Below, piece after piece: positions 1-64,000 of a DNA stretch of 64,000 nucleotides. The position numbers were made by a program, and so were the translations under genes. Each line of letters begins with the position of its first letter. The stretch's first letter is position 1. Origin of the DNA: Eubacteriales bacterium (GTDB lineage: Bacteria; Bacillota; Clostridia; Oscillospirales; Oscillospiraceae); NCBI GenBank assembly GCA_030531505.1, contig JAUNNH010000002.1, forward strand, positions 113,281 to 177,280, read 5' to 3'. The notes under the pieces were generated by a model. The model did no database searches. It saw only the letters and a program-made list of their open reading frames with translations, and was not told the DNA's origin.

Positions 1-297
1 TGGTTGTTCTTCAGGAGAAGCGAGAAATGGGAGGAAACGTAATCCGGGGAGAAGGGCGTATTGTGATCGGATATGTTGAACTTCTCCCTGCCTTGTTAAG
101 TGGGGAGAAGGGAAGAGGTCGCTGCCATCTATGTAAAGTGCTCACCTGACAGAGCAGGCTTTTCTAACACATTTCTAACATCTTCATAAAATCGACTAAG
201 CCTTTGTGATATTTCGTGATGGCTATAAAATCGCATCACCATTGTTCCGGTGTTTTCGATGAACAGCGGAAAACAGCAAAAATCATACCGCATGCCC
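1..297. other. Island left part, no recognisable gene
   Basis: No protein family is recognisable here. An open frame runs from the window edge (position 3) to a stop at 150-152 and could be the 3' end of a gene that starts outside the window, but I cannot identify it. Positions 163-168 and 174-179 are TCTAAC repeats spaced 11 bp apart (separate entry). The rest is AT-richer than the genes that follow. Confidence 0.4.
163..179. repeat. TCTAAC pair, 11-bp period, left side
   Basis: TCTAAC occurs at 163-168 and again at 174-179, one helical turn apart. The same hexamer with the same 11-bp period occurs near the island's right edge (21987-22003 with one mismatch, and 22094-22110). Repeats at both ends of a tRNA-associated island are what integrase arm-type sites look like; that role is inferred. 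Confidence 0.45.
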
Positions 298-326
298 TTG
301 CAAAACGATAGCCTATCCGCTATAAT
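298..326 (+). promoter_or_regulatory. Promoter at head of the methyltransferase operon
   Basis: TTGCAA (298-303) and TATAAT (321-326) are separated by 17 bp. A palindrome CCGCTA-N7-TAGCGG (317-322 and 330-335) straddles the -10 box, and the first GTTAG-N6-CTAAC operator follows at once. It reads toward the regulator remnant and the methyltransferase at 583. Confidence 0.6.
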
Positions 327-327
327 G

Positions 328-343
328 GTTAGCGGTGTCTAAC
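328..343. promoter_or_regulatory. Operator copy 1, GTTAG-N6-CTAAC
   Basis: This is a perfect 5-bp inverted repeat with a 6-bp spacer placed over the expected transcription start of the promoter at 298-326. Two further copies with the same spacing lie at 416-431 and 4197-4212, each preceded by an extra G. The geometry suits a dimeric MarR- or TetR-type repressor. Confidence 0.55.
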
Positions 344-355
344 GAGCCTCATTTG

Positions 356-397
356 CCCATCGTACAGTGACCCGAAACTGGACATCTGTACGGTGGG
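356..397 (+). terminator. Leader stem-loop (possible attenuator)
   Basis: CCCATCGTACAG (356-367) pairs with CTGTACGGTGGG (386-397) with a single G-T wobble, giving a 12-bp stem. It is followed by CGTTTTC, a weak U-tract. It may attenuate transcription between the promoter and the operon, or be the terminator of a lost upstream transcript. Confidence 0.4.
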
Positions 398-415
398 CGT
401 TTTCATCACCCGACG

Positions 416-431
416 GTTAGATGGCACTAAC
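416..431. promoter_or_regulatory. Operator copy 2, GTTAG-N6-CTAAC
   Basis: Second copy of the inverted repeat, GTTAG-ATGGCA-CTAAC, lying between the leader stem-loop and the regulator remnant. Confidence 0.5.
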
Positions 432-586
432 AGACTGCTTCCTTTTTGACGCCCTCCAAGCGAGAGGAAAATGCGGAGACAGCCGAACAGGACGCCTGCC
501 GGATTGAGCATGATATCAGCCGCGAGACTTTTGAGAAGCTCAAAGCCTGTTGGGAGACGATCGCGAAGGGAGTGCGAAAGCCGTGA
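431..586 (+). pseudogene. 3' remnant of a probable regulator gene
   Basis: This frame encodes 51 residues after a stop at 428-430 and has no suitable start codon. It ends ...ETFEKLKACWETIAKGVRKP. Its TGA (584-586) overlaps the GTG start of the next gene as GTGA, the usual coupling of neighbouring clostridial genes, so it was probably once translated. The acidic helical tail resembles the C-terminus of small MarR-like regulators, but this is a weak guess. The missing 5' part and the nearby operators suggest that the operon's own regulator was truncated. Confidence 0.35.
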
Positions 587-1197
587 AAAAGAAAACCTGG
601 GACCTGTACGCCCCGATCTATGAGAGAGCTATGCGCGCCGACCGGAAGGTCTACGCCTTTATGTACGAGCGGATCCCGACGGTCATCCACGGCAAAGAAG
701 TGCTGGAGATCGCCACCGGGCCGGGTTTGCTTGCCAAGCACGTGGCGGGCGCGGCCAAGCGAATGATCGCCACAGACTATTCCAATGGCATGATACGGGA
801 GGCGAAGAAAGGCGCGATCCCGGCAAACCTCACATTTGAGGTAGCGGACGCAACGGCTCTGCCCTACGCGGACGACAGCTTCGACGCAGTGCTGATCGCC
901 AACGCCCTGCATGTGATGCCGGAGCCGGAGAAGGCTCTGCGGGAGATCGACCGGGTGCTGCGGCCGGGCGGCATCCTGATTGCGCCGAACTTTGTGGAGC
1001 ATCAGGCCGGAATTGCAAGCCGGATCTGGTCAGAGATCTTGAGCCTGGCAGGCGTGAGCTTTGAACACCAGTGGACTTCACAGGAATATCTTGCCTGGCT
1101 GGAAGAGCATGGCTGGCGCGTCACTTTCAGCAAGGAAATGGCGGCGCGGATCACACTGATGTACGCCGAGTGCGCAAGAGAGGAAGATAAAGCATGA
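583..1197 (+). CDS. Class I SAM-dependent methyltransferase
   Basis: A 204-residue methyltransferase of the Methyltransf_11/25 type. Motif I is VLEIATGPG at about residues 40-48, the acidic ribose-binding residue is D65 (ATDYS), and VADATALPYADDSFD follows at about 88-101. The GTG at 583 is chosen because GAAGGGAG lies about ten bases upstream; a TTG at 550 in the same frame is less likely. The stop overlaps the next start as ATGA. The methyl acceptor is unknown. It is the first of six methyltransferases in 8.3 kb, which suggests successive modification of one small molecule or group of molecules. Confidence 0.8.
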   Translation: MKKKTWDLYAPIYERAMRADRKVYAFMYERIPTVIHGKEVLEIATGPGLLAKHVAGAAKRMIATDYSNGMIREAKKGAIPANLTFEVADATALPYADDSFDAVLIANALHVMPEPEKALREIDRVLRPGGILIAPNFVEHQAGIASRIWSEILSLAGVSFEHQWTSQEYLAWLEEHGWRVTFSKEMAARITLMYAECAREEDKA

Positions 1198-1604
1198 ACG
1201 CGAGAGAACCCATATATGAGACCCGGATTTCAGATACTCGCTGGTGGGCCTATGACATCCCGGGAAACGCGGGATGGATCGCCTATCTGGCCTGCCTGTT
1301 CCATAGTCTGAAGCGCGGGTTGAACACATTCATTATTGCGGCGCTGCTGCCCGGCGGCCTAATGGGGCTTGGTGTCGGAGAACTGATCAGCGAGCGCATC
1401 GCCGGGCTTGACCGGGTGCTGCCGAAGCGCCGCCTGCTGCGGGGCTTCGGGGCGCTGACCACGGGCGGGATCAGCGGCATGATCGTCTCCGCCCTTGGAC
1501 TTGTGATACAGAAGGAAAAGAAACATCCGGCCATCATGCTGGCGGGCTCCGTTCTCTGCGCGGTGTTCGCCGGGCTCTGCTGGCAGGGATACAAGAAAAG
1601 ATAA
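1194..1604 (+). CDS. Small membrane protein, unknown
   Basis: A 136-residue protein translationally coupled to the preceding methyltransferase (ATGA overlap). After a hydrophilic start with WWAYDIPGNAGW there are three hydrophobic segments, at about residues 45-65, 88-105 and 112-133, the last ending in GYKKR. I do not recognise the family. Coupling to a methyltransferase suggests it may anchor the enzyme or work with it at the membrane. Confidence 0.65.
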   Translation: MNAREPIYETRISDTRWWAYDIPGNAGWIAYLACLFHSLKRGLNTFIIAALLPGGLMGLGVGELISERIAGLDRVLPKRRLLRGFGALTTGGISGMIVSALGLVIQKEKKHPAIMLAGSVLCAVFAGLCWQGYKKR

Positions 1605-1638
1605 GGACCGGAAAACGTAGCGGAGGAGGAGCAGAAGC

Positions 1639-2559
1639 ATGTCTTTGAAATATGAAGTGTTAAAACGCCTGGTCAAGGCATCGGGGATCAAAAAACGCTG
1701 GGTCGGCCAGAGCACCGAAGAGCTGCTGGAGGACCGCCGGAGGCAAAATGCCCGAAACCGCATCCCCGAGCTGAAGGACGACGCCTTCACCATCAGCCGG
1801 ATCGAAGTCATGGGCTGTCCGGTTTTGAAGCTGATCCACAAACAGGGCGCGGATCATGCCAATCTGTTTTTGATCGGCGGCGGCATGATCAGCGCGCCGA
1901 GACCCGGTTCTATCAGAAAGGCCCTGCGCTTTGCCAAAGAGACGGGGCTGGATCTCTTTGTCCCGTACTACCCGCTCTGCACGGACTATCCCATTACCAA
2001 AGCCTACGAGATGATCCACGAGACCTATCGGGTGATGCTGCGTGATTATGCCGCCGATCACATTTCTGTCCTCGGCACCTCCTCCGGCGGGAATCTGGCG
2101 CTGGGGATGGTTCCCTATATCAACGACGGACATGACGACACCCCAATGCCGTCGTATATCATGGCGATCTCTCCGGGCACCTGCGTGGACAGTGAGGAAG
2201 AGTGGCATCGGATGCTTTCTCTGGACGAGAAGGACGTGGCGATCCCGGCCCAGTACATGAAAATGGCGGTGGAGGTCATGCGCCACGGGGACGACAGCGT
2301 GCCCGATTATATGCTCTGGCTGCAGCGGGCGGACTTTACCGGCTGCCCGCCGGTCACACTCATTTACGGCACCGATGAGACGCTCTACGCCTGCGCCCCG
2401 GCCATCGAGGCGGCGCTGCAGAAGAGCGGAGTTAACTATGAACAGATCCTCGGCGAAGGCCTGTTCCACTGCTATCCCGTCTTTCCCATCGTGAAAGAGG
2501 GCAGAGAGGGCTGGCGGCAGATGGTCGAGCGGATGATCCAATGGAGGGACGAAACATGA
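1639..2559 (+). CDS. Alpha/beta hydrolase, HSL-like
   Basis: A 306-residue alpha/beta hydrolase of the hormone-sensitive-lipase/esterase group. An oxyanion-loop GGG is at 80-82 and the nucleophile elbow GTSSG at 146-150 (Ser148). D246 (YGTDE) and H277 (FHCYP) complete a plausible triad. GGAGGAG precedes the ATG. The stop overlaps the start of the next hydrolase (ATGA at 2556-2559), so the two are probably made together. A carboxylester or thioester substrate is likely; its identity is unknown. Confidence 0.8.
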   Translation: MSLKYEVLKRLVKASGIKKRWVGQSTEELLEDRRRQNARNRIPELKDDAFTISRIEVMGCPVLKLIHKQGADHANLFLIGGGMISAPRPGSIRKALRFAKETGLDLFVPYYPLCTDYPITKAYEMIHETYRVMLRDYAADHISVLGTSSGGNLALGMVPYINDGHDDTPMPSYIMAISPGTCVDSEEEWHRMLSLDEKDVAIPAQYMKMAVEVMRHGDDSVPDYMLWLQRADFTGCPPVTLIYGTDETLYACAPAIEAALQKSGVNYEQILGEGLFHCYPVFPIVKEGREGWRQMVERMIQWRDET

Positions 2560-3476
2560 AAAGACAGGTTTTCCGGGTCAACACCGACGGCTTTAACGGC
2601 GCATGGTATCCCTGCGCCGAGAAGAGCAAACGCGGAATCATCGCCATGCTGGGAGACAGCGCGGAGGACTATATGGCCTCATGCGGAGCCAAATGGCTGA
2701 ACCGACAGGGAATCCACGTGCTGGCCATGTCCCCGGAGAAAAAGGATTACGGGCACCACAATATCCCGCTGGAGCGCTTTGGCCGGGCCATTGCCTTTCT
2801 GAAAGCACAGGGCATTGATAAGCTGGGCGTGGTGGGCGCCTCCACCACCGGCATGATGGCCCTGCTGGCGGCGTCGTATTATCCGGAGCTTACGCTTACC
2901 ATCGCTATTTCGCCTCCTGACTTCGTCATGGAGGGCTTTTATCAGGACGGAAAGGACGGCATGCACGAGCGTCCCGGCGACAACGAATCCACCGTCACCT
3001 GGCAGGGCAAGCCTCTGCCCTATCTGCCCTATGCCTACCGTCACCCCGAGTACTGGCAGCAGATCATGGCGGATTCGAAAGCAGGGGGCGACAAGATCGC
3101 CTCCCGGAAGATGTTTGACGAATCGGAGCGCCGTCATCCCATCCGGGAAGAGGAGCGGATCAAGGTCGAAAAGATCCGCGGAAAGCTCATTTTCATCGGC
3201 GCGGAGGACGACGTGCTGTGGGATACCTGCAAGTATATCCGCCGGATGGAGGAGCGGCTGGAGCGGCTTCCCCATGACAGCGTTTATGAAGCCTGGCTCT
3301 ATGAGCACGGCACCCATTTTGCCTTTCCCGAATCCCTGCTCAAGAGCATGCTCCCGGTGGGCTCCGGGCTGCTGGTATCGTTCATGTTCAAAGCCGGGAA
3401 GGAGCATCCAAAGGAGTGCAGAGAGACGAGGCTCGATATTGACCGGCGGCTGAAAAAGGCGCTGGCGGAATGGTGA
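2556..3476 (+). CDS. Alpha/beta hydrolase, BAAT/acyl-CoA thioesterase-like
   Basis: A 306-residue hydrolase resembling the C-terminal domain of bile-acid-CoA:amino acid N-acyltransferase and acyl-CoA thioesterases. The nucleophile region reads GASTTG (94-99, Ser96), a departure from G-x-S-x-G. Likely acid and base are in GAEDD and HGTHF near the C-terminus. The start at 2556 is preferred over an in-frame ATG at 2541 because GGAGG lies eight bases upstream and the start overlaps the previous stop. Confidence 0.75.
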   Translation: MKRQVFRVNTDGFNGAWYPCAEKSKRGIIAMLGDSAEDYMASCGAKWLNRQGIHVLAMSPEKKDYGHHNIPLERFGRAIAFLKAQGIDKLGVVGASTTGMMALLAASYYPELTLTIAISPPDFVMEGFYQDGKDGMHERPGDNESTVTWQGKPLPYLPYAYRHPEYWQQIMADSKAGGDKIASRKMFDESERRHPIREEERIKVEKIRGKLIFIGAEDDVLWDTCKYIRRMEERLERLPHDSVYEAWLYEHGTHFAFPESLLKSMLPVGSGLLVSFMFKAGKEHPKECRETRLDIDRRLKKALAEW

Positions 3477-3495
3477 ATGACAGGAGGATACCAAA

Positions 3496-4119
3496 ATGGC
3501 GCTTCTCAGGAAATTTTTCAACCAGACCCGGAAGCCGGAGGGCTTTCTCGGGAAGCTGATGCTCAGCGGCATGAATAGCGGCCACGCGAAGCTGGCGGAC
3601 TGGGGATTTGAGCATCTGCCGGAGCTCACGGTGTCCCAGGCGGTGGATCTGGGCTGCGGCGGCGGGCGCAACGCGGGGGAACTTCTCAAGAAGTACCCGG
3701 CGGCGCACGTGACCGCCATTGACTACTCCGCGCTCTGCGTGGAAAAAGCAAAGTCATACAACCGGGCCATGATCGCGGCGGAACGCTGCACCGTGCGGCA
3801 GGGAGACGTTTCGGCGCTCGACCTTCCCGCAGCGTCCTTTGACCTGGCCACGGCCTTTGAGACCATCTATTTCTGGCCAGGACTGGAGAAATGCTTTGCC
3901 GAGGCGGCGAAGGTGTTAAAGTCCGGCGGGTATTTTCTGATCTGCAACGAGTCCGACGGGGCCGATCCGACCAGCGTGAAATTTGAATCGATCATCGACG
4001 GCATGAAAAACTACACGCCGCAGGAAATCGAAGCCGCTCTGAAGGCCGCGGGCTTCTCCCGGGTGGAGATCGACCATCATCCCACGAAGCCCTGGATCGC
4101 CGTGCTGGCGAAAAAGTGA
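3496..4119 (+). CDS. Class I SAM-dependent methyltransferase
   Basis: A 207-residue methyltransferase with motif I AVDLGCGGG at about 49-57, followed by an acidic residue in TAIDYS and the GDVSALDLPAASFD segment. An AGGAGG site precedes the ATG by eight bases. The N-terminal 40 residues are basic and hydrophobic. It lies 19 bp after the hydrolase gene in the same presumed operon. No substrate-specific domain is visible. Confidence 0.8.
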   Translation: MALLRKFFNQTRKPEGFLGKLMLSGMNSGHAKLADWGFEHLPELTVSQAVDLGCGGGRNAGELLKKYPAAHVTAIDYSALCVEKAKSYNRAMIAAERCTVRQGDVSALDLPAASFDLATAFETIYFWPGLEKCFAEAAKVLKSGGYFLICNESDGADPTSVKFESIIDGMKNYTPQEIEAALKAAGFSRVEIDHHPTKPWIAVLAKK

Positions 4120-4196
4120 GTGCGGCGAACGAGCAACTCTCCCATCTCACAGCGGCCAAAAAAGCATCTGCGGGATGGGCATATTCAAGCAGAACG

Positions 4197-4212
4197 GTTA
4201 GAGATTGCTAAC
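4197..4212. promoter_or_regulatory. Operator copy 3, GTTAG-N6-CTAAC
   Basis: Third copy of the inverted repeat (GTTAG-AGATTG-CTAAC), just upstream of the AGGAGG site of the gene at 4226 and 4 kb from the first two. No clear -35/-10 is seen here, so it may act as a roadblock or mark a second transcription unit. Confidence 0.5.
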
Positions 4213-4225
4213 AGGAGGACGAACG

Positions 4226-4814
4226 ATGAAGCTGAGCACGAAAGAATTCGACGCCATGCAGATGGGCTGGCGGAAATGGTACATCGAAAAAATAGAACTG
4301 AAGACCTTTGAAAAGTTCGGCCTCGACCTGCGTGGCGCGGACATTCTGGAAGTGGGCTGCGGAAACGGTTATGCGGCTTCACTGCTTACTGCGCGCGGCG
4401 TCAACAGTTACACAGGCCTTGACATCATGCCGGAGCAGCTGGCAATCGCGCGAAACAGAAAGTTGCCCAATGCGAGCTTTGTGCTGGGCAGCGCTGACGA
4501 TCTGAGCCGCTTCCCGGACAGGAGCTTCGACGCGATCCTGGACTTCTGCATCCTCCACCATGTGGAGGGCTGGCGGACCTTCTTTGACGAGAGCCGTCGG
4601 GTGCTGAAGGACGGAGGGAGCATCTATGTCGCCGACCTCTCCAAGAGATGCATCCACATCGTCGACGCTGCTGCACTGGGATCACGCGGAGGAGGCGCTC
4701 TTTACCCTCAAAGAGTTCGAGGAAGAAGCCAACAAACGCGGATTTGAGACCGTAAATAAGGCAAACGACCTGGGACTGGAAGGCTATTTCCGGTTCCGCA
4801 AAAAGGAGAACTGA
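4226..4814 (+). pseudogene. Class I methyltransferase with a frameshift
   Basis: The first frame gives a normal methyltransferase core: motif I ILEVGCGNG, GLDIMPEQL and LKDGGSIYVADLSK. Soon after it loses family character and runs to a stop at 4747. The next frame restores a sensible tail, WDHAEEALFTLKEFEEEANK and onward to RFRKKEN, ending with TGA at 4812-4814. The shift lies at about 4640-4680, where CTGCTGCAC repeats occur. The intact product would be about 195 residues. Either the gene is broken or the assembly has a one-base error. ATG 4226 has an AGGAGG site. Confidence 0.7.
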
Positions 4815-4816
4815 CC

Positions 4817-5698
4817 ATGGCAAGGAAAGATTCGAATAACCAGAAAAAGTCCATGAGCGCCATGTTCCGCGGCAGGGCGATCTTCAAGCCTCTGAATACC
4901 GGGCGCATCGACGAGCGCGTCGCCTGTGTGCGTGAATGGGTGGCGAACATCTTTTTCTACACCAAAAACGGCGTTACCATCATGATCGACGCAGGCTACA
5001 ACTATGCCCGGCTGCAGGAGAAAATGCAGTGGCTCGGCATCGACCCGGCAGGCATCGGCCACATCCTGATCACCCATCAGGATACCGACCACGTCGGCGC
5101 GCTGGAAGAGGACAGCGAGCGGCTGTTTCAAAACGCCACGGTCTACATCGGTGAAATCGAAAACCGCTATCTGACCGGCGAAACGCGGCGGAAGGTCATC
5201 CACGGCCTGTACAAGCTGCCGATGGTCAAAATGGACAACCGGAAGGTGCTGCTGCGCGACGGCGAGATTTTCAACATCGGCGATATCAAGATCGAATGCA
5301 TCCTGGTCCCCGGCCATACCTGGGGACACATGGTCTATCTGATCGACGACGAGTACCTCTTTACCGGAGACACGATCTGGTTCGGCGCGGACGGCGGCTA
5401 CAGCTTCATCAGCACCCTGGCGGAGGACAACAAGCTGGCGGTCCGCTCCCTGGAGCGGCTGGAGCAGAACATCCGTGCGCGGAAGGGCCGCATCGCGGTG
5501 ATCACCGGGCACACCGGCTGGACGGACGATCTCGACTTCGCCTTTGCCCATCGTGCGGAGATCTGCAAGCCCTTTACCAGACGCTATCCCGACCCGGAGG
5601 CTCCTTTCGACGGCTATGAGGAAGCGGAGGACACGGAGGAAGGGGCGCGGAGCGTGCCGCTTTCCAAAAAGAAACCGGGCGGGGGCGGAGCAATATGA
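4817..5698 (+). CDS. MBL-fold metallo-hydrolase
   Basis: A 293-residue metallo-beta-lactamase-fold enzyme. The metal-binding loop is THQDTDH (86-92), a Gln/Asp variant of HxHxDH, with further ligands H167 (PGHTWGH), D185 (TGDT) and H232 (GHTGW). The C-terminal 40 residues are charged and low in complexity. Its stop overlaps the next start (ATGA). A C-terminal piece of a paralogue occurs at 17888-18076. Such enzymes hydrolyse esters, thioesters or lactones; no substrate is indicated here. Confidence 0.8.
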   Translation: MARKDSNNQKKSMSAMFRGRAIFKPLNTGRIDERVACVREWVANIFFYTKNGVTIMIDAGYNYARLQEKMQWLGIDPAGIGHILITHQDTDHVGALEEDSERLFQNATVYIGEIENRYLTGETRRKVIHGLYKLPMVKMDNRKVLLRDGEIFNIGDIKIECILVPGHTWGHMVYLIDDEYLFTGDTIWFGADGGYSFISTLAEDNKLAVRSLERLEQNIRARKGRIAVITGHTGWTDDLDFAFAHRAEICKPFTRRYPDPEAPFDGYEEAEDTEEGARSVPLSKKKPGGGGAI

Positions 5699-6375
5699 CA
5701 CGAAAAGAACAGATTCAAAACGCCTATAAGCTGACCGGAGGGGTATCCTCCTTTTATGACGGGATGATGACCTATTCCACGCTGCCGGGCAAAGCCATCT
5801 GCCGGATCGTGTGGAACATGGACGGAGAGAAAAACCTCCGTTATCTCGAGCGCGCCCTGTCCGGCGTGCCGGAGGATTTTTCCGGAAAGCTGCTGGAGGT
5901 GCCGGTGGGCACCGGCGTGCTGACCATGCCGGTCTACCGGGAGCTTCCTGAAGCGGAGATCACCTGCCTGGACTACTCTCCCGACATGATGGCGGCGGCG
6001 CAGGAGCGGGCAAAAAAGGCCGGAATCGGGAATGTGAGCTTTGTGCAGGGGGACGTGGGCGCACTGCCGTTTGAAGATGAGAGCTTCGACATTGTGCTCT
6101 CCCTCAACGGTTTTCACGCCTTCCCCGACAAGGAGGCGGCCTACCGGGAGACCTTCCGGGTGCTGAAACGCGGCGGGACCTTCTGCGGCTGCTTTTATAT
6201 CCGGGGCGGCTGCCGCCGGACCGACTGGTTCATCCGGCATCTATACCAGCCCAGGGGTTTTTTCACGCCGCCCTACGAGACGGAGGCGAGCCTGCGGCAG
6301 CGGCTTTCCGGGCTGTACCGTTCGGTCAACGTGACAAGCGTGGAAGGCATCGGCTGCTTCCGCTGCGTCAAATGA
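5695..6375 (+). CDS. Class I SAM-dependent methyltransferase
   Basis: A 226-residue methyltransferase. Motif I is LLEVPVGTGVL (67-76), with Val-Pro in place of the usual Gly-Cys, followed by CLDYSPDMM and GDVGALPFEDESFD. The stretch YKLTGGVSSFYDGMMTYSTLPG near the start is typical of this family. It is coupled to the MBL gene by ATGA and followed 16 bp later by another methyltransferase. Confidence 0.8.
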   Translation: MTRKEQIQNAYKLTGGVSSFYDGMMTYSTLPGKAICRIVWNMDGEKNLRYLERALSGVPEDFSGKLLEVPVGTGVLTMPVYRELPEAEITCLDYSPDMMAAAQERAKKAGIGNVSFVQGDVGALPFEDESFDIVLSLNGFHAFPDKEAAYRETFRVLKRGGTFCGCFYIRGGCRRTDWFIRHLYQPRGFFTPPYETEASLRQRLSGLYRSVNVTSVEGIGCFRCVK

Positions 6376-6391
6376 TATAAGGGGAAAGTGT

Positions 6392-7189
6392 ATGAAAAAA
6401 CCGGACTATAAAAACTGGGTGCCGACGAGCATGGTGATCGGTCTCGGCGCGGCGGCGGCTGCTTCCGCGGGTCTGACCGCCATCTTTGGCGCAACGGATT
6501 GCATTTTGAAGGGCAGACCGCGGCAGATCGCCGCCGTGGCCTTTGGCATCGCCACCCCGGTGCTGCTGTTCTCCACCGCCTGGATGGGCGCCCTGCACCG
6601 GACCTTTGACTACAACGGAAAACGCAAGCTGGCCAAGACCATCGTCGACGGGACGGCGGACTTCTTGACGCTCCCCGACGGCGGCACGGGACTGGATGTG
6701 GGCTGCGGCAGCGGTGCGCTGACCATCGCCTGCGCCAAGCGCAATCCCAAGGCGCAGATGGTCGGCTGCGATATCTGGAGAGGCGCGTACAAAGCGGTCT
6801 TCACAAAGAAGCGCTGCGAGGAAAACGCCGCGGCCGAGGGCGTGAGCAACGCACGCTTTGAAGAAGGCAACGCCGTGCATCTGCCCTTTGCGGCCGAGAG
6901 CTTTGACGCTGTGACGAGCAACTATGTGTACCATAACATCGCCGGGCAGAACAAGCAGGCGCTGCTGCTGGAATCATTGCGCGTGCTGAAAAAAGGCGGC
7001 TGCTTTGCCATCCATGACCTGATGAGCAAAGCGCGCTACGGCGACATGGACGCCTTTGTCAAAAAGCTGAAGGACGCAGGCTATGAGGATGTGCGCCTGA
7101 TCGACACCACGGACGGGCGCTTCATGGGACATAAGGAAGCGGCCCTCCTCGGTCTCGGCGGCTCCACGCTTTTGGTGGGCAGGAAGTAA
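6392..7189 (+). CDS. Membrane-anchored class I methyltransferase
   Basis: A 265-residue protein with two N-terminal hydrophobic segments (about 12-34 and 45-68) ahead of a methyltransferase domain: GLDVGCGSG at 100-108, GCDIWRG, and EGNAVHLPFAAESFD. The membrane hairpin suggests the active site sits on the cytoplasmic face, perhaps acting on a hydrophobic or newly imported substrate. GGGG-rich SD sequence precedes the ATG. It lies between another methyltransferase and the ZIP transporter. Confidence 0.78.
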   Translation: MKKPDYKNWVPTSMVIGLGAAAAASAGLTAIFGATDCILKGRPRQIAAVAFGIATPVLLFSTAWMGALHRTFDYNGKRKLAKTIVDGTADFLTLPDGGTGLDVGCGSGALTIACAKRNPKAQMVGCDIWRGAYKAVFTKKRCEENAAAEGVSNARFEEGNAVHLPFAAESFDAVTSNYVYHNIAGQNKQALLLESLRVLKKGGCFAIHDLMSKARYGDMDAFVKKLKDAGYEDVRLIDTTDGRFMGHKEAALLGLGGSTLLVGRK

Positions 7190-7201
7190 GAGAGGGCGGC
7201 C

Positions 7202-7984
7202 ATGATCCAAACCATCGTTCTCGGGCTGCTGATCCCCTTCCTCGGCACAACGGCAGGGGCGGCCTGCGTCTTCTTTCTCCGGAAAGACCTGAAGCTCAGC
7301 ATCCAGCGGGCGCTGAACGGTTTTGCGGCCGGCGTCATGGTGGCGGCGTCCATCTGGAGTCTGATCGTCCCGGCCATCGAGCAGTCGGCTTCCAAAGGCC
7401 GTCTGGCTTTTCTCCCGGCCCTTCTCGGCTTTTGGATCGGCATCGCCTTCATGCTTTTGCTTGACCATGTCATTCCGCATCTGCACCGTGCCGTGAATCA
7501 GACGGAGGGGCCGAAGAGCCACCTGGCCCGCCTCACCATGATGGTCCTGGCCGTGACGCTCCACAATATTCCGGAGGGAATGGCGGTGGGCGTCGTGTAC
7601 GCCGGGCTCATTTCCGGCTCCGGCATGATCAGCGCAGGCGGAGCGCTGGCCCTGACCCTCGGCATCGCGATCCAGAACTTCCCGGAGGGCGCGATCATCT
7701 CCATGCCGCTCTACGCGGAGGGTAAGAGCAAGGGTAAATCCTTCTGGCTTGGTCTCCTGTCCGGCGCGGTGGAGCCGGTCTTCGGCGCGCTGACGGTGCT
7801 TCTGGTGGGGCTGATCGTGCCCGCCATGCCTTATTTGCTGTCTTTTGCCGCCGGGGCCATGCTGTATGTGGTCGTGGAGGAGCTGATCCCGGAGATGTCT
7901 GCGGGAGAACATTCCAATATCGGCGTCATCGCCTTCGCTTTCGGCTTCAGCCTGATGATGGCATTGGACGTGGCGCTGGGATAG
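7202..7984 (+). CDS. ZIP-family divalent metal transporter
   Basis: A 260-residue ZIP permease of the ZupT/GufA type with about eight hydrophobic segments. The metal-binding helices carry HNIPEG (121-126) and QNFPEG (158-163), the hallmark motifs of helices IV and V. It would move zinc, iron or manganese into the cytoplasm. Its position inside a methyltransferase/hydrolase operon, with a metal-type P-type ATPase downstream, points to metal handling as part of the island's task. Confidence 0.85.
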   Translation: MIQTIVLGLLIPFLGTTAGAACVFFLRKDLKLSIQRALNGFAAGVMVAASIWSLIVPAIEQSASKGRLAFLPALLGFWIGIAFMLLLDHVIPHLHRAVNQTEGPKSHLARLTMMVLAVTLHNIPEGMAVGVVYAGLISGSGMISAGGALALTLGIAIQNFPEGAIISMPLYAEGKSKGKSFWLGLLSGAVEPVFGALTVLLVGLIVPAMPYLLSFAAGAMLYVVVEELIPEMSAGEHSNIGVIAFAFGFSLMMALDVALG

Positions 7985-7995
7985 GAGATCATAAA

Positions 7996-8838
7996 ATGAA
8001 ATACCATATCGAAAAAAACTCTATTCAAGAGACGCTGATCATCCCGCTCTTTGGGCGGCTGATCTGCTCGGAACGCTATCCGGAACTGTTTTCCGACCCG
8101 TCGGCTAAGCGCATCTGCACCATGCTGGACTACGACTTTTCCGAAAAGCGGAAGCTGATGGAGTCCCAGGCGGGACTCTTCGGCGCGCTGGAGGTGGCCC
8201 AGCGGCAGTACGACCTCATGTGGGAAGTGCGGGACTATCTGAAACCGCACCCCGAAGCGGCGGTTGTCAATCTCGGCTGCGGGCTGGACGACACCTTCTC
8301 CCAGGTGGATAACGGCCGGTGCCGGGGCTACAACCTGGACATGCCGGACGTGATCGCCGTGCGAGACGAACTGTTGCCCGCGGGCGAGCGGGAGGAGAAC
8401 ATCGGCTGCGAACTGAATGACCACCGCTGGATGGACCGCATCAACGCATCCCGCGGCGCGGTGTTCTTCGCCTCCGGCGTGTTCTACTATTTTGAAACCG
8501 AGGCGGTCAAGGCGCTCTTCCAGACGATGGCCGCGCGCTTTCCCGGCGCGGTGCTGGCCTTTGACTGCTGCAACAGGCGCGGGGCCAGGATGATGACCAA
8601 GACCTGGCTCAAGGGCGCCGGGATCAAGGACGTGAACGCGCTGTTCTCCCTGGATGACCCGATGACCCTGAAGGGCTGGAGCAAACATTTCGCTGCCGTC
8701 TCGACGAAAAGCTATATGCGCGGCTACCGGGACATCTACCCCAAGGTAAACGCTTTCCACAAGCTGATGATCCGCTTCTGCGACAGTCTGGTGAAGATGG
8801 TGATCGTGAAGATCGCGTTTGGAGAGGAAAAAGCATGA
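7996..8838 (+). CDS. LCM/TcmP-like O-methyltransferase
   Basis: A 280-residue member of the leucine carboxyl methyltransferase family, which includes tetracenomycin O-methyltransferase TcmP. VVNLGCGLDDTF (90-101) is the family's motif I, preceded by the expected long helical N-terminus, and FASGVFYYF follows. Members methylate carboxylates or hydroxyls of small molecules or proteins. Its stop overlaps the next start (ATGA at 8835), coupling it to a thiazoline-hydrolase relative. Confidence 0.78.
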   Translation: MKYHIEKNSIQETLIIPLFGRLICSERYPELFSDPSAKRICTMLDYDFSEKRKLMESQAGLFGALEVAQRQYDLMWEVRDYLKPHPEAAVVNLGCGLDDTFSQVDNGRCRGYNLDMPDVIAVRDELLPAGEREENIGCELNDHRWMDRINASRGAVFFASGVFYYFETEAVKALFQTMAARFPGAVLAFDCCNRRGARMMTKTWLKGAGIKDVNALFSLDDPMTLKGWSKHFAAVSTKSYMRGYRDIYPKVNAFHKLMIRFCDSLVKMVIVKIAFGEEKA

Positions 8839-9464
8839 AATACATGGGAATGCCGCTGGGCATGTGGCTGCTGTATCGAAAGTCTTTCCGGGAGCGCCTG
8901 GTCTCCGTTCTGGGCTGCACCGCATTGGAGGCAAAGGAAATCACCGAAAAGGCAAAACCCAGATACCGGGAGATTATCGAAAAGCTCCCGGAATTTGAAA
9001 AGGGCGACCGCTTCCAGATGAATATCGTGAACTGCGCCCTGCTCTGCGCCTTCGTCCTGAGCATGGAGCGGCGACCGACGGTACAACAGCTGACAGACTT
9101 TTACGCTCAGGCCATGATGACCGCGCCCACCAGGTGGTTCTGCCGGATGAGCGCCAAGCGCAAGTTTACGGACGCGGATCTTCAGGGCATGAAGGATACC
9201 GCCGCCCTGCGGGCCGCCGACCGCAATCCCTATTCCTGGAACATGGACTATCTGCCCTATCCGGACGGCAGCGGCTATGAGGCCCGCTTTACGAAATGCG
9301 GCATCTGCACGCTGATGAAGGAACTGGGCCTGTTTGAACTGACCCCCGCCATGTGCCATCTGGACTACACCATGAGCGAGGCGGGCGGTGTATCTCAATT
9401 CGTACGGCAGTACACCCTGGCAAGCGGCGGGCCGTACTGCGACTGCGGATATAAGAAGAAGTAA
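8835..9464 (+). CDS. L-2-amino-thiazoline-4-carboxylate hydrolase family protein
   Basis: A 209-residue protein of the ATC-hydrolase family, named for opening a thiazoline ring on the way from aminothiazoline carboxylate to cysteine. The conserved C-terminal half shows C155/C158 (KCGIC), C174 and D177 (CHLDYT), TLASGG and C202/C204 (YCDCGY). Many family members probably act on other substrates. A paralogue starts at 17080 with a matching start (MKYMG versus VKYVG), and a third fragment lies at 17712. Confidence 0.78.
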   Translation: MKYMGMPLGMWLLYRKSFRERLVSVLGCTALEAKEITEKAKPRYREIIEKLPEFEKGDRFQMNIVNCALLCAFVLSMERRPTVQQLTDFYAQAMMTAPTRWFCRMSAKRKFTDADLQGMKDTAALRAADRNPYSWNMDYLPYPDGSGYEARFTKCGICTLMKELGLFELTPAMCHLDYTMSEAGGVSQFVRQYTLASGGPYCDCGYKKK

Positions 9465-9505
9465 AAAACCCGGCAGACGCCGGGCAAACATAGGAGGATA
9501 AAGAT

Positions 9506-9766
9506 ATGACTACTACCGGAAAAATCGCACTGTTTGTGGGCGGCACGCTGTTTGGCTCCGCCGGCTTCAAGCTTCTGGGCAGCAAGGATGCCCGCAAGGT
9601 CTATACCCACGCTACCGCCGCCGTGCTGCGCTGCCGCGACCAGGTGATGCGGGACGTGGAAGCCGTGCAGGAGGGCTGCTCAGACATCCTGGCCGACGCC
9701 AAAGCGATCAACGAGGCCAGAGCCGCCCAAGAGGAAAAGTACATCGAAGATACTGCGAAAGCATGA
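9506..9766 (+). CDS. DUF6110-like small protein
   Basis: An 86-residue protein: a glycine-rich hydrophobic N-terminus (ALFVGGTLFGSAGFKLL), then SKDARKVYTHATAAVLRCRD and a charged amphipathic helix ending EEKYIEDTAKA. It resembles DUF6110 proteins, which accompany heavy-metal P-type ATPases; the identification is from memory of the family. It overlaps the ATPase start by ATGA, supporting a role as accessory or membrane-associated partner. AGGAGG precedes the ATG. Confidence 0.65.
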   Translation: MTTTGKIALFVGGTLFGSAGFKLLGSKDARKVYTHATAAVLRCRDQVMRDVEAVQEGCSDILADAKAINEARAAQEEKYIEDTAKA

Positions 9767-11877
9767 GATTTCAGATTCTGCATGAAAGCCGGGGACGCGT
9801 CCGACTGCGGGCCATGCAGCGCTCCATGAGCATGCGCGATGCCGACCTGCTGGAGGCCTGGATCCTGGCCCTGCCCGGCGTCGACCAGGTGACGGTACAT
9901 GAGCGTATCTGCGGCGTGACCATTCTCTTTACCGGGGAACGTGACACGCTGTACAGCGCCCTGTCTCGCTTTTCCTACGAGGAAGCCGAAGAAGAGGCTC
10001 ACGTACTCAGCCCCCACAGTCGCCAGATCAACCGGGAGTACAAGGAAAAGCTGGTCTTCCAGGTGTTGCGGCACTATGGAAAAAAGCTCTTTCTGCCCCT
10101 GCCGATCCGCCGGGTGATCAACACCGTCAGCGCCCTGCCCCGCCTCTGGCTTGCCGCGAAGATGCTTTTGCGGGGCAAGCTGACCGTAGAGGTGCTGGAC
10201 GGCGTGGCCATCGGCGCCTCGCTCCTGACCGGGGACTTCTCCACCGCGGGTTCCGTGCGCTTCCTGCTCTCCCTGGGCGAGACCCTGGACGACTGGACCC
10301 ACAAGAAATCCGTGGACGATCTGGCCAAAAGCATGTCCCTGCAGGTGGACAAGGTCTGGCTTTTGACGGAGGACGGCACCCAGGTAATCGTTCCGCTTTC
10401 ACAGGTGAAGGTCGGAGACCAGATCGTGGTGCACACCGGCCATGTCCTGCCCCTGGACGGCATCCTGGAGCAAGGGGACGTGATGCTCAACCAGGCGTCG
10501 CTCACCGGAGAATCCGTCCCCGTGGCCAAGCGGCCCGGCGCTGCCGTCTATGCAGGCAGCGTGGTGGAGGAGGGCAGCTGTGTCCTGCGGGTGACCCACT
10601 CCGCGGGCGAAAATCGCTATGACCGCATCGTGCGCATGATCGAGGAGTCCGAGCGACTGAAATCCGGCACTGAGGACCGGGCTTACCGCCTGGCGGACAA
10701 GCTGGTGCCCTGGTGCCTGGGCGGCAGCGCGCTCACCTGGCTGCTGACCGGCAACACCGCCCGCGCCGTCTCAGTGCTGATGGTGGATTTTTCCTGCGCC
10801 TTGAAGCTCTCCATGCCCCTGAGCGTCCTCTCTGCCATGCGGGAGGCCGGCCGCCACAAGATCACGGTCAAGGGCGGCAAATATATGGAGATTTTGAGCC
10901 GCGCGGACACCGTGATCTTTGACAAGACCGGCACTCTCACCAACGCCTGCCCCACGGTGCGGAAGGTCGTACCCTTCCGGGGGCAAGATGAGCGGGAAAT
11001 GCTGCGCGTGGCCGCCTGCCTGGAGGAGCACTTCCCCCACTCCGTGGCAAACGCCGTGGTGCGCGCCGCCCGGGAGCGGGGGCTGGACCACCGGGAGATG
11101 CACAGCGAAGTGGAATACGTGGTGGCCCACGGCATCGCCACTAAGATCGGCGACGAGCGGGCCGTCATCGGCAGCCGCCACTTCGTCTTTGAAGATGAGG
11201 GCGCGCAGATCCTGCCAGAGGATCAGACGGCGTTTGACGCCTTGGAACCGGATTGCTCCTGGCTGTACCTGGCCATCGGCGGGCGGCTCTCCGCGGCCAT
11301 CGGCATCTATGACCCGCTGCGCCCGGAAGCAAAGGAGATCGTGAACCTTCTCCACGAGGCGGGACTTCAAAAGGTCGTCATGCTCACCGGGGACAACCGC
11401 TCTGCGGCGGCTGCCATTGCAAAGGAACTGAACATTGACGACTATCGCGCTGAGGTGCTGCCCGAGGACAAGGCGGCCTTTATCCGCGCCGAACAGGAGG
11501 CGGGACGCAAGGTCATTATGATTGGTGACGGCATCAACGACGCGCCCGCCCTGTCGCTGGCGGACGTTGGTGTCGCCATCGGCAGCGGTGCAAGCATCGC
11601 CCGGGAGGTGGCGGATATCACCATCGCGGCGGAGGATCTGCGGGAGCTGGTGCTGCTGCGAACACTCTCCCAAAAGCTCATGGGGCGCATCGACCGGAAT
11701 TACCGCTTCGTGATGGGCTTCAACGGCGCGTTGATCGCCCTGGGGGCTGTCGGCGTCTTTCCGCCGGCCACCTCGGCTTTGCTGCACAACAGCTCGACCT
11801 TGCTTTTGAGCATGGACTGCATGACGCCGCTGCTACGTCAGAAGAAGCTCGCACCGCTCCGTTTCCGCCAAGTGTGA
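9763..11877 (+). CDS. Heavy-metal P-type ATPase with SCALK motif
   Basis: A 704-residue P1B-like ATPase. The N-terminal ferredoxin-like HMA region (1-75) lacks the CxxC metal pair. TGES is at 248-251, DKTGTLTN at 387-394 (phosphorylated Asp387), and GDGINDAP at about 588. The transmembrane metal motif is FSCALKLSMP (343-352) instead of CPC, CPH, SPC or TPC. This variant occurs in a clostridial group of uncharacterised ATPases, so the metal cannot be read from known subgroups. It is coupled to the DUF6110-like gene. Confidence 0.85.
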   Translation: MRFQILHESRGRVRLRAMQRSMSMRDADLLEAWILALPGVDQVTVHERICGVTILFTGERDTLYSALSRFSYEEAEEEAHVLSPHSRQINREYKEKLVFQVLRHYGKKLFLPLPIRRVINTVSALPRLWLAAKMLLRGKLTVEVLDGVAIGASLLTGDFSTAGSVRFLLSLGETLDDWTHKKSVDDLAKSMSLQVDKVWLLTEDGTQVIVPLSQVKVGDQIVVHTGHVLPLDGILEQGDVMLNQASLTGESVPVAKRPGAAVYAGSVVEEGSCVLRVTHSAGENRYDRIVRMIEESERLKSGTEDRAYRLADKLVPWCLGGSALTWLLTGNTARAVSVLMVDFSCALKLSMPLSVLSAMREAGRHKITVKGGKYMEILSRADTVIFDKTGTLTNACPTVRKVVPFRGQDEREMLRVAACLEEHFPHSVANAVVRAARERGLDHREMHSEVEYVVAHGIATKIGDERAVIGSRHFVFEDEGAQILPEDQTAFDALEPDCSWLYLAIGGRLSAAIGIYDPLRPEAKEIVNLLHEAGLQKVVMLTGDNRSAAAAIAKELNIDDYRAEVLPEDKAAFIRAEQEAGRKVIMIGDGINDAPALSLADVGVAIGSGASIAREVADITIAAEDLRELVLLRTLSQKLMGRIDRNYRFVMGFNGALIALGAVGVFPPATSALLHNSSTLLLSMDCMTPLLRQKKLAPLRFRQV

Positions 11878-11911
11878 CGAAAACTGCGCTCTGCTCCCTC
11901 CTTCTTCCTTT

Positions 11912-11941
11912 TCAAAATCAAAGCCTGCGCTTTGATTTTGA
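11912..11941 (+). terminator. Perfect 13-bp hairpin after the ATPase gene
   Basis: TCAAAATCAAAGC pairs perfectly with GCTTTGATTTTGA around a CTGC loop. No U-tract follows; instead GAGGAGA, a ribosome binding site for a 25-codon frame at 11955-12032, begins immediately. It may end ATPase transcription or protect an mRNA end. Confidence 0.45.
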
Positions 11942-11954
11942 GAGGAGAACAGAT

Positions 11955-12032
11955 ATGAAGATTTCGGAAACGTGTCGAAGGAATACAAAGGAGCTTTCTA
12001 ATGAAATACGGGATCCCGGGCGGCTTTGGTAA
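11955..12032 (+). CDS. Short ORF with good SD, unknown
   Basis: A 25-codon frame beginning MKISETCRRNTKELSNEIRD with GAGGAG about eight bases upstream, stopping at 12030-12032. It has no recognisable match and could be the start of a gene cut off by deletion, or a leader peptide. It overlaps the alternative upstream start (12001) of the next membrane protein. Confidence 0.25.
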   Translation: MKISETCRRNTKELSNEIRDPGRLW

Positions 12033-12066
12033 CCTGACAGGACGAACTTCAGAGAGGGCGGAAACC

Positions 12067-12777
12067 ATGGGAAGTGAGCAGATGAACAGAGAAAAAGCGG
12101 AGAGTTGGTTAAAGATCGGGCTGATCGGCGCCCTGCTGACGCTGATCGGAGACTGTTTGATCGGCGCGGCGAAGTTCCCGGACGGAGCGAACATGATCGA
12201 AGGTTATTTTGCTATCGCGCTGGACATGCCCGCCTGGCGGCCGATTCTGGGCGGACTTGTCGGCTTTGTGGGGATCTGTCTGGAATTTCCCGCTCTCATG
12301 ACGATCTATCCGCTGATCCGGGAAACAATGCCCCGCGGCGGCAGCTTTTATATGCTCGCGATGTACGTTTATCTTGCCCTCGGCGGCGGGGCGGTGCACC
12401 TGCCCTGCGGCGCGTTTATGTGGATTTACAAAACCGTTGCGGAAGCAGCCGGTCAGAGCGTCGGTCAAGACATCGCAATGCGGTATTTGCTGACCTTCCT
12501 GCTCCCGGCCGCGGCCGTGTTCGGCGTGTTTTTTATCGGAGCGAGCGTTGTGCAGTTTATCGCCTTTGCAAAGGGCCGCACGCCGTTTCCCAAATGGTAC
12601 TGCGTGTTCAATCTGATGATCGGAAAGGGCGTGTTCAACGCCGTGCGACGGCTTGGCAACACGGCGCTTTGTAACGGGATCGGGACATCCAATATGAGTC
12701 TCGGCGCGATCGTGCTATATACAGCGCTGCTGCTTGGCTGGAAAAAATATGTGGGCGATAGGGAATATGTCCTATGA
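12067..12777 (+). CDS. DUF6796-like membrane protein
   Basis: A 236-residue protein with about six to seven hydrophobic segments beginning IGLIGALLTLIGDCLIG, resembling DUF6796 membrane proteins. The GTP- or heme-type motifs of known enzymes are absent. The start at ATG 12067 (MGSEQMN) is chosen because homologous sequence begins near here; an in-frame ATG at 12001 has a stronger AAAGGAG site and would add 22 polar residues. A distant paralogue is at 14182, again next to an alpha/beta hydrolase and a small membrane protein. Confidence 0.6.
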   Translation: MGSEQMNREKAESWLKIGLIGALLTLIGDCLIGAAKFPDGANMIEGYFAIALDMPAWRPILGGLVGFVGICLEFPALMTIYPLIRETMPRGGSFYMLAMYVYLALGGGAVHLPCGAFMWIYKTVAEAAGQSVGQDIAMRYLLTFLLPAAAVFGVFFIGASVVQFIAFAKGRTPFPKWYCVFNLMIGKGVFNAVRRLGNTALCNGIGTSNMSLGAIVLYTALLLGWKKYVGDREYVL

Positions 12778-12827
12778 GCCTTTTTTGAAAAGGCAGAAAG
12801 CATTTCAAAAAACAGGAGGAAACCATC

Positions 12828-13325
12828 ATGCTTCTGACAATTTTTCTGGCGATCGTCTTCTGCGCGGCGATGGCTCTGATGCTGATATCCTGTGTGGCGT
12901 TTATTCAGGATAACAAGTTCTTTTCCTCGGCTCCCAGGGAAGCGCGGGAAGTGCTGATCCAGCGGGAGCAGGAGCTCTTCTACGGAGCGAGGGCGATCGG
13001 ATGGACGCTTTTTATCATCAGCGTTCTGATGATCCTCGGCGCGGGTGTGATCGCCGTCTGGGACGGCCTCCGAAGCGGCTTCTCGTTCTGGCAATTCTTT
13101 TTGCGTTTTGTGCTGATCCTTACCATTTACAAGATCTGCGACATGGCCCTCATCGACAACTTTCTGCTTTTGAAATTCCACTTCTTCCAGCATTACTACC
13201 CCGAGGCGGCGCATGTGATGGAGGGAAGGAAGTACGGCTTCAACCTCAAAAGCCAGCTGCTGAAGCTGTTTGTGATCTTTCCCGCCGTCTCCGCGCTGGC
13301 GGCCTGGATCTGCACCCGGTTCTGA
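12828..13325 (+). CDS. Four-segment membrane protein, paralogue A
   Basis: A 165-residue membrane protein: N-terminal segment 3-25, two central segments with FWQFFLRFVLILTIYKICDMALIDNFLL between them, and a C-terminal segment ending AAWICTRF. It is clearly related to the broken gene at 16204-16969 (shared FGQFLARF, FFQHYxPE, GYN and AAWICT-F features) and more distantly to 14898-15392. The function is unknown. AGGAGG precedes the ATG. Confidence 0.65.
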   Translation: MLLTIFLAIVFCAAMALMLISCVAFIQDNKFFSSAPREAREVLIQREQELFYGARAIGWTLFIISVLMILGAGVIAVWDGLRSGFSFWQFFLRFVLILTIYKICDMALIDNFLLLKFHFFQHYYPEAAHVMEGRKYGFNLKSQLLKLFVIFPAVSALAAWICTRF

Positions 13326-13390
13326 TCCCACGGGAAGGCTTGTGGCACGGACTCGATGAGACGACAAAAAACAGAGGAGTATCTTTTCCC

Positions 13391-14185
13391 ATGAAATATT
13401 TCGAATTTGGCCGGGAAAACGAGGAATTGATGGTGCTTCTCCACGGCGGCGGGACCAGCTATCTCGGCGTCCTTCCCACCGCGAAGAAGATCGCGGAGAA
13501 ATATCACGTGGTGTTGCTTGCCTATGACGGCTTCAACCCTTCCGAGCCGGAGACGGAGTTTCGTTCTGTGGCCTGGGAGGCGCGCGGCCTGGAGGATTAC
13601 CTCATTGCGAACTACGGCGGCAAGGTGGATATCCTCTACGGCATCTCCTACGGCTGCCGGACGCTGATGCAGGTGCTGGAGGATGACCGCCTGCAGATCA
13701 CCACGACCATTGCCGACGGCATGTCCCTGCGGGACTACCCGGATATCAAAAGCAAGGCGCTGAAAGAGCTCTATCTGTTCTTCTTTACCGGGACCTTCTT
13801 TGTTGTCATGGGCCGGGCGGGCAAGCTGCGCAAGCGCTTTCTCGCGAAGATCACGGGCCGCAGCCCGGAGGAAGCCGACCGGATCCTCTACACGAAAGCC
13901 AGTTGGCGAAGCTGGAAGAATCAGGACAAGTGCCTGATCGGAAAGAAAACGGATTATAGCGTTTTTGCCCGCACGGATATGCACATCTGGTACGGGATCA
14001 GGGGAACCGTGGACAAAAAGCTTTCGGCCAACCTGGATGAGCTGAAAGCAAAAGGCTATCCCTTCACCTGCAGGATCTTTGAAGACATGGGCCACGGCGG
14101 CCTGGTGGGCGAGAACACGGAGCGCTTCATCCAAGAGGTGGAAGCGGTTCACCGGTACTCCAGACAGAAGGAGGAACAAGCATGA
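13391..14185 (+). CDS. Alpha/beta hydrolase
   Basis: A 264-residue hydrolase starting MKYFEFGRENEELMVLLHGGG. HGGG at 18-21 is the oxyanion motif, GISYG at 84-88 holds the nucleophile Ser86, and the likely catalytic His lies in DMGHGG near the C-terminus. The start is set at ATG 13391 with AGAGGAG twelve bases upstream. It is related to the hydrolase at 15406 (both open with LLPG/HGG and a YDGF motif). Coupled to the next membrane gene by ATGA. Confidence 0.75.
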   Translation: MKYFEFGRENEELMVLLHGGGTSYLGVLPTAKKIAEKYHVVLLAYDGFNPSEPETEFRSVAWEARGLEDYLIANYGGKVDILYGISYGCRTLMQVLEDDRLQITTTIADGMSLRDYPDIKSKALKELYLFFFTGTFFVVMGRAGKLRKRFLAKITGRSPEEADRILYTKASWRSWKNQDKCLIGKKTDYSVFARTDMHIWYGIRGTVDKKLSANLDELKAKGYPFTCRIFEDMGHGGLVGENTERFIQEVEAVHRYSRQKEEQA

Positions 14186-14898
14186 CATCTCAGGAACGGG
14201 AGAAGATCACAAAGCGGATGCTGTGGATCATCCCGGCCATGATCCCGTGCATCATCGGCGACTACTGCATGGGCCTTGAGCCGAAGGGCAGCACGGCTGT
14301 CTCCTTCATGATCTCCGCCGGCTGGCTCACGATCGCGGACTGGCGGATCGCCCTGTCCCATATCGGCGGGCTCGTCGGTACTGCGCTGTACATGATCGCC
14401 GCTTTGGCTTTTGTGCGGTATCTGAATGAGAAGCTGGCATGCTGCGGCGACAAATGGGGCCGCCGTTTCCTGAAGCTGTTTATTGTAGGCCTTTACTGGG
14501 GCTGCATGGTTTTTGTGTATTTTCATCTGGCCTGCGGAACGCTGATCCATACATACAATGTCATCTTCGAGGCGGTCGGCGGGGATACGGCGAGGGCAGT
14601 TTCGGCCTGGAATCGGGCTTATCGGGTCCAGGCTGTCCCATATTGGGCCAGCTTTGTCGTGCTGGAGCTCGCCACCACCGTCGGCTGGATCGCCATCATT
14701 TGGAAGGGCGTGCTGCCGCTGAAAAAACGCTGGGTGCTGGCAGCTCCGATGATGATCGCCGGAATCGGGTTTCTGCTGGAACTGATCCTTCCGCTGCCCT
14801 TCAACGGCTTTGCGTCGGGCTTTGAGAGTCTTGGCTGGATCGTGATGTTCCTCGGGGGGATCCGGGCGATCAAGAATGACGAAAAGGAGGCCGACTGA
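14182..14898 (+). CDS. DUF6796-like membrane protein
   Basis: A 238-residue protein with about seven hydrophobic segments (MLWIIPAMIPCIIGDYCMG, then WRIALSHIGGLVG and others), resembling the protein at 12067 in length, IGD motif and segment spacing. It overlaps the preceding hydrolase (ATGA) and the next membrane protein (TGATG at 14896-14900), so the three are probably one functional module. No catalytic motif is visible. Confidence 0.6.
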   Translation: MTSQEREKITKRMLWIIPAMIPCIIGDYCMGLEPKGSTAVSFMISAGWLTIADWRIALSHIGGLVGTALYMIAALAFVRYLNEKLACCGDKWGRRFLKLFIVGLYWGCMVFVYFHLACGTLIHTYNVIFEAVGGDTARAVSAWNRAYRVQAVPYWASFVVLELATTVGWIAIIWKGVLPLKKRWVLAAPMMIAGIGFLLELILPLPFNGFASGFESLGWIVMFLGGIRAIKNDEKEAD

Positions 14899-15392
14899 TG
14901 ATTGCGCTTAAGCTTATCTTGGAAGGTCTTGGTCTGGGCTTCCTGTTGTACCTGATCTGCGCGATCGGTATCCGAAACGGCGCCGTCGGCATGGTGCATT
15001 TGTACGATCAAACGGTACAGGAGCGCGTCGTCGCGCTGGGCCTGACGACAGCGGAGGAGATCCGGAAGCGGAGCGTGCTCTTCAGAAGCCTGTGCCTTCC
15101 GGGCTATCTGATCTACGTACTTCTTTGCGTGTACGCGATCAACGGAGCGAGGGGCTTCTGGCCCGGTTTCTGGCAGGGCTTCGTGATCCTGTCCGTCATG
15201 AATCTGATCGACCGCTTGCTGATCGACGATTATTGGGTCGGTCATACCAAGGCCTGGGTCATTCCGGGCACGGAGGATCTGCGGCCGTATATCACGGTGA
15301 AGGACAAGAAACAGAAATGGATCATGGGAACCGTGGGCATGGCGCTCATCGCCGCCATCCTCTCTGGAGCAATGACTCTGATCCTGAAATGA
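14898..15392 (+). CDS. Four-segment membrane protein, paralogue B
   Basis: A 164-residue membrane protein with hydrophobic segments at about 4-24, 66-84, 90-107 and 142-162. The central FWPGFWQGFVILSVMNLIDRLLIDDY parallels FWQFFLRFVLILTIYKICDMALIDN of paralogue A, placing it in the same divergent family. It is coupled to the DUF6796-like gene upstream and followed 13 bp later by another alpha/beta hydrolase. Confidence 0.6.
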   Translation: MIALKLILEGLGLGFLLYLICAIGIRNGAVGMVHLYDQTVQERVVALGLTTAEEIRKRSVLFRSLCLPGYLIYVLLCVYAINGARGFWPGFWQGFVILSVMNLIDRLLIDDYWVGHTKAWVIPGTEDLRPYITVKDKKQKWIMGTVGMALIAAILSGAMTLILK

Positions 15393-15405
15393 GGAGGATA
15401 TAAGC

Positions 15406-16176
15406 ATGCAATTTGTTGAAATGGGGAACGTATCGGGAAAAACCCTGATGCTGCTGCCGGGGACGGCCTGCGACTATCAGACGAACTTCGCTGCGGTACT
15501 GGACCGACTGGGCGAAAAATATCACCTGATCTGCGTCAACTACGACGGCTTTGACGGGAGAGGGACGGTCTTCCCGGATATGATCACGGTCACGGAGAAG
15601 ATAGAAGAATACATCAAAGAAAACTATAACGGAAAGATTGACGGAGCCATCGGCTCCTCTCTGGGCAGCAGCTTTGTCGGCCAGCTGATCCAGCGGGAGA
15701 ACATCCACATCGACCATGGGATCTTTGGCAGCCCTGATCTCGATCAGAGCGGGCGCCTCAGCGCCTGGCTGCAGTCGAAGCTGGTGGTGCCGCTGCTGAC
15801 CAGTTTCACCAAGAGTGAGAAAAAGATGGCAAAAACCAGGGAAAAACTCAAGAGCTTTTTTGAAATGAACGACGAGACGGCGGATCGCTTTCTGGGCTGC
15901 TTTTCCAAGTTCAGCCCGGAGTCCATCAAAAACGAATATTACACGGACCTGCTCACCTGGCTCAAGGACGATATCCACGTGGAGGGCACGAAGGTCCATT
16001 TCATTTACGCCAACAAAATGGGCGAGAAATATTTGAAGCGTTATAAACAATACTTCCGGGATCCGGAGATCCGGGAATTCGACATGCAGCATGAGCAGTG
16101 GCTCTTCGGCGGGGAAAAGTACACCGCGCCGGTACTGCGGGCGATCGACGAGTTTATGGAGCTTACGGCAGAATAA
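15406..16176 (+). CDS. Alpha/beta hydrolase
   Basis: A 256-residue hydrolase related to the one at 13391. It begins with LLPGTACDYQ where the other has LLHGGGTSYL, shares the VNYDGFD strand, and its nucleophile elbow is GSSLG (83-87, Ser85). MQHEQWLFGGE near the C-terminus contains a candidate catalytic His. GAGGAGG lies ten bases before the ATG. It belongs to the repeated arrangement of hydrolase plus small membrane protein in this part of the island. Confidence 0.7.
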   Translation: MQFVEMGNVSGKTLMLLPGTACDYQTNFAAVLDRLGEKYHLICVNYDGFDGRGTVFPDMITVTEKIEEYIKENYNGKIDGAIGSSLGSSFVGQLIQRENIHIDHGIFGSPDLDQSGRLSAWLQSKLVVPLLTSFTKSEKKMAKTREKLKSFFEMNDETADRFLGCFSKFSPESIKNEYYTDLLTWLKDDIHVEGTKVHFIYANKMGEKYLKRYKQYFRDPEIREFDMQHEQWLFGGEKYTAPVLRAIDEFMELTAE

Positions 16177-16203
16177 AGCCGAAAGAGCAAAGGAGCGGAA
16201 AGA

Positions 16204-16969
16204 ATGCTTACCCTGATTCTGACACTGACAATGTGCGCCCTGCTCTTTGGCATGATCTGGGCGGCGACGTACTTCTACCCCTGGACGGGTCTGCTTCGGT
16301 TTTTCCCCAAAGATATCGAAGAAAAGGCCAGGCTGCATCAGCCGCCCTTCCCGGCCGCACCGGTGATCGGCTGGATCCTTAGGGCGAAGGGGGTTGAACC
16401 CTTGCCGGTTTTAGCGGGCGGATTTCCGCCGACACTGCGTCAAACACCTTGAAAATACAGAAGTATTCCCTGCGGCGTTCTCCTTGTTTCGACAAAAATC
16501 CGCTCCGTTAAAACTGCAAAGCACCTGTGAGCTGACATTTTTCGAGGGATTTTTGTTCTTTTTGATGCAGCTGGGCTGACGCCCAGCAAAGAAAAAAGGG
16601 CAAAAAGCGCCGAAAAGGGGCGCTCACAGGCGATAAGTGTTCAACCCCCTTCGCCCTATGCTGCTCTGCGCGCTGGGCTTTGTCGGCGTGATCGTTTACG
16701 GCGGATGGGACGGCGTACAAAAGGAATTTACCTTTGGACAATTCCTGGCACGCTTCCTTGTCATTCTGCTCGGCGTCAAAGCCTTTGATATCATCGTTCT
16801 GGATTACATTCTGATCACGAAGACGCAGTTTTTCCAGCACTATATCCCGGAAACGAAAGGCTGCGCCGGGTACCACAGCTTTGGCTATAACCGGAAAGAG
16901 CAGCTCAGACAGATCCTGACGCAGCCCTTCGCAGCACTGCTGATTGCCTGGATCTGCACGCTGTTTTGA
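16204..16969 (+). pseudogene. Membrane-protein gene split by a TA-flanked element
   Basis: The frame from ATG 16204 encodes MLTLILTLTMCALLFGMIWA and on to GWIL, then enters the inserted element and stops at 16450-16452. After the element the gene resumes at 16658 as MLLCALGFVGVIVYGGW and ends AAWICTLF (TGA 16967-16969). Removing the 277-bp insertion with one TA restores an uninterrupted frame (...ATC CTT ATG CTG CTC...). The restored protein, about 162 residues, is a paralogue of 12828-13325. Recency is suggested because both halves still read cleanly. Confidence 0.8.
16380..16658 (+). mobile_element. TA-flanked structured MITE-like element, copy 1
   Basis: A 279-bp insertion counting TA at both ends. 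Terminal inverted repeats TAGGGCGAAGGGGGTTGAAC (16380-16399 and 16639-16658) match perfectly over 20 bp. Inside are an 18-bp stem with one bulged base (16408-16425 with 16496-16514), a 9-bp stem (16524-16532 with 16622-16630) and a 7-bp hairpin with tetraloop (16570-16587). There is no transposase ORF. TA duplication is typical of IS630/Tc1-mariner-type transposition. It is homologous, reversed, to 47683-47960. Confidence 0.85.
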
Positions 16970-17063
16970 ACGAGGCGGCAGGATGGGAGACAGTATCCGA
17001 TCGCTGCAGAGTATGAGCTGAAAACGAAGGAAAACGGCCTGTGGGTCAGTGTAAAGAAATAGA
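16970..17063 (+). pseudogene. Possible C-terminal remnant
   Basis: Directly after the stop of the split gene, the same frame continues as QYPIAAEYELKTKENGLWVSVKK before a TAG at 17061-17063. The composition looks protein-like, but there is no start and I cannot assign a family. It may be the tail of a deleted gene. Confidence 0.25.
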
Positions 17064-17079
17064 ACGGAGCGAAAAAGCT

Positions 17080-17715
17080 GTGAAATACGTTGGAATCTAC
17101 TGGTCGCTGTTTGCGCCGATGATAAAAAAGAGCATCCGGACAAGATTTGACACCGCTCTGGCGGAGCGGTCGATCCGGGAGGGCAAGAAGGAATACAAAA
17201 GGCTTCTGTCCCGGGCGGACGAACTCGGCCCCGGCAATCCCATGGCGATGAACGCGTACTTTGCTTACGTGTTCGCCGCGGCCTGGCTGGGAAGCGGCCG
17301 AACGATCACGCCGGAGGAAATGGCGCTTGTCATGACGGACGTTCTGGAATTGAAGCTCCTTCGGACCGTATTCGGCATGACCGACCTGAACAGGCAGCCG
17401 AAGAAATGGTACCGGGATATGAAGAAGTACGAGGCCTGGTTTGAGAAGCACGGCAAAGAGTATCCGGTCAACTGGCACATCCATTTCGATGAATCCCGGC
17501 ACAGAGAGGGGAGCTTCTATTACTTTACGCGCTGCCCGATCTGCGAATTCTGCCGGCGGGAAGGCATTGCGGAACTCATGCCAGCCCTCTGTTCCACGGA
17601 TGAGGTCATGTTCCGCCTGCAGCACGGGAAGCTTTTCCGGGAACACACGATCGCAAACGGAGACAGCATTTGCGATTATTGGGTCGTTGGAGACCGGGTA
17701 AAGAATGGAAAATGA
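17080..17715 (+). CDS. L-2-amino-thiazoline-4-carboxylate hydrolase family protein
   Basis: A 211-residue paralogue of the protein at 8835. It shows the family's cysteines in CPICEFC, the ELMPALCSTDE segment (matching ELTPAMCHLDY), and TIANGDSICDYW near the end. The GTG at 17080 is chosen because VKYVGIYW aligns with MKYMGMPL of the paralogue and GGAG lies upstream; GTG 17041 would add 13 residues. The stop overlaps the next fragment's ATG. Confidence 0.72.
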   Translation: MKYVGIYWSLFAPMIKKSIRTRFDTALAERSIREGKKEYKRLLSRADELGPGNPMAMNAYFAYVFAAAWLGSGRTITPEEMALVMTDVLELKLLRTVFGMTDLNRQPKKWYRDMKKYEAWFEKHGKEYPVNWHIHFDESRHREGSFYYFTRCPICEFCRREGIAELMPALCSTDEVMFRLQHGKLFREHTIANGDSICDYWVVGDRVKNGK

Positions 17716-17897
17716 AGAACTATGAACCGAAACAGCTGGTGGCGATCAGCCGTTATCAGAACTATTTCCCGAGCCTCCCGGCAGAGATCCGGGAGGACGT
17801 CTACGCCCGAATGCGGGAGCTCATTGAAAAGGAAAAGGCCTATTGCGACAAGGGCAACTATAAGCACATGGCGCAGATCCTCACATGGAGTCTCTGA
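17712..17897 (+). pseudogene. N-terminal fragment of a third ATC-hydrolase-like gene
   Basis: 61 codons, MKNYEPKQLVAISRYQNYFP to CDKGNYKHMAQILTWSL. The start and the CDKGNYxHMxQIL stretch match the N-terminus of the canonical ATC-hydrolase family as I know it; the catalytic C-terminal two-thirds are missing. It is cut exactly where a fragment of an MBL hydrolase begins, so a deletion removed the ends of two neighbouring genes. Confidence 0.55.
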
Positions 17898-18076
17898 AGG
17901 CACTGCGGAATAAACTCGATCTCGGCAGGATCCGAACTGTGTTCACCTCCCACAACGGTTTTACCGACGATCCGAAAAGCGCCTTCCGGCATATCGACAC
18001 GATCCCGACTTTGAAGAAAGGCCGCCCCTTTGACGAAACAGCTCCCTACGACTGCTTCGCGGAAAAGGGGGAGTAA
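17888..18076 (+). pseudogene. C-terminal fragment of an MBL-fold hydrolase
   Basis: About 62 residues beginning ESLKALRNKLDLGRIRTVFT. SLKAL...RIRTVFTSHNGFTDD aligns with SLERL...RIAVITGHTGWTDD of the MBL protein at 4817, including the last metal-ligand His. The N-terminal three-quarters are absent. An ATG at 17885 is in frame, so a short peptide could still be made, but it cannot form the fold. Confidence 0.6.
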
Positions 18077-18177
18077 TACAAAAAACGCAGACCAACTTGC
18101 CTCACGCGGTGGGGCAGTATTTCAGCCTGCGAGTTAAGGGCATTTAACCAAAAACAAGGAGAAAAGAAGGAAAGAAA

Positions 18178-20079
18178 ATGAAAGAAAAGAAACAAAGCGA
18201 TCTGGCTGTTCTGCTGGGATACGCGGGCAGCCATAAGGGCCTGACCTTTTTGGGACTGGGCCTCTCCGCCGTCGCCATGGTGCTGGGCATGCTTCCCTAC
18301 ATATGCATCTGGCTGGTGGCGCGGGATCTCATCGCCGCGGCGCCGAACTGGACACAGGCGACCGGCATCGCCCGCTACGGTTGGATGGCTTTCGCCTTCT
18401 CCTTTGCGGGGATCCTGGTGTATTTCGCTGCGCTGATGTGCACGCACCTGGCGGCCTTTCGTACGGCCTCCAATATCCGCAAAGCCGGCATGGCCCATCT
18501 GATGAAGGCGCCGCTGGGCTTCTTCGACTCCAACGCCTCCGGCCTGCTGCGCAACCGACTGGACGGCGCGGCCTCCGAGACCGAGACGCTGCTGGCCCAC
18601 AATCTGGCGGACATCGTCGGCACGGTCGCCATGTTCGTCGCCATGCTGGTGCTGATGTTTGTGTACGACTGGCGCATGGGCGCGGCCTGCCTACTCGCGG
18701 CCGTGGTATCCGTTGCCGCCATGGGCACCATGATGGGCGGCAAGAACGCCGGACTCATGGCCGAATACCAGGCGGCCCAGGATGTGATGAGCAAGGCGGG
18801 CACCGAATACGTCCGCGGCATCCCCGTGGTGAAGGTCTTCCAGCAGACCGTGTACTCCTTCAAGGCCTTCAAGCAGGCCATCGAGGATTACAGCGCCAAG
18901 GCCGAGCACTATCAGGCGGACGTCTGCAAGGTGCCCCAGGCGGTGAACCTGACCTTCACCGAGGGCGCGTTCATCTTCCTCGTTCCCGCGGCGCTGCTGA
19001 TCGCACCGGGAGCTTTGAAGTCCGGCAATTTTGCGGCTTTCGTGACGAACTTCGCCTTCTATGCGGTCTTCTCCGCCATCATTTCCACGGCGCTTGCCAA
19101 GATCATGTTTGCGGCCAGCGGCATGATGCTGGCCAGCACCGCTCTGGGGCGCATCAACCAGGTCATGAGCGCTCCCACGCTTCCGATCACGGACCATCCG
19201 CAGACACCGAAGGACAACAGCGTGGCATTTAAGGACGTGAGCTTTACCTATGAGGGTGCCGCACTGCCCGCGCTTGATCACGTCTCCTTCCGGGTCGAGC
19301 CGGGGCAGACGGTGGCTCTGGTCGGGCCCTCCGGCGGCGGCAAGACCACCGCGGCCAGTCTCATTCCCCGCTTCTGGGATGTGAGCTCCGGCACGGTGGA
19401 GGTCGGCGGCGTGGATGTGCGCGAAACCGACCCCCATGTGCTGATGGATCAGGTGGCCTTTGTGTTCCAGAACAACCGCCTCTTCAAGGCCAGCATCCTG
19501 GAAAATGTGCGCGCCGCCCGCCCGGAGGCAACAAAGGAAGAGGTGCAGCGGGCGCTGTCGGCTGCCCAGTGTGACGATATCCTCGAAAAGCTCCCCCAGG
19601 GGATGGACACGGTGATCGGCACCGATGGCACCTATCTCTCCGGCGGTGAGCAGCAGCGCGTGGCGCTGGCCCGGGCCATTTTGAAGGACGCGCCCATCGT
19701 GGTGCTGGATGAGGCCACGGCCTTTGCCGACCCCGAGAACGAGGCCATGATCCAGAAGGCCTTTGCCGCGCTGACAAAGGACCGCACCGTCGTCATGATC
19801 GCCCACCGTCTGTCCACGGTCGTGGGCGCGGACAAGATCATCGTTCTGGATTCCGGTAAGGTTTCGGAACAGGGAACGCATGAGGAACTGGTTAAGGCGG
19901 GCGGCCTTTATGCCCGGATGTGGGCGGATTACAATCAGGCCGTGCAGTGGAAGATTTCAAAGGGGTCCCCGCAAAGCCCGCTTCGTGGGGAGAGGACGAG
20001 CAGCGGAATGAACGAGCTTTCAAGCCTGCGAGGAAGCGAGCGATATGCAGCTTGCGAGGACGACAAGGAGGGCAAATAA
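18178..20079 (+). CDS. ABC transporter, half-size, siderophore-type (first subunit)
   Basis: A 633-residue fused permease-ATPase: six membrane segments (about 15-310) then the nucleotide-binding domain with GPSGGGKTT (Walker A), LSGGEQQR and VVLDEATAFADPENE (Walker B region). ATAFADPENE is characteristic of the IrtAB/YbtPQ group, which has an exporter fold but imports ferric siderophores. A tail of about 35 polar residues with repeated Ser/Arg/Glu follows and is encoded by repetitive GCGAGG DNA. Its stop is adjacent to the partner's ATG. Confidence 0.8.
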   Translation: MKEKKQSDLAVLLGYAGSHKGLTFLGLGLSAVAMVLGMLPYICIWLVARDLIAAAPNWTQATGIARYGWMAFAFSFAGILVYFAALMCTHLAAFRTASNIRKAGMAHLMKAPLGFFDSNASGLLRNRLDGAASETETLLAHNLADIVGTVAMFVAMLVLMFVYDWRMGAACLLAAVVSVAAMGTMMGGKNAGLMAEYQAAQDVMSKAGTEYVRGIPVVKVFQQTVYSFKAFKQAIEDYSAKAEHYQADVCKVPQAVNLTFTEGAFIFLVPAALLIAPGALKSGNFAAFVTNFAFYAVFSAIISTALAKIMFAASGMMLASTALGRINQVMSAPTLPITDHPQTPKDNSVAFKDVSFTYEGAALPALDHVSFRVEPGQTVALVGPSGGGKTTAASLIPRFWDVSSGTVEVGGVDVRETDPHVLMDQVAFVFQNNRLFKASILENVRAARPEATKEEVQRALSAAQCDDILEKLPQGMDTVIGTDGTYLSGGEQQRVALARAILKDAPIVVLDEATAFADPENEAMIQKAFAALTKDRTVVMIAHRLSTVVGADKIIVLDSGKVSEQGTHEELVKAGGLYARMWADYNQAVQWKISKGSPQSPLRGERTSSGMNELSSLRGSERYAACEDDKEGK

Positions 20080-21867
20080 ATGTTCGGAAAAGATTTTCAG
20101 CACAAATACGCCCTTTCAGAGCAGGGGGTCAAGAACGTCAAACAGGGCACGCTCTGGACCGTGATCGTGAACCTGGTGGTCATGGGCGGCATGGGCATCC
20201 TGTTTCTGATGATGTCCCGCTACATGGACACGCTGACTGCCGGCGCGGCGCTCCCCATGGCGCTGCCGATCCTGCTTTTGGTGCTGGCCTTTGTGGTGCT
20301 CTCCTTCCTCACACACCTGCAGCAGTACAAGGCCACCTACGGCCTGGTGTACAGCGAGGTAAAGAATGTCCGCATCAGCCTGGCCGAGCGCCTGCGCAAG
20401 CTGCCGCTGGGCTACTTCGGCAAGCGGGATCTGGCGGATCTGACGGAGACCATCATGGGCGACGTGAACCGGCTGGAGCACGTCTGGTCCCACTGCTTGG
20501 GCTATCTCTACGGCTCCTACTTCTCCACGGCCATCATCGCCGTGATGCTCTTTGCGTATAACTGGAAGCTCGCTCTGGCCTGCCTCTGGGGCGTGCCCGT
20601 GGCCTTCGCGCTGCTCTTCGGCAGCCGAAAGCTTGCCAAGCGCAACTCCGAGATCACCAAGGCCGCCGGGATCCAGGTCTCCGACGGCATTCAGGAGACG
20701 CTGGAGAATATCCGCGAGGTGCGGGCCACCAACCAGGAGGATCGCTTCTTGAAGGAACTGGGCGACAAGATCGATCATCATGAATCGACCATGATCCGCG
20801 GCGAGCTCTCCACCGGGATCTTTGTGAATGCCGCCAGCGTCATCATGCGTCTGGGCGTGGCGACCACGATCCTCACCGGCACGACCATGATCCTCTCGGG
20901 GCAGATCAACTTCATGACCCTCTTCATGTTCCTGCTGGTCATCACCCGCGTCTACGCGCCCTTCGATCAGGCGCTGGCGCTGATCGCGGAGATGTTCGTC
21001 TCTCAGGTCTCCGCCAACCGCCTCATGGAGATCCAGGACGCAAAGACCGCCGAGGGCGCGGAGCGCTTTGAGCCGCAAGGGCACGACATCGTGTTCAACA
21101 ATGTAGGTTTTGCCTACAAGGTGAATTCCGGCGAAGCCGGAAGAGAGGGCGGCCTGGGCCGCGATGACAAGCAGGTGCTGGACGGCGTGAGCTTTACGGC
21201 GAAGGAAGGGGAAGTGACCGCGCTGGTCGGTCCTTCCGGCTCCGGCAAAAGCACCTGCGCCCGGCTCGCGGCTCGGCTCTGGGACATCGACAAAGGCTCC
21301 ATTGAGGTGGGCGGCGTGGACATTGCCACCGTCGATCCCGAGGTGCTGCTCACAGACTACGCCATGGTGTTCCAGGACGTGGTGCTCTTTGACGACACGG
21401 TGATGGAGAATATCCGCCTGGGCCGTCACGGCGCCACAGACGAAGAGGTGATCCGCGCGGCCCAGGCTGCCAACTGCGAGGAGTTCGTCAGCAAGCTGCC
21501 CCAGGGCTATGATACGCCCATTGGGGAAAACGGCGCCAAGCTCTCCGGCGGCGAGCGGCAGCGGATCTCCATTGCCCGTGCGCTGCTGAAAAACGCACCG
21601 ATCGTCCTGCTGGATGAGGCCACAGCCTCCCTGGACGTGGAGAACGAGACCAAGGTCCAGGGCGCTCTGTCCCGTCTGCTGCAGGGCAAGACCGTGCTGG
21701 TCATCGCCCACCGCATGCGCACCGTGGAGGCAGCGGATCACATCGTCGTGCTCTCCGAGGGCAAAGTCGCCGAGGAAGGCCGCCCTGAAGAACTCCTGCG
21801 AAAGGACGGCGGCATCTTCCGCCGCATGACCGAGCTGCAGACTGCCAGCGCCGGCTGGAGCATTTGA
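20080..21867 (+). CDS. ABC transporter, half-size, siderophore-type (second subunit)
   Basis: A 595-residue partner of the preceding half-transporter. Six membrane segments precede a nucleotide-binding domain with GPSGSGKST, LSGGERQR and VLLDEATASLDVENET. A 16-residue polar insert (GEAGREGGLGRDDK region) lies just before the ATPase domain. The two halves almost certainly form a heterodimer. An intrinsic terminator follows 11 bp after the stop, marking the end of the island's transcription. Confidence 0.82.
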   Translation: MFGKDFQHKYALSEQGVKNVKQGTLWTVIVNLVVMGGMGILFLMMSRYMDTLTAGAALPMALPILLLVLAFVVLSFLTHLQQYKATYGLVYSEVKNVRISLAERLRKLPLGYFGKRDLADLTETIMGDVNRLEHVWSHCLGYLYGSYFSTAIIAVMLFAYNWKLALACLWGVPVAFALLFGSRKLAKRNSEITKAAGIQVSDGIQETLENIREVRATNQEDRFLKELGDKIDHHESTMIRGELSTGIFVNAASVIMRLGVATTILTGTTMILSGQINFMTLFMFLLVITRVYAPFDQALALIAEMFVSQVSANRLMEIQDAKTAEGAERFEPQGHDIVFNNVGFAYKVNSGEAGREGGLGRDDKQVLDGVSFTAKEGEVTALVGPSGSGKSTCARLAARLWDIDKGSIEVGGVDIATVDPEVLLTDYAMVFQDVVLFDDTVMENIRLGRHGATDEEVIRAAQAANCEEFVSKLPQGYDTPIGENGAKLSGGERQRISIARALLKNAPIVLLDEATASLDVENETKVQGALSRLLQGKTVLVIAHRMRTVEAADHIVVLSEGKVAEEGRPEELLRKDGGIFRRMTELQTASAGWSI

Positions 21868-21877
21868 GAGTGATCGA

Positions 21878-21911
21878 AGCGCCATCACCGTGTTTGAGTG
21901 ATGGCGCTTTT
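21878..21911 (+). terminator. Intrinsic terminator of the ABC operon
   Basis: AGCGCCATCAC (21878-21888) pairs perfectly with GTGATGGCGCT (21898-21908), followed by TTTTGC. Confidence 0.75.
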
Positions 21912-22275
21912 GCATGATATGATCCTCCACTTTTTTGTTATTTTCTCGCTGGAAAAAAGTTTATGTGGGCGGGTTCGAAAGAGCATCCAACAAACATCTA
22001 ACGAGCGGGGAACAGGCGAGCAGTAAATTCCCAATTAATTCCTTTGGCCGCCTGTTACTAGAACTGGTTTCTGGCAGATGTGCGCCGTTTACATCTAACA
22101 AACATCTAACAAACTACTGATTTTTTGCATCTGGCGCGGCCCAAGGCGTTGCAGGCACGATGGCCGAAAAAGCTTGAAAAATCAAGGTTTTTCGCGGTAC
22201 GCAGCGGCACATCGCGGTACGCACTAGAACGGTTTTTCTCAAATTCAGGTTCTAGTATCCACTCCGGACGTGGAC
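21912..22275. other. Non-coding island right end with repeats
   Basis: No gene is seen. TCCAAC/TCTAAC at 21987 and 21998 and TCTAAC at 22094 and 22105 are each spaced 11 bp. A 12-mer TCGCGGTACGCA is repeated directly near 22190-22222. ACTAGAAC near 22057 recurs near 22223 and pairs with GTTCTAGT at about 22250. Dense short repeats beside a tRNA 3' end are typical of integrase binding regions. Confidence 0.5.
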
Positions 22276-22298
22276 TTCAAGTCCCGCCTCGCGCACCA
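22276..22298 (+). tRNA. 3' tRNA fragment (probable tRNA-Leu), island attachment site
   Basis: The sequence runs from the T-loop (TTCAAGT) through CCCGC and the acceptor strand CTCGCGC to ACCA. The 5' strand of the T-stem (expected GCGGG) is replaced by unrelated GGAC, and no D-arm or anticodon arm precedes. A tRNA-Leu of this type would end this way. It is the duplicated 3' end left when an element integrates into a tRNA gene; the intact copy should be at the other island end, left of the window. Confidence 0.7.
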
Positions 22299-22305
22299 CG
22301 TCAAA

Positions 22306-22367
22306 ACAAGACCATAAGGTCATGTGGCGGCACAAGCACCGCCACATCGACCGATGGCCTTGTTTTT
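22306..22367 (+). terminator. Terminator downstream of the tRNA fragment
   Basis: The inner stem ATGTGGCGG/CCGCCACAT (22322-22330, 22339-22347) sits on an outer stem ACAAGACCAT/ATGGCCTTGT (22306-22315, 22354-22363), followed by TTTTT. It is probably the original terminator of the tRNA gene before the island inserted. Confidence 0.7.
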
Positions 22368-22453
22368 CCTTTTCAGCCGCGACCCGCTGACGCTGGGCTC
22401 GCGTCTGATAGAGACACGGGTTCGGATTTGGATTGCCCCGGTGCACCAAAAAC

Positions 22454-22490
22454 AAACGGTCATCCCGAAAGGGATGGCCGTTTTGCTTTT
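22454..22490 (+). terminator. Second intrinsic terminator
   Basis: AAACGGTCATCCC (22454-22466) pairs with GGGATGGCCGTTT (22471-22483) around GAAA with one wobble, followed by TTTTGCTTTT. Confidence 0.65.
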
Positions 22491-22629
22491 TGCGAGGCGG
22501 GACTTGAATGTGTATGGAATCCTCGATCGATTTGGCCATCCGAATTCCAAACGATGGAAAAAACGGACGCGGTGTGGTAGAATACAAACAGAAAATCTTC
22601 CGAAAAGGATTTGGAAAGGAAGCGACGAC

Positions 22630-23766
22630 ATGAAAGCAGTCATCGCCATAGATTCTCTGAAGGGCAGCCTCAGCTCGCTTCAGGCAGGCGACGCCATCCG
22701 TGCCGGTATCCTGCGCGTTTACAAGGACGCCGCGGTGCAGGTACGCCCGCTGGCGGACGGAGGCGAGGGAACGGTCGAGGCGCTGACCATCGGCATGGGA
22801 GGCGCGCTTCAGACCGTGCGCGTGACCGGACCGCTGGGGGAAAAGCTGGACGCCCGGTACGGCATCCTGGCCGACGGTGTCACGGCCATTTTGGAAATGT
22901 CCGCAGCGGCGGGCATCACGCTGGTGGAGGACGCTGAGCGCAATCCGCTCCACACCACGACCTGCGGCGTGGGCGAAATGATCCGGGACGCGATCGAAAA
23001 GGGCTGCCGGCACTTCATCGTGGGGATCGGCGGCAGCGCCACCAACGACGGCGGCATCGGCATGCTCCAGGCCCTGGGCTACGGTCTGCTCAACGAAGCG
23101 GGGGAGCAGGTCCCCTTCGGCGCGAAGGGGCTGGAGGAGCTCAGGCGGATCACGACCGACGGCGTACTCCCCGCATTGAAGGACTGCAGCTTCCGCATTG
23201 CCTGCGACGTGACCAATCCGCTCTGCGGGGAAAACGGAGCCAGCGCTGTTTACGGACCGCAGAAGGGAGCCACCCCCTCGATGATCCCGCAGATGGACAA
23301 GTGGCTGCGGGCCTATGCGGAGCTGGCGCAGGAGATCAATCCGGCGGCGGACCGGGAACTCCCCGGCACCGGAGCCGCGGGCGGCCTGGGCTTTGCCTTC
23401 CTGAGCTTCACCAACGCCGTCCTGGAATCCGGCATCAAAATCGTGCTGGAGGAGACAAAGCTGGAGGAGTATGTGAGGGACGCCGACATCGTCATCACCG
23501 GCGAGGGGCGCCTGGACGGCCAGACCGTTATGGGCAAGGCGCCCATCGGCGTGGCGAAGATCGCCAAGAAGTACGGAAAGCCCGTCGTCGCCTTTGCCGG
23601 CTGCGTGACGCCGGACGCGGTGAAATGCAACGAGCACGGGATCGACGCCTTTTTCCCCATCCTGCGCGGCGTCGTGACCCTGGCGGAGGCGATGGATCCC
23701 GCCAACGCGCGCAGGAACATGGCCGACACCGCGGAACAGGTGTTCCGGCTGCTGGCGATCCCATAA
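22630..23766 (+). CDS. Glycerate kinase
   Basis: A 378-residue glycerate kinase of the GlxK/GarK family, phosphorylating glycerate to a phosphoglycerate for entry to glycolysis. Family segments include AIDSLKGSLSS at the start, PLADGGEGT, GIGGSATNDGG, DVTNPLCG, GTGAAGGLGF and ITGEGRLDGQT. Length is typical. GAAAGGAAG lies about ten bases before ATG 22630, the start chosen over far upstream in-frame starts that would run through the terminator. It is the first chromosomal gene after the island. Confidence 0.92.
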   Translation: MKAVIAIDSLKGSLSSLQAGDAIRAGILRVYKDAAVQVRPLADGGEGTVEALTIGMGGALQTVRVTGPLGEKLDARYGILADGVTAILEMSAAAGITLVEDAERNPLHTTTCGVGEMIRDAIEKGCRHFIVGIGGSATNDGGIGMLQALGYGLLNEAGEQVPFGAKGLEELRRITTDGVLPALKDCSFRIACDVTNPLCGENGASAVYGPQKGATPSMIPQMDKWLRAYAELAQEINPAADRELPGTGAAGGLGFAFLSFTNAVLESGIKIVLEETKLEEYVRDADIVITGEGRLDGQTVMGKAPIGVAKIAKKYGKPVVAFAGCVTPDAVKCNEHGIDAFFPILRGVVTLAEAMDPANARRNMADTAEQVFRLLAIP

Positions 23767-23796
23767 CGAGAGAAAAGAACGGCTGAAGGCCGCTTC

Positions 23797-24843
23797 CTAA
23801 TCCAAATAGCGCGCCTCAAAGAAGCGGAGCGGGAGGCAGTCCGCCAGACCGAGCAGCAGCTCGCGCATCGAGCAGAGCGCATCGCCTCCGCCGAGCCGAT
23901 CCGACCGGAGTCTCTTGCTGAAGGAGGCGCGGATCTCCGTGCCCTGGTCGGGCCGGCTCTCCAGCAGCAGCGTCCCGCCGTGCAGCTGCGTGACGGCGCG
24001 GACCGCGGTCAGGCCGAAGCCGACTCCGGCGCCCTTGCCGCTGAGCTCGAGACCGTAGCGGTAACGCTCGAAGACCGTGGGCAGCTCCTCAGCCGGGATG
24101 CCGCAGCCGTTGTCCCCGAGCGCAAGGACGACCTGCCTCTCCGTCTCGCTCAGGCTCACGCGCAGGATGCTCGCCTCGGCGTGGATCAGGCTGTTGGAGA
24201 GAAGGTTGAAGAGAAGCTGCCGGACGAGCCGCGGATCCGCGGTCAGCCGGATGCCGGCCGGGATCTCGCGGACGAAGGCGCGATCGGGGAAGCAGTCCTC
24301 CGCTGCATCGAGCACGGCGTGGCACAGCAGGCTCATATCCAGCTCCATGAGGGTTGCGGAGGCGCGGTGTTCAAAGTGGTCGCGCACGAGCGAGGCGTTG
24401 TCGGACAGGCGCATCAGCTTGTAATAGGCCGCCGTCAGCGCCGTGAGGTCTCCCAGCATCTCCTGACCGTCCTGATCCTCCGCCGCGGGGCGGAGCCGGT
24501 CGGCCGCGAGGCCGAGGGTCATGAGGTTGCTGCGCAGGCTGTAGAGGAAGGCGTCGTTGAGGAGGACCGGGGTATCCGCCTGCCGCTGCAGGAAGACGAG
24601 CCGCCCCTCACTGACACGGTTCACGCGCAGGATATACGGCTGCTCGTCGATGCGGAGATCGACAAGATAGGCACGCGCCGGGGTCTGGGCCGGGTCCAGG
24701 CCGAGCCGCTCCGCGGCGGAGACACCGGTGCACTCGCCCAGGATGCGCCGGGCGCCGGGATTGAGAAAAACGATCTTCCCCTGCCGCACCAGCAGCGCGG
24801 CCTCGCCGGAGAGCGCCAGGATATCGGAAAGCGTCTGGTCCAT
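23797..24843 (-). CDS. Sensor histidine kinase-like protein lacking the usual H-box
   Basis: A 348-residue soluble protein. A PAS-like N-terminus (1-95) is followed by a helical region (about 100-165) and a HATPase domain with LLFNLLSNSLIHAE (N box), LGDNGCGIP (G1), FERYRYG (F box) and GKGAGVGFGLTAV (G2). The helix where the phospho-accepting His should sit reads FLYSLRSNLMTLGLAADRL, with no His. No response regulator is adjacent. The start is ATG 24843, with GAGGTG six bases upstream. It may be an ATPase-only sensor, or phosphorylate from an atypical site. Confidence 0.7.
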   Translation of the reverse strand: MDQTLSDILALSGEAALLVRQGKIVFLNPGARRILGECTGVSAAERLGLDPAQTPARAYLVDLRIDEQPYILRVNRVSEGRLVFLQRQADTPVLLNDAFLYSLRSNLMTLGLAADRLRPAAEDQDGQEMLGDLTALTAAYYKLMRLSDNASLVRDHFEHRASATLMELDMSLLCHAVLDAAEDCFPDRAFVREIPAGIRLTADPRLVRQLLFNLLSNSLIHAEASILRVSLSETERQVVLALGDNGCGIPAEELPTVFERYRYGLELSGKGAGVGFGLTAVRAVTQLHGGTLLLESRPDQGTEIRASFSKRLRSDRLGGGDALCSMRELLLGLADCLPLRFFEARYLD

Positions 24844-24900
24844 CGCACACCTCGATTCCCGCCGCCCGGACCGGGCGAGCGGATCCTTTTTTCGACTAAT

Positions 24901-24930
24901 TTTAACAGTTGTCGACAAAATAAACAAGAT
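24901..24930 (-). promoter_or_regulatory. Possible promoter with a TTGTCGACAA palindrome
   Basis: On the minus strand TTGTTT, 17 bp, TAAAAT precede the kinase gene. The spacer contains the perfect palindrome TTGTCGACAA (24909-24918), a possible regulator site. Confidence 0.4.
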
Positions 24931-25001
24931 TCCGCCCGAAAAAAGTGGGAAAACTGCGAAAAATTCAGCGTTTTTTTGTACGGAAACCTGGGCTGGAAAA
25001 C

Positions 25002-25031
25002 TTGATTTTTGTTCCTAGTATATGTTATGAT
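25002..25031 (+). promoter_or_regulatory. Promoter of gap
   Basis: TTGATT (25002-25007) and TATGAT (25026-25031) with an 18-bp spacer. A small hairpin GCAGAG-GAAA-CTCTGC follows in the leader at about 25042-25057, before the TTTGGAGG ribosome site. Confidence 0.55.
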
Positions 25032-25035
25032 TTAG

Positions 25036-26124
<1,089 letters not shown>

Positions 26125-26145
26125 GTCAAACCGCAAACCGTATAA

Positions 26146-26179
26146 ACAGGACCCGAAAGCTTTCGGGTCCTGTTTTTTT
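26146..26179 (+). terminator. Terminator of gap
   Basis: ACAGGACCCGAAAG and CTTTCGGGTCCTGT form a 28-bp palindrome (26146-26173) whose centre makes the loop, followed by seven T. Confidence 0.85.
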
Positions 26180-26246
26180 ATCCTCCTTCATCTTTTTTCA
26201 CAGAAGAGAATGCATTTTTATACATTTTCTTGTGGATAAACCCGTG

Positions 26247-26274
26247 TTGACATTTTCCAAAAGTCCGATACAAT
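26247..26274 (+). promoter_or_regulatory. Promoter of the lysine riboswitch-lysA unit
   Basis: TTGACA (26247-26252), 16 bp, TACAAT (26269-26274); the riboswitch starts ten bases downstream. Confidence 0.7.
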
Positions 26275-26283
26275 ATTTACCAT

Positions 26284-26436
26284 GATAGAGGCGCGCCCGA
26301 GAAGAGTACCGCGGTGCAACGGCTGCCAGAGCCGCGCGGGAAAGGTGAGGGCGCCGAAGTGGTCCGCCATGGCGGGCGGGCCGCTGGCAGGGCGGAGAAG
26401 ATCCGTTCTGCTGTCGCAGTGATGCGGAGCGCTATC
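26284..26436 (+). ncRNA. Lysine riboswitch (L-box)
   Basis: P1 is formed by GATAG at 26284 and CTATC at 26432. Conserved L-box segments appear in order: AGAGGCGCG, AGAAGAGTA, GGGAAAGGTG, GCGCCGAAGTG, GCTGGCAGG and GGAGCGCTATC. Lysine binding should favour the terminator at 26470-26501 and shut off lysA, the last enzyme of lysine synthesis. Confidence 0.9.
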
Positions 26437-26469
26437 CGAAACAAGACACCGACTACCGGGACTTCGTGA

Positions 26470-26501
26470 GGGCAGCTGCTGACCGCGGCCGCCCCTTTTT
26501 T
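26470..26501 (+). terminator. Riboswitch expression-platform terminator
   Basis: GGGCAGCTGC (26470-26479) pairs with the GC-rich run before CCCC (about 26485-26494) with one mismatch, followed by TTTTTT. It lies between the aptamer and the lysA ribosome site. Confidence 0.8.
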
Positions 26502-26522
26502 ATGGGGCAGAGGAGGGTCGAT

Positions 26523-27833
26523 ATGGCAGAACAATTCCTTTGCAGCAATCTTTCCGCCGGGGAGAACGGCCGGCTGTACTTCGCCGGGCAGGACACGCAG
26601 GAGCTGGCCCGGCGCTACGGGACGCCGCTCTACCTTATGGACGAGCAGCGCATCCGCGAGCGCTGCCGCACCTATGTGCAGGCGGTGAAGACCGCCTTCG
26701 GCGGGCGGGGCCGCGTGCTCTTCGCGGCCAAGGCGGCCGCTTTCCGGCGCATGCTCGCCATCATGGCCGAGGAGGGCATGTGCGCCGACCTGGTCTCCCC
26801 GGGCGAGATCTGGACCGCGGCGCGGGCGGGCTTCCCGCTTGAGCGCGCGTGGTTCCACTCCAGCAACAAGAGCGACGAGGACATCGCGTTCGCCATGGAG
26901 CATGGCGTCGGCGCCATTGTGGTGGACAGCACGGAGGAGCTCTTCGCCATCGACCGCATCGCCGCCGAGCGCCGCGTGCAGCAGCCGATCCTCCTGCGCC
27001 TCACGCCGGGGATCGACCCGCACACCTTCGAGGCCGTGGCCACCGGGAAGGTCGACTCCAAGTTCGGCTTCGGCATCGAGACGGGCCTGGCCGAGGAGAT
27101 CACGCGCACGGCGCTCTCCCTCTGCCACGTCAGCCTCATCGGCTTCCACTGCCACGTGGGCTCGGAAGTCTTCGACTCCGACGTGTTCCTCCGCTCGGCG
27201 GAGATCATGCTCCGCTTCATCGCCATGGTGAAGGAGCGCTACGGCTACGAGGCCGGGATCCTCGACCTCGGCGGCGGCTACGGCGTGCGCTATCTGTCCG
27301 ATCAGCCGGATATCGACATCGCGGCGAACATCATGGAGGTCGGGGCCTATATCACGCGGCGCTGCGCGGAGCTCGGCATCGCGCAGCCGGAGGTGGCCTT
27401 CGAGCCGGGGCGCAGCATCGTGGCCGACGCGGGCCTCACGCTCTACACCGTGGGCATGGTCAAGCGCATCCCGGACATCGTCAACTACGTCTCCGTCGAC
27501 GGCGGCATGACCGACAATATCCGCTACGCTCTCTATCAGGCGCCCTATACCGTCCTCGCCGCCGGGAAGCTCTCCGAGCCGTGGGACCTGCGCTGCACCG
27601 TGGTCGGGCGCTGCTGCGAGAGCGGCGATATCATCCAGCCCGATGTCGCGCTCCCGGCGAGCATCCGGCGCGGCGACCTGCTCGCCGTATGCACGACCGG
27701 CGCCTACAACTACTCCATGGCCTCCAACTATAACCGCGTTCCCCGGCCCCCGATCGTCATGCTGAACGAGGGTGAGAGCTACGTCGCCGTCCGGCGCGAG
27801 AGCCTCGACGATCTGCTGGCTCTGGACGAGTAG
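26523..27833 (+). CDS. lysA: Diaminopimelate decarboxylase
   Basis: A 436-residue PLP-dependent decarboxylase (alanine racemase-like fold type III) converting meso-diaminopimelate to lysine. PLP is bound by K70 in VLFAAKAAA; GFHCHVGS, DLGGGYG, EPGRS and the C-terminal CESGD with the AYNYSMASNYN stretch are the expected active-site pieces. AGGAGGG lies upstream of ATG 26523. The lysine riboswitch and terminator directly in front support the assignment as DAP rather than ornithine or carboxynorspermidine decarboxylase. Confidence 0.93.
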   Translation: MAEQFLCSNLSAGENGRLYFAGQDTQELARRYGTPLYLMDEQRIRERCRTYVQAVKTAFGGRGRVLFAAKAAAFRRMLAIMAEEGMCADLVSPGEIWTAARAGFPLERAWFHSSNKSDEDIAFAMEHGVGAIVVDSTEELFAIDRIAAERRVQQPILLRLTPGIDPHTFEAVATGKVDSKFGFGIETGLAEEITRTALSLCHVSLIGFHCHVGSEVFDSDVFLRSAEIMLRFIAMVKERYGYEAGILDLGGGYGVRYLSDQPDIDIAANIMEVGAYITRRCAELGIAQPEVAFEPGRSIVADAGLTLYTVGMVKRIPDIVNYVSVDGGMTDNIRYALYQAPYTVLAAGKLSEPWDLRCTVVGRCCESGDIIQPDVALPASIRRGDLLAVCTTGAYNYSMASNYNRVPRPPIVMLNEGESYVAVRRESLDDLLALDE

Positions 27834-27862
27834 GACGGCGCGCGGCAAATGCCGTGAAAATC

Positions 27863-27891
27863 TTTACAGGAAGAGGAAAACCTGTTATAAT
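27863..27891 (+). promoter_or_regulatory. Promoter of kup
   Basis: TTTACA (27863-27868), 17 bp, TATAAT (27886-27891). The leader is only about 65 bases, too short for a c-di-AMP riboswitch. Confidence 0.75.
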
Positions 27892-27961
27892 TAATCCATT
27901 ATGCAGACTGCATTCCTGCCGACGCGCGGCATCGCGCCGGTGAAGGGGAAGGGATGATTGG

Positions 27962-29956
27962 ATGAAGAAAAGACAGGGCTTTCGCTTCGGTCTCTTTCTG
28001 GTGACGATCGGGATCGTATACGGCGACATCGGGACCTCCCCGATGTACGTCATGAAGTCGATCCTTGAGGGCAACGGCGGGATCGCCCAGGTGAATGAGG
28101 ACTTTATCATCGGCTCGCTCTCCCTGGTGTTCTGGACCATCACGCTGCTCACCACCATCAAATACGTGCTGATTGCCATGAAAGCGGACAACCACGGCGA
28201 GGGCGGCATCTTCTCGCTGTATTCGCTGGTGAAGGGCTACGGCAAGTGGCTGATCCTGCCGGCGATGCTCGGCGGCGCGGCGCTGCTCGCCGACGGCGTG
28301 CTGACCCCGGCGGTCACGGTCACGACCGCGGTGGAGGGCCTGCGCAGCATCCCGAGCATGGACCGCTTCCTCGGCGCGGGGCAGTGGAAGGTCGTGATCA
28401 TCACACTCGCGATCATCACGCTGCTCTTCTCCGTCCAGCACGAGGGCACCAGCCGCATCGGCAAGGCCTTCGGCCCGGTGATGCTGGTCTGGTTCAGCTT
28501 CCTCGGCGTGACGGGCGCGTTGCACATCGCGGCCCTGCCCGTGGTGCTCAAGGCCTTCAACCCCCTCTACGCCGTGCGCGTGCTGCTGAGCCCCTTCAAC
28601 AAGCTCGGCTTCATGATCCTCGGCAGCGTCTTCCTCGCCACCACCGGCGCCGAGGCGCTCTATTCCGACATGGGGCATGTCGGCAAGGAGAACATCTACT
28701 ACAGCTGGCCCTTCGTCAAGCTCTGCCTGCTGCTCAACTACATGGGCCAGGGCGCCTGGATCCTGCAGAGCCGCGGCAACGCCGCGCTCTACGCTGTGGA
28801 GGATCTCAATCCCTTCTTCCTGATGCTGCCGGAGGTGCTGCGCCCCTTCGCGGTCGTGCTCGGCGCGGCGGCGGCGATCATCGCCTCCCAGGCGCTTATC
28901 ACCGGCTCCTATACCCTCGTGTCGGAGGCGATCCTGCTCGACCTGCTGCCGCATCTCGAGATCCGCTATCCCTCGGACACCAAGGGCCAGCTCTATATCG
29001 GCACGGTCAACACCGTGCTCTGGATCGGCTGCTCGCTGGTGGTGCTGTATTTCCGCTCCGGCGCGCGCATGGAGTCGGCCTACGGCCTCGCCATCACGAT
29101 CACGATGCTGATGACGACGCTGCTCATCTCCGTCTACCTGCGCCGCGTGCGGAAGAAGGCGGCGCTCTCGATGCTGGTCCTCGTGGCCTTCGGGCTGCTG
29201 GAGGGCGTGTTCTTCATCTCCAGCCTCGGCAAGTTCGTGCACGGCGGCTATGTCACGGTCTTCCTGACCCTGATCCTGCTGCTGCTTATGATCATCTGGT
29301 ACCGCGGCACGCAGCTGGAGCGCCGCTTCAGCACGCGACTGCGGGTGCGTGAGCATGTGGACAGCCTCGTGGCGCTGCATAACGACGAGCAGATCCCGCT
29401 GCTGGCCCACAACCTGGTGTATCTCGACAACGAGACGGATCCGGAGCTCATGGACCGCGATATCCTCTACTCGATCCTTGACAAGGACGCCAAGCGCGCC
29501 CAGGCCTATTTCTTCGTCTCGGTCCACGTACTCAACGAGCCGAACACCATGAACTACGAGCTCGAGACCTACGGCACGGACTGCATCTTCCGCATCCGCC
29601 TGAACCTCGGCTTCAAGTGCTCGCAGCGCATCAACGTCTACCTGCGTCAGATCGTGCAGGACCTGCAGGAGCGCGGCGAGCTGCCCGTGCAGGACAAGCG
29701 CTATTCGATCTACGGCAAGTCCACGGTCGGCACCTTCAAATTCTGCATCATCCATAAGTCCGTCACCACCAAGACGGAGCTCTCGGAACTCGACGAGCTG
29801 CTGCTGAACATGAAGTACTCCATCCGCCACATGGCGGGCTCCAAGGAGAAGTGGTACGGCCTGGACACCTCCTCGCTGATCCTGGAGAACGTGCCGCTCA
29901 TCACGGGCGGCCCGGGGCCGAGCCAGCGCATCCAGCGCAAGGAAACAGACGCATAA
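27962..29956 (+). CDS. kup: KUP-family potassium uptake protein
   Basis: A 664-residue potassium:proton symporter. The N-terminus TIGIVYGDIGTSPMYV is the family signature, about twelve membrane segments extend to near residue 450, and a cytoplasmic C-terminal domain of about 200 residues follows. NHGEGGIFSLY and the conserved LLADGVLTPAVTV segment are also present. Length matches KUP proteins. GGGAAGGG lies about nine bases before ATG 27962. It is a single-gene unit with its own promoter and terminator. Confidence 0.92.
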   Translation: MKKRQGFRFGLFLVTIGIVYGDIGTSPMYVMKSILEGNGGIAQVNEDFIIGSLSLVFWTITLLTTIKYVLIAMKADNHGEGGIFSLYSLVKGYGKWLILPAMLGGAALLADGVLTPAVTVTTAVEGLRSIPSMDRFLGAGQWKVVIITLAIITLLFSVQHEGTSRIGKAFGPVMLVWFSFLGVTGALHIAALPVVLKAFNPLYAVRVLLSPFNKLGFMILGSVFLATTGAEALYSDMGHVGKENIYYSWPFVKLCLLLNYMGQGAWILQSRGNAALYAVEDLNPFFLMLPEVLRPFAVVLGAAAAIIASQALITGSYTLVSEAILLDLLPHLEIRYPSDTKGQLYIGTVNTVLWIGCSLVVLYFRSGARMESAYGLAITITMLMTTLLISVYLRRVRKKAALSMLVLVAFGLLEGVFFISSLGKFVHGGYVTVFLTLILLLLMIIWYRGTQLERRFSTRLRVREHVDSLVALHNDEQIPLLAHNLVYLDNETDPELMDRDILYSILDKDAKRAQAYFFVSVHVLNEPNTMNYELETYGTDCIFRIRLNLGFKCSQRINVYLRQIVQDLQERGELPVQDKRYSIYGKSTVGTFKFCIIHKSVTTKTELSELDELLLNMKYSIRHMAGSKEKWYGLDTSSLILENVPLITGGPGPSQRIQRKETDA

Positions 29957-29978
29957 CACAGGTAAAACAGGAACGGAC

Positions 29979-30006
29979 CGGCGCCGGATCACCCGGCGCC
30001 GTTTTT
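29979..30006 (+). terminator. Terminator of kup
   Basis: CGGCGCCGG (29979-29987) pairs with CCGGCGCCG (29993-30001), followed by TTTTT. Confidence 0.8.
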
Positions 30007-30020
30007 GTTGGGAGGAAGCT

Positions 30021-30581
30021 ATGGAGACGCTGTATGCGACGATCCGACGCCGCCTCGCCGGCGAAGGGCGGCTGCTGCTCGCGATCGACGGGCGCTGCGG
30101 CTGCGGCAAGAGCAGTCTGGCCGCGCAGCTTGCGGCGGACTTCGGCGCGAGCGTCGTCCACACGGACGACTACTATCTTCCCTTCTCCGCCCGCGCGGAG
30201 GACTGGCGGGAGATCCCGGCGGGAAACATGGATCTGTCCAGGCTGCGCGCGGAGCTGCTGGAGCCGCTGCGGCATGGGGAGACGCCGCGCTGCCGCGCCT
30301 ACGACTGCCGGACGGACCGCTATCTCCCGGAGCGGACGCTCGCACCGGGACCGCTCGTCATCGTAGAGGGGAGCTACTCCCAGCACCCGGCGCTGCGCGA
30401 TTACTACGATTATCGCCTCTTTGTGACGGCCTCGCCCGAAACGCAGCGCGCCCGCCTGCGGGCGCGGGAGGGCGAGCGCTTCGCCGTCTTTGAGGCGCTC
30501 TGGATCCCGCTGGAGGAGCGCTACTTCCGCGCCTTCTCCATCGAGGAGCGCGCCGATTATGTCCTCCGGACGGACGGCTGA
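30021..30581 (+). CDS. Uridine kinase-like P-loop protein
   Basis: A 186-residue P-loop kinase. Walker A is GRCGCGKSS at about 25-33, HTDDYYLP follows the second strand as in uridine kinase/phosphoribulokinase relatives, and VIVEGSYS is the Walker-B-like strand with the expected Glu. REGERFAVFEALWIPLEERYF forms the lid and C-terminal helix. It is shorter than classic uridine kinase (about 210), so the acceptor could be another nucleoside or pantothenate-like alcohol. GGGAGGAAG precedes the ATG. It sits 40 bp upstream of the methionine operon. Confidence 0.72.
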   Translation: METLYATIRRRLAGEGRLLLAIDGRCGCGKSSLAAQLAADFGASVVHTDDYYLPFSARAEDWREIPAGNMDLSRLRAELLEPLRHGETPRCRAYDCRTDRYLPERTLAPGPLVIVEGSYSQHPALRDYYDYRLFVTASPETQRARLRAREGERFAVFEALWIPLEERYFRAFSIEERADYVLRTDG

Positions 30582-30621
30582 GCACACAAGAAGCAATCAC
30601 GGTGAAAGGGGAGGAGAGCGC

Positions 30622-31293
30622 GTGGAGAGCCGACTGAGCGGCATCGAGAGACGGGAGACGCTTCGCTATCTGCAATACCGCGGCGGGACGCTGGGCCCGG
30701 AGATCGCGGCGGCGCTGGACCGCGGCGAGCAGAAGCTCCTCGAGACAGCGCGGCCGCGCACGGTCTGGCGCCTCTTCGAGCGCGAGGCGGACGGCCGCCT
30801 CGCCGGGACGGACTTCACACCGGAGGGCCGGGACGTGGCCGCCCTGCTCACGGACTGCGATCAGGTGATCCTGATGGCGGCGACCCTCGGCACGGAGGCT
30901 GAGCGCCTGCTGCGTCAGGCGCAGGCGCGGGACATGGCCGAGGCCGTGATCATCGACGCCGCGGGAAGCGCCGCGATCGAGAGCGTCTGTGACGCGCTTT
31001 GCGACGAATTGGCCGCGCGCTTCAAGCCCCGGTATCTGACTGAGCGCTTCAGCCCCGGCTACGGCGATATGCCGCTCAAACAGCAGCGCGCGCTCTGCCG
31101 TGTGCTTTCGCTGGAGCGGAGCATCGGCGTGAGCCTCACCGAGAGCGGGCTCATGATCCCGCAAAAGAGCGTCACCGCGCTCATCGGCGTGAGCGACCGG
31201 CCGCAACCGCGGCGTCCCCGGGGCTGCGAGACCTGCGCCGCGCGCGAGACATGCACCTATCGAAAGGAGGGGACGGACTGTGGAAAAGGATAA
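30622..31293 (+). CDS. Stand-alone MetH activation-domain protein
   Basis: A 223-residue protein resembling the C-terminal reactivation domain of cobalamin-dependent methionine synthase. RFSPGYGDMPLKQQRAL and the final SLTESGLMIPQKSVTALIGVS match the domain's SAM-binding region (RxxxGYxxxP and the MxPxxSVS-type end). A Cys-rich tail (CETCAARETC) is extra and may bind a metal or Fe-S cluster. GTG 30622 is chosen for its GGGAGGA site. It overlaps metH, which lacks this domain, so the two gene products should work together. Confidence 0.8.
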   Translation: MESRLSGIERRETLRYLQYRGGTLGPEIAAALDRGEQKLLETARPRTVWRLFEREADGRLAGTDFTPEGRDVAALLTDCDQVILMAATLGTEAERLLRQAQARDMAEAVIIDAAGSAAIESVCDALCDELAARFKPRYLTERFSPGYGDMPLKQQRALCRVLSLERSIGVSLTESGLMIPQKSVTALIGVSDRPQPRRPRGCETCAARETCTYRKEGTDCGKG

Positions 31294-33631
31294 GATCCTG
31301 CTGCTCGACGGCGGCATGGGCACCATGCTGCAGGCGGATGGGCTTCCGCTGGGCTGCCTGCCCGAACTCTGGAACCTTACGGAGCCGGAGAAGGTCACGG
31401 CCATCCAGCGCCGCTATGTCGAAGCGGGCAGCCGCGTCCTCTATACCAACACCTTCGGGGCGAACCGCTGCAAGACCGCCGGCTGCGGCCGGAGCGTCGC
31501 GGAGCTGATCGAGGGCGGCGTGCGCTGCGCGCGGGCAGCCGCGGTGGGGTACCCGGTCGAGATCGCGCTCGACATCGGGCCCATCGGTCAGCTGCTCGAG
31601 CCGCTCGGGACGCTGCGCTTCGAGGAGGCCTACGATATTTTCCGCGAGATGGTCGTCGCCGGCGAGCGCGCCGGCGCGGACCGCATCGTCTTCGAGACGA
31701 TGAGCGACCTATATGAGGTCAAGGCTGCGGTGCTCGCGGCGAAGGAGAACACGAAACTCCCCATCTGGGTCACGATGACCTTCGAGGCGAGCGGGCGGAC
31801 CTTCGTCGGGACGACGGTCCCGGCCATGGCGCTCACGCTCGCGGGCCTCGGCGTGGACGCGCTGGGCTTCAACTGCAGCCTCGGGCCGCAGGAGCTGCTG
31901 CCGCTCGTGCGGGAGCTGCGCCGGTGGACTGACCTGCCCCTGATCCTCAAACCCAACGCCGGGCTGCCCGACCCCCTCACCGGAGACTACAAGCTCTCGG
32001 CGGCGGATTTCGCGGCTGCGCTGCGCCCGGCCCTCGAAGAGGGCGTCGGCATCGTAGGCGGCTGCTGCGGCACGACCCCGGCTTTCATCCGCGCGCTCGC
32101 GGAGACGCTCGGCACCGAGGCACCCGCAAAACGCACAGACATGCTCTGCCGGGGCGTCTGCTCCGCGACGCGTACCGCCTCCTTCGACGGCGTGCGCGTC
32201 GTCGGTGAGCGGCTGAACCCCACCGGGAAGAAGCGCTTCCAGCAGGCCCTGCGCGAGGGCGATATCGACTACATCGTCCAGCGCGGCGTCGAACAGCAGG
32301 ACGCCGGCGCGGAGATCCTGGATGTAAATGTCGGTCTGCCCGGCGTGGACGAGCCGGCGATGATGACGCGCGTCGTCCGGGCGCTGCAGGCGGTGGTGGA
32401 TCTGCCGCTGCAGATCGACTCCTCCGACCCCGCTGCGATCGAGGCGGGCCTGCGCGCCGTGAACGGAAAAGCCATCGTGAACTCCGTCAACGGCAAGCGC
32501 GCCGTGCTCGACGCGATCCTGCCGCTCTGCCGGAAATACGGCGCGGCGGTGATCGGCCTCTGCCTCGACGAGAACGGTATCCCCCGGACCGCCGAAGAGC
32601 GCGTTGCCATCGCGGAGCGGATCCGGGACGCGGCACGCTCCTACGGCATCCCGGACAGCGACCTGTTCATCGACTGCCTGACGCTGACCGTCTCGGCCCA
32701 GCAGGAGCAGGCTGTCGAGACCCTGCGCGCGGTCCGCGCCGTGAAAGAGCGGCTCGGCCTCGGCACAGTCCTTGGCGTGAGCAACATCTCCTTCGGCCTC
32801 CCGCAGCGTGAGATCATCACGCAGAGCTTCCTCTCCCAGGCCCTGCAGGCCGGACTGGATCTGCCGATCGTGAACCCCAACCAGCGCGCCATGATGGACG
32901 CGGTGGCGGCCTTCCGCGTCCTCGCCGGACAGGACAGGGACTGCGCGGATTATATCCGGCGCTTCGCCGGGACGGAGGAGAACACCCCCGCGGCGAAGCC
33001 CGAGACGGGCGGCATGAGCCTCGGCGACGCGATCCTGCGCGGCCTGCGGCAGGAGACGGCCGCACTCACGGCGCGGGCGCTCGAGACACACAGTGAGCTC
33101 GAGGTGGTCGATCAGTTCCTGATCCCGGCCCTTGACGCCGTGGGCGAGCGCTACGAGCGGCAGGAGCTCTTTCTCCCGCAGCTCATCCAGGCCGCCAACG
33201 CCGCCTGCGAGGGCTTCGAGCTCGTCAAGAAGCGCATCGCTGCGCGCGGCGCGGAGACGGTCTCAAAAGGGAAGATCCTGCTCGCGACCGTGCACGGGGA
33301 TGTGCACGACATCGGGAAGAACATCGTGCGCGTCGTGCTGGAGAACTACGGCTACACCGTGATCGACCTCGGGCGGGACGTGCCCGCGGAAACGGTGGTG
33401 GAGGCCGCGATCCGGGAGGACGTGCCGCTCGTGGGGCTTTCGGCGCTGATGACGACCACCGTCGCCAGCATGGCCGAGACGATCGCCGCCCTCCGCCGCA
33501 GCGGACATGCCTGCAAGATCATGGTCGGCGGCGCCGTGCTGACGCCGGATTACGCCGCGCAGATCGGCGCGGATTACTACGCCAAGGACGCCAAACAGAG
33601 CGCCGATATCGCAAAGCAGGTGCTGGGATGA
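31280..33631 (+). CDS. metH: Cobalamin-dependent methionine synthase, no activation domain
   Basis: A 783-residue MetH with three modules: homocysteine-binding barrel (1-285; LLDGGMGTML, zinc cysteines in GFNCS near 198 and GGCCGT near 260), pterin barrel (about 300-560; GERLNPTGKKRF, NSVNGK) and cobalamin module (about 590-783; axial His676 in DVHDIGKN). E. coli MetH is about 1,227 residues because it adds a reactivation domain, here supplied by the overlapping upstream gene. GTG 31280 lies 14 bases before the stop of that gene. It makes methionine from homocysteine and methyl-THF. Confidence 0.93.
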   Translation: MEKDKILLLDGGMGTMLQADGLPLGCLPELWNLTEPEKVTAIQRRYVEAGSRVLYTNTFGANRCKTAGCGRSVAELIEGGVRCARAAAVGYPVEIALDIGPIGQLLEPLGTLRFEEAYDIFREMVVAGERAGADRIVFETMSDLYEVKAAVLAAKENTKLPIWVTMTFEASGRTFVGTTVPAMALTLAGLGVDALGFNCSLGPQELLPLVRELRRWTDLPLILKPNAGLPDPLTGDYKLSAADFAAALRPALEEGVGIVGGCCGTTPAFIRALAETLGTEAPAKRTDMLCRGVCSATRTASFDGVRVVGERLNPTGKKRFQQALREGDIDYIVQRGVEQQDAGAEILDVNVGLPGVDEPAMMTRVVRALQAVVDLPLQIDSSDPAAIEAGLRAVNGKAIVNSVNGKRAVLDAILPLCRKYGAAVIGLCLDENGIPRTAEERVAIAERIRDAARSYGIPDSDLFIDCLTLTVSAQQEQAVETLRAVRAVKERLGLGTVLGVSNISFGLPQREIITQSFLSQALQAGLDLPIVNPNQRAMMDAVAAFRVLAGQDRDCADYIRRFAGTEENTPAAKPETGGMSLGDAILRGLRQETAALTARALETHSELEVVDQFLIPALDAVGERYERQELFLPQLIQAANAACEGFELVKKRIAARGAETVSKGKILLATVHGDVHDIGKNIVRVVLENYGYTVIDLGRDVPAETVVEAAIREDVPLVGLSALMTTTVASMAETIAALRRSGHACKIMVGGAVLTPDYAAQIGADYYAKDAKQSADIAKQVLG

Positions 33632-35397
33632 AGGACATTCGGGAATTCTTGCAGGAGGGGCGCCCCCTGCTTTTCGACGGCGGCATGGGGACCTACTATG
33701 CTGTCCGGAACCGGACCAGCCACCGCGACTGCGAGTGGGCCAACCTCACCGCGCCGGACGAGGTGCTTGCGATCCACCGCGCCTACCTGGAGGCCGGCGC
33801 GCAGGCCATCAAGACCAATACCTACGCGCTCAACCGTCTCAACTTCGGGGAGAGCGAGTGCGCCGCGATGCTGCGTGAGGGCTACCGTCTCGCCTGCCGT
33901 GCGGCGGGTGAGACAGCCTGGGTCTTCGCCGACATCGGGCCCATCGACGCGCGTGACGACACGGATCTGCTTGCGGAATACCGCTTCGTGATCGATCAGT
34001 TCCTGCTGATCGGCGCAAAGCTCTTTCTGCTTGAGACGCTGAGCACCGATCAGTTCCTGCCGGAGATCGCCGCGATGATCAAGGAGCGCTGCCCCGACGC
34101 CTTTCTGCTCGTCTCCTTTGCCGCCCAGCCGGACGGCTTCACGCGGGACGGGCGGCTGATCCGGGAGCTGATCCGGGCGGCGGAAGCCGAACCGCATATC
34201 GACGCGGTGGGGCTCAACTGCGTCTCCGGCGGCCGCCAGATGGTGGAGCTGCTCCGCAAGCTCGGGAAACTCCCGGCGTGCTTTGCGGCCATGCCCAACG
34301 CCGGCTACCCGACCGTGCGCGCCAACCGCGTTTTCTACGACGGCGACCCCGGCTACTTCGCTATGCAGATGGCGACGCTGCACGCCCAGGGGGCGGCGAT
34401 CCTCGGCGGCTGCTGCGGCACGACGCCCGAGCACATCGCCGCGACGCGCGACGCGCTGCGCCTGCCTGCCCCCGTGCGCGTGGAGCTGCACAGCGCATCG
34501 GAACCTGCCCACACCGCGCAGCCGGAGGACCCCTTCTGGGCCGCGCTCTGCGATCCGCTGAAAAAGCCCTTCGCCGTGGAGCTCGATCCGCCCGAGGGAG
34601 CGGACGTCAGCCGCTTCATGGAGGGGGCCCGCGCGCTGCAGCGATTCGGCGCGGATCTCATCACCGTGGCTGACTGCCCAGTGGCCCGCGCGCGGATCGA
34701 TTCGAGCCTCATGGCCTGTAAGCTGCGCCGCGAACTTGGGGCGAACGTCCTGCCGCACATGACCTGCCGCGACCGCAACCTCAACGCCACGCAGGCGCTG
34801 CTGCTCGGCCTCTGCGCCGAGGGAATCGGCAATGTGCTCGTCATCACCGGTGACCCCGTCCCGGCCGCGAGCCGCGACGAGGTCAAGAGCGTCTATAACT
34901 TCAACTCCCGCAAGCTGATCCGCTACATTCAGGGCCTGAATGAGACCGTTCTGCCGACGCCCTTCCGCGTGTTCGCGGCGCTCAACGTGAACGTGCGCAA
35001 CTTCCGCATCCAGCTCGAGCTCGCCCGGGAGAAGGAGGAGGCCGGCGCCTGCGGCTTCTTCACGCAGCCGGTGCTCAGCGAGCAGGGGCTCGAGAATCTG
35101 ATGCTCGCGCGCGAAACGCTGCAGGGCAAGCTCCTCGGCGGCATTCTGCCGATTGTGAGCCGCCGCAACGCCCTCTTCCTCAACAGCGAGATCGCCGGCA
35201 TCCACGTGGACGAGGCGCTCATCGCACGTTACGACGGCGCGGACCGGGAGCGCGGCGAGACCCTTGCCGCGGAGATCTCGACAGACTTCGCGCGGCGCAT
35301 GGCGCCGTATGTGGACGGCTATTACCTGATCACCCCCTTCGGCCGTACGGCGCTGATCGGGCACATCATGGAGGAGATCCGCCGGGGTCTTGCCTGA
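33628..35397 (+). CDS. Bifunctional homocysteine S-methyltransferase/MTHFR
   Basis: A 589-residue fusion of the YitJ type. Residues 1-290 are a second homocysteine barrel (LLFDGGMGTYY, GLNCVSGG, ILGGCCGTTPEH with zinc ligands). Residues 310-589 are methylenetetrahydrofolate reductase (FAVELDPPEGADVSRF, PHMTCRDRN, VLVITGDP, FTQP). The reductase half makes the methyl-THF that MetH uses. It overlaps metH by ATGA and ends in a strong bidirectional terminator, completing the methionine/one-carbon operon. Confidence 0.92.
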   Translation: MKDIREFLQEGRPLLFDGGMGTYYAVRNRTSHRDCEWANLTAPDEVLAIHRAYLEAGAQAIKTNTYALNRLNFGESECAAMLREGYRLACRAAGETAWVFADIGPIDARDDTDLLAEYRFVIDQFLLIGAKLFLLETLSTDQFLPEIAAMIKERCPDAFLLVSFAAQPDGFTRDGRLIRELIRAAEAEPHIDAVGLNCVSGGRQMVELLRKLGKLPACFAAMPNAGYPTVRANRVFYDGDPGYFAMQMATLHAQGAAILGGCCGTTPEHIAATRDALRLPAPVRVELHSASEPAHTAQPEDPFWAALCDPLKKPFAVELDPPEGADVSRFMEGARALQRFGADLITVADCPVARARIDSSLMACKLRRELGANVLPHMTCRDRNLNATQALLLGLCAEGIGNVLVITGDPVPAASRDEVKSVYNFNSRKLIRYIQGLNETVLPTPFRVFAALNVNVRNFRIQLELAREKEEAGACGFFTQPVLSEQGLENLMLARETLQGKLLGGILPIVSRRNALFLNSEIAGIHVDEALIARYDGADRERGETLAAEISTDFARRMAPYVDGYYLITPFGRTALIGHIMEEIRRGLA

Positions 35398-35410
35398 AAC
35401 CATTTCGGAT

Positions 35411-35454
35411 AAAAAACGCAGCGGGAGGGGAAAACCCCTCCCGCTGCGTTTGTG
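35411..35454. terminator. Bidirectional terminator
   Basis: ACGCAGCGGGAGGGG (35416-35430) and CCCCTCCCGCTGCGT (35435-35449) pair perfectly around AAAA, with an A-run before and T-rich sequence after. It serves the methionine operon (+) and the convergent gene at 35461 (-). Confidence 0.88.
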
Positions 35455-35460
35455 TTTTGT

Positions 35461-35997
35461 TCAGGCTTCCGGGTCCGCCTCTTTGGGCAGATCCAGCTTG
35501 TAGATGAGCGCGGCGTGCTCGCCGAGGCGTGTGGTGTGCGCACGCAGCAGTTCCTCCGCGAGCAGACCCTTGGACGCGAGCTCGCTCAGACGCTGCTGGA
35601 TCGCGGGCTCCGTGTTCTCCTTGAAGACACGGTAGCGCACCGTGATCGTCCCACCGGGGTACTGATGGAAGCTCCGCAGCTCCCCGTCCTCGTCCACGGC
35701 ATACTCCGCGAGAGGGCTGTCCGTGTAGAAGATCGCGGTCGGGTTCCCGCTCGGATAGAGCTTGTAGACCGGGGCGCTCTCGTCCCCGACGCGGACCTCG
35801 CCCAGAGCCAGGATCGGCCCGTCGAGCTCCTCGTCAAAGTTGATGCGCGCGTCGAGCAGGCGGAGATTGTTGAGCTCAAACATCTTCCGCTCCATCGCCG
35901 CCTCGTCGCCCGCGAGGGACGGGTCCTCCGCGAGCACGCGCTCGCGCCAGTCGTCCAGCTTCAGGTCGAGATTCGACCAGATGATATAGCGTTCCAT
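35461..35997 (-). CDS. Conserved hypothetical protein beside the acyl-CoA synthetase
   Basis: A 178-residue soluble acidic protein beginning MERYIIWSNLDLKLDDWRER. I do not recognise a domain. The middle (GPILALGEVRVGDESAPVYKLY and TITVRYRVFKENTEPA) looks like beta-structure and the C-terminus is helical, ending KEADPEA. It starts two bases after the stop of the acyl-CoA synthetase, so the two are co-transcribed. Confidence 0.65.
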   Translation of the reverse strand: MERYIIWSNLDLKLDDWRERVLAEDPSLAGDEAAMERKMFELNNLRLLDARINFDEELDGPILALGEVRVGDESAPVYKLYPSGNPTAIFYTDSPLAEYAVDEDGELRSFHQYPGGTITVRYRVFKENTEPAIQQRLSELASKGLLAEELLRAHTTRLGEHAALIYKLDLPKEADPEA

Positions 35998-35999
35998 GC

Positions 36000-37730
36000 T
36001 CAGCCCTCCGTCTCCGCCGCCTTGAGCTTCTGGAGCTCTTCCTCTTCCAGCACGCGGTAGGCCACCTTGCCCACCAGAGTCTTCGGCAGCTCCTCGCGGA
36101 ACTCGATGTCATAGGGCATGGCGTACTTGGCGATGTGCTTGCGGCAGTAGTCGAGCAGCTCCTGCTTCGTCTCGTCGTTCGCCGGAACGTTCGCCGCGGG
36201 CTTCACGAAGGCCTTGACCTTCTGCATCTTGTAGGAATCGGGCACGCCGATCACGCAGCTCATCTGCACCTTCTCGTGTGCGTCGAGGATATTTTCGATC
36301 TGGGCGGGATAGACGTTGTAGCCCGAGGAAATGATCATGCGCTTGGCGCGGCCGCGGAAGAAGATGAAGCCCTCCTCGTCCATGATGCCGAGGTCGCCCG
36401 TGTAGACCCAGGTGAGCCCGTCGGCGTGATGGCGCAGGGTCTGCGCGGTCTCCTCCGGGTGCTTCATGTATTCCTTCATGACCGTGGGACCGGCCAGCAG
36501 GATCTCGCCCTCCTCCCCGTAGGGGAGCTCCCGGTCGGTGCCGGGTTCGACGATCTTCATGTACACATCCGGCAGCGGGATGCCGATGCTGCCCTCCTTG
36601 GCCTTGCTCAGCGGCGTGAGGCAGCAGGCGGTGACCGTCTCGGTCGTGCCGTAGCCCTCGCGCACCTGGATGGTCGCGCCGTGCTCGGCCAGGAACTTGT
36701 CGAGCTTTTTCTTCAGCTCGATGGAGAGACTGTCGCCGCCGGAGAAGACGCCCTTGAGGCAGCTCAGATCCGCCTTGTCCATTGTAGGCAGACGCAGCAG
36801 CGCCTCATAGAGCGTGGGCACGCCCGCGATGAAGTTGCAGCGGTATTTCACGAGGTCCTTCGCGTAGCTCTTCGGCGTGAAGCGCGGGATCAGGATGCAG
36901 CGCCCGCCCTGCGAGAGCATCGAGTGGATGCACACGCCCAGACCGAAGCCGTGGAAGAGCGGCATGGCCGAGAGCATTTTGTCGCCGGGCCTGAAGATGG
37001 GGTTGGCCGCGATGATCTGCTGGCCGAGGGCGTTGAAGTTCTTGTTGGTCAGGAGGATGCCCTTCGTGGTGCCGGTGGTGCCGCCGGAGTAGAGGATGAC
37101 GGCGGGGTCCTCCGACTGGCGCTTCACTTTATAATTATAGAAGCAGTGGTCGGCCAGACGCATGAACTCCTTCCAGCGGATGACCGGCGCTTCCTTCGGG
37201 ATCTTTTTGATCTTGCGGCCCTCAGTCAGCATGTAGCCGGCACGCACGGGCCGGGAAAGCGCGTCCTTCACCGAGGCGATGATGATGTTCACGACCTTCG
37301 TGTTCTCGCGGATCGACTCGAACTTGTGATAGAACTGGTCGAGCGTGATGGCCGTGACAGATTCGGATTCGTTGAGGTAGAACTCGATCTCCTTCTCCGC
37401 GGAGAGGGGATGGATCATGTTCGCGATGCCGCCGACCAGGTTCACGGCGTAGAACATGTAGATGGCCTGCGGGCAGTTCGGCATGGCGATGGTGACCTTG
37501 TCCCCCTCGCGCACGCCGATGGTCTTGAGCGCCTTCGCGCAGCGCTCGATCTCGCGGATCATCTGGCGGTAGGTGGTGGAGCGGCCCATGAAGTCGAAGG
37601 CCACGTTGTTCGGGTATTGCTCGGCGATACGCTGCACGGCGTCGAACATGGAACCCTCGAAGTAGTTGAGGTGCATCGGCACGTCGACCATGAAGGGCGC
37701 CCAGGGCGTTTTGGCGGTAATGGTTTCCAT
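36000..37730 (-). CDS. AMP-forming acyl-CoA synthetase (FadD-like)
   Basis: A 576-residue ANL-superfamily ligase that activates a carboxylic acid, probably a fatty acid, to acyl-CoA through an acyl-adenylate. The P-loop-like ILYSGGTTGTTKG, the adenine motif GYGTTET, YTGDLG and GRAKRMIISSGYNVYP are all intact. The catalytic C-terminal Lys lies in LPKTLVGKVAYR. The start is ATG 37730 with AAAAGGAGAT upstream. A degraded copy of its promoter and first codons lies at about 39570-39698. Confidence 0.9.
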   Translation of the reverse strand: METITAKTPWAPFMVDVPMHLNYFEGSMFDAVQRIAEQYPNNVAFDFMGRSTTYRQMIREIERCAKALKTIGVREGDKVTIAMPNCPQAIYMFYAVNLVGGIANMIHPLSAEKEIEFYLNESESVTAITLDQFYHKFESIRENTKVVNIIIASVKDALSRPVRAGYMLTEGRKIKKIPKEAPVIRWKEFMRLADHCFYNYKVKRQSEDPAVILYSGGTTGTTKGILLTNKNFNALGQQIIAANPIFRPGDKMLSAMPLFHGFGLGVCIHSMLSQGGRCILIPRFTPKSYAKDLVKYRCNFIAGVPTLYEALLRLPTMDKADLSCLKGVFSGGDSLSIELKKKLDKFLAEHGATIQVREGYGTTETVTACCLTPLSKAKEGSIGIPLPDVYMKIVEPGTDRELPYGEEGEILLAGPTVMKEYMKHPEETAQTLRHHADGLTWVYTGDLGIMDEEGFIFFRGRAKRMIISSGYNVYPAQIENILDAHEKVQMSCVIGVPDSYKMQKVKAFVKPAANVPANDETKQELLDYCRKHIAKYAMPYDIEFREELPKTLVGKVAYRVLEEEELQKLKAAETEG

Positions 37731-37774
37731 ATATGCTTATCTCCTTTTCTTCTGTCGGTACTTTTTTTGTTGTG

Positions 37775-37803
37775 ATTATTGGAAAGATGAAAGGGAAAAA
37801 CAA
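37775..37803 (-). promoter_or_regulatory. Promoter of the acyl-CoA synthetase gene
   Basis: On the minus strand TTGTTT (37798-37803), 17 bp, AATAAT (37775-37780), with the start codon about 45 bases downstream. Confidence 0.55.
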
Positions 37804-37918
37804 GAGACTAATGAATTTCTCTCAGACCGTTTGGTAGGAGATGTGCAGGGCTGCCTCTGTAGACAAAAACCTGACGCAGCAGGTGAAAGCCTATCTGCGA
37901 AGCCCCCTATACCTAACG

Positions 37919-39466
37919 TCAGGCCCCTTCAGAGGCGATGGTGCGCTGCCCGGCTTCAGACGGTGTGTTTCGAAAGAAACGATTCCGGAGAACGCACAGA
38001 CCGGAAGCGGCAAGGACCAAATACAGCGGTGCGAAAACATAGAGATACCGCGCCCTGACCTCAAACAAAAGGCAGTAGAGCATCATTCCCAGCAGACTGA
38101 GCTGAATGACCGCAGTGCCATCTCGCCGCGGAGCTATGGCAGACCCCAACGCAAGCCACAGCACAGCGAGCCAGATCGTCTGTTCAAAATTGGAAAAAGC
38201 TTGATAGTATGCACCGCCCCGATAGTAGACATTCCGGAGAAACCCTGCCGCAGGGCTGTTGTTTTCATAAACCTTTATACAGAATTCTCCCTCCTGCCAC
38301 CAGGCAAAGGTCCCATCCTGAAAACAGGTTAGCAGTTTCCTCGCATAATGCTTAGCCAAACCTATAGGCCCCATCTCACGAATTCGAGCCTTTGCAAGCT
38401 GCAGGTCGGCTGCATCTCTCTCTGCGGCCGTGGCAAAGGATTCGGAGAATTGCACATCCTCCGAAGACCAGATTCCCATCTCTTCTTCGTTGTGACCCAT
38501 AGCAAGAAAATGCGCTACACCAAGCCGCCGTTCCGGATCGGACTCGAATCCGAAATCGGCTTTGATAATGGAAAAAAGAAAGAGTCCGCAGAAGAATCCC
38601 GCCAACACAAGCGCAGCGCACCTCCAGGCTCTGCGCCTGTCCGGGCATCGCAAAAGCCTGACGGGGAAGAGGAGAAGGGCGGACAGCAGGGGAATGAGAA
38701 TCGTCGGCTTGATCTGATAGCCGATCAGAGAAAAGAACCCGACCCCGAAGCAGCAAAGACCGTTGAGCCAGCGGCGAGATGGAGAGGCTGTATAAAGCCT
38801 GAGAATCAGCACCGGAAACACCAGACCCATGGAGTCCGAATACGGAATGGAAACCCAAGGAGAGAAGCCGATCAGCAGAAGGAAGAGGATATACACCAGA
38901 AATGACAGCGACCTGTCTCCCGTCACGCACTCACAGAGGCTAAACGTCAGTATCCCCGAGCAAAAGGAAAGCAAGCATTGAATACCCAGGATGATTGCAA
39001 AAGCAAATGGCCGGGCTTGCCCAAGCACGATGCTCAGCCGAAAGACCTGCTTATAGATCCATGTTATCAGGATGTTGTTGGGGTAATTTGAATAGTATTC
39101 TGCCAGCTTGCCCGACGGGGCAATCCCATTTGCAAGCATCTCTGCGGCATCTGTCACAGCTCCGCTGTCCCAGTCGGTCCGGAAAAAATAAAGGCGCACC
39201 ATGTACAGCTGAAGAAGCAGGAACAGGAGGCCAATAAGCAAAGGAAGAAAGCGGGGGATCGTCGCCGTCCGCAGGATGCGCAGAAGCAGCAGAACCCCGG
39301 AAAGGCCGAGAATAGAAAGCAGAGCAGGGTTAAGAAACTCCTTTTTGCAGGCATAACGGATCCAGGGGGAGAAAAGCAGAAGCAGCAGGACAAGGGACAT
39401 CATAGCCGACCAGAGAATCCGCAGCAACGAACTCTCCATGCTGATTCCTTTTCTCTGTTCAAGCAT
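37919..39466 (-). CDS. Polytopic membrane glycosyltransferase-like protein
   Basis: A 515-residue membrane protein with about eleven hydrophobic segments. The first extracytoplasmic loop has DWDSGAVTDAAEML, and ...YYSNYPNNILITWIYK follows; such an acidic loop and the topology resemble GT-C/GT39-type glycosyltransferases that use polyprenyl-linked sugars. The substrate is not evident. ATG 39466 follows GGGAGG. Composition is visibly lower in GC than its neighbours, and it lies between the acyl-CoA synthetase gene and a relic copy of that gene's 5' region, both signs of insertion. Confidence 0.6.
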   Translation of the reverse strand: MLEQRKGISMESSLLRILWSAMMSLVLLLLLFSPWIRYACKKEFLNPALLSILGLSGVLLLLRILRTATIPRFLPLLIGLLFLLLQLYMVRLYFFRTDWDSGAVTDAAEMLANGIAPSGKLAEYYSNYPNNILITWIYKQVFRLSIVLGQARPFAFAIILGIQCLLSFCSGILTFSLCECVTGDRSLSFLVYILFLLLIGFSPWVSIPYSDSMGLVFPVLILRLYTASPSRRWLNGLCCFGVGFFSLIGYQIKPTILIPLLSALLLFPVRLLRCPDRRRAWRCAALVLAGFFCGLFLFSIIKADFGFESDPERRLGVAHFLAMGHNEEEMGIWSSEDVQFSESFATAAERDAADLQLAKARIREMGPIGLAKHYARKLLTCFQDGTFAWWQEGEFCIKVYENNSPAAGFLRNVYYRGGAYYQAFSNFEQTIWLAVLWLALGSAIAPRRDGTAVIQLSLLGMMLYCLLFEVRARYLYVFAPLYLVLAASGLCVLRNRFFRNTPSEAGQRTIASEGA

Positions 39467-39569
39467 ATTACGGACCTCCCCCCTTTTTTTCTTCCGAAAC
39501 GCCTGCTTTTTCCTGCAAAGCGTCAGGCCATGCCCCTGGAACAATGAGATCGCCCAGATACCTCCGTCA

Positions 39570-39698
39570 CAGACCGCGACCAAGACGCATCGGAGGTGAT
39601 CGTTTCTATATATTGTTATCTCTTTCTATTTTTATCTCCTTTTCATCTGTCGGAACGCGCTTTCTCATTGTATACGATTGCGCGGAAAAGCACAAGAG
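39570..39698 (-). pseudogene. Relic duplicate of the acyl-CoA synthetase promoter and 5' end
   Basis: Reading minus, this stretch repeats the gene at 36000-37730 from promoter to about codon 10: a GTCTCTTGT start, a TCCGACAGA-GAAAAGGAGATAA leader, and ATA-GAA-ACG-ATC-ACC where the real gene has ATG-GAA-ACC-ATT-ACC. The frame then reads ETITSDASW against ETITAKTPW. The start codon is lost. TTGTGC (39690-39695), 17 bp, TACAAT (39667-39672) may now drive the glycosyltransferase-like gene. Confidence 0.55.
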
Positions 39699-39700
39699 AC

Positions 39701-39737
39701 AAAAACAAAAACCGCCCCGGTCTTCGGACCGGGGCGG
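39701..39737 (-). terminator. Terminator of the PadR-DUF1700-DUF4097 operon
   Basis: CCGCCCCGGTC and GACCGGGGCGG pair perfectly around TTCG (39712-39737). On the minus strand TTTTTGTTTTT follows. Confidence 0.85.
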
Positions 39738-39741
39738 CTGT

Positions 39742-40722
39742 TCAGTTCGCCACCGTGATGCGGATATCGCCGCTCGAGGTGCGGACCGTAAAGGCCCCGC
39801 CCTGGGGATCGCTCTCCGGGAGCCGCACCTCGCCGCTGTTCGCGCTGCCGCGGAAATCCATCCGCCGCACGACCGTGCCCCGCACCTCGCCGCTGGTGCT
39901 CGTGATCGAGACGCTCGCCGCGTCGACCATCTCCAGCACGGTCTCGCCGCTCTTGCTCTCCAGGGTGAGCGCGCCGTCTGCCGTGACGCGGCGCAGAAGC
40001 TTCTCGCCGCTGGTGCTGACCGCTGAGATCTCGCCCGCGGCGCTCAGATCCTCCAGGAGCTGTGAGCCGCTGTTGCTGCGGCTGGCAAAGTCCCCGCACT
40101 GCAGGGAGCGTACCGTGATCTCCCCGCTCGCGCTCTCGAGCGCCACATCGCCGCAGGCACTGTACTCGAGCAGGATGGCGCCGCTGCTCGTCTTCAGGCG
40201 GAGGCTCTCCGAGGCCTCGGCCTGGAAGCGGATATCGCCGCTTGCGGTCTCGACGGAGACCCGCCCGAAGACAAGGCCGCTCCCAACCAGGATCTGACTG
40301 CTCGCGCCGCGCAGCTCAAGCGTCTCTGTGCGCTCCTCGGGCAGGAAGATCGTCACGTCGTCCTCACCGGTCCAGACATTGAAGCTGATGCGCGCATACC
40401 AGGGGCGGGTGTCTCTCCGCGTCACGACCAGCACGCCGTCCCTCACCTCGACCTCTGTCTCGATGCCGCTGTCCTCACTCACACCGGTCACTACGCGGCA
40501 GACACCGTTCTCCGCGGGCAGCAGCGTCACGTCGCCGCCGCAGCCGCGCAGGTCGATCGCGGTAAAGGGCTCCTCGACCGGGAAGCGCTGCGCCGTCAGA
40601 TGGACGGTGTTTGTGAAGCGCGCAGGGTCCCAGCCGCTCATCGAACCGACTGCGATTATAAGGCCCGCGCCGATCAGAATAAGGAGCAGCGCCGTATAGA
40701 TCCATTTTGTCGTTCTGCTCAT
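39742..40722 (-). CDS. DUF4097 beta-helix family protein
   Basis: A 326-residue protein with one N-terminal membrane segment (about 8-26) and a repetitive outer region built of short beta units such as ASGDIRF, SSGAILL, ASGEITV, STSGEKLL and SSGDIRI, the DUF4097 (YvlB-like) pattern. It is probably an envelope-associated parallel beta-helix. It overlaps the DUF1700 gene by four bases. PadR-DUF1700-DUF4097 trios are common in Firmicutes and are linked to envelope stress, but the exact role is unknown. Confidence 0.82.
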   Translation of the reverse strand: MSRTTKWIYTALLLILIGAGLIIAVGSMSGWDPARFTNTVHLTAQRFPVEEPFTAIDLRGCGGDVTLLPAENGVCRVVTGVSEDSGIETEVEVRDGVLVVTRRDTRPWYARISFNVWTGEDDVTIFLPEERTETLELRGASSQILVGSGLVFGRVSVETASGDIRFQAEASESLRLKTSSGAILLEYSACGDVALESASGEITVRSLQCGDFASRSNSGSQLLEDLSAAGEISAVSTSGEKLLRRVTADGALTLESKSGETVLEMVDAASVSITSTSGEVRGTVVRRMDFRGSANSGEVRLPESDPQGGAFTVRTSSGDIRITVAN

Positions 40723-41321
40723 GCCGCCGTCTCCTTTCCGATGAGCTGCGCCTTAAGAGAGCGCAGCAGCGCCTTGCCGAGGCGCGCGCAGGCCTTCGTG
40801 GACCAGAGGGAGGCGAAGAAGAACAGGATCGCGAGGCCCGCGCAGACGAGCGCAGCGCCGACAGCGAAAAGCTCTTCGTACATGTTCCGCTGCAGGATGC
40901 CCCCGAGCATCCCGGCGAGACCGCCCACCGCGCCGACCGCGGCGCTCAGGTCCACGGTCCAGAGCACCAGGGCCACGACCCAGACCAGCAGATAGGCCGT
41001 GAGCACAAGGATACCGAGCGTGAGCAGCAGCGGCAGCCACACAGGGCTGCCCAGCACGAGCAGCACGATCTCCAAGGCGCCGAGCCGGCGCTTCGGCTTG
41101 ACCCGCGCCGCCACGATTCGCGCGAGCGGCTGGTCCAGCAGGATCTCCTGCGCGGCGTCTTCCGGCGCAGGCAGCCCGGCGACGGCCTCCGCCTCGCTGA
41201 GGCCCTCCTCCATCCGATCCTCGATCAGCTCGGCATAGTATTCCGCGGTGGCCTCGGCCTCCGCCTCCGGCAGCGAACGCAGCGAGGCGCGCAGCCGATC
41301 CAGATACAGCTCCTTATCCAT
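40719..41321 (-). CDS. DUF1700 membrane protein
   Basis: A 200-residue protein with a cytoplasmic helical N-terminus (LDRLRASLRSLPEAEAEATAEYYAELIEDRMEEG), the DUF1700 signature, followed by three to four membrane segments from about residue 80 to 175. It overlaps the PadR regulator by eight bases and the DUF4097 gene by four, so the operon is tightly coupled. Confidence 0.82.
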   Translation of the reverse strand: MDKELYLDRLRASLRSLPEAEAEATAEYYAELIEDRMEEGLSEAEAVAGLPAPEDAAQEILLDQPLARIVAARVKPKRRLGALEIVLLVLGSPVWLPLLLTLGILVLTAYLLVWVVALVLWTVDLSAAVGAVGGLAGMLGGILQRNMYEELFAVGAALVCAGLAILFFFASLWSTKACARLGKALLRSLKAQLIGKETAA

Positions 41322-41631
41322 GCCCTTCCTCCCTTGTTACAAAGCGATAGATCGCCATGATCTCCTGCCACTCGTCCCGGAACTCGGCAATGCGCGCGAG
41401 CCCGGCGGGCGTGATATGGTAGTATTTGCGCAGACGGCCGTTGTGCTCCAGCGAGCGCACCGTCAGGTAACCCGCCGTCTCGAGCCGCCGCAGGATCGGA
41501 TAGAGCGTGCTCTCCGACATGCTGACATAGGGCTGCATGTCCTTGATGATCTGGTAGCCGTAGCTGTCCTCGTTCTTGATCGCCGCCAGCACGCAGATAT
41601 CCAGAAGGCCTCGTTTCATCTGAGTGTCCAT
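41314..41631 (-). CDS. PadR-family transcriptional regulator
   Basis: A 105-residue winged-helix protein: LLDICVLAAIKNEDSYGYQIIKDM then SESTLYPILRRLETAGYL as recognition helix and wing, and a C-terminal dimerisation helix. ATG 41631 is preceded by AAAGGAGG; in-frame starts further upstream would overlap the promoter. The palindrome ACTAT-N7-ATAGT over its own -10 box indicates autoregulation of the three-gene operon. Confidence 0.88.
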   Translation of the reverse strand: MDTQMKRGLLDICVLAAIKNEDSYGYQIIKDMQPYVSMSESTLYPILRRLETAGYLTVRSLEHNGRLRKYYHITPAGLARIAEFRDEWQEIMAIYRFVTREEGHG

Positions 41632-41653
41632 GCCATGCCTCCTTTCACGTAAT

Positions 41654-41682
41654 ACTATATATCGCATAGTAATAAATGTCAA
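41654..41682 (-). promoter_or_regulatory. PadR operon promoter with operator
   Basis: Minus-strand TTGACA (41677-41682), 17 bp, TATAGT (41654-41659). ACTAT at 41654-41658 and ATAGT at 41666-41670 form an inverted repeat across the -10 box and spacer, a likely PadR site. Confidence 0.72.
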
Positions 41683-41695
41683 GGGGTATTTATGC

Positions 41696-41725
41696 ATAAA
41701 AAGGGGAGGGGATCAAACCCCTCCC
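41696..41725 (-). terminator. Terminator of the MarR gene
   Basis: On the minus strand GGGAGGGG-N6-CCCCTCCC (41704-41725) is followed by CTTTTT. Confidence 0.75.
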
Positions 41726-41751
41726 GGATTATTCTGTGACCGGCCGCAGCC

Positions 41752-42186
41752 TTATTTGCACTCGGGCATCAGCTCCCCGGCGATGACGCCGAGCATCTCA
41801 TCCAGCTTTTCCAGATCCGCCTGCGGGAAACGCTCCTCGATCCGCTGGATGACCGTGTGCTGGTAGGAGGTCAGCAGCTCCTGATAATGATAGTACTTCT
41901 CGGAGAGCACGAGGTGATACTCGCGCCGGTCGGTGACGGAGTTCTGCCGCTCCAGATAGCCCTTCTTCATGAGGCTGTTGACCTTGTAGGTGGCGTTGGA
42001 CTGCGAGATGTTCAGAAAATCCGCGAACTGCCCGACCGTCGGGCTGCCCAGCATGTCGATGACTTCCAGCGAAAAGGCCTCCATCGCGCTCAGGGAACCC
42101 TCCCTCTCGCGCACAAGATCAAAGATCTTCTGGAAAAAACGCAGCTCGAATTTATTAAAGACACTTCGGAAATTCTCTTCGATCAT
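41752..42186 (-). CDS. MarR-family transcriptional regulator
   Basis: A 144-residue regulator: dimerisation helix, then LGSPTVGQFADFLNISQSNATYKVNSLMKKGYLERQNSVTDRREYHLVLS, a standard winged helix with the DRR wing. It is a single-gene unit with its own promoter and terminator, divergent from hrcA. No neighbouring transporter or enzyme suggests a target. Confidence 0.85.
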   Translation of the reverse strand: MIEENFRSVFNKFELRFFQKIFDLVREREGSLSAMEAFSLEVIDMLGSPTVGQFADFLNISQSNATYKVNSLMKKGYLERQNSVTDRREYHLVLSEKYYHYQELLTSYQHTVIQRIEERFPQADLEKLDEMLGVIAGELMPECK

Positions 42187-42211
42187 CGTGTCATGCCCCC
42201 TATCGCTCTTT

Positions 42212-42240
42212 ATTCTACTCCCCCTTTTTTCATTTGTAAA
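42212..42240 (-). promoter_or_regulatory. Promoter of the MarR gene
   Basis: Minus-strand TTTACA (42235-42240), 17 bp, TAGAAT (42212-42217). Confidence 0.7.
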
Positions 42241-42330
42241 TCGGCTTCAAGAAAAAAATGATAAAAAATCCAAAGCACGGTTCCTTCGTGAATAAGCTGT
42301 GAATTTTCCCTTTCGCGGCGCGGCGAACAC

Positions 42331-42359
42331 TTGACAAAGGCTGTGCCCGGTGGTATATT
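42331..42359 (+). promoter_or_regulatory. Heat-shock operon promoter
   Basis: TTGACA (42331-42336), 17 bp, TATATT (42354-42359). The CIRCE operator overlaps the end of the -10 box. Confidence 0.82.
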
Positions 42360-42384
42360 AGCACTCGGAAGTTGAGAGTGCCAG
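42358..42384. promoter_or_regulatory. CIRCE operator (HrcA site)
   Basis: TTAGCACTC-N9-GAGTGCCAG, differing from the consensus right half GAGTGCTAA at two or three positions. A further GAGTGCTGG occurs at about 42398-42406, and GCCAGCA/TGCTGGC (42380-42386, 42401-42407) can form a leader hairpin. HrcA bound here would repress hrcA-grpE and probably the whole operon. Confidence 0.88.
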
Positions 42385-42466
42385 CATTGCACCAAGGTGA
42401 GTGCTGGCCCCGGAGGACCGGTTCGCCGCGCGGGGACGTGCGGGGACGAGAGCTGCGAGGTGCGTC

Positions 42467-43552
42467 GTGGAACTCAGCGAGCGGAAAAAGAGAATACTGG
42501 CCGCGGTCGTGGACGAGTACATCCGCACCGCCGAGCCGGTCGGCAGCAAGGCCATCGCCGCGAGCGGCAGCCTGCACTGCTCCTCCGCCACGATCCGCAA
42601 CGAGCTGGCGGAGCTGGTCGCCCTGGGTTATCTCGAGCAGCCGCATACCTCTGCCGGGCGCGTCCCCACGCCGCTCGGCTACCGTATGTACGTCAACGAG
42701 CTCATGGAGAAGCAGAAGCTCTCCCTGGAGGAGACGGAGGAAATCAACCGCCGCCTCAACCAGAAGCTTCAGGAGTTGGATGACACGATCAGCGACGTGG
42801 GGCGTCTCGCCTCCCAGCTGACCGATTATCCGGCCCTCGCCATCACGGCGCAGAGCGCGGTGACCGTGCGGCGCTTCGACCTGATCTATGTCGACGCCAA
42901 CACCTTCATCATCGTGCTCACGCTCTCCAACGCCAGCGCGCGTTCCAAGTACGTGCATCTGCCGGTCTCGGTGGATCAGGAGCTGGTGCAGCGGCTCTCG
43001 AGCCTTTTCAACGCGAGCTTCACGAACATCACCGAGGAGGCCGTCACGCCGGTGCTGATCCATACCACCGAGCGCGCGGCGGACGACCGGCTGGGGCTCA
43101 CCGCCGTCATCTCCTCCTTCCTGATCACGGAGCTGCACGAGGCCAACACCCCCACCGCCTTCGTCACCGGGGAAAACCGGCTGCTCAGCCAGCCGGAGTT
43201 CCGCGACCCCGACAAGGCCCACAAGCTCATGAGCTACCTCTCCGGCGGCGGCTACATCCTGCCTCCCTCCGAGAGCATGGGTGCCGGGACCGACGAGGTC
43301 CGGGTCCTGATCGGGCCGGAGAATGTGGCCGAGGAGCTCAAGGATTCGAGCGTCGTGATCGCAAGCTACGACGCGGGCGACAACACCCGCGGGCTGATCG
43401 GCGTGGTCGGTCCCACCCGCATGGACTACTCCGCTGTGGCCGCGAAGCTCAGCTTTCTGGCCGCGGGCCTGTCCCGCCGTCTGGGCGGGGGCGAGGCGCC
43501 GCCGGAGGGCATGCACAACAAGCTGATCATCAAGAATCCGCGCGACAACTGA
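42467..43552 (+). CDS. hrcA: Heat-inducible transcription repressor HrcA
   Basis: A 361-residue HrcA. The N-terminal winged helix has RKKRILAAVVDEYIRTAEPVGSKAIA and SSATIRNELAELVALGYLEQPHTSAGRVPT, both nearly invariant in the family. GTG 42467 is chosen because GAGGTG lies a few bases upstream and the family starts with this VELSERKKRIL region. It binds the CIRCE site in its own leader and, with GroEL, controls chaperone synthesis. Confidence 0.95.
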   Translation: MELSERKKRILAAVVDEYIRTAEPVGSKAIAASGSLHCSSATIRNELAELVALGYLEQPHTSAGRVPTPLGYRMYVNELMEKQKLSLEETEEINRRLNQKLQELDDTISDVGRLASQLTDYPALAITAQSAVTVRRFDLIYVDANTFIIVLTLSNASARSKYVHLPVSVDQELVQRLSSLFNASFTNITEEAVTPVLIHTTERAADDRLGLTAVISSFLITELHEANTPTAFVTGENRLLSQPEFRDPDKAHKLMSYLSGGGYILPPSESMGAGTDEVRVLIGPENVAEELKDSSVVIASYDAGDNTRGLIGVVGPTRMDYSAVAAKLSFLAAGLSRRLGGGEAPPEGMHNKLIIKNPRDN

Positions 43553-43581
43553 GCGCGGGCCGATAAAAGGGAGTAAACGAA

Positions 43582-44169
43582 ATGGACGAAGAGAAGAAGG
43601 AAGCGCCGCAGACCGCGGACGCGCCGGAGCAGGAGGCTCCCGCGGCGGAGACGCCGGCGGAGGAGCCGGAGAAGAAAACCGACAAAAAGGATAAAAAGAA
43701 AGATAAAAAGAAGGACGGCGACCGCAGCGCCGAGCAGATCGCCGAACTCACGGCCCAGCTCGCCGCCGCGAACGACCGGTACCTGCGCATCTGCGCGGAG
43801 TACGACAATTTCCGCCGCCGCAGCCAGAAGGAAAAGGACGGGCTCTACGGCGACATCAAGGCCGACACGATCCAGAAGTTCCTGCCGGTCTACGACAACC
43901 TCGAGCGCGCTCTGAAGCAGGGCACCGAGGACGAGGCCTACCGCAAGGGCGTGGAGATGATCATGACGCAGTTCGAGTCGACGCTCGAAAAGCTCGGCGT
44001 CACGGTGATCGAGTCGCTTGGCCAGACCTTTGATCCGGCTCTGCACAACGCCGTCATGCATGTGGACGACGAGGCGAAGGGCGAGAATGAGATTATCGAG
44101 GTCTTTCAGCAGGGCTTCAAACTCGGCGAGAAGGTCATCCGCTTTGCGATGGTAAAGGTCGCAAACTGA
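43582..44169 (+). CDS. grpE: Nucleotide exchange factor GrpE
   Basis: A 195-residue GrpE. A low-complexity N-terminus rich in Lys, Glu and Asp (1-50) precedes the long coiled-coil helix and the beta domain (AEYDNFRRRSQKEKDG, FLPVYDNLERAL, FDPALHNAVMHV, KVIRFAMVKVAN). It stimulates ADP release from DnaK. It is 29 bp after hrcA; a structured repeat separates it from dnaK. Confidence 0.95.
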   Translation: MDEEKKEAPQTADAPEQEAPAAETPAEEPEKKTDKKDKKKDKKKDGDRSAEQIAELTAQLAAANDRYLRICAEYDNFRRRSQKEKDGLYGDIKADTIQKFLPVYDNLERALKQGTEDEAYRKGVEMIMTQFESTLEKLGVTVIESLGQTFDPALHNAVMHVDDEAKGENEIIEVFQQGFKLGEKVIRFAMVKVAN

Positions 44170-44261
44170 GCCGCTTTGAGAGGCAGAGCCTTTCAAAGCA
44201 AAAGGAGAGCGCTCCGCTCTCCGCCTCATGGGCGCAAGCGCCCATTCGACAGTCGCTTCGC

Positions 44262-44350
44262 GAGAAGAGTTTTTTCGACGTACACGCCGCCGAAAAAACA
44301 GATTCAATAGATTTTCCGCCGTGCGCGGTGGAAAACTCTGCGAGACCATT
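44262..44350 (+). repeat. Structured intergenic repeat, copy A (before dnaK)
   Basis: Copy A shares GAGAAGAG, GTACACGCC, GCCGTGCGCGG and AAAACTCTGCGAG with copy B at 46366-46453. It folds into two hairpins: GTTTTTTCG/CGAAAAAAC and a TTTTCCGCC/GGTGGAAAA stem. It is preceded by small hairpins (GGAGAGCG/CGCTCTCC; GGGCG/CGCCC) and followed by TATAACAGC-TTCG-GCTGTTATA. The whole 254-bp gap between grpE and dnaK has no gene. Confidence 0.7.
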
Positions 44351-44423
44351 CTGCTTATAACAGCTTCGGCTGTTATAGATATAAAAAAGTAAAAAAATAT
44401 TGAAGATACAGGAGGACATTATC

Positions 44424-46280
<1,857 letters not shown>

Positions 46281-46365
46281 AGCTCCTTAAAAAGGCCGAA
46301 GGCCTTTCCAAGGAAGGGGCTGCAGCCCGCTGCGCGCACTCGCGGCGCTCGCACACTGACGGGCT

Positions 46366-46453
46366 GAGAAGAGTTTTTCCCGAGGTACACGCCCCCGGGA
46401 AAAACGATTCCAATGAGTTTTCGCCGTGCGCGGCGAAAACTCTGCGAGGCCAT
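46366..46453 (+). repeat. Structured intergenic repeat, copy B (after dnaK)
   Basis: Copy B of the element before dnaK. Its first hairpin is GTTTTTCCCG/CGGGAAAAAC where copy A has GTTTTTTCG/CGAAAAAAC; the second is GTTTTCGCC/GGCGAAAAC where A has TTTTCCGCC/GGTGGAAAA. The changes in each arm are matched in the other. A dnaK-terminator-like AAAGGCCGAAGGCCTTT lies before it and a GGCGGG/CCCGCC hairpin (about 46475-46507) after it. Confidence 0.7.
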
Positions 46454-46539
46454 TTCTTCCCTTTCACATGATGCGGCTGAGGCGGGACTCTTCCCGCCTC
46501 AAAGCCGCGTAAAAAAGACTTCTTCATCAGGAGAATCCT

Positions 46540-47685
46540 ATGGCAGAGAAACGTGATTACTACGAGGTGCTCGGCGTTGACAAGAGCGCCACGCAGGACG
46601 AGCTCAAAAAAGCATACCGCAAGATCGCCAAGGAGAACCACCCCGATCAGCACCCCGGCGACAAAGCCTGTGAGGAGCGTTTCAAAGAGGCCAATGAGGC
46701 CTATGAGATCCTCTCCGACCCGGACAAGCGCCAGAAGTACGACCAGTTCGGCCACGCGGCCTTCGATCCCAGCGCCGGCTATGGCGCGGGCGACTTCGGG
46801 GGCTTCGGCGGCTTCGACGGCTTCGACGACATTTTCGGCGGCGGCGGCTTCGGCGACATCTTCTCGAGTATCTTCGGCGGCGGCGCCCAGACCCGCAACC
46901 CCAACGCCCCGCGCCGCGGCGACGACGTGCGCGCCACGCTGAACATCAGCTTTGAGGAGGCCGCCTTCGGCTGCGAGAAGGAGGTCACCGCGCCGCGCAT
47001 CGAGACCTGCCCCGACTGCAAGGGCACCGGCTGCGCGCCCGGCACCACCGCCGAGACCTGCCCCGACTGCCACGGCAGCGGCACCGTCCGCACCACGCAG
47101 CGCACGCCCTTCGGCATGGCCCAGTCCACCGGCCCGTGTCAGAAGTGCCGGGGCAGCGGCAAGATCATCCACCAGCCCTGCAAGACCTGCCGCGGCATGG
47201 GCAAGATCCGCCGCAACCACAAGCTGACCGTGAAGGTCCCCGCCGGCATCGACGACGGGCAGGCCATCCCGATTTCCGGCTGCGGCAACGCCGGCGCAAA
47301 CGGCGGCCCTGCGGGGGATCTGCTCGTGGGCGTGATCGTGCGTCCGCACCCGATCTTCGAGCGCGAGGGCACGAGCGTGTACATGGAACAGGAGATCAGC
47401 TACGCCCAGGCCGCGCTCGGCGCGGAGGTCGAGATCCCGACCCTCGACGGCAAGGTGAAGCTCACCATCCCCGAGGGCACCCAGCCCGGCGCGGTGTTCC
47501 GCATGCGCGGGCGCGGCATCCCCTCCCTGCGCGGGGGCGGACGCGGCGACCAGTTTGTGAGCATCAAAATGGCGGTCCCGCGTAATCTCACGGGCACGCA
47601 GAAGGAGCTGCTGCGGCAGTTCGCCGCCTCGATGGGCGAGCTGGACTCCGGCAAGAGCGGCCTCTTCGGAAAGAAAAAGAGATAG
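46540..47685 (+). CDS. dnaJ: Chaperone DnaJ (Hsp40)
   Basis: A 381-residue type I DnaJ: J domain (5-70) with HPD at 34-36, Gly/Phe-rich linker (about 77-125), four CxxCxGxG zinc repeats (CPDCKGTG, CPDCHGSG, CQKCRGSG, CKTCRGMG) and the C-terminal substrate domains with GDLLVGVIVRPHPIF. It stimulates DnaK's ATPase. The stop TAG at 47683 shares its TA with the left end of an inserted structured element. Confidence 0.96.
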   Translation: MAEKRDYYEVLGVDKSATQDELKKAYRKIAKENHPDQHPGDKACEERFKEANEAYEILSDPDKRQKYDQFGHAAFDPSAGYGAGDFGGFGGFDGFDDIFGGGGFGDIFSSIFGGGAQTRNPNAPRRGDDVRATLNISFEEAAFGCEKEVTAPRIETCPDCKGTGCAPGTTAETCPDCHGSGTVRTTQRTPFGMAQSTGPCQKCRGSGKIIHQPCKTCRGMGKIRRNHKLTVKVPAGIDDGQAIPISGCGNAGANGGPAGDLLVGVIVRPHPIFEREGTSVYMEQEISYAQAALGAEVEIPTLDGKVKLTIPEGTQPGAVFRMRGRGIPSLRGGGRGDQFVSIKMAVPRNLTGTQKELLRQFAASMGELDSGKSGLFGKKKR

Positions 47686-47960
47686 CCTGACGGCGCCAAT
47701 CCGAACACGCCTCTCAGCGGCCTTTTTCGGTGCTTTTTGCCTTGTCCTCCTCGCCTTGCGCCAGCAAGGCTTCGTCGTCCGCAACAAAAATCCCTCGAAA
47801 AATTCTCGCTGAGAGGTGCCTTGCAGTTTTGACGGAGCCAATTTTCGTCAAGACAAGGAAAAGGGCGCAGAGAATACTTTGTGTATTGTCAAGTCCTTTG
47901 ACGCGGAATTGGCGGAAATTGGCCCGTCAAAACCGTGTTCGAATTGGCGCCATCAGGCTA
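47683..47960 (-). mobile_element. TA-flanked structured MITE-like element, copy 2
   Basis: A 278-bp non-coding element with inverted ends of about 27 bp (TAGCCTGAcGGCGCCAAT type, one to two differences) and TA on both sides. It is homologous, in reverse orientation, to 16380-16658. Shared blocks include CCCTCGAAAAAT, CGGTGCTTTTTGCC-like and GTTTTGACGG-type stretches. The stems correspond: 47826-47844 with 47916-47933, 47710-47719 with 47807-47816, and 47753-47770 as tetraloop hairpin. No transposase is present. Confidence 0.82.
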
Positions 47961-47990
47961 GCCTGACGGCGTAAACCAGTGCATACTATA

Positions 47991-48034
47991 ACAGGAAACG
48001 GCATGACGCGAACGTCATGCCGTTTCCTGTTTTC
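47991..48034. terminator. Terminator between dnaJ and the nucleoside kinase
   Basis: An 18-bp perfect stem: 47991-48008 with 48013-48030 around CGAA, followed by TTTTC on the plus strand. It ends the heat-shock operon and may also serve the convergent minus-strand genes. Confidence 0.85.
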
Positions 48035-48076
48035 TGCTTTTCAGCCTCGAATTTGTTATCCTGTCGGGGAACGGGA

Positions 48077-49012
48077 TCAATACTCGTAGATCCCGCCGCC
48101 GATGAATTCGCGGATCATCGCGTCCGGAGCGACCAGCTCCTCGTCGATATGGCCGAAGAGCTGAAGGGCCGGCAGTACCTGCCGCAGCTCCTCATAGCGT
48201 TCGATGCCCTCGGGCACGGACTGGAAGAGCTGGGTGGCGACGGCGTTAAAGACCGGCAGCTCATAGGGGAAGGCGGTGTCGAAGCGGAAGTCCGCCTTGT
48301 TTTTGAAGGGCGAGATATGCAGGCGCTCGCCGCGGCGGACGTTGGCCCACATGGCGAGCGTCTCCTTCGGGTCGGTGCCGCGGAACTTGAAGTCGCGCAC
48401 CATGCGCCGCACCAGGCGGAACCAGGTGCTCTTGAAGACCTGCCGCCCCTGGAAAACCACGTTCGAGCTTGCGGAAATATAGAGCTTGAAGGCCTCGGGA
48501 TGGCGGTCGGTGATGGCGTCGTTGAGCGCGTGGATGCCCTCGAAGATGACTACCTCATCCGGTTTGAGCTTGATGGACTTGGAGGGCTCCTGAATGCGCA
48601 TCCGGCGGGAAAACTCATATTTGGGCACGTAGATGCGCTCCCCGCGGCTGAGGCGGGTGAAATGGTCGTTGAGCAGCTCCATGTCGAGGCAGAGCGGCGA
48701 TTCGAGGTCGTAGTCGCCCTCGGGCGTGCGGGGCGTGGTCTCGGGCGAGACGGTGGTGAAATAGTCGTCCATGCCCACGTAGTGCGTGCCGACGCCGCGC
48801 TCGTTGAGCGCCTCGGCGATCTTCATGGCCGTGGTGGTCTTGCCGGAGCCGGAGGGCCCGGAGAGCAGCACGATGGGGCTGTTCTTCTTGTTCTCGATGA
48901 TCCGCTCGGCGGCCTCGGTCACCTTGGCGAGATACTGCGCATCGCCTTCGGCGAGAAAGCCCTTCGGGTCGGAGACGGTTTTGAAATTGATGTCGCTCAG
49001 CTGCAGATCCAT
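48077..49012 (-). CDS. Nucleoside (uridine) kinase family protein
   Basis: A 311-residue P-loop kinase related to uridine kinase/phosphoribulokinase. Walker A is LSGPSGSGKTT (about 48-58), HYVGMDDYF follows, and VVIFEGIHAL is the Walker-B-like strand. The C-terminal half is longer than in uridine kinase (about 210), as in the clostridial nucleoside-kinase group that sometimes carries an extra N-terminal TGS domain; that domain is absent here. It starts two bases after the stop of hemZ and is co-transcribed with it. Confidence 0.78.
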   Translation of the reverse strand: MDLQLSDINFKTVSDPKGFLAEGDAQYLAKVTEAAERIIENKKNSPIVLLSGPSGSGKTTTAMKIAEALNERGVGTHYVGMDDYFTTVSPETTPRTPEGDYDLESPLCLDMELLNDHFTRLSRGERIYVPKYEFSRRMRIQEPSKSIKLKPDEVVIFEGIHALNDAITDRHPEAFKLYISASSNVVFQGRQVFKSTWFRLVRRMVRDFKFRGTDPKETLAMWANVRRGERLHISPFKNKADFRFDTAFPYELPVFNAVATQLFQSVPEGIERYEELRQVLPALQLFGHIDEELVAPDAMIREFIGGGIYEY

Positions 49013-49014
49013 GG

Positions 49015-50499
49015 TCAGTCCTCCTTCAATACAGTGTGATGGAAAGCGGCGATCTGCGCCTTGTCGGCACAGGTCTTTTCGATGTTCTCGATATACTCCA
49101 GGGGGTATTTCGGCGCCATGAGACGGATGTTGCGCCCGCCGTCATGGCGGATGAGCTTGGTGGAGCCGCCCCCGCCCATGGCGAGGATACTGCAGAGCTC
49201 CTCCATGATGCAGATGTTGTACAGGTTTTCGTATCCGGGCTTTGCCCAGCCGACGTTTTCAAAACCGCCGGACATGAACTTCTGCCGGTAGAGATAGTAG
49301 GGGGCGTAGCCCGCCTCACGCAGCCGGGCGTTTGCCATATCCAGCATGCGCCCCACATCCTCGGCCGAGGGGAGCGGTGTGCCCTCCAGGGTGATGCGCG
49401 AGCCCTTCTTGAGGCTCAGCGTGTGGACGGTGATGTTCTCCGGCGCGAGGGCGAGCACGCGCTCCAGCGTTTCGGAAAAGCCCGCCACGCTGTCGGCGGG
49501 GAGGCCGGCGATCAGGTCCATGTTGACAGCAAAGCCTCCGACCGTGCGCACCGTACCCAGCGCCTCTTCCACCGCTGCGGCCGTGTGCCGCCGACCGATG
49601 GCCTCCAGCACGGCGTCCGACATGGTCTGGGGGTTCACGCTCACGCGGCCCACGCCGTGTGCGCGCAGCACGCGCAGCCGCTCGGGCGTGATGGTGTCGG
49701 GCCGCCCGGCCTCCACGGTGTATTCCCGCAGCGCAGAGAGATCGAACGCCGTCTCCAGCAGCGTGCAGAGGCGCTCCAGCTCCTCCGCCGAGAGGGTGGT
49801 GGGCGTGCCGCCGCCCATATAGATCGAGACGACGCGCAGACCCAGCGCTCTGACCTGCTCGGCCGTAGCTTCGATCTCCCGCTCGAGGGCGCTTAGAAAG
49901 GGCGCGATGAGCTTCATGCTCTTCTCCACCGATTGGCTGACGAAGCTGCAGTAGGCGCAGCGGGTGGGGCAGAAGGGGATGCCGATATAGAGGCAGACGT
50001 CCCGCTCGGTGAGGGAGCGCTTCGCGGCGAGCGTGTGGCGGCTGGCGTCGAGGCAGAGCGCGGCCCGCTCGGGCGAGACGCGGTACTCCTCCCGAAACTG
50101 CCGCAGCGCCTCCTCCTCGCCGAGACCCTGCTCGAGCAGCGCGGCCAGGAGCTTCCCGGGCCGCACGCCGGTGAGCGCGCCCCAGACCGGCTCCGCCACG
50201 CCGGAGGCGAGCGCCGCACGGTACATCGCGTTTTTCACCAGCCGCTGACAGATCCGGTCGCGCCCGAGCTTATCTCCCAGACAGCTGTTGGAGGTAGAGG
50301 CCCGCCCACAGAAGCGCTCCGCTCCGCGGCGGTAGACACAGGCCGCCGTCGTGCGCTGCCGCCCACTGCACAGCGAGATCTCCATCCGCTCGCCGCTCGG
50401 CCGTCCCTCGGGATAAACCGGGCGCTCGTGGGGGAAGAGGGTCAGGAGCATCTGCTCCACGGCATATTTGTATTCGTGGCCGCTGAGATATAAACGCAT
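49015..50499 (-). CDS. hemZ: Coproporphyrinogen dehydrogenase-like radical SAM protein HemZ
   Basis: A 494-residue radical SAM protein of the HemZ type. The 4Fe-4S motif is CPTRCAYC (C177, C181, C184), preceded by a 165-residue N-terminal domain and followed by YMGGGTPTTLS, NPQTMSDAVLEAIGRRH and NMDLIAGLP. Family members resemble HemN; true coproporphyrinogen oxidation is not proven for HemZ. No other heme genes are nearby. It is first in a two-gene unit with the nucleoside kinase. Confidence 0.87.
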   Translation of the reverse strand: MRLYLSGHEYKYAVEQMLLTLFPHERPVYPEGRPSGERMEISLCSGRQRTTAACVYRRGAERFCGRASTSNSCLGDKLGRDRICQRLVKNAMYRAALASGVAEPVWGALTGVRPGKLLAALLEQGLGEEEALRQFREEYRVSPERAALCLDASRHTLAAKRSLTERDVCLYIGIPFCPTRCAYCSFVSQSVEKSMKLIAPFLSALEREIEATAEQVRALGLRVVSIYMGGGTPTTLSAEELERLCTLLETAFDLSALREYTVEAGRPDTITPERLRVLRAHGVGRVSVNPQTMSDAVLEAIGRRHTAAAVEEALGTVRTVGGFAVNMDLIAGLPADSVAGFSETLERVLALAPENITVHTLSLKKGSRITLEGTPLPSAEDVGRMLDMANARLREAGYAPYYLYRQKFMSGGFENVGWAKPGYENLYNICIMEELCSILAMGGGGSTKLIRHDGGRNIRLMAPKYPLEYIENIEKTCADKAQIAAFHHTVLKED

Positions 50500-50531
50500 G
50501 AGGGCTCATCCTTACCGATCATGATGTTCTC

Positions 50532-50560
50532 ATTATATCAGACACCGCGGGGCTTGACAA
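50532..50560 (-). promoter_or_regulatory. Promoter of hemZ
   Basis: Minus-strand TTGTCA (50555-50560), 17 bp, TATAAT (50532-50537). Confidence 0.75.
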
Positions 50561-50632
50561 TGAGAAACGACGTCGGCGACCTGCGTTTTTTCAGCAGCCG
50601 TACGGCTTGATATAAAATTTACATCTGCGCCC

Positions 50633-50661
50633 TTGCGCCTTTTTCGGAAACATGGTAGACT
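50633..50661 (+). promoter_or_regulatory. Promoter of the small P-loop gene
   Basis: TTGCGC (50633-50638), 17 bp, TAGACT (50656-50661). Confidence 0.5.
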
Positions 50662-50705
50662 ACACACAAGGACCGAACAACTTTTGATAAGGAGCGTATT
50701 GCGAC

Positions 50706-51119
50706 ATGCTGAAACTGATCATGGGCCTCAAGGGGTCCGGCAAGACCAAGCGCCTGGTGGATATGGTGCGCGATGCGGTGAACGAGGAGTCGGGCGACGT
50801 GGTCGTCATCGAAAAGGAGCGCAAGCTCACCTTCGACATCCCCTATCAGGCGCGTCTGATCGACGCCGGGAATTACGACATCGGCAGTTATGAATTCCTC
50901 AAGGGGATCATCTGCGGTGTCCACGCCGGGAACTATGACATCACCCATTTCTTCATCGACAACTTCTACAAGCTTGTCAACGACAAGTCACCCGAGGAGC
51001 TGGAGAGTTTTATGGCCTGGCTCAACAAGTTCTCCGAGCAGGAGAAGATCAGCTTCGTGGTCAGTGTCTCCGCCGATGTGGAGAGCGTACCCGAGAGCGT
51101 TCGGAAGTTCGTGATCTGA
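50706..51119 (+). CDS. Small P-loop ATPase-like protein
   Basis: A 137-residue cytoplasmic protein with Walker A GLKGSGKT at 7-14 right at the start, and FFIDNFYKLV in a Walker-B-like position near residue 80. SADVESVPESVRKFVI closes it. It is too short for a full kinase; small conserved clostridial proteins of this kind have no assigned role. It is a single-gene unit between its own promoter and a bidirectional terminator. Confidence 0.72.
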   Translation: MLKLIMGLKGSGKTKRLVDMVRDAVNEESGDVVVIEKERKLTFDIPYQARLIDAGNYDIGSYEFLKGIICGVHAGNYDITHFFIDNFYKLVNDKSPEELESFMAWLNKFSEQEKISFVVSVSADVESVPESVRKFVI

Positions 51120-51145
51120 GAAAAGCATCCGATCCGTATAACAGC

Positions 51146-51178
51146 AAAAAGGGCTGCGGCATAGCCGCAGCCCTTTTT
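51146..51178. terminator. Bidirectional terminator
   Basis: GGGCTGCGGC (51151-51160) and GCCGCAGCCC (51164-51173) with a three-base loop, flanked by AAAAA and TTTTT; used by the P-loop gene (+) and the DegV gene (-). Confidence 0.88.
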
Positions 51179-51190
51179 ACTTTGTGCATA

Positions 51191-52162
51191 TCAGATCTTT
51201 TCCCGCAGCTTGTGGAGGGTGTCGCTCGCGGCCTCGCCGGCCTTGGCGACGGCCTGCTTCATCAGCCCCGCGATGCTTCCGCCGTCGTAGCTGCGCACGC
51301 CCTCCTCGCTCTCGAAAAAGAGCGCGAGCGCGCCTGGCCCGACATAGGAGCCGGTCACCGGCTCATACTCCACGGTCAGGATCTCACGCGGCGGGCGGTT
51401 TGCCCGCAGCATGTCGGCCAGCTCTCTGGCCTCGGCCTTACAGCCGGCCTCCACGATACCGACGAGCTGCTTCTCCGGCTCGACGGCGAGCTTGTCGTAC
51501 ATCTGCGCGAGGGTCTTGATGGACTGCTTCCGTCCGCGCACCTTGGCGAAGGCGACGATCTTGCCCTCCTCGTTGCCCTTGAGGATGGGTTTGATCTGCA
51601 GGACGGTGCCGATCATGGCCGAGACGTTCGAGAGGCGGCCGCCGCGCTTGAGGTGCATCAGGTCGTCCACCGTAAAGACGTTGAACATCCGCTCGCTCGC
51701 AAGCTTCAGCCGCGCCGCGGCGAGTGTGGTGTTCACGCCTTCGTCGCGCATCTTTGCCGCCTGCAGGGCAATCAGCCCCTCGCCCAGAGCCGCGCCGCGG
51801 GTGTCGATGACCTCGACGCGCCGCGCGGGATAGTTCTCCATGAGCTCGGCGGCGGCGATGCAGGCCGACTGGCAGGAGCCGGAGATGCCGGAGGACATCG
51901 CGACATAGATGACGTCCTTTCCCTCCTTCAGACAGGGCTCAAAGCAATCCGCATAGGCCTGCGGTGTGATCTGCGAGGTCGTCACGCGCAGTCCCTTCCG
52001 GATACGTTCATAATAGGCATCCCCGTCAAAGGCCTCGGTATCGAGGCAATGGTGCTCTTCCCCCTCGTAGTAATAGGAGAAGGGGAGCTCCAGAATACCG
52101 TTTTCCCGGATCAGCGGGGTCGGCAGATTGGACGAGGTATCGGTTACGACAACAAAGCTCAT
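51191..52162 (-). CDS. DegV-family fatty-acid-binding protein
   Basis: A 323-residue DegV protein: VVTDTSSNLP near the start, TSQITPQAY, VIYVAMSSGISGSCQSA and VIDTRGAALGEGL are the family's ligand-pocket segments. Related proteins (FakB) present fatty acids to the kinase FakA; whether this copy does so is not shown, and no fakA is adjacent. The length is slightly above the usual 280-290. Confidence 0.85.
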   Translation of the reverse strand: MSFVVVTDTSSNLPTPLIRENGILELPFSYYYEGEEHHCLDTEAFDGDAYYERIRKGLRVTTSQITPQAYADCFEPCLKEGKDVIYVAMSSGISGSCQSACIAAAELMENYPARRVEVIDTRGAALGEGLIALQAAKMRDEGVNTTLAAARLKLASERMFNVFTVDDLMHLKRGGRLSNVSAMIGTVLQIKPILKGNEEGKIVAFAKVRGRKQSIKTLAQMYDKLAVEPEKQLVGIVEAGCKAEARELADMLRANRPPREILTVEYEPVTGSYVGPGALALFFESEEGVRSYDGGSIAGLMKQAVAKAGEAASDTLHKLREKI

Positions 52163-52257
52163 ATGTATATACTCCTCCTTGCCCGTTGTACGGGTCCTAT
52201 TCTACCCCATTGGGTCGAAAAGAGCAAGCTACGCGGTCTGCGCTGCGCTCCACAGGC

Positions 52258-52285
52258 GGTAGAGCGCGGAAAAATGCGCTCTACC
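52258..52285 (-). terminator. Hairpin between pepF and the DegV gene
   Basis: GGTAGAGCGC and GCGCTCTACC form a perfect 10-bp stem with an eight-base loop. There is no clear U-tract on the minus strand, so termination is only possible. Confidence 0.4.
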
Positions 52286-52328
52286 CGGAGTAGAATCCCT
52301 TGCGTGAAGCGCCTTTGCGGCGTTCGGC

Positions 52329-54128
52329 TCAGCCCAGCAGCGTACCCAGCTCCTCCACGAGCTCACCGAAGAGCGCGAGGGCAGCGTTCACCGGCGCGGG
52401 GGAGGCCATGTCCACGCCTGCGATTTTCAGCAGGCTGATCGGGTCGGCGCTGGAGCCGCCGGAGAGGAAACGCTTGTAGTCGCGCACGGCGCTCTCCCCC
52501 TCGGTGAGGATGCGGTCGGCGATGGCGACGGCGGCGGAGAAACCGGTCGCGTACTGGAAAACGTAATAGTTATAGAAGAAATGGGGGATGCGCGCCCATT
52601 CAAGGGAGATTTCCTCGTCGGATACCATGTCCGGTCCGAAGTAGAGCCGGTTGAGATCTCTGTATTTCTCGCAGAGTGTCTCGGCGGTCAGCGTCTCTCC
52701 GGCCTCGGCGAGACGGCCCATCATAAGCTCGAACTCGGCGAACATGGTCTGGCGGTAGACGGTACCCTTGAACTTGTCGAGGAAGTGGTTGATGAGATAG
52801 GCGCGGGTGCGTTTGTCGGTCGTCCTGCTCAGCAGGTGGCGCATCAGCAGCACCTCGTTGCAGGTGGAGGCGACCTCGGCCACGAAGATCACATAGTCGC
52901 TGGTGCAGACCGGCTGGCGCTGCACGCTGTGGTAGCTGTGCAGAGCGTGGCCCATCTCGTGCGCCAGGGTGAAGAGACTGTCGAGGGTGTCCTTGTGGTT
53001 CAACAGCACATAGGGGTGCGGCCGGGCGATGCCGGAGCAGTAGGCACCGCTGCGCTTGCCGCGGTTCTCATAGACGTCGATCCAGCGGTTCTCGAAGCCC
53101 TCCCGCAGCAGCGCCGTATAGTCCTCGCCCAGGACGCCGAGCGCCTCGAGCACGGTCTGCTTCGCCTCCTCAAAGGGGATGCTGACCGCGGCGTCGGAGA
53201 CGATGGGCGCGTACACGTCGTACATGTGCAGCTCCTCCACCCCGAGCAGCTTCTTGCGCAGCGCGACATAGGCGTACATCTTGTCGAGGTTTTGGTGGAC
53301 GGCTTCGATCAGGTTGTGGTAGACGGCCGGCGGGACCTCGGTCCCATCGAGCGCCGCAGCGAGCGTGCTCTCGTAGCCGCGGGCTTCGGAGAAGAAGCGC
53401 AGGCCCTTGAACTGTCCGTTCAGCGTTGCGGCCGCGGTGTTGCGGAATTCGCCCAGACGGCCGTAATAGGCCTTGAAGGCGTTTTCACGGAGCACGCGAT
53501 CCGGACTCTCCAAGAGCGGCACGAAGCCGCCGTTCGTGATCGGGTGCATCTCGCCCTGTGCGTCGGCCGCGGCGGGGAAGCTGAGATCGGCGTTGGAGAA
53601 GACACTGCTGACGGTGTGCGGGGTCTCGGCTATCTCACCCGCGGCGGCCAGCAGCCGCTCCTCGGCGGGGGAGAGGATGTGCGCGGCGCGGCGGCGGATC
53701 TGATACAGACTGCGGCGATAGGTCTCCAGGGCCGGCTGCGCGACATAAAAGAGATTGAGCCGATCCTCGTCGAGCGCCATGATCTCCGGCGCGGCGAAGG
53801 CGGAGGCGGAGGAGACGGCCACGGCCAGACCGTAAGCCTTGCCGCGCAGGTCCTGATACTTTGCCTCCCCCATGTCCTCATCGCCCCGGCAGCTCGCGTA
53901 GCCCATGAGCCTGCCGATGCGCAGCTCGGCCTCGTCCTGCTCGCGCAGCCAGCTCAGCAGGGTCTCCGCGTCGTCGCCGAGATGGCCCCGGAACGCCTCG
54001 ATCTGCTCGGGCAGGGCCTTGAGCGCCTCGTACTCGGCGAGCCATGCCTCGTCGCTGGCAAATAGACCCTGCAGGTCCCAGGTGAATTCTGCGGGCACCT
54101 CGGCCCGGGATGCGTAAAAAACAGCCAT
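52329..54128 (-). CDS. pepF: Oligoendopeptidase F
   Basis: A 599-residue M3-family zinc peptidase that cleaves short peptides in the cytoplasm. The HEMGH zinc motif lies near residues 388-392 (LAHEMGHALHSYHS), with the third ligand Glu in EVASTCNEVLL. The N-terminal PepF domain is present. ATG 54128 follows GGAGG; longer in-frame starts run into the divergent promoter region. Length is typical. Confidence 0.92.
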   Translation of the reverse strand: MAVFYASRAEVPAEFTWDLQGLFASDEAWLAEYEALKALPEQIEAFRGHLGDDAETLLSWLREQDEAELRIGRLMGYASCRGDEDMGEAKYQDLRGKAYGLAVAVSSASAFAAPEIMALDEDRLNLFYVAQPALETYRRSLYQIRRRAAHILSPAEERLLAAAGEIAETPHTVSSVFSNADLSFPAAADAQGEMHPITNGGFVPLLESPDRVLRENAFKAYYGRLGEFRNTAAATLNGQFKGLRFFSEARGYESTLAAALDGTEVPPAVYHNLIEAVHQNLDKMYAYVALRKKLLGVEELHMYDVYAPIVSDAAVSIPFEEAKQTVLEALGVLGEDYTALLREGFENRWIDVYENRGKRSGAYCSGIARPHPYVLLNHKDTLDSLFTLAHEMGHALHSYHSVQRQPVCTSDYVIFVAEVASTCNEVLLMRHLLSRTTDKRTRAYLINHFLDKFKGTVYRQTMFAEFELMMGRLAEAGETLTAETLCEKYRDLNRLYFGPDMVSDEEISLEWARIPHFFYNYYVFQYATGFSAAVAIADRILTEGESAVRDYKRFLSGGSSADPISLLKIAGVDMASPAPVNAALALFGELVEELGTLLG

Positions 54129-54216
54129 AGTAGCCTCCTGCAATTTTAATAGTTCTGCGCCTATCTTACCACAGCTTTCCCTGTCCCGCAAGAAAGGATG
54201 CGCCGCCGCGTTTTAC

Positions 54217-54245
54217 TTGCTTTTCCCCGCATTCGCGTATATAAT
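54217..54245 (+). promoter_or_regulatory. Promoter of the SpoVB-like gene
   Basis: TTGCTT (54217-54222), 17 bp, TATAAT (54240-54245). Confidence 0.65.
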
Positions 54246-54279
54246 GATTATTTGTAATTCTTTCCCCGGGAGGAAAAGC

Positions 54280-55941
54280 ATGGCGGAACATAAAGGCCAG
54301 AACTACCTGCACGGCGCCGCGATCCTGACGGTGGGCGTCATCATCATGAAGCTTCTGGGCTTCATCTATAAGATCCCGCTCGGGAACATCCTCGGCGACG
54401 AGGGCTATTCCATGTTCACGAGCGCCTACAATATCTATTACGTGTTCTTTACCCTCGCCACGGCCGGTCTGCCGGTGGCGCTCTCGCGCCTCGTGGCGGA
54501 GGCGGACGCCAACGGCCGGATCCGGCAGGAGGAAAAGACCTTCCGTGTCGCCCTCGTGAGCTTTACGCTGATCGGCCTGGTCTTTGCGGCGGTGCTGTTC
54601 TTCTTCCCGCACTGGCTCGCCGCCGTCTATCTGGAGAACCCCGATGCGGCGCCCAGCGTCCGCGCCATGGCGCCGGCGATCCTGCTGGTCTGCATGGTCT
54701 CGGCTTACCGCGGCTATTGCCAGGGCAACGGCAACATGCTCCCCACCACGGTGGACGAGGTGCTGGAGGTCCTCTTCAAAGTCATCTCGGGCCTCGTGAT
54801 CGCCTCGCTGGTCCTGCGCTCCTACCCGCCGAAGCATCCGATGGCCCTGCCGATGGGCTCTGCCGGCGCGATCCTCGGCGTCTCCATCGGCTCGGTGGTG
54901 TCGCTGTTGTACATGGTGTTCTACAAGCGCCGCCACTATAATCGCCTGGCCGCACCCTACACGGCCGGCGTCGTGCGCGCTACCGGCATCCCCGGTGATG
55001 CGGAGCGGGTCGACCCCGCCATGAAGATCGTGCGTGATCTCTTCCGCATCGGTATCCCCGTCGCCTTCGGCGCCTGCATCCTGGCCCTGCTCAACAGCGT
55101 CGACTCCAAGCTCTGCATGAACCGTCTGCAGAGCGCCGCCGGCTTCAGCTACCGGGAGGCCAAGGTACTCTACGGTGTGTATGGCAAGGCCCAGACGCTC
55201 TTTAATCTCCCGGCCGCCTTCATCACGCCCCTTACCATCTCCATCGTCCCCGCGATCTCCGGAGCCCTGGTGAAGGGCGAGCGCCGGAACGCCGCCAAGG
55301 TCTCGGAGGATTCGCTGCGCATCGCCTCCGTGATCGCGGCCCCGATGGGCGTCGGGCTCGCGGTGCTCTCTCAGCCCATCATGCACGTCCTCTATCCGGG
55401 CAGCCATCTGGCCGGCCCGCGGCTGCTCGCGGTGATGGGCATCGCCTCCTTCTTCGTCTGCCTCGTCTTGCTGGAGAACGCGATCCTCCAGGCCTCCGGG
55501 CGCGAGAAGCTCACGATGCTCACGCTTATCACCGGCGGGCTGGTGAAGATCGTAGTCAACTGGTTCCTCGTGGCACAACGGCCCATCAACATCCATGGCG
55601 CGCCGATCGGCACGCTGGTCAGTTATGTCGTGATGGCGGTCATGGACTATGCCTTCCTCTGCGCGGCGCTGGAACGGCATCCGCGGCTGGGCGGCATCCT
55701 GCTCAAGCCCCTCTTCGCCTCGGCGATCATGGGCGCGGCGGCCTGGGGCAGCTACGGCCTGCTTGAGCGCGTCCTGCCGATCCCCGGACGGCTGCACACA
55801 CCGCTGTGCATGCTGGCGGCGATCCTGCTCGCGGTGCTCATCTATGTGGTTTTGATGGTCACGCTGCGCATGATCACGCGGGAGGATATGGCCCTGATCC
55901 CGGGCGGAGATAAGCTCGCGCGGCTCCTCCGTATGCACTGA
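54280..55941 (+). CDS. SpoVB/MurJ-like polysaccharide flippase
   Basis: A 553-residue MOP-superfamily protein with about fourteen membrane segments. GAAILTVGVIIMKLLGFIYKIPL and SMFTSAYNIYYVFFTLATAGLPVALSRLV near the N-terminus match stage V sporulation protein B and YabM. Such proteins flip lipid-linked precursors for spore cortex or wall synthesis. GGGAGGAAAAG precedes ATG 54280. HU and RqcP follow, similar to the yabM-yabN-yabO order of bacilli but without the MazG-like gene. Confidence 0.87.
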   Translation: MAEHKGQNYLHGAAILTVGVIIMKLLGFIYKIPLGNILGDEGYSMFTSAYNIYYVFFTLATAGLPVALSRLVAEADANGRIRQEEKTFRVALVSFTLIGLVFAAVLFFFPHWLAAVYLENPDAAPSVRAMAPAILLVCMVSAYRGYCQGNGNMLPTTVDEVLEVLFKVISGLVIASLVLRSYPPKHPMALPMGSAGAILGVSIGSVVSLLYMVFYKRRHYNRLAAPYTAGVVRATGIPGDAERVDPAMKIVRDLFRIGIPVAFGACILALLNSVDSKLCMNRLQSAAGFSYREAKVLYGVYGKAQTLFNLPAAFITPLTISIVPAISGALVKGERRNAAKVSEDSLRIASVIAAPMGVGLAVLSQPIMHVLYPGSHLAGPRLLAVMGIASFFVCLVLLENAILQASGREKLTMLTLITGGLVKIVVNWFLVAQRPINIHGAPIGTLVSYVVMAVMDYAFLCAALERHPRLGGILLKPLFASAIMGAAAWGSYGLLERVLPIPGRLHTPLCMLAAILLAVLIYVVLMVTLRMITREDMALIPGGDKLARLLRMH

Positions 55942-55984
55942 CGCCCTTTTTTTCGGAAAAACGTCGGGAAATGCAGAAAACCAC

Positions 55985-56013
55985 TTGATAAAGCTGCAAT
56001 AATATGGTAATAT
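55985..56013 (+). promoter_or_regulatory. Promoter of the HU gene
   Basis: TTGATA (55985-55990), 17 bp, TAATAT (56008-56013). The leader folds as TGAGT (56042-56046)/ACTCA (56069-56073) enclosing GCCCG-TTTTT-CGGGC (56052-56066). Confidence 0.7.
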
Positions 56014-56113
56014 GCTCCCGTTGCGTGATATCGCATAAATGTGAGTATTCAGCCCGTTTTTCGGGCAGACTCATTAAGAAAAGGCCGTGTGCCAAAAACA
56101 GGAGGAATATACA

Positions 56114-56389
56114 ATGAATAAAGCTGAACTCATCGCCGCTGTTGCTGAGAAGTCCGGTCTGACCCGCAAGGATAGCGAGAAGGCCGTCAACGCCACCTTC
56201 GACGCGATCACCGAGAGCCTGAAGAAGGGCGAGAAGGTCGCTCTGGTCGGCTTCGGCGCTTTCGAGGTCAAGGAGCGCGCCGCCCGCGTTGGCCGCAACC
56301 CCCAGACCAAGGAAGAGATCACCATCCCCGCCGCTCGCGTTGCTTCCTTCAAGGTCGGCAAGGCCCTCAAGGACTCCGTCGCGAAGTAA
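56114..56389 (+). CDS. HU-family DNA-binding protein
   Basis: A 91-residue HU protein: [27 protein letters not shown] helices, [20 protein letters not shown] beta-arm with the DNA-intercalating Asn-Pro, and the closing FKVGKALKD. It bends and compacts DNA. AGGAGG lies nine bases before ATG 56114. Codon bias is strong. It has its own terminator, so rqcP is partly insulated from it. Confidence 0.95.
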
Positions 56390-56403
56390 GAAAAGAGAGA
56401 GAT

Positions 56404-56439
56404 CGGCTGCGCGTCTGCGGGCGCGCAGCCGTTTTTATT
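56404..56439 (+). terminator. Terminator of the HU gene
   Basis: CGGCTGCGCG (56404-56413) pairs with CGCGCAGCCG (56422-56431), followed by TTTTTATTT. Confidence 0.82.
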
Positions 56440-56464
56440 TCCGGAGAAGAGGAGGGAGCGCCCT

Positions 56465-56707
56465 ATGCGGCTGGATAAATATCTCAAGGTCTCCCGGCTC
56501 ATCAAGCGGCGTACCGTCGCCAACGATGCCTGCGACGGCGCGCGCGTCTCGGTGAACGGGCGGCCGGTCAAGGCCAGCTATCAGGTCAAACTCGGCGACG
56601 TGATCGAGATCGCGTTCGGCCAGCGTACGCTGAAGGTCGAGGTGACGCAGATCAGCGAGACCGCCGGCAAGGCCGACGCCCCGGCTATGTACAAGGAACT
56701 GGCATAA
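56465..56707 (+). CDS. rqcP: RqcP-like S4-domain RNA-binding protein
   Basis: An 80-residue protein that is almost entirely an S4 domain: MRLDKYLKVSRLIKRRTVANDACDG and VSVNGRPVKASYQVKLGDVIEI. The size and the neighbouring SpoVB and HU genes fit RqcP (YabO), which helps add alanine tails to peptides on stalled large ribosomal subunits. GAGGAGGG precedes the ATG. The usual downstream yabP and yabQ sporulation genes are not present here. Confidence 0.87.
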   Translation: MRLDKYLKVSRLIKRRTVANDACDGARVSVNGRPVKASYQVKLGDVIEIAFGQRTLKVEVTQISETAGKADAPAMYKELA

Positions 56708-56743
56708 AAAAGAACTTCGAACATCGTTCGAAGTTCTTTTTTG
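56705..56743. terminator. Bidirectional terminator
   Basis: AAGAACTTCGAAC (56710-56722) and GTTCGAAGTTCTT (56726-56738) with loop ATC, flanked by A- and T-runs, between convergent rqcP and the macro-domain gene. Confidence 0.88.
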
Positions 56744-56748
56744 TTGCT

Positions 56749-57456
56749 TTACCAGATGTCTTTTTCCCAGATCTGCCGCAGCCGCGCGATCTCACTGTCT
56801 GGGAGCGGCGGGCGAAGCGGGTCGTTGCCTTCGCGGTAGCAGGCCTCAAAATAGGGGATCGTGTCAGCGTATTCGATCTCGGGGCGCAGATCCACCCGCG
56901 CGTAGAGTCCGTTGTCGAGCGCGAAGAGCGCATGATCGCGGTAATAGCCGATGTAGGATACGATCTGCGGACGGTGATAGGGCTCCTCGCTCAGCGCCAG
57001 CAGCTCCGGTGTCTCGGCCAGGAACACGACCTCCAGCCCGGCGCGCTCCGCCGCCGTGAGCGCGACGTGCACGGCCTCCGGCTGCGGGAAGTGAAAGTAC
57101 AACGCGGAGAGGAAGGGGGTAACGACGCGGCGGCAGCCGTGTTCCGCGGCGAGGGCAAAGACGCTCTCGTAGCAGCGGCGCAGCGCCAGCAGCTCGTTGG
57201 CCTTGCCGGTGAGCCAGCGCGGGATCGCCGTGAGAAGGACCTGCTCGAAGGGCAGACCGCAGCTCCCCACCGCGGCGGCGCTGCCGACCGCGATGAAGCG
57301 CTGCCGCCGGATCGCATCCCGCAGCGCCTCGCCCCCGGCCTCCTCGAGCCGCAGACCGACCGGATTCTCCGCGACGCGCATGGTCATCTCGAGCCCGAGC
57401 ACCGCGGCGTCCGCCTGCACGGACAGGATATCCTCCCGGGTGACGATAGGGGACAT
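56749..57456 (-). CDS. Macro-domain protein
   Basis: A 235-residue protein. The first 150 residues resemble a macro (ADP-ribose-binding) domain: VTREDILSVQADAAVLGLEM at the start, then GGEALRDAI, FIAVGSAAAVGSCGLPFEQVLLTAIP and CYESVFALAAEHGCRRVVTPFLS. The usual NAAN Asn stretch is replaced by LGLEM, so binding may differ. A C-terminal extension of about 85 residues (YHRPQIVSYIGYYRDHALF and onward) is unfamiliar. It is divergent from the deacylase gene. Confidence 0.68.
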   Translation of the reverse strand: MSPIVTREDILSVQADAAVLGLEMTMRVAENPVGLRLEEAGGEALRDAIRRQRFIAVGSAAAVGSCGLPFEQVLLTAIPRWLTGKANELLALRRCYESVFALAAEHGCRRVVTPFLSALYFHFPQPEAVHVALTAAERAGLEVVFLAETPELLALSEEPYHRPQIVSYIGYYRDHALFALDNGLYARVDLRPEIEYADTIPYFEACYREGNDPLRPPLPDSEIARLRQIWEKDIW

Positions 57457-57533
57457 GACAAGCGCCTCCTTTCTCTTCCTGGATCCACTGTATCACAGTT
57501 CGCCCTTTCACGCAAGAGAAGGCAAGAAAGCGG

Positions 57534-57563
57534 TTGACGGCGGACACACCGAGGCGGTAAAAT
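57534..57563 (+). promoter_or_regulatory. Promoter of the deacylase gene
   Basis: TTGACG (57534-57539), 18 bp, TAAAAT (57558-57563). Confidence 0.6.
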
Positions 57564-57594
57564 CAATACAGAACAAAACCGGAAAGGGGAAAAC

Positions 57595-59181
57595 ATGATG
57601 AAGATCCTGTTCAAAAACGGCACGATCTATGACGGCAGCGGCACGAAGCCGCAGGTGGGTGACGTGCTGATCGAGGACGAGCGCATCCTCGCCGTCGGCG
57701 GCGAGATCACGGAGGCGGCGGACAAGGTCGTGGATATCCGCGGGCTTCAGATCTGCCCGGGCCTGATCGACGCCCATTCGCACAACGACTTCTTTTACGA
57801 CCGCGAGGATGCGGAGAAATTCTATCGGCCCTTCATCGAGCAGGGCATCACCACGCAGATCACCGGCAACTGCAGCTTTTCCCCCTTCGGCATGGACGCG
57901 GATACGCCCCACCGGGACAAGCTCGGCGGCGGCCTCTTCGATACGCTGCACCCCGGCAGCTTCGCGGCCTTCAAGGAGCGCGCAAAGGGCCGGCTCTTTG
58001 TGAACCTCGTCCCGCTGATCGGGCAGGGCTCGGTGCGCGCGGGCATCGCGGGCTACGATCCGACGCCCTTCACGCGCGAACAGATCGAGAAGGAGCTGTC
58101 CTTTGTGCGCGAGGCGATGGAGGGCGGCGCCTTCGGCGGGTCCTTCGGCTTCATGTATGAGCCGGACCGCTATGCCAAGGACGAGGAGATCACTGCCTTC
58201 GCGAAGGAGATCGCGAAATACGGCGGCATCCTCACGATCCATCCGCGCGCCTGCTCCATCGTGAGCGCGGACTACCCGCTGCTGACGAAGAAGTCCCACC
58301 TCGAGATGGGCCTGGACGAGGCGGTGGAGATCCAGCATAAAGCCGGCTGCCGGCTGGAGTACAGCCACCTGATCTTCACCGGGCAGCGGAGCTGGAAGCT
58401 GCTCGACAAGATGCTCGCCGTCTTCCACCGCGAGCAGGCAAAGGGGAATCCCATCGCTTTCGACAACTACGCCTTCCACTACGGCGCCTCGGTCATCACC
58501 GTCGTCTTCCCGGAGTGGTACGCCTCCCTCACGCCCGAGGAGGCGAAAAAGCCCATCAATCGCTTCAAGCTCTCCCTCACCATCCTCATGTACCGCAAGG
58601 TCCTCGGCATCGACTGGGAGGACATGGTCGTGGCCTATATCTCCGACGAGCACCCGGAGTATGAGGGCAAGACCGTCGAACAGCTCGCGAAGGAGGAGGG
58701 TGTGTCGGAGCTCGATATGTACCTCAAGCTCGTCGAGCTCTCCGGCCGCGCGGGCAGCATCTACCTCGGCAAGTACTATAACGACGCGATCGTCCGCCGC
58801 CTGATGGAGGATGAGCTCTCCGTCTTCATGACGGACGCCTGGGTGGAGGAGAAGGGCCTGCAGAATATCGCCGCCTTCCAGACCTTCCCGCAGTTTTTCC
58901 TGCTTGCCCGGCGCTGGGGCATCCCCACCGAGACCGTGGTGCGCAAGATGACCGGCGCCACCGCCGACCGCTACGGCATCCCCGAGCGCGGCTATCTGAA
59001 GCCCGGCTTCAAGGCGGACATCACCGTACTCGACCCGGCCGCCCTGAAGGTCGACGAGTCGAAGCCTGATTTCCGCCCCGGCGGCATCGTGCACGTCTAT
59101 GTGAACGGCCGCGCCGTTCTGGAGAACGGTGTATACCGCGGCGGTACGGCGGGCGAGGTCGTGCTCAAGCACTTATACTAA
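57595..59181 (+). CDS. N-acyl-D-amino-acid deacylase-like amidohydrolase
   Basis: A 528-residue amidohydrolase-superfamily enzyme of the D-aminoacylase group. The metal-binding HSH of DAHSHNDFFYD (about 60-70) is present; TGNCSFSPFG contains the group's conserved Cys, and SFGFMYEPDRYAKDEEI, FTGQRSWKLL and the C-terminal KPGFKADITVLDP follow. It probably releases D-amino acids from acylated forms. Its last codons (Leu-Tyr-stop) are supplied by the end of an inserted repeat at 59173. ATG 57595 or 57598 may be used. Confidence 0.85.
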   Translation: MMKILFKNGTIYDGSGTKPQVGDVLIEDERILAVGGEITEAADKVVDIRGLQICPGLIDAHSHNDFFYDREDAEKFYRPFIEQGITTQITGNCSFSPFGMDADTPHRDKLGGGLFDTLHPGSFAAFKERAKGRLFVNLVPLIGQGSVRAGIAGYDPTPFTREQIEKELSFVREAMEGGAFGGSFGFMYEPDRYAKDEEITAFAKEIAKYGGILTIHPRACSIVSADYPLLTKKSHLEMGLDEAVEIQHKAGCRLEYSHLIFTGQRSWKLLDKMLAVFHREQAKGNPIAFDNYAFHYGASVITVVFPEWYASLTPEEAKKPINRFKLSLTILMYRKVLGIDWEDMVVAYISDEHPEYEGKTVEQLAKEEGVSELDMYLKLVELSGRAGSIYLGKYYNDAIVRRLMEDELSVFMTDAWVEEKGLQNIAAFQTFPQFFLLARRWGIPTETVVRKMTGATADRYGIPERGYLKPGFKADITVLDPAALKVDESKPDFRPGGIVHVYVNGRAVLENGVYRGGTAGEVVLKHLY

Positions 59182-59339
59182 TACCTAATAAAAACAAGAC
59201 AATCTTTGCGGCCAGAATTGTGCCATACTGCGTTGAGCTCCTTGACCATATATGTCCATTATGCTCTGCGGAGCCCGCCTTGTCTGACGCAATTCTGCCT
59301 CGCAAATCTTTGTCTGCTTTCTATCAGGTATTAGTATAA
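59173..59339. mobile_element. MITE-like element with TTATACTAATACCT ends
   Basis: A 167-bp non-coding element. TTATACTAATACCT at 59173 recurs inverted ending at 59339, and similarity between the arms continues about 50 bases inward (CAAGACAA versus GCAGACAA, CAGAATTG in both). The left end provides TAC-TAA, the last codon and stop of the deacylase gene. It is unrelated in sequence to the elements at 16380 and 47683. Confidence 0.72.
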
Positions 59340-59539
59340 TGATTATAAGATGGCGAAAAGCCAAAAAGCTTTTCGCCGCGCCGCTTTACGGCGCAGCAAA
59401 ACAGCTTGGCTGTTTTGCCATATACTCATTGCAATGAGCATTGGGCGAATGATTCTATGAATCATTCGCTGCCAAACCTGTCGTTTGGCAGCGAAATCAA
59501 TCGAAACCTCGATTGATTTCGCCATCCGATGGTCATTAT
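59336..59539. repeat. Seven-hairpin palindromic element
   Basis: Outer inverted ends ATAATGA-N6-GATGGCGA (59336-59356 with 59519-59539) enclose consecutive near-perfect hairpins: 59352-59377, 59378-59394, 59396-59418, 59425-59438, 59445-59469, 59468-59492 and 59493-59520. Almost every base is in a stem. There is no ORF of note. Its left end abuts the MITE at 59173-59339. Confidence 0.8.
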
Positions 59540-59561
59540 GATACGAAAACCCCATAAAGCG

Positions 59562-59597
59562 ACAGCGCCGTTGAGAGCCTTCTCAACGGCGCTGTTT
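59562..59597. terminator. Terminator near the YyaL gene
   Basis: ACAGCGCCGTTGAGA (59562-59576) and TCTCAACGGCGCTGT (59581-59595) with loop GCCT, followed by TTTT on the plus strand. It faces both the deacylase side and the convergent YyaL gene. Confidence 0.75.
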
Positions 59598-59620
59598 TCC
59601 GTAGCCATCAGGCTATGCCT

Positions 59621-61615
59621 TCAGCCGGGGAGCTCGTCCGCCGTGAAGGGCAGACCGCAGCTTCCGTTTTGACAGAGGTAGAAGGTTGGTTTGCCGTCCC
59701 GCTGCGCCATGCCCGCCGTGAAGGGGCAGAGCGCGGCGAGCGCCGCGTCCCCGGGGCGCTTCAGCAGCAGCGTAAGCTCGGGGGCGTAGGTGCCGGAGAC
59801 GGTCCGGAGCGCGGCGGGGACCTCCTCCGCCACACAGACCAGTTCCCGTGTCGGCCAGACGCTGCTCAGCAGGCCCAGCAGCCCGAACGAGATCCCGGCG
59901 GGCCAGCGCTCCGCCCGGGCGGCGAGGAAGGCGAGCAGCGCGCTGCGCCGCTCCTGCCAGACATTGTCCCCCGTGAGGCGGAAGAGCCGGTCGAAGAGCA
60001 GGGCCGCGGCGCTGTTGCCGGAGGGAAGAGCCCCGTCAAAGAGCGCCTGCGGGCGCTTGAGCAGCGCCTGGGCGCGGTCGGAGGTCTGATAGTAAGCGCC
60101 GCTGCCGTCCGCGAAGTGCGCGGGCAGCTCCTTTGCCAGACCGATCGCCGCCGCGATATGGGCGGGATCGAAGTCCGCACGGTAGAGCTCGAGGAAGCCT
60201 AGAGCCGTGAAGGCGTAATCCTCGAGCTGAGCGGGCAGGGGAGCGGCTCCATCCTCATAGCAGACCGCGCGCAGCGTCTCAGGCTCCGCTGCCCCCGCCT
60301 CCTTGAGCAGGAAGGCGGCGAGCTCACGGGCGCGCAGGAGATAGCGCCGGTCCTCAAAGGCCCAGGCGGCGCGGGCCAGCGCCAGCAGCATCAGCCCGTT
60401 CCAGCCCGTCAGAAGCTTGCGGTCCGTCCCGAGCGGGCAGCGCGCGGCGCGGTAGAGCCGCAGCCGCTCCCGGAGATCCGCGTAGCCCTCCGGCAGCAGG
60501 TTCCAGCGCTGGTTGAGCAGCAGGTTCGGGATGCTCTTCCCATGGAAGTTCCCCTCTGCCGTGATGTCGTAGCATTCGGCGAGGTGGCGGCCGTCGTCCG
60601 CGCCGAGGACCGTCCGCAGCTCGTCGGGCGTGAAGAGGTAGTATTTGCCCTCCTCGCCCTCGCTGTCGGCGTCCTGCCCGCTGTAAAAGCCACCGCTCTC
60701 CGCGCGCAGCTCGCGCAGACAGTAGTCGAGCGTCGCCTCCGCCACCTGGCGGTGGAGCGGCAGACGCCCCTCCTGCCAAGCCTCGGTGTAGCAGAGGGCG
60801 AGCAGGGCGTTGTCGTAGAGCGTCTTTTCAAAGTGCGGGGTCAGCCACTCCCGGTCCGTCGAGTAGCGCGCAAAGCCGCCGCCGATGTGATCGAAGATCC
60901 CGCCCCGGTACATCTGCCGGAGCGTGTGCTCCGCCATGGCACGCGCCGCCCTGTCGCCGGAGAGACGGGCGTAGCGCAGCAGGAAGAGGAGCTGATGCGG
61001 GCTCGGGAACTTCGGCGCCGTGCCGAAGCCGCCGTACTCCTTGTCATAGGAGTCCGCGAGCTGCGCGGCGGCCAGGCGCACGAGTTCCTCATCCGGCGCG
61101 GCCTTGCCCGGCGCGCGTTCCTCGCGCAGGAGCGCCGTGATCTGCTCCCCGGTTTTGAGAAGGGAAGCGCGGTCGTGCTGCCACTTCTCCGCGACGGCCC
61201 GGAGCAGGGGCAGCAGGCCAAGCTGGCGGGAGCGGCTTTCGCGGGGCAGATAAGTGCCGGCGAAAAAGGGCTTCTGCTCCGGCGTCATCAGGATGGTCAG
61301 CGGCCAGCCGCCGCTGCCGTTGAGCGCGGTGCAGACCTCCATATACACGGCGTCCACGTCCGGCCGCTCCTCGCGGTCGACCTTGACGGCGATGAAATCC
61401 CGGTTCAGCACGGCGGCGACCGCCTCATTCTCGAAGGACTCCTGCGCCATCACGTGGCACCAGTGGCAGGTGGAGTAACCGATGGAGAGGAAGACGGGCT
61501 TGTCCTCCCGGTGGGCGCGCTCGAAGGCCTCCGCGCCCCAGGGGTACCAGTCGACGGGGTTTTCCGCGTGCTGCAGCAGATAGGGTGAGCGCTCACGGCT
61601 CAGATGATTGGGCAT
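59621..61615 (-). CDS. YyaL-type thioredoxin-domain protein (DUF255)
   Basis: A 664-residue protein. The thioredoxin-like N-terminus has [16 protein letters not shown] and the CHWC active site (C50, C53), then [10 protein letters not shown] and [23 protein letters not shown]. The rest is an alpha/alpha-toroid related to N-acylglucosamine 2-epimerase ([30 protein letters not shown]-like). Bacterial and animal homologues (spermatogenesis-associated 20) are conserved but without proven activity. ATG 61615 is used; the gene is divergent from the UlaG-like gene. Confidence 0.88.
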
Positions 61616-61632
61616 ATCCTTACACCTGTTTC

Positions 61633-61661
61633 TTTACATCAGAATCCCGCGGGGGTATAAT
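61633..61661 (+). promoter_or_regulatory. Promoter of the UlaG-like gene
   Basis: TTTACA (61633-61638), 17 bp, TATAAT (61656-61661). Confidence 0.72.
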
Positions 61662-61706
61662 GCTATTATAAACAGTTTATCCGGTTTTGGAAAGGAAATG
61701 TTTCCC

Positions 61707-62423
61707 ATGGCCCTTACGATCCAGTGGCTCGGCCACGCCTGCTTCGCCATCCGGCGGGACGATTACACCATCGTCATCGACCCGTATAACAGCGATTACA
61801 TCAACGGCTATCCCAAGCTGCGCGTCAAAGCCGACAAGCTGCTCGTGAGCCACGAGCACTTCGGCCACAACTACCGCGAGGGCGTCGTGCTCTCCGGCCG
61901 CCCGGAGAGCGACTGCCCCTTCGAGATCACGACGCTCAAGGCCCCGCATGAGTTCAAGATGGGCTCCTGGCGCGGCTTCACGCTGATCCATATCCTGAAG
62001 GTGGACGGGCTCAAGCTGGTGCATATGGGCGATCTCGGCACGCAGCTCGACGGCGGACAGATCACGCAGCTCTTCGGGGCGGATGTGGCGATGGTCTGCG
62101 CCGGGTCCTGCACAGCCCTGCCCTCGCAGGAGGCCAAACGCGCGATGGACGAGATCATGGCCAAGGTCGTCATCCCCATGCACTACCGGCACGACGGCAT
62201 GGGCGCGCACCGCCTTGAGACGGTGGAGGACTTCGCCAATCAATTCGAGTCGCCTGAACTGATCCATTATTACGACACCGACACCCTCACGGTCACGCCG
62301 GATCTGGAGCCGCAGGTGGCGGTTCTCCAATACATCGGCCCCTCGGCCTTCGGCGACCTGCTCCCGGAGGAGGATAAAACGGAAAAAACTTCCTTTTTGA
62401 AGCGTTTTCTACGAAGGGGGTAG
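61707..62423 (+). CDS. UlaG-like MBL-fold metal-dependent hydrolase
   Basis: A protein of about 238 residues of the UPF0173/UlaG branch of metallo-beta-lactamases: IQWLGHACFAIR at the start, VIDPY, SHEHFGHNY (metal ligands; the usual D is replaced by F-G), GDLG and VIPMHYRHDG. The start may be ATG 61707 or 61698; GGAAAGGAA is too close to 61698 to suit it. Substrate unknown. It has its own promoter and is followed by another promoter for the aminotransferase. Confidence 0.8.
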   Translation: MALTIQWLGHACFAIRRDDYTIVIDPYNSDYINGYPKLRVKADKLLVSHEHFGHNYREGVVLSGRPESDCPFEITTLKAPHEFKMGSWRGFTLIHILKVDGLKLVHMGDLGTQLDGGQITQLFGADVAMVCAGSCTALPSQEAKRAMDEIMAKVVIPMHYRHDGMGAHRLETVEDFANQFESPELIHYYDTDTLTVTPDLEPQVAVLQYIGPSAFGDLLPEEDKTEKTSFLKRFLRRG

Positions 62424-62452
62424 TTTACAGCGGGGCGGTTTTCGTGTATAAT
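62424..62452 (+). promoter_or_regulatory. Promoter of the aminotransferase gene
   Basis: TTTACA (62424-62429), 17 bp, TATAAT (62447-62452); it overlaps the stop of the preceding gene. Confidence 0.75.
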
Positions 62453-62512
62453 AGACAATAGAAACAGGACGTACGAAGCCACGTTTACGATAGGGAAAGG
62501 AAGGTTCAGCCA

Positions 62513-63697
62513 ATGGCAAACTTCTCAAAGAGAATGGACAACATCAAAGCCTCGGATATCCGGCAGCTGCTGAAGATCATCGGCCAGCCCGGGATCATCT
62601 CCTTTGCGGGCGGTCTGCCCGCGCCGGAGCTGTTCCCTGTGGAGGAGATGAAGGCCGCGATCGACGCCGTGCTGGACGAGAACGGCCGCACCGCGCTGCA
62701 GTACGGGCAGACCGAGGGCTGGAAGCCCCTGCGTGATCACATCGTCAAACGTCTCGCCGCAAAGAACGCCATCCACACCGACGCCGAGCACATCCTGCTC
62801 ACCGCCGGCAGCCAGCAGGGTCTGGATTTCCTCGGCAAGCTCTTCCTCGACCCGGGCGACGTGGTGGTGATGGAGAGCCCGAGCTACCTGGGCGCCATCA
62901 ACGCCTTCAAGCAGTACGAGTGCAATTTCGTCGAGGTCCCGACGGACGAGAACGGCATGATCATGTCCGAGCTCGACCGCATCCTCGCCACGACCGAGCG
63001 CGTCAAGCTCATCTACGTCATCCCCGATTTCCAGAACCCCTCCGGCCGCACCTGGCCGCTGGAGCGCCGCCACGCCTTCATGGACATCATCAACAAGTAC
63101 GGCGTCGTCGCCATCGAGGACAACCCGTACGGCGACCTGCGCTTCAAGGGCGAGTATCTGCCCGCGCTCAAGAGCATGGACCCCGAGGAGAACATCGTCT
63201 ACTTCGGCACCTTCTCGAAGATCCTGGCCCCCGGCTTCCGCATCGGCTGGACCGTTGCGAGCGAACAGATCACCGAGAAGCTGAACCTGATCGCCCAGGC
63301 CGCCGTGCTGCAGACCTCCACGATCAACGCCATGGCCATCGCCAAGTATCTCGATATGTTCGATATCGACGAGCACGTGGCCAAGATCCTGCCGGTCTAC
63401 AAGCACCGCTGCGAGCTGATGATCCAGACCATGCGGGAGTGCTTCCCGCCCGAGGCCAAGTTTACCGACCCCGACGGCGGCCTCTTCACCTGGGTCGAGC
63501 TGCCGGAGTATGTCAACAGCCGTGAGCTTGCGGCGCGCTGCCTGGAAAAGGGCGTCGCGGTCGTGCCGGGCGACGGCTTCTTCCCGCGCGGCGAGAACAA
63601 GCACTGCTTCCGCATGAACTACTCCAACGCCACTGACGAGCAGCTCATCCTCGGTGTGCACCGCCTGAACGAGACCATCCGGGAGTTCCTGAAATAA
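62513..63697 (+). CDS. PLP-dependent aminotransferase (class I/II, LysN-like)
   Basis: A 394-residue fold-type I aminotransferase: ISFAGGLPAPELFP, LQYGQTEGWKPLRDHI, LTAGSQQGLDFLGKLFLDPGD, YVIPDFQNPSG, IEDNPYGDLRF and YFGTFSKILAPGFRIGW with the PLP-binding Lys in TFSK. This pattern matches 2-aminoadipate/branched-chain aminotransferases (LysN, MocR-like without the DNA-binding domain). It may serve amino-acid synthesis or degradation; lysine or aromatic use cannot be decided from sequence. AAAGGAAGG precedes the ATG. Confidence 0.88.
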   Translation: MANFSKRMDNIKASDIRQLLKIIGQPGIISFAGGLPAPELFPVEEMKAAIDAVLDENGRTALQYGQTEGWKPLRDHIVKRLAAKNAIHTDAEHILLTAGSQQGLDFLGKLFLDPGDVVVMESPSYLGAINAFKQYECNFVEVPTDENGMIMSELDRILATTERVKLIYVIPDFQNPSGRTWPLERRHAFMDIINKYGVVAIEDNPYGDLRFKGEYLPALKSMDPEENIVYFGTFSKILAPGFRIGWTVASEQITEKLNLIAQAAVLQTSTINAMAIAKYLDMFDIDEHVAKILPVYKHRCELMIQTMRECFPPEAKFTDPDGGLFTWVELPEYVNSRELAARCLEKGVAVVPGDGFFPRGENKHCFRMNYSNATDEQLILGVHRLNETIREFLK

Positions 63698-63826
63698 AGC
63701 GGCGCGATCCGCCATACAGCAGGGCGGCGGGGGATCTGTACCCCGCCGCCCCGGTCTGCTTTCAGGCGGCAGCGGCGGACGGCACAAAGAAAGAAAAACC
63801 GATGCGGAAAAAAGAAAAAGAAAGGC

Positions 63827-63855
63827 TTGACATTCAGCGTGAAATAGAGTAATAT
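63827..63855 (+). promoter_or_regulatory. Promoter of tRNA-Val
   Basis: TTGACA (63827-63832), 17 bp, TAATAT (63850-63855), 21 bases before the mature 5' end. Confidence 0.8.
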
Positions 63856-63876
63856 ACCTCTTGCTGAAACGAATAC

Positions 63877-63952
63877 GGACGATTGGCGCAGCTGGTAGCG
63901 CATCCGCTTGACGTGCGGGAGGTCACAAGTTCGAGTCTTGTATCGTCCACCA
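63877..63952 (+). tRNA. tRNA-Val (anticodon GAC)
   Basis: A 76-base cloverleaf. Acceptor GGACGAT pairs with ATCGTCC; the D-arm is GCGC-AGCTGGTA-GCGC, the anticodon arm CCGC-TTGACGT-GCGG with GAC at positions 34-36, and the T-arm ACAAG-TTCGAGT-CTTGT. The CCA end is encoded (63950-63952). It is a single tRNA followed by an inverted repeat. Confidence 0.95.
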
Positions 63953-63960
63953 CAATTGAG

Positions 63961-64000
63961 AAATCCGAACTGCATTCCGGTAGGAAATGGGTTCGGATTT
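63961..64000 (+). terminator. Inverted repeat after tRNA-Val
   Basis: AAATCCGAAC (63961-63970) and GTTCGGATTT (63991-64000) pair perfectly around a 20-base loop; the window ends at the T-rich arm, so a following U-tract cannot be seen. Confidence 0.6.

Follow-up and report, generated by a model that had tools for sequence, protein, structure and literature searches.

Two TA-flanked elements of 279 bp and 278 bp in the genome of a Eubacteriales bacterium have stems that differ in sequence between the copies but stay paired within each copy. The question raised by these elements is whether the pairing is maintained because a folded RNA or a folded DNA is under selection, as a reading made from the sequence alone had proposed, or whether it belongs to a transposon of ordinary kind, recognised by its terminal repeats.

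The two copies and their family

The window, which is the whole stretch of DNA that was analysed, comprises 64,000 nt of assembly GCA_030531505.1 (contig JAUNNH010000002.1, positions 113,281-177,280, forward strand), a genome that is 74% complete. Copy 1 (16380-16658, plus strand) is defined by its sequence and by covariation and has TA at both ends; copy 2 (47683-47960, minus strand) has three further near-identical copies in the genome. Inspection of the sequence confirmed both positions, and alignment confirmed that the copies correspond along their length. Read in order, the element consists of TA, a terminal repeat, arms A and B, a second terminal repeat and a closing TA. In copy 1 the left (16380-16405) and right (16633-16658) terminal repeats, on the plus strand, form an inverted repeat of 24 nt with 96% identity and enclose two hairpins with approximate bounds, arm A at 16406-16516 (match to the arm A covariance model, R1, at 16404-16521, 117.6 bits) and arm B at 16523-16632 (with ATTTTTCGAGGGATTTTTG / CAAAAAGCGCCGAAAA, placed by alignment and pairs). 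In copy 2 the approximate bounds, on the minus strand, are 47825-47935 for arm A (R1 match at 47819-47937, 125.5 bits) and 47709-47818 for arm B, placed likewise. The long stem of copy 1 is paired, but not with the exact partner attributed to it, for it contains one G.T (GTTTTAGCGG versus CCGTTAAAAC); the terminal repeats match within each copy, but those of copy 2 differ at one position (left TAGCCTGATGG, right CCGTCAGGCTA). The right terminal repeat of the other three copies of type 2 in the genome is CCATCAGGCTA.

Directly beyond the left end of copy 2 lies an 11-nt stretch, CGCCGTCAGGC (47961-47971, minus strand), which is identical to its own right end and appears from its sequence to be a remnant of the right end of another copy. 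The dnaJ gene (46540-47685, plus strand) shares bases of its TAG stop codon (47683-47685) with the TA end of copy 2. A third, single-arm relative (59173-59339, plus strand), which the sequence-only reading did not include, has arm A within a different terminal repeat, TTATACTAATACCTAATA, with an R1 match at 59198-59312 (55.8 bits), an inverted repeat and a fold z-score of -8.1. The amidohydrolase-like ORF at 57595-59181 has its in-frame TAA stop (59179-59181) inside the terminal repeat of this relative. The window also contains a lysine riboswitch at 26278-26442 (Rfam RF00168, 91.2 bits).

Copies 1 and 2 are members of a large family dispersed among Oscillospiraceae and their relatives. The genome itself contains two single-arm relatives and five full copies, of which four are nearly identical. 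Of 300 genomes of the same family, 56 had a match in a DNA search, and of 400 sampled, 190 had a match to R1; since the first search scored at most two candidates per genome and the second at most nine, copy counts are lower bounds. Named carriers include Oscillospiraceae, Ruminococcaceae, MAGs of other Clostridia, and Vescimonas fastidiosa. The 183 arm A matches, duplicate loci included, yielded 84 full elements, each different in sequence, with both arms complete and flanked by 40 bases or more. A simple rule finds TA at both ends of 53 of them, which measure 271-281 bp, and the other 31 failed this rule. Among 20 stretches that matched an exact pattern, the partner strand of arm B is present by eye in 11 and absent by eye in L041, L042, L043, L045, L046, L048, L050, L052 and L053, which are probably chance matches. 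In collections of phages, plasmids and viruses one Vescimonas fastidiosa record matched. A match in an unannotated faecal "phage" scaffold covers 55% of copy 2, and the terminal repeats of the scaffold are approximately 330 bp apart. Viral contigs contained no exact match to the arm B string, and one terminal-repeat match in them looks like chance. A literature search by theme and by sequence string, with most subscription papers outside its scope, found no report of the family.

The family consists of mobile DNA. A membrane-protein-like ORF (16204-16969, plus strand) is interrupted by copy 1, and removing the element together with one TA from the sequence restores its frame, as fits a 2-bp TA duplication. 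The junction is spanned by the alignment with a homologue from a congener (G412; 45% identity, residues 2-161 of the 162-residue query), and the genome of the window also encodes a paralogue (34%; window 12831-13322); the homologue search matched six of 40 genomes, including the source of the window. The elements thus have the features of a MITE, being short, non-coding, bounded by terminal inverted repeats and present in multiple dispersed copies, with TA duplicated at the target of copy 1, as the restored frame and the homologues indicate. The DNA around the elements is GC-rich, and an open frame of at least 150 codons covers 62 of 76 element sites versus 94% of random positions, which in such DNA is no sign that genes are avoided.

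Fold, terminal repeats and exchangeable arms

The element fold is a three-way junction in which a stem made by the terminal repeats carries hairpin arms A and B. As RNA, copies 1 and 2 fold with z-scores of -8.9 and -10.2 relative to shuffled sequences, and copy 2 folds as DNA too, on both strands (z-scores of -9.8 and -11.0). Covariation in further copies, which selection on the fold leads one to expect, is present: two-sided change occurs at 26 of 42 pairs of arm A in a set of 24 elements and at 81 of the 109 pairs of the predicted whole-element structure in a set of 22, both sets hand-picked from 31 elements with near-duplicates and odd ends avoided. In the alignment of the 22 whole elements, 92.6% of cells are paired, and the number of cells with two-sided change is 448, versus 133 when shuffled and 69-89 when partners are slid; 20 column-permuted refolds gave 8-17 pairs with two-sided change each, from fewer predicted pairs. 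Mismatched internal loops are retained while the pairs adjacent to them covary, and unpaired arm columns (majority fraction 0.73) do not exceed paired ones (0.79) in conservation. For the internal arms, the evidence supports selection on a folded nucleic acid.

The further argument drawn from the terminal repeats, that they differ between copies while matching within each, is weaker than it had seemed. Several classes of terminal repeat exist, with tRNA T-arm-like GGGTTCGACTCCC, GCCTGAYGGCGCCAATT, ACCATCGGTTGACAAGGGC and others, and among the fetched copies a genome has one class or several. Identity of repeats within versus between copies is 0.98 versus 0.59 in the genome of the window and 0.92 versus 0.92 in G072, and the two values are nearly equal also in G392, G229 and G369, where, as in G072, the examined copies share one repeat; overall, within-copy identity is 0.89 (56) and between-copy identity 0.80 (166 ordered pairs), in a comparison restricted to fetched genomes and copies in which frayed ends lower some values. 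Because one repeat is shared in several genomes, matched ends alone do not separate selection on the fold from sequence-specific binding. The ends of class i (L047, L051, L142, L166 and others) resemble the T-arm plus acceptor strand of tRNA or tmRNA, and the repeat of L142 differs at one position from a 24-nt stretch of a tmRNA 3' end in L194. The best matches of class-i repeats to 48 tRNA and tmRNA 3' ends average 17.2 of 24 nt, versus 16.4 (maximum 16.8) in 300 shuffles of the five acceptor letters. Mimicry of tRNA by these repeats is not claimed, as the elements are related and, by eye, a local T-stem is not kept.

The arms behave as modules, found as A with B, A with an inverted A, A alone, B alone, or the stem alone. 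Arm A is alone in L025 and stands inside other terminal repeats in the relative at 59173-59339 and in L035. At L058 4300-4404, on a MAG contig labelled Porphyromonadaceae, an arm B that keeps its internal loop stands within an unrelated terminal repeat, and palindromes of approximately 40-50 bp consisting of the stem only are present in G369, taken to be Vescimonas fastidiosa. In L156 and L180, two of the three loci given, R1 matches the reverse strand, which indicates an inverted second arm A; a palindromic arm A can match R1 on the reverse strand, and the second arm of these two loci had no forward match listed. Exchange of arms within one genome is seen in L013 and L152, which are 2% apart in arm A and 32% apart in arm B. 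Distances of the three modules are weakly correlated (Pearson 0.18-0.37), for which saturation could be a partial cause. By eye, L056 (approximately 3982-4120, a Clostridia MAG) has one hairpin with two nested TTTTTCGAGGGATTTT / AAAGCACCGAAAAA modules. In L031 (1314-1667) the tip of arm B is enlarged by additional small hairpins. A different palindrome in L093 (1500-1600) has the same GCCTGATGGTGCCAATC end as the type-2 elements and is possibly another element using their mobiliser.

What maintains the pairing

The explanation that is preferred here, and that is considered about equally likely to be right or wrong as a whole, is that these are non-autonomous, MITE-like, TA-inserting elements with folded DNA as their substrate. 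The terminal repeats would pair into an outer stem on which arms A and B stand, and the folded DNA, either a single strand at the replication fork or a cruciform, would be recognised by an enzyme acting in trans; the outer stem would join the ends, while the arms and internal loops would provide docking for the enzyme or make the ends accessible. The element would then be cut at TA and reinserted at another TA. The inserted copy would be free to decay, so that conservation of the fold would apply to the propagating lineage and not to each locus. For the single proposition that the substrate of transposition is folded DNA, the chance is put at roughly one half.

The tempo of change bears on this explanation and on the first of its rivals. 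Arms that diverge independently within a copy, which the sequence-only reading had regarded as contrary to its claim, are found among the closest copies, and compensation is found at longer distances. At paired sites, copies less than 2% apart (7 pairs) have 17 one-sided and no two-sided changes, copies 2-5% apart (27 pairs) have 124 one-sided and seven two-sided changes, and the two-sided share climbs to 76% at the largest distances. One-sided changes come first and two-sided changes with distance, which implies that mutations occur one at a time and that compensation follows. It is unlikely, but not to be taken lightly, that the family is instead an ordinary MITE, in which a DDE-type transposase binds double-stranded terminal repeats and the arms are passengers kept paired by template switching. 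Perfect stems can be created and maintained by template switching, as described in PMC8794818; the repeats are often uniform within a genome, as with a partner that reads sequence; and the armless palindromes that consist of the stem only exist. The one-sided changes of the closest copies are a poor fit to frequent concerted copying of arms by the process described there (PMC8794818), although copying in two steps is possible, and the persistence of mismatched internal loops beside covarying pairs is likewise against passenger arms. The sole DDE model used, the IS630-type DDE_3 (PF13358) of TA-type transposases, had no match at an E-value of 0.001 in 42 genomes, 22 of them element-bearing and including that of the window, and IS630 was rejected as the mobiliser on these grounds.

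A second rival, that the arms act as RNA (part of a transcript or a small RNA) and that mobility merely spreads them, was weighed by comparing G-U with A-C pairs. Both copies fold strongly as RNA, and among the bcr repeats of B. cereus, some of which are MITE-like, many are described as lying in UTRs or operon spacers (PMC3446304). Structured RNA is expected to tolerate G-U above A-C, but in the elements, thinned from 84 to 49 of less than 90% identity, the ratio of G-U to A-C is 163:168 over all pairs and 113:133 over well-formed pairs, and it is 93:99 when they are thinned to 30 of less than 80% identity. RNase P of related genomes (32 of 40 genomes matched; 29 of 30 returned loci used, a long outlier being dropped, and 26 retained after thinning), given the same treatment, has 203:41 over all pairs and 88:40 over well-formed pairs, or a lower ratio of 102:60 over well-formed pairs when thinned less strictly. 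Fisher's test of elements versus RNase P gives p-values of 1e-17 (all pairs), 3e-5 (well-formed) and 4e-4 (elements at 80%), which are overstated because the sequences are related and their cells therefore not independent. Departures from pairing that are private to one copy are 49 A-C, 37 G-U and 20 other when one-sided, without strand asymmetry, and private two-sided Watson-Crick changes number 35. In the consensus of 11 subfamilies, 1009 of 1044 pairs are Watson-Crick, 12 are G-U, nine are A-C and 14 are other. Parity of G-U and A-C in single copies could also result from neutral decay, leaving the subfamily consensus alone to inform on the chemistry of the fold; the consensus is nearly all Watson-Crick, such that wobble is not favoured in the propagating lineages either. 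Rfam has no family at gathering score for the copies in the window or for five loci, with sub-threshold hits only. A role of the arms as RNA is judged improbable, and the parity together with the subfamily consensus points to DNA rather than RNA. Considering mobility, parity, stepwise compensation and modular arms together, the constraint seems to be on propagating DNA rather than on an RNA maintained locus by locus.

Candidate mobilisers and known systems

No full-length relative carrying a transposase, of the kind that the sequence-only reading had suggested looking for, was found. Beside the elements no protein family recurs beyond expectation: the two largest clusters of neighbours appeared to be ORFs read out of the elements themselves, and the third, with 13 loci, resembled common ATPases. 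Y1 transposases, some of them RAYT-like, are present in 20 of 41 genomes, and RAYT-like Y1 genes are present in 10 of 21 element-bearing genomes versus two of 20 without an R1 match (Fisher p 0.015); one copy, in L134, is approximately 0.6 kb from a RAYT gene. The tag by which REP and REPIN sequences are defined is GTAG/CGTC (PMC3733652), and no fixed tag of this kind is found by eye at the ends of the elements. In 12 flanks inspected by eye, the RAYT genes of L134, L289 and L290 stand beside GTAG-tagged palindromes of their own, of the GTAGGGGCG or GTAGGGCAGG type. In 15 of 16 newly fetched RAYT or Y1 loci there is no match to arm A or B above chance, the exception being L134, which was chosen for its copy. 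Seven of 21 element-bearing genomes have no Y1 hit, including G389 (99% complete, with at least nine R1 matches), and no Y1_Tnp was found in the 74% complete genome of the window. On this evidence the view that the elements are REPIN-like and moved by RAYT is very improbable, being supported by a weak association only and largely refuted for RAYT as the sole mobiliser.

ERIC inserts at TA. ERIC, NEMIS and similar families are likewise short, dispersed and foldable, and ERIC has terminal inverted repeats (PMC2267715); compared by description only, the present family differs in its three-way junction, exchangeable arms and compensated divergence in most stems. The double-hairpin families Efa-1 and Pae-1 likewise have paired adjacent stem-loops, but the passages of PMC2267715 that describe them speak of neither a covarying outer stem nor exchange of arms, and the word covariation is absent from the text of that paper. 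Of the repeats bcr1-bcr18 of B. cereus, bcr1-3 are MITE-like, and bcr10 and bcr18 have conserved secondary structure that is read in the account of PMC3446304 as RNA function, whereas the pairing statistics of the present family point to DNA. REP and REPIN sequences are also short dispersed palindromes, and RAYT genes are present in some of the same genomes, but the GTAG tag and the presence of RAYT described for them (PMC2817692, PMC3733652) do not extend to this family. The integron attC site is described as a recombination substrate that is a folded DNA strand, recognised through structure and extrahelical bases rather than sequence (PMC2727003); it differs in being a cassette site used by IntI on its bottom strand (PMC2727003), whereas the present family consists of whole dispersed TA elements with no strand bias in pairing. 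The family is MITE-like in anatomy and attC-like in evolving by structure.

It is possible, if somewhat doubtful, that these elements are a new class, a folded three-way-junction DNA of interchangeable shape modules read by a candidate recombinase through shape and a few loop bases; if true, such a class would be a stand-alone, dispersed analogue of integron attC sites. The family warns against taking strong covariation in a bacterial repeat as sufficient evidence of an RNA, and it would also point to a mobilising enzyme. With a large alignable set of mobile elements that conserve pairing and not sequence, selection of some non-autonomous elements as folded DNA becomes testable.
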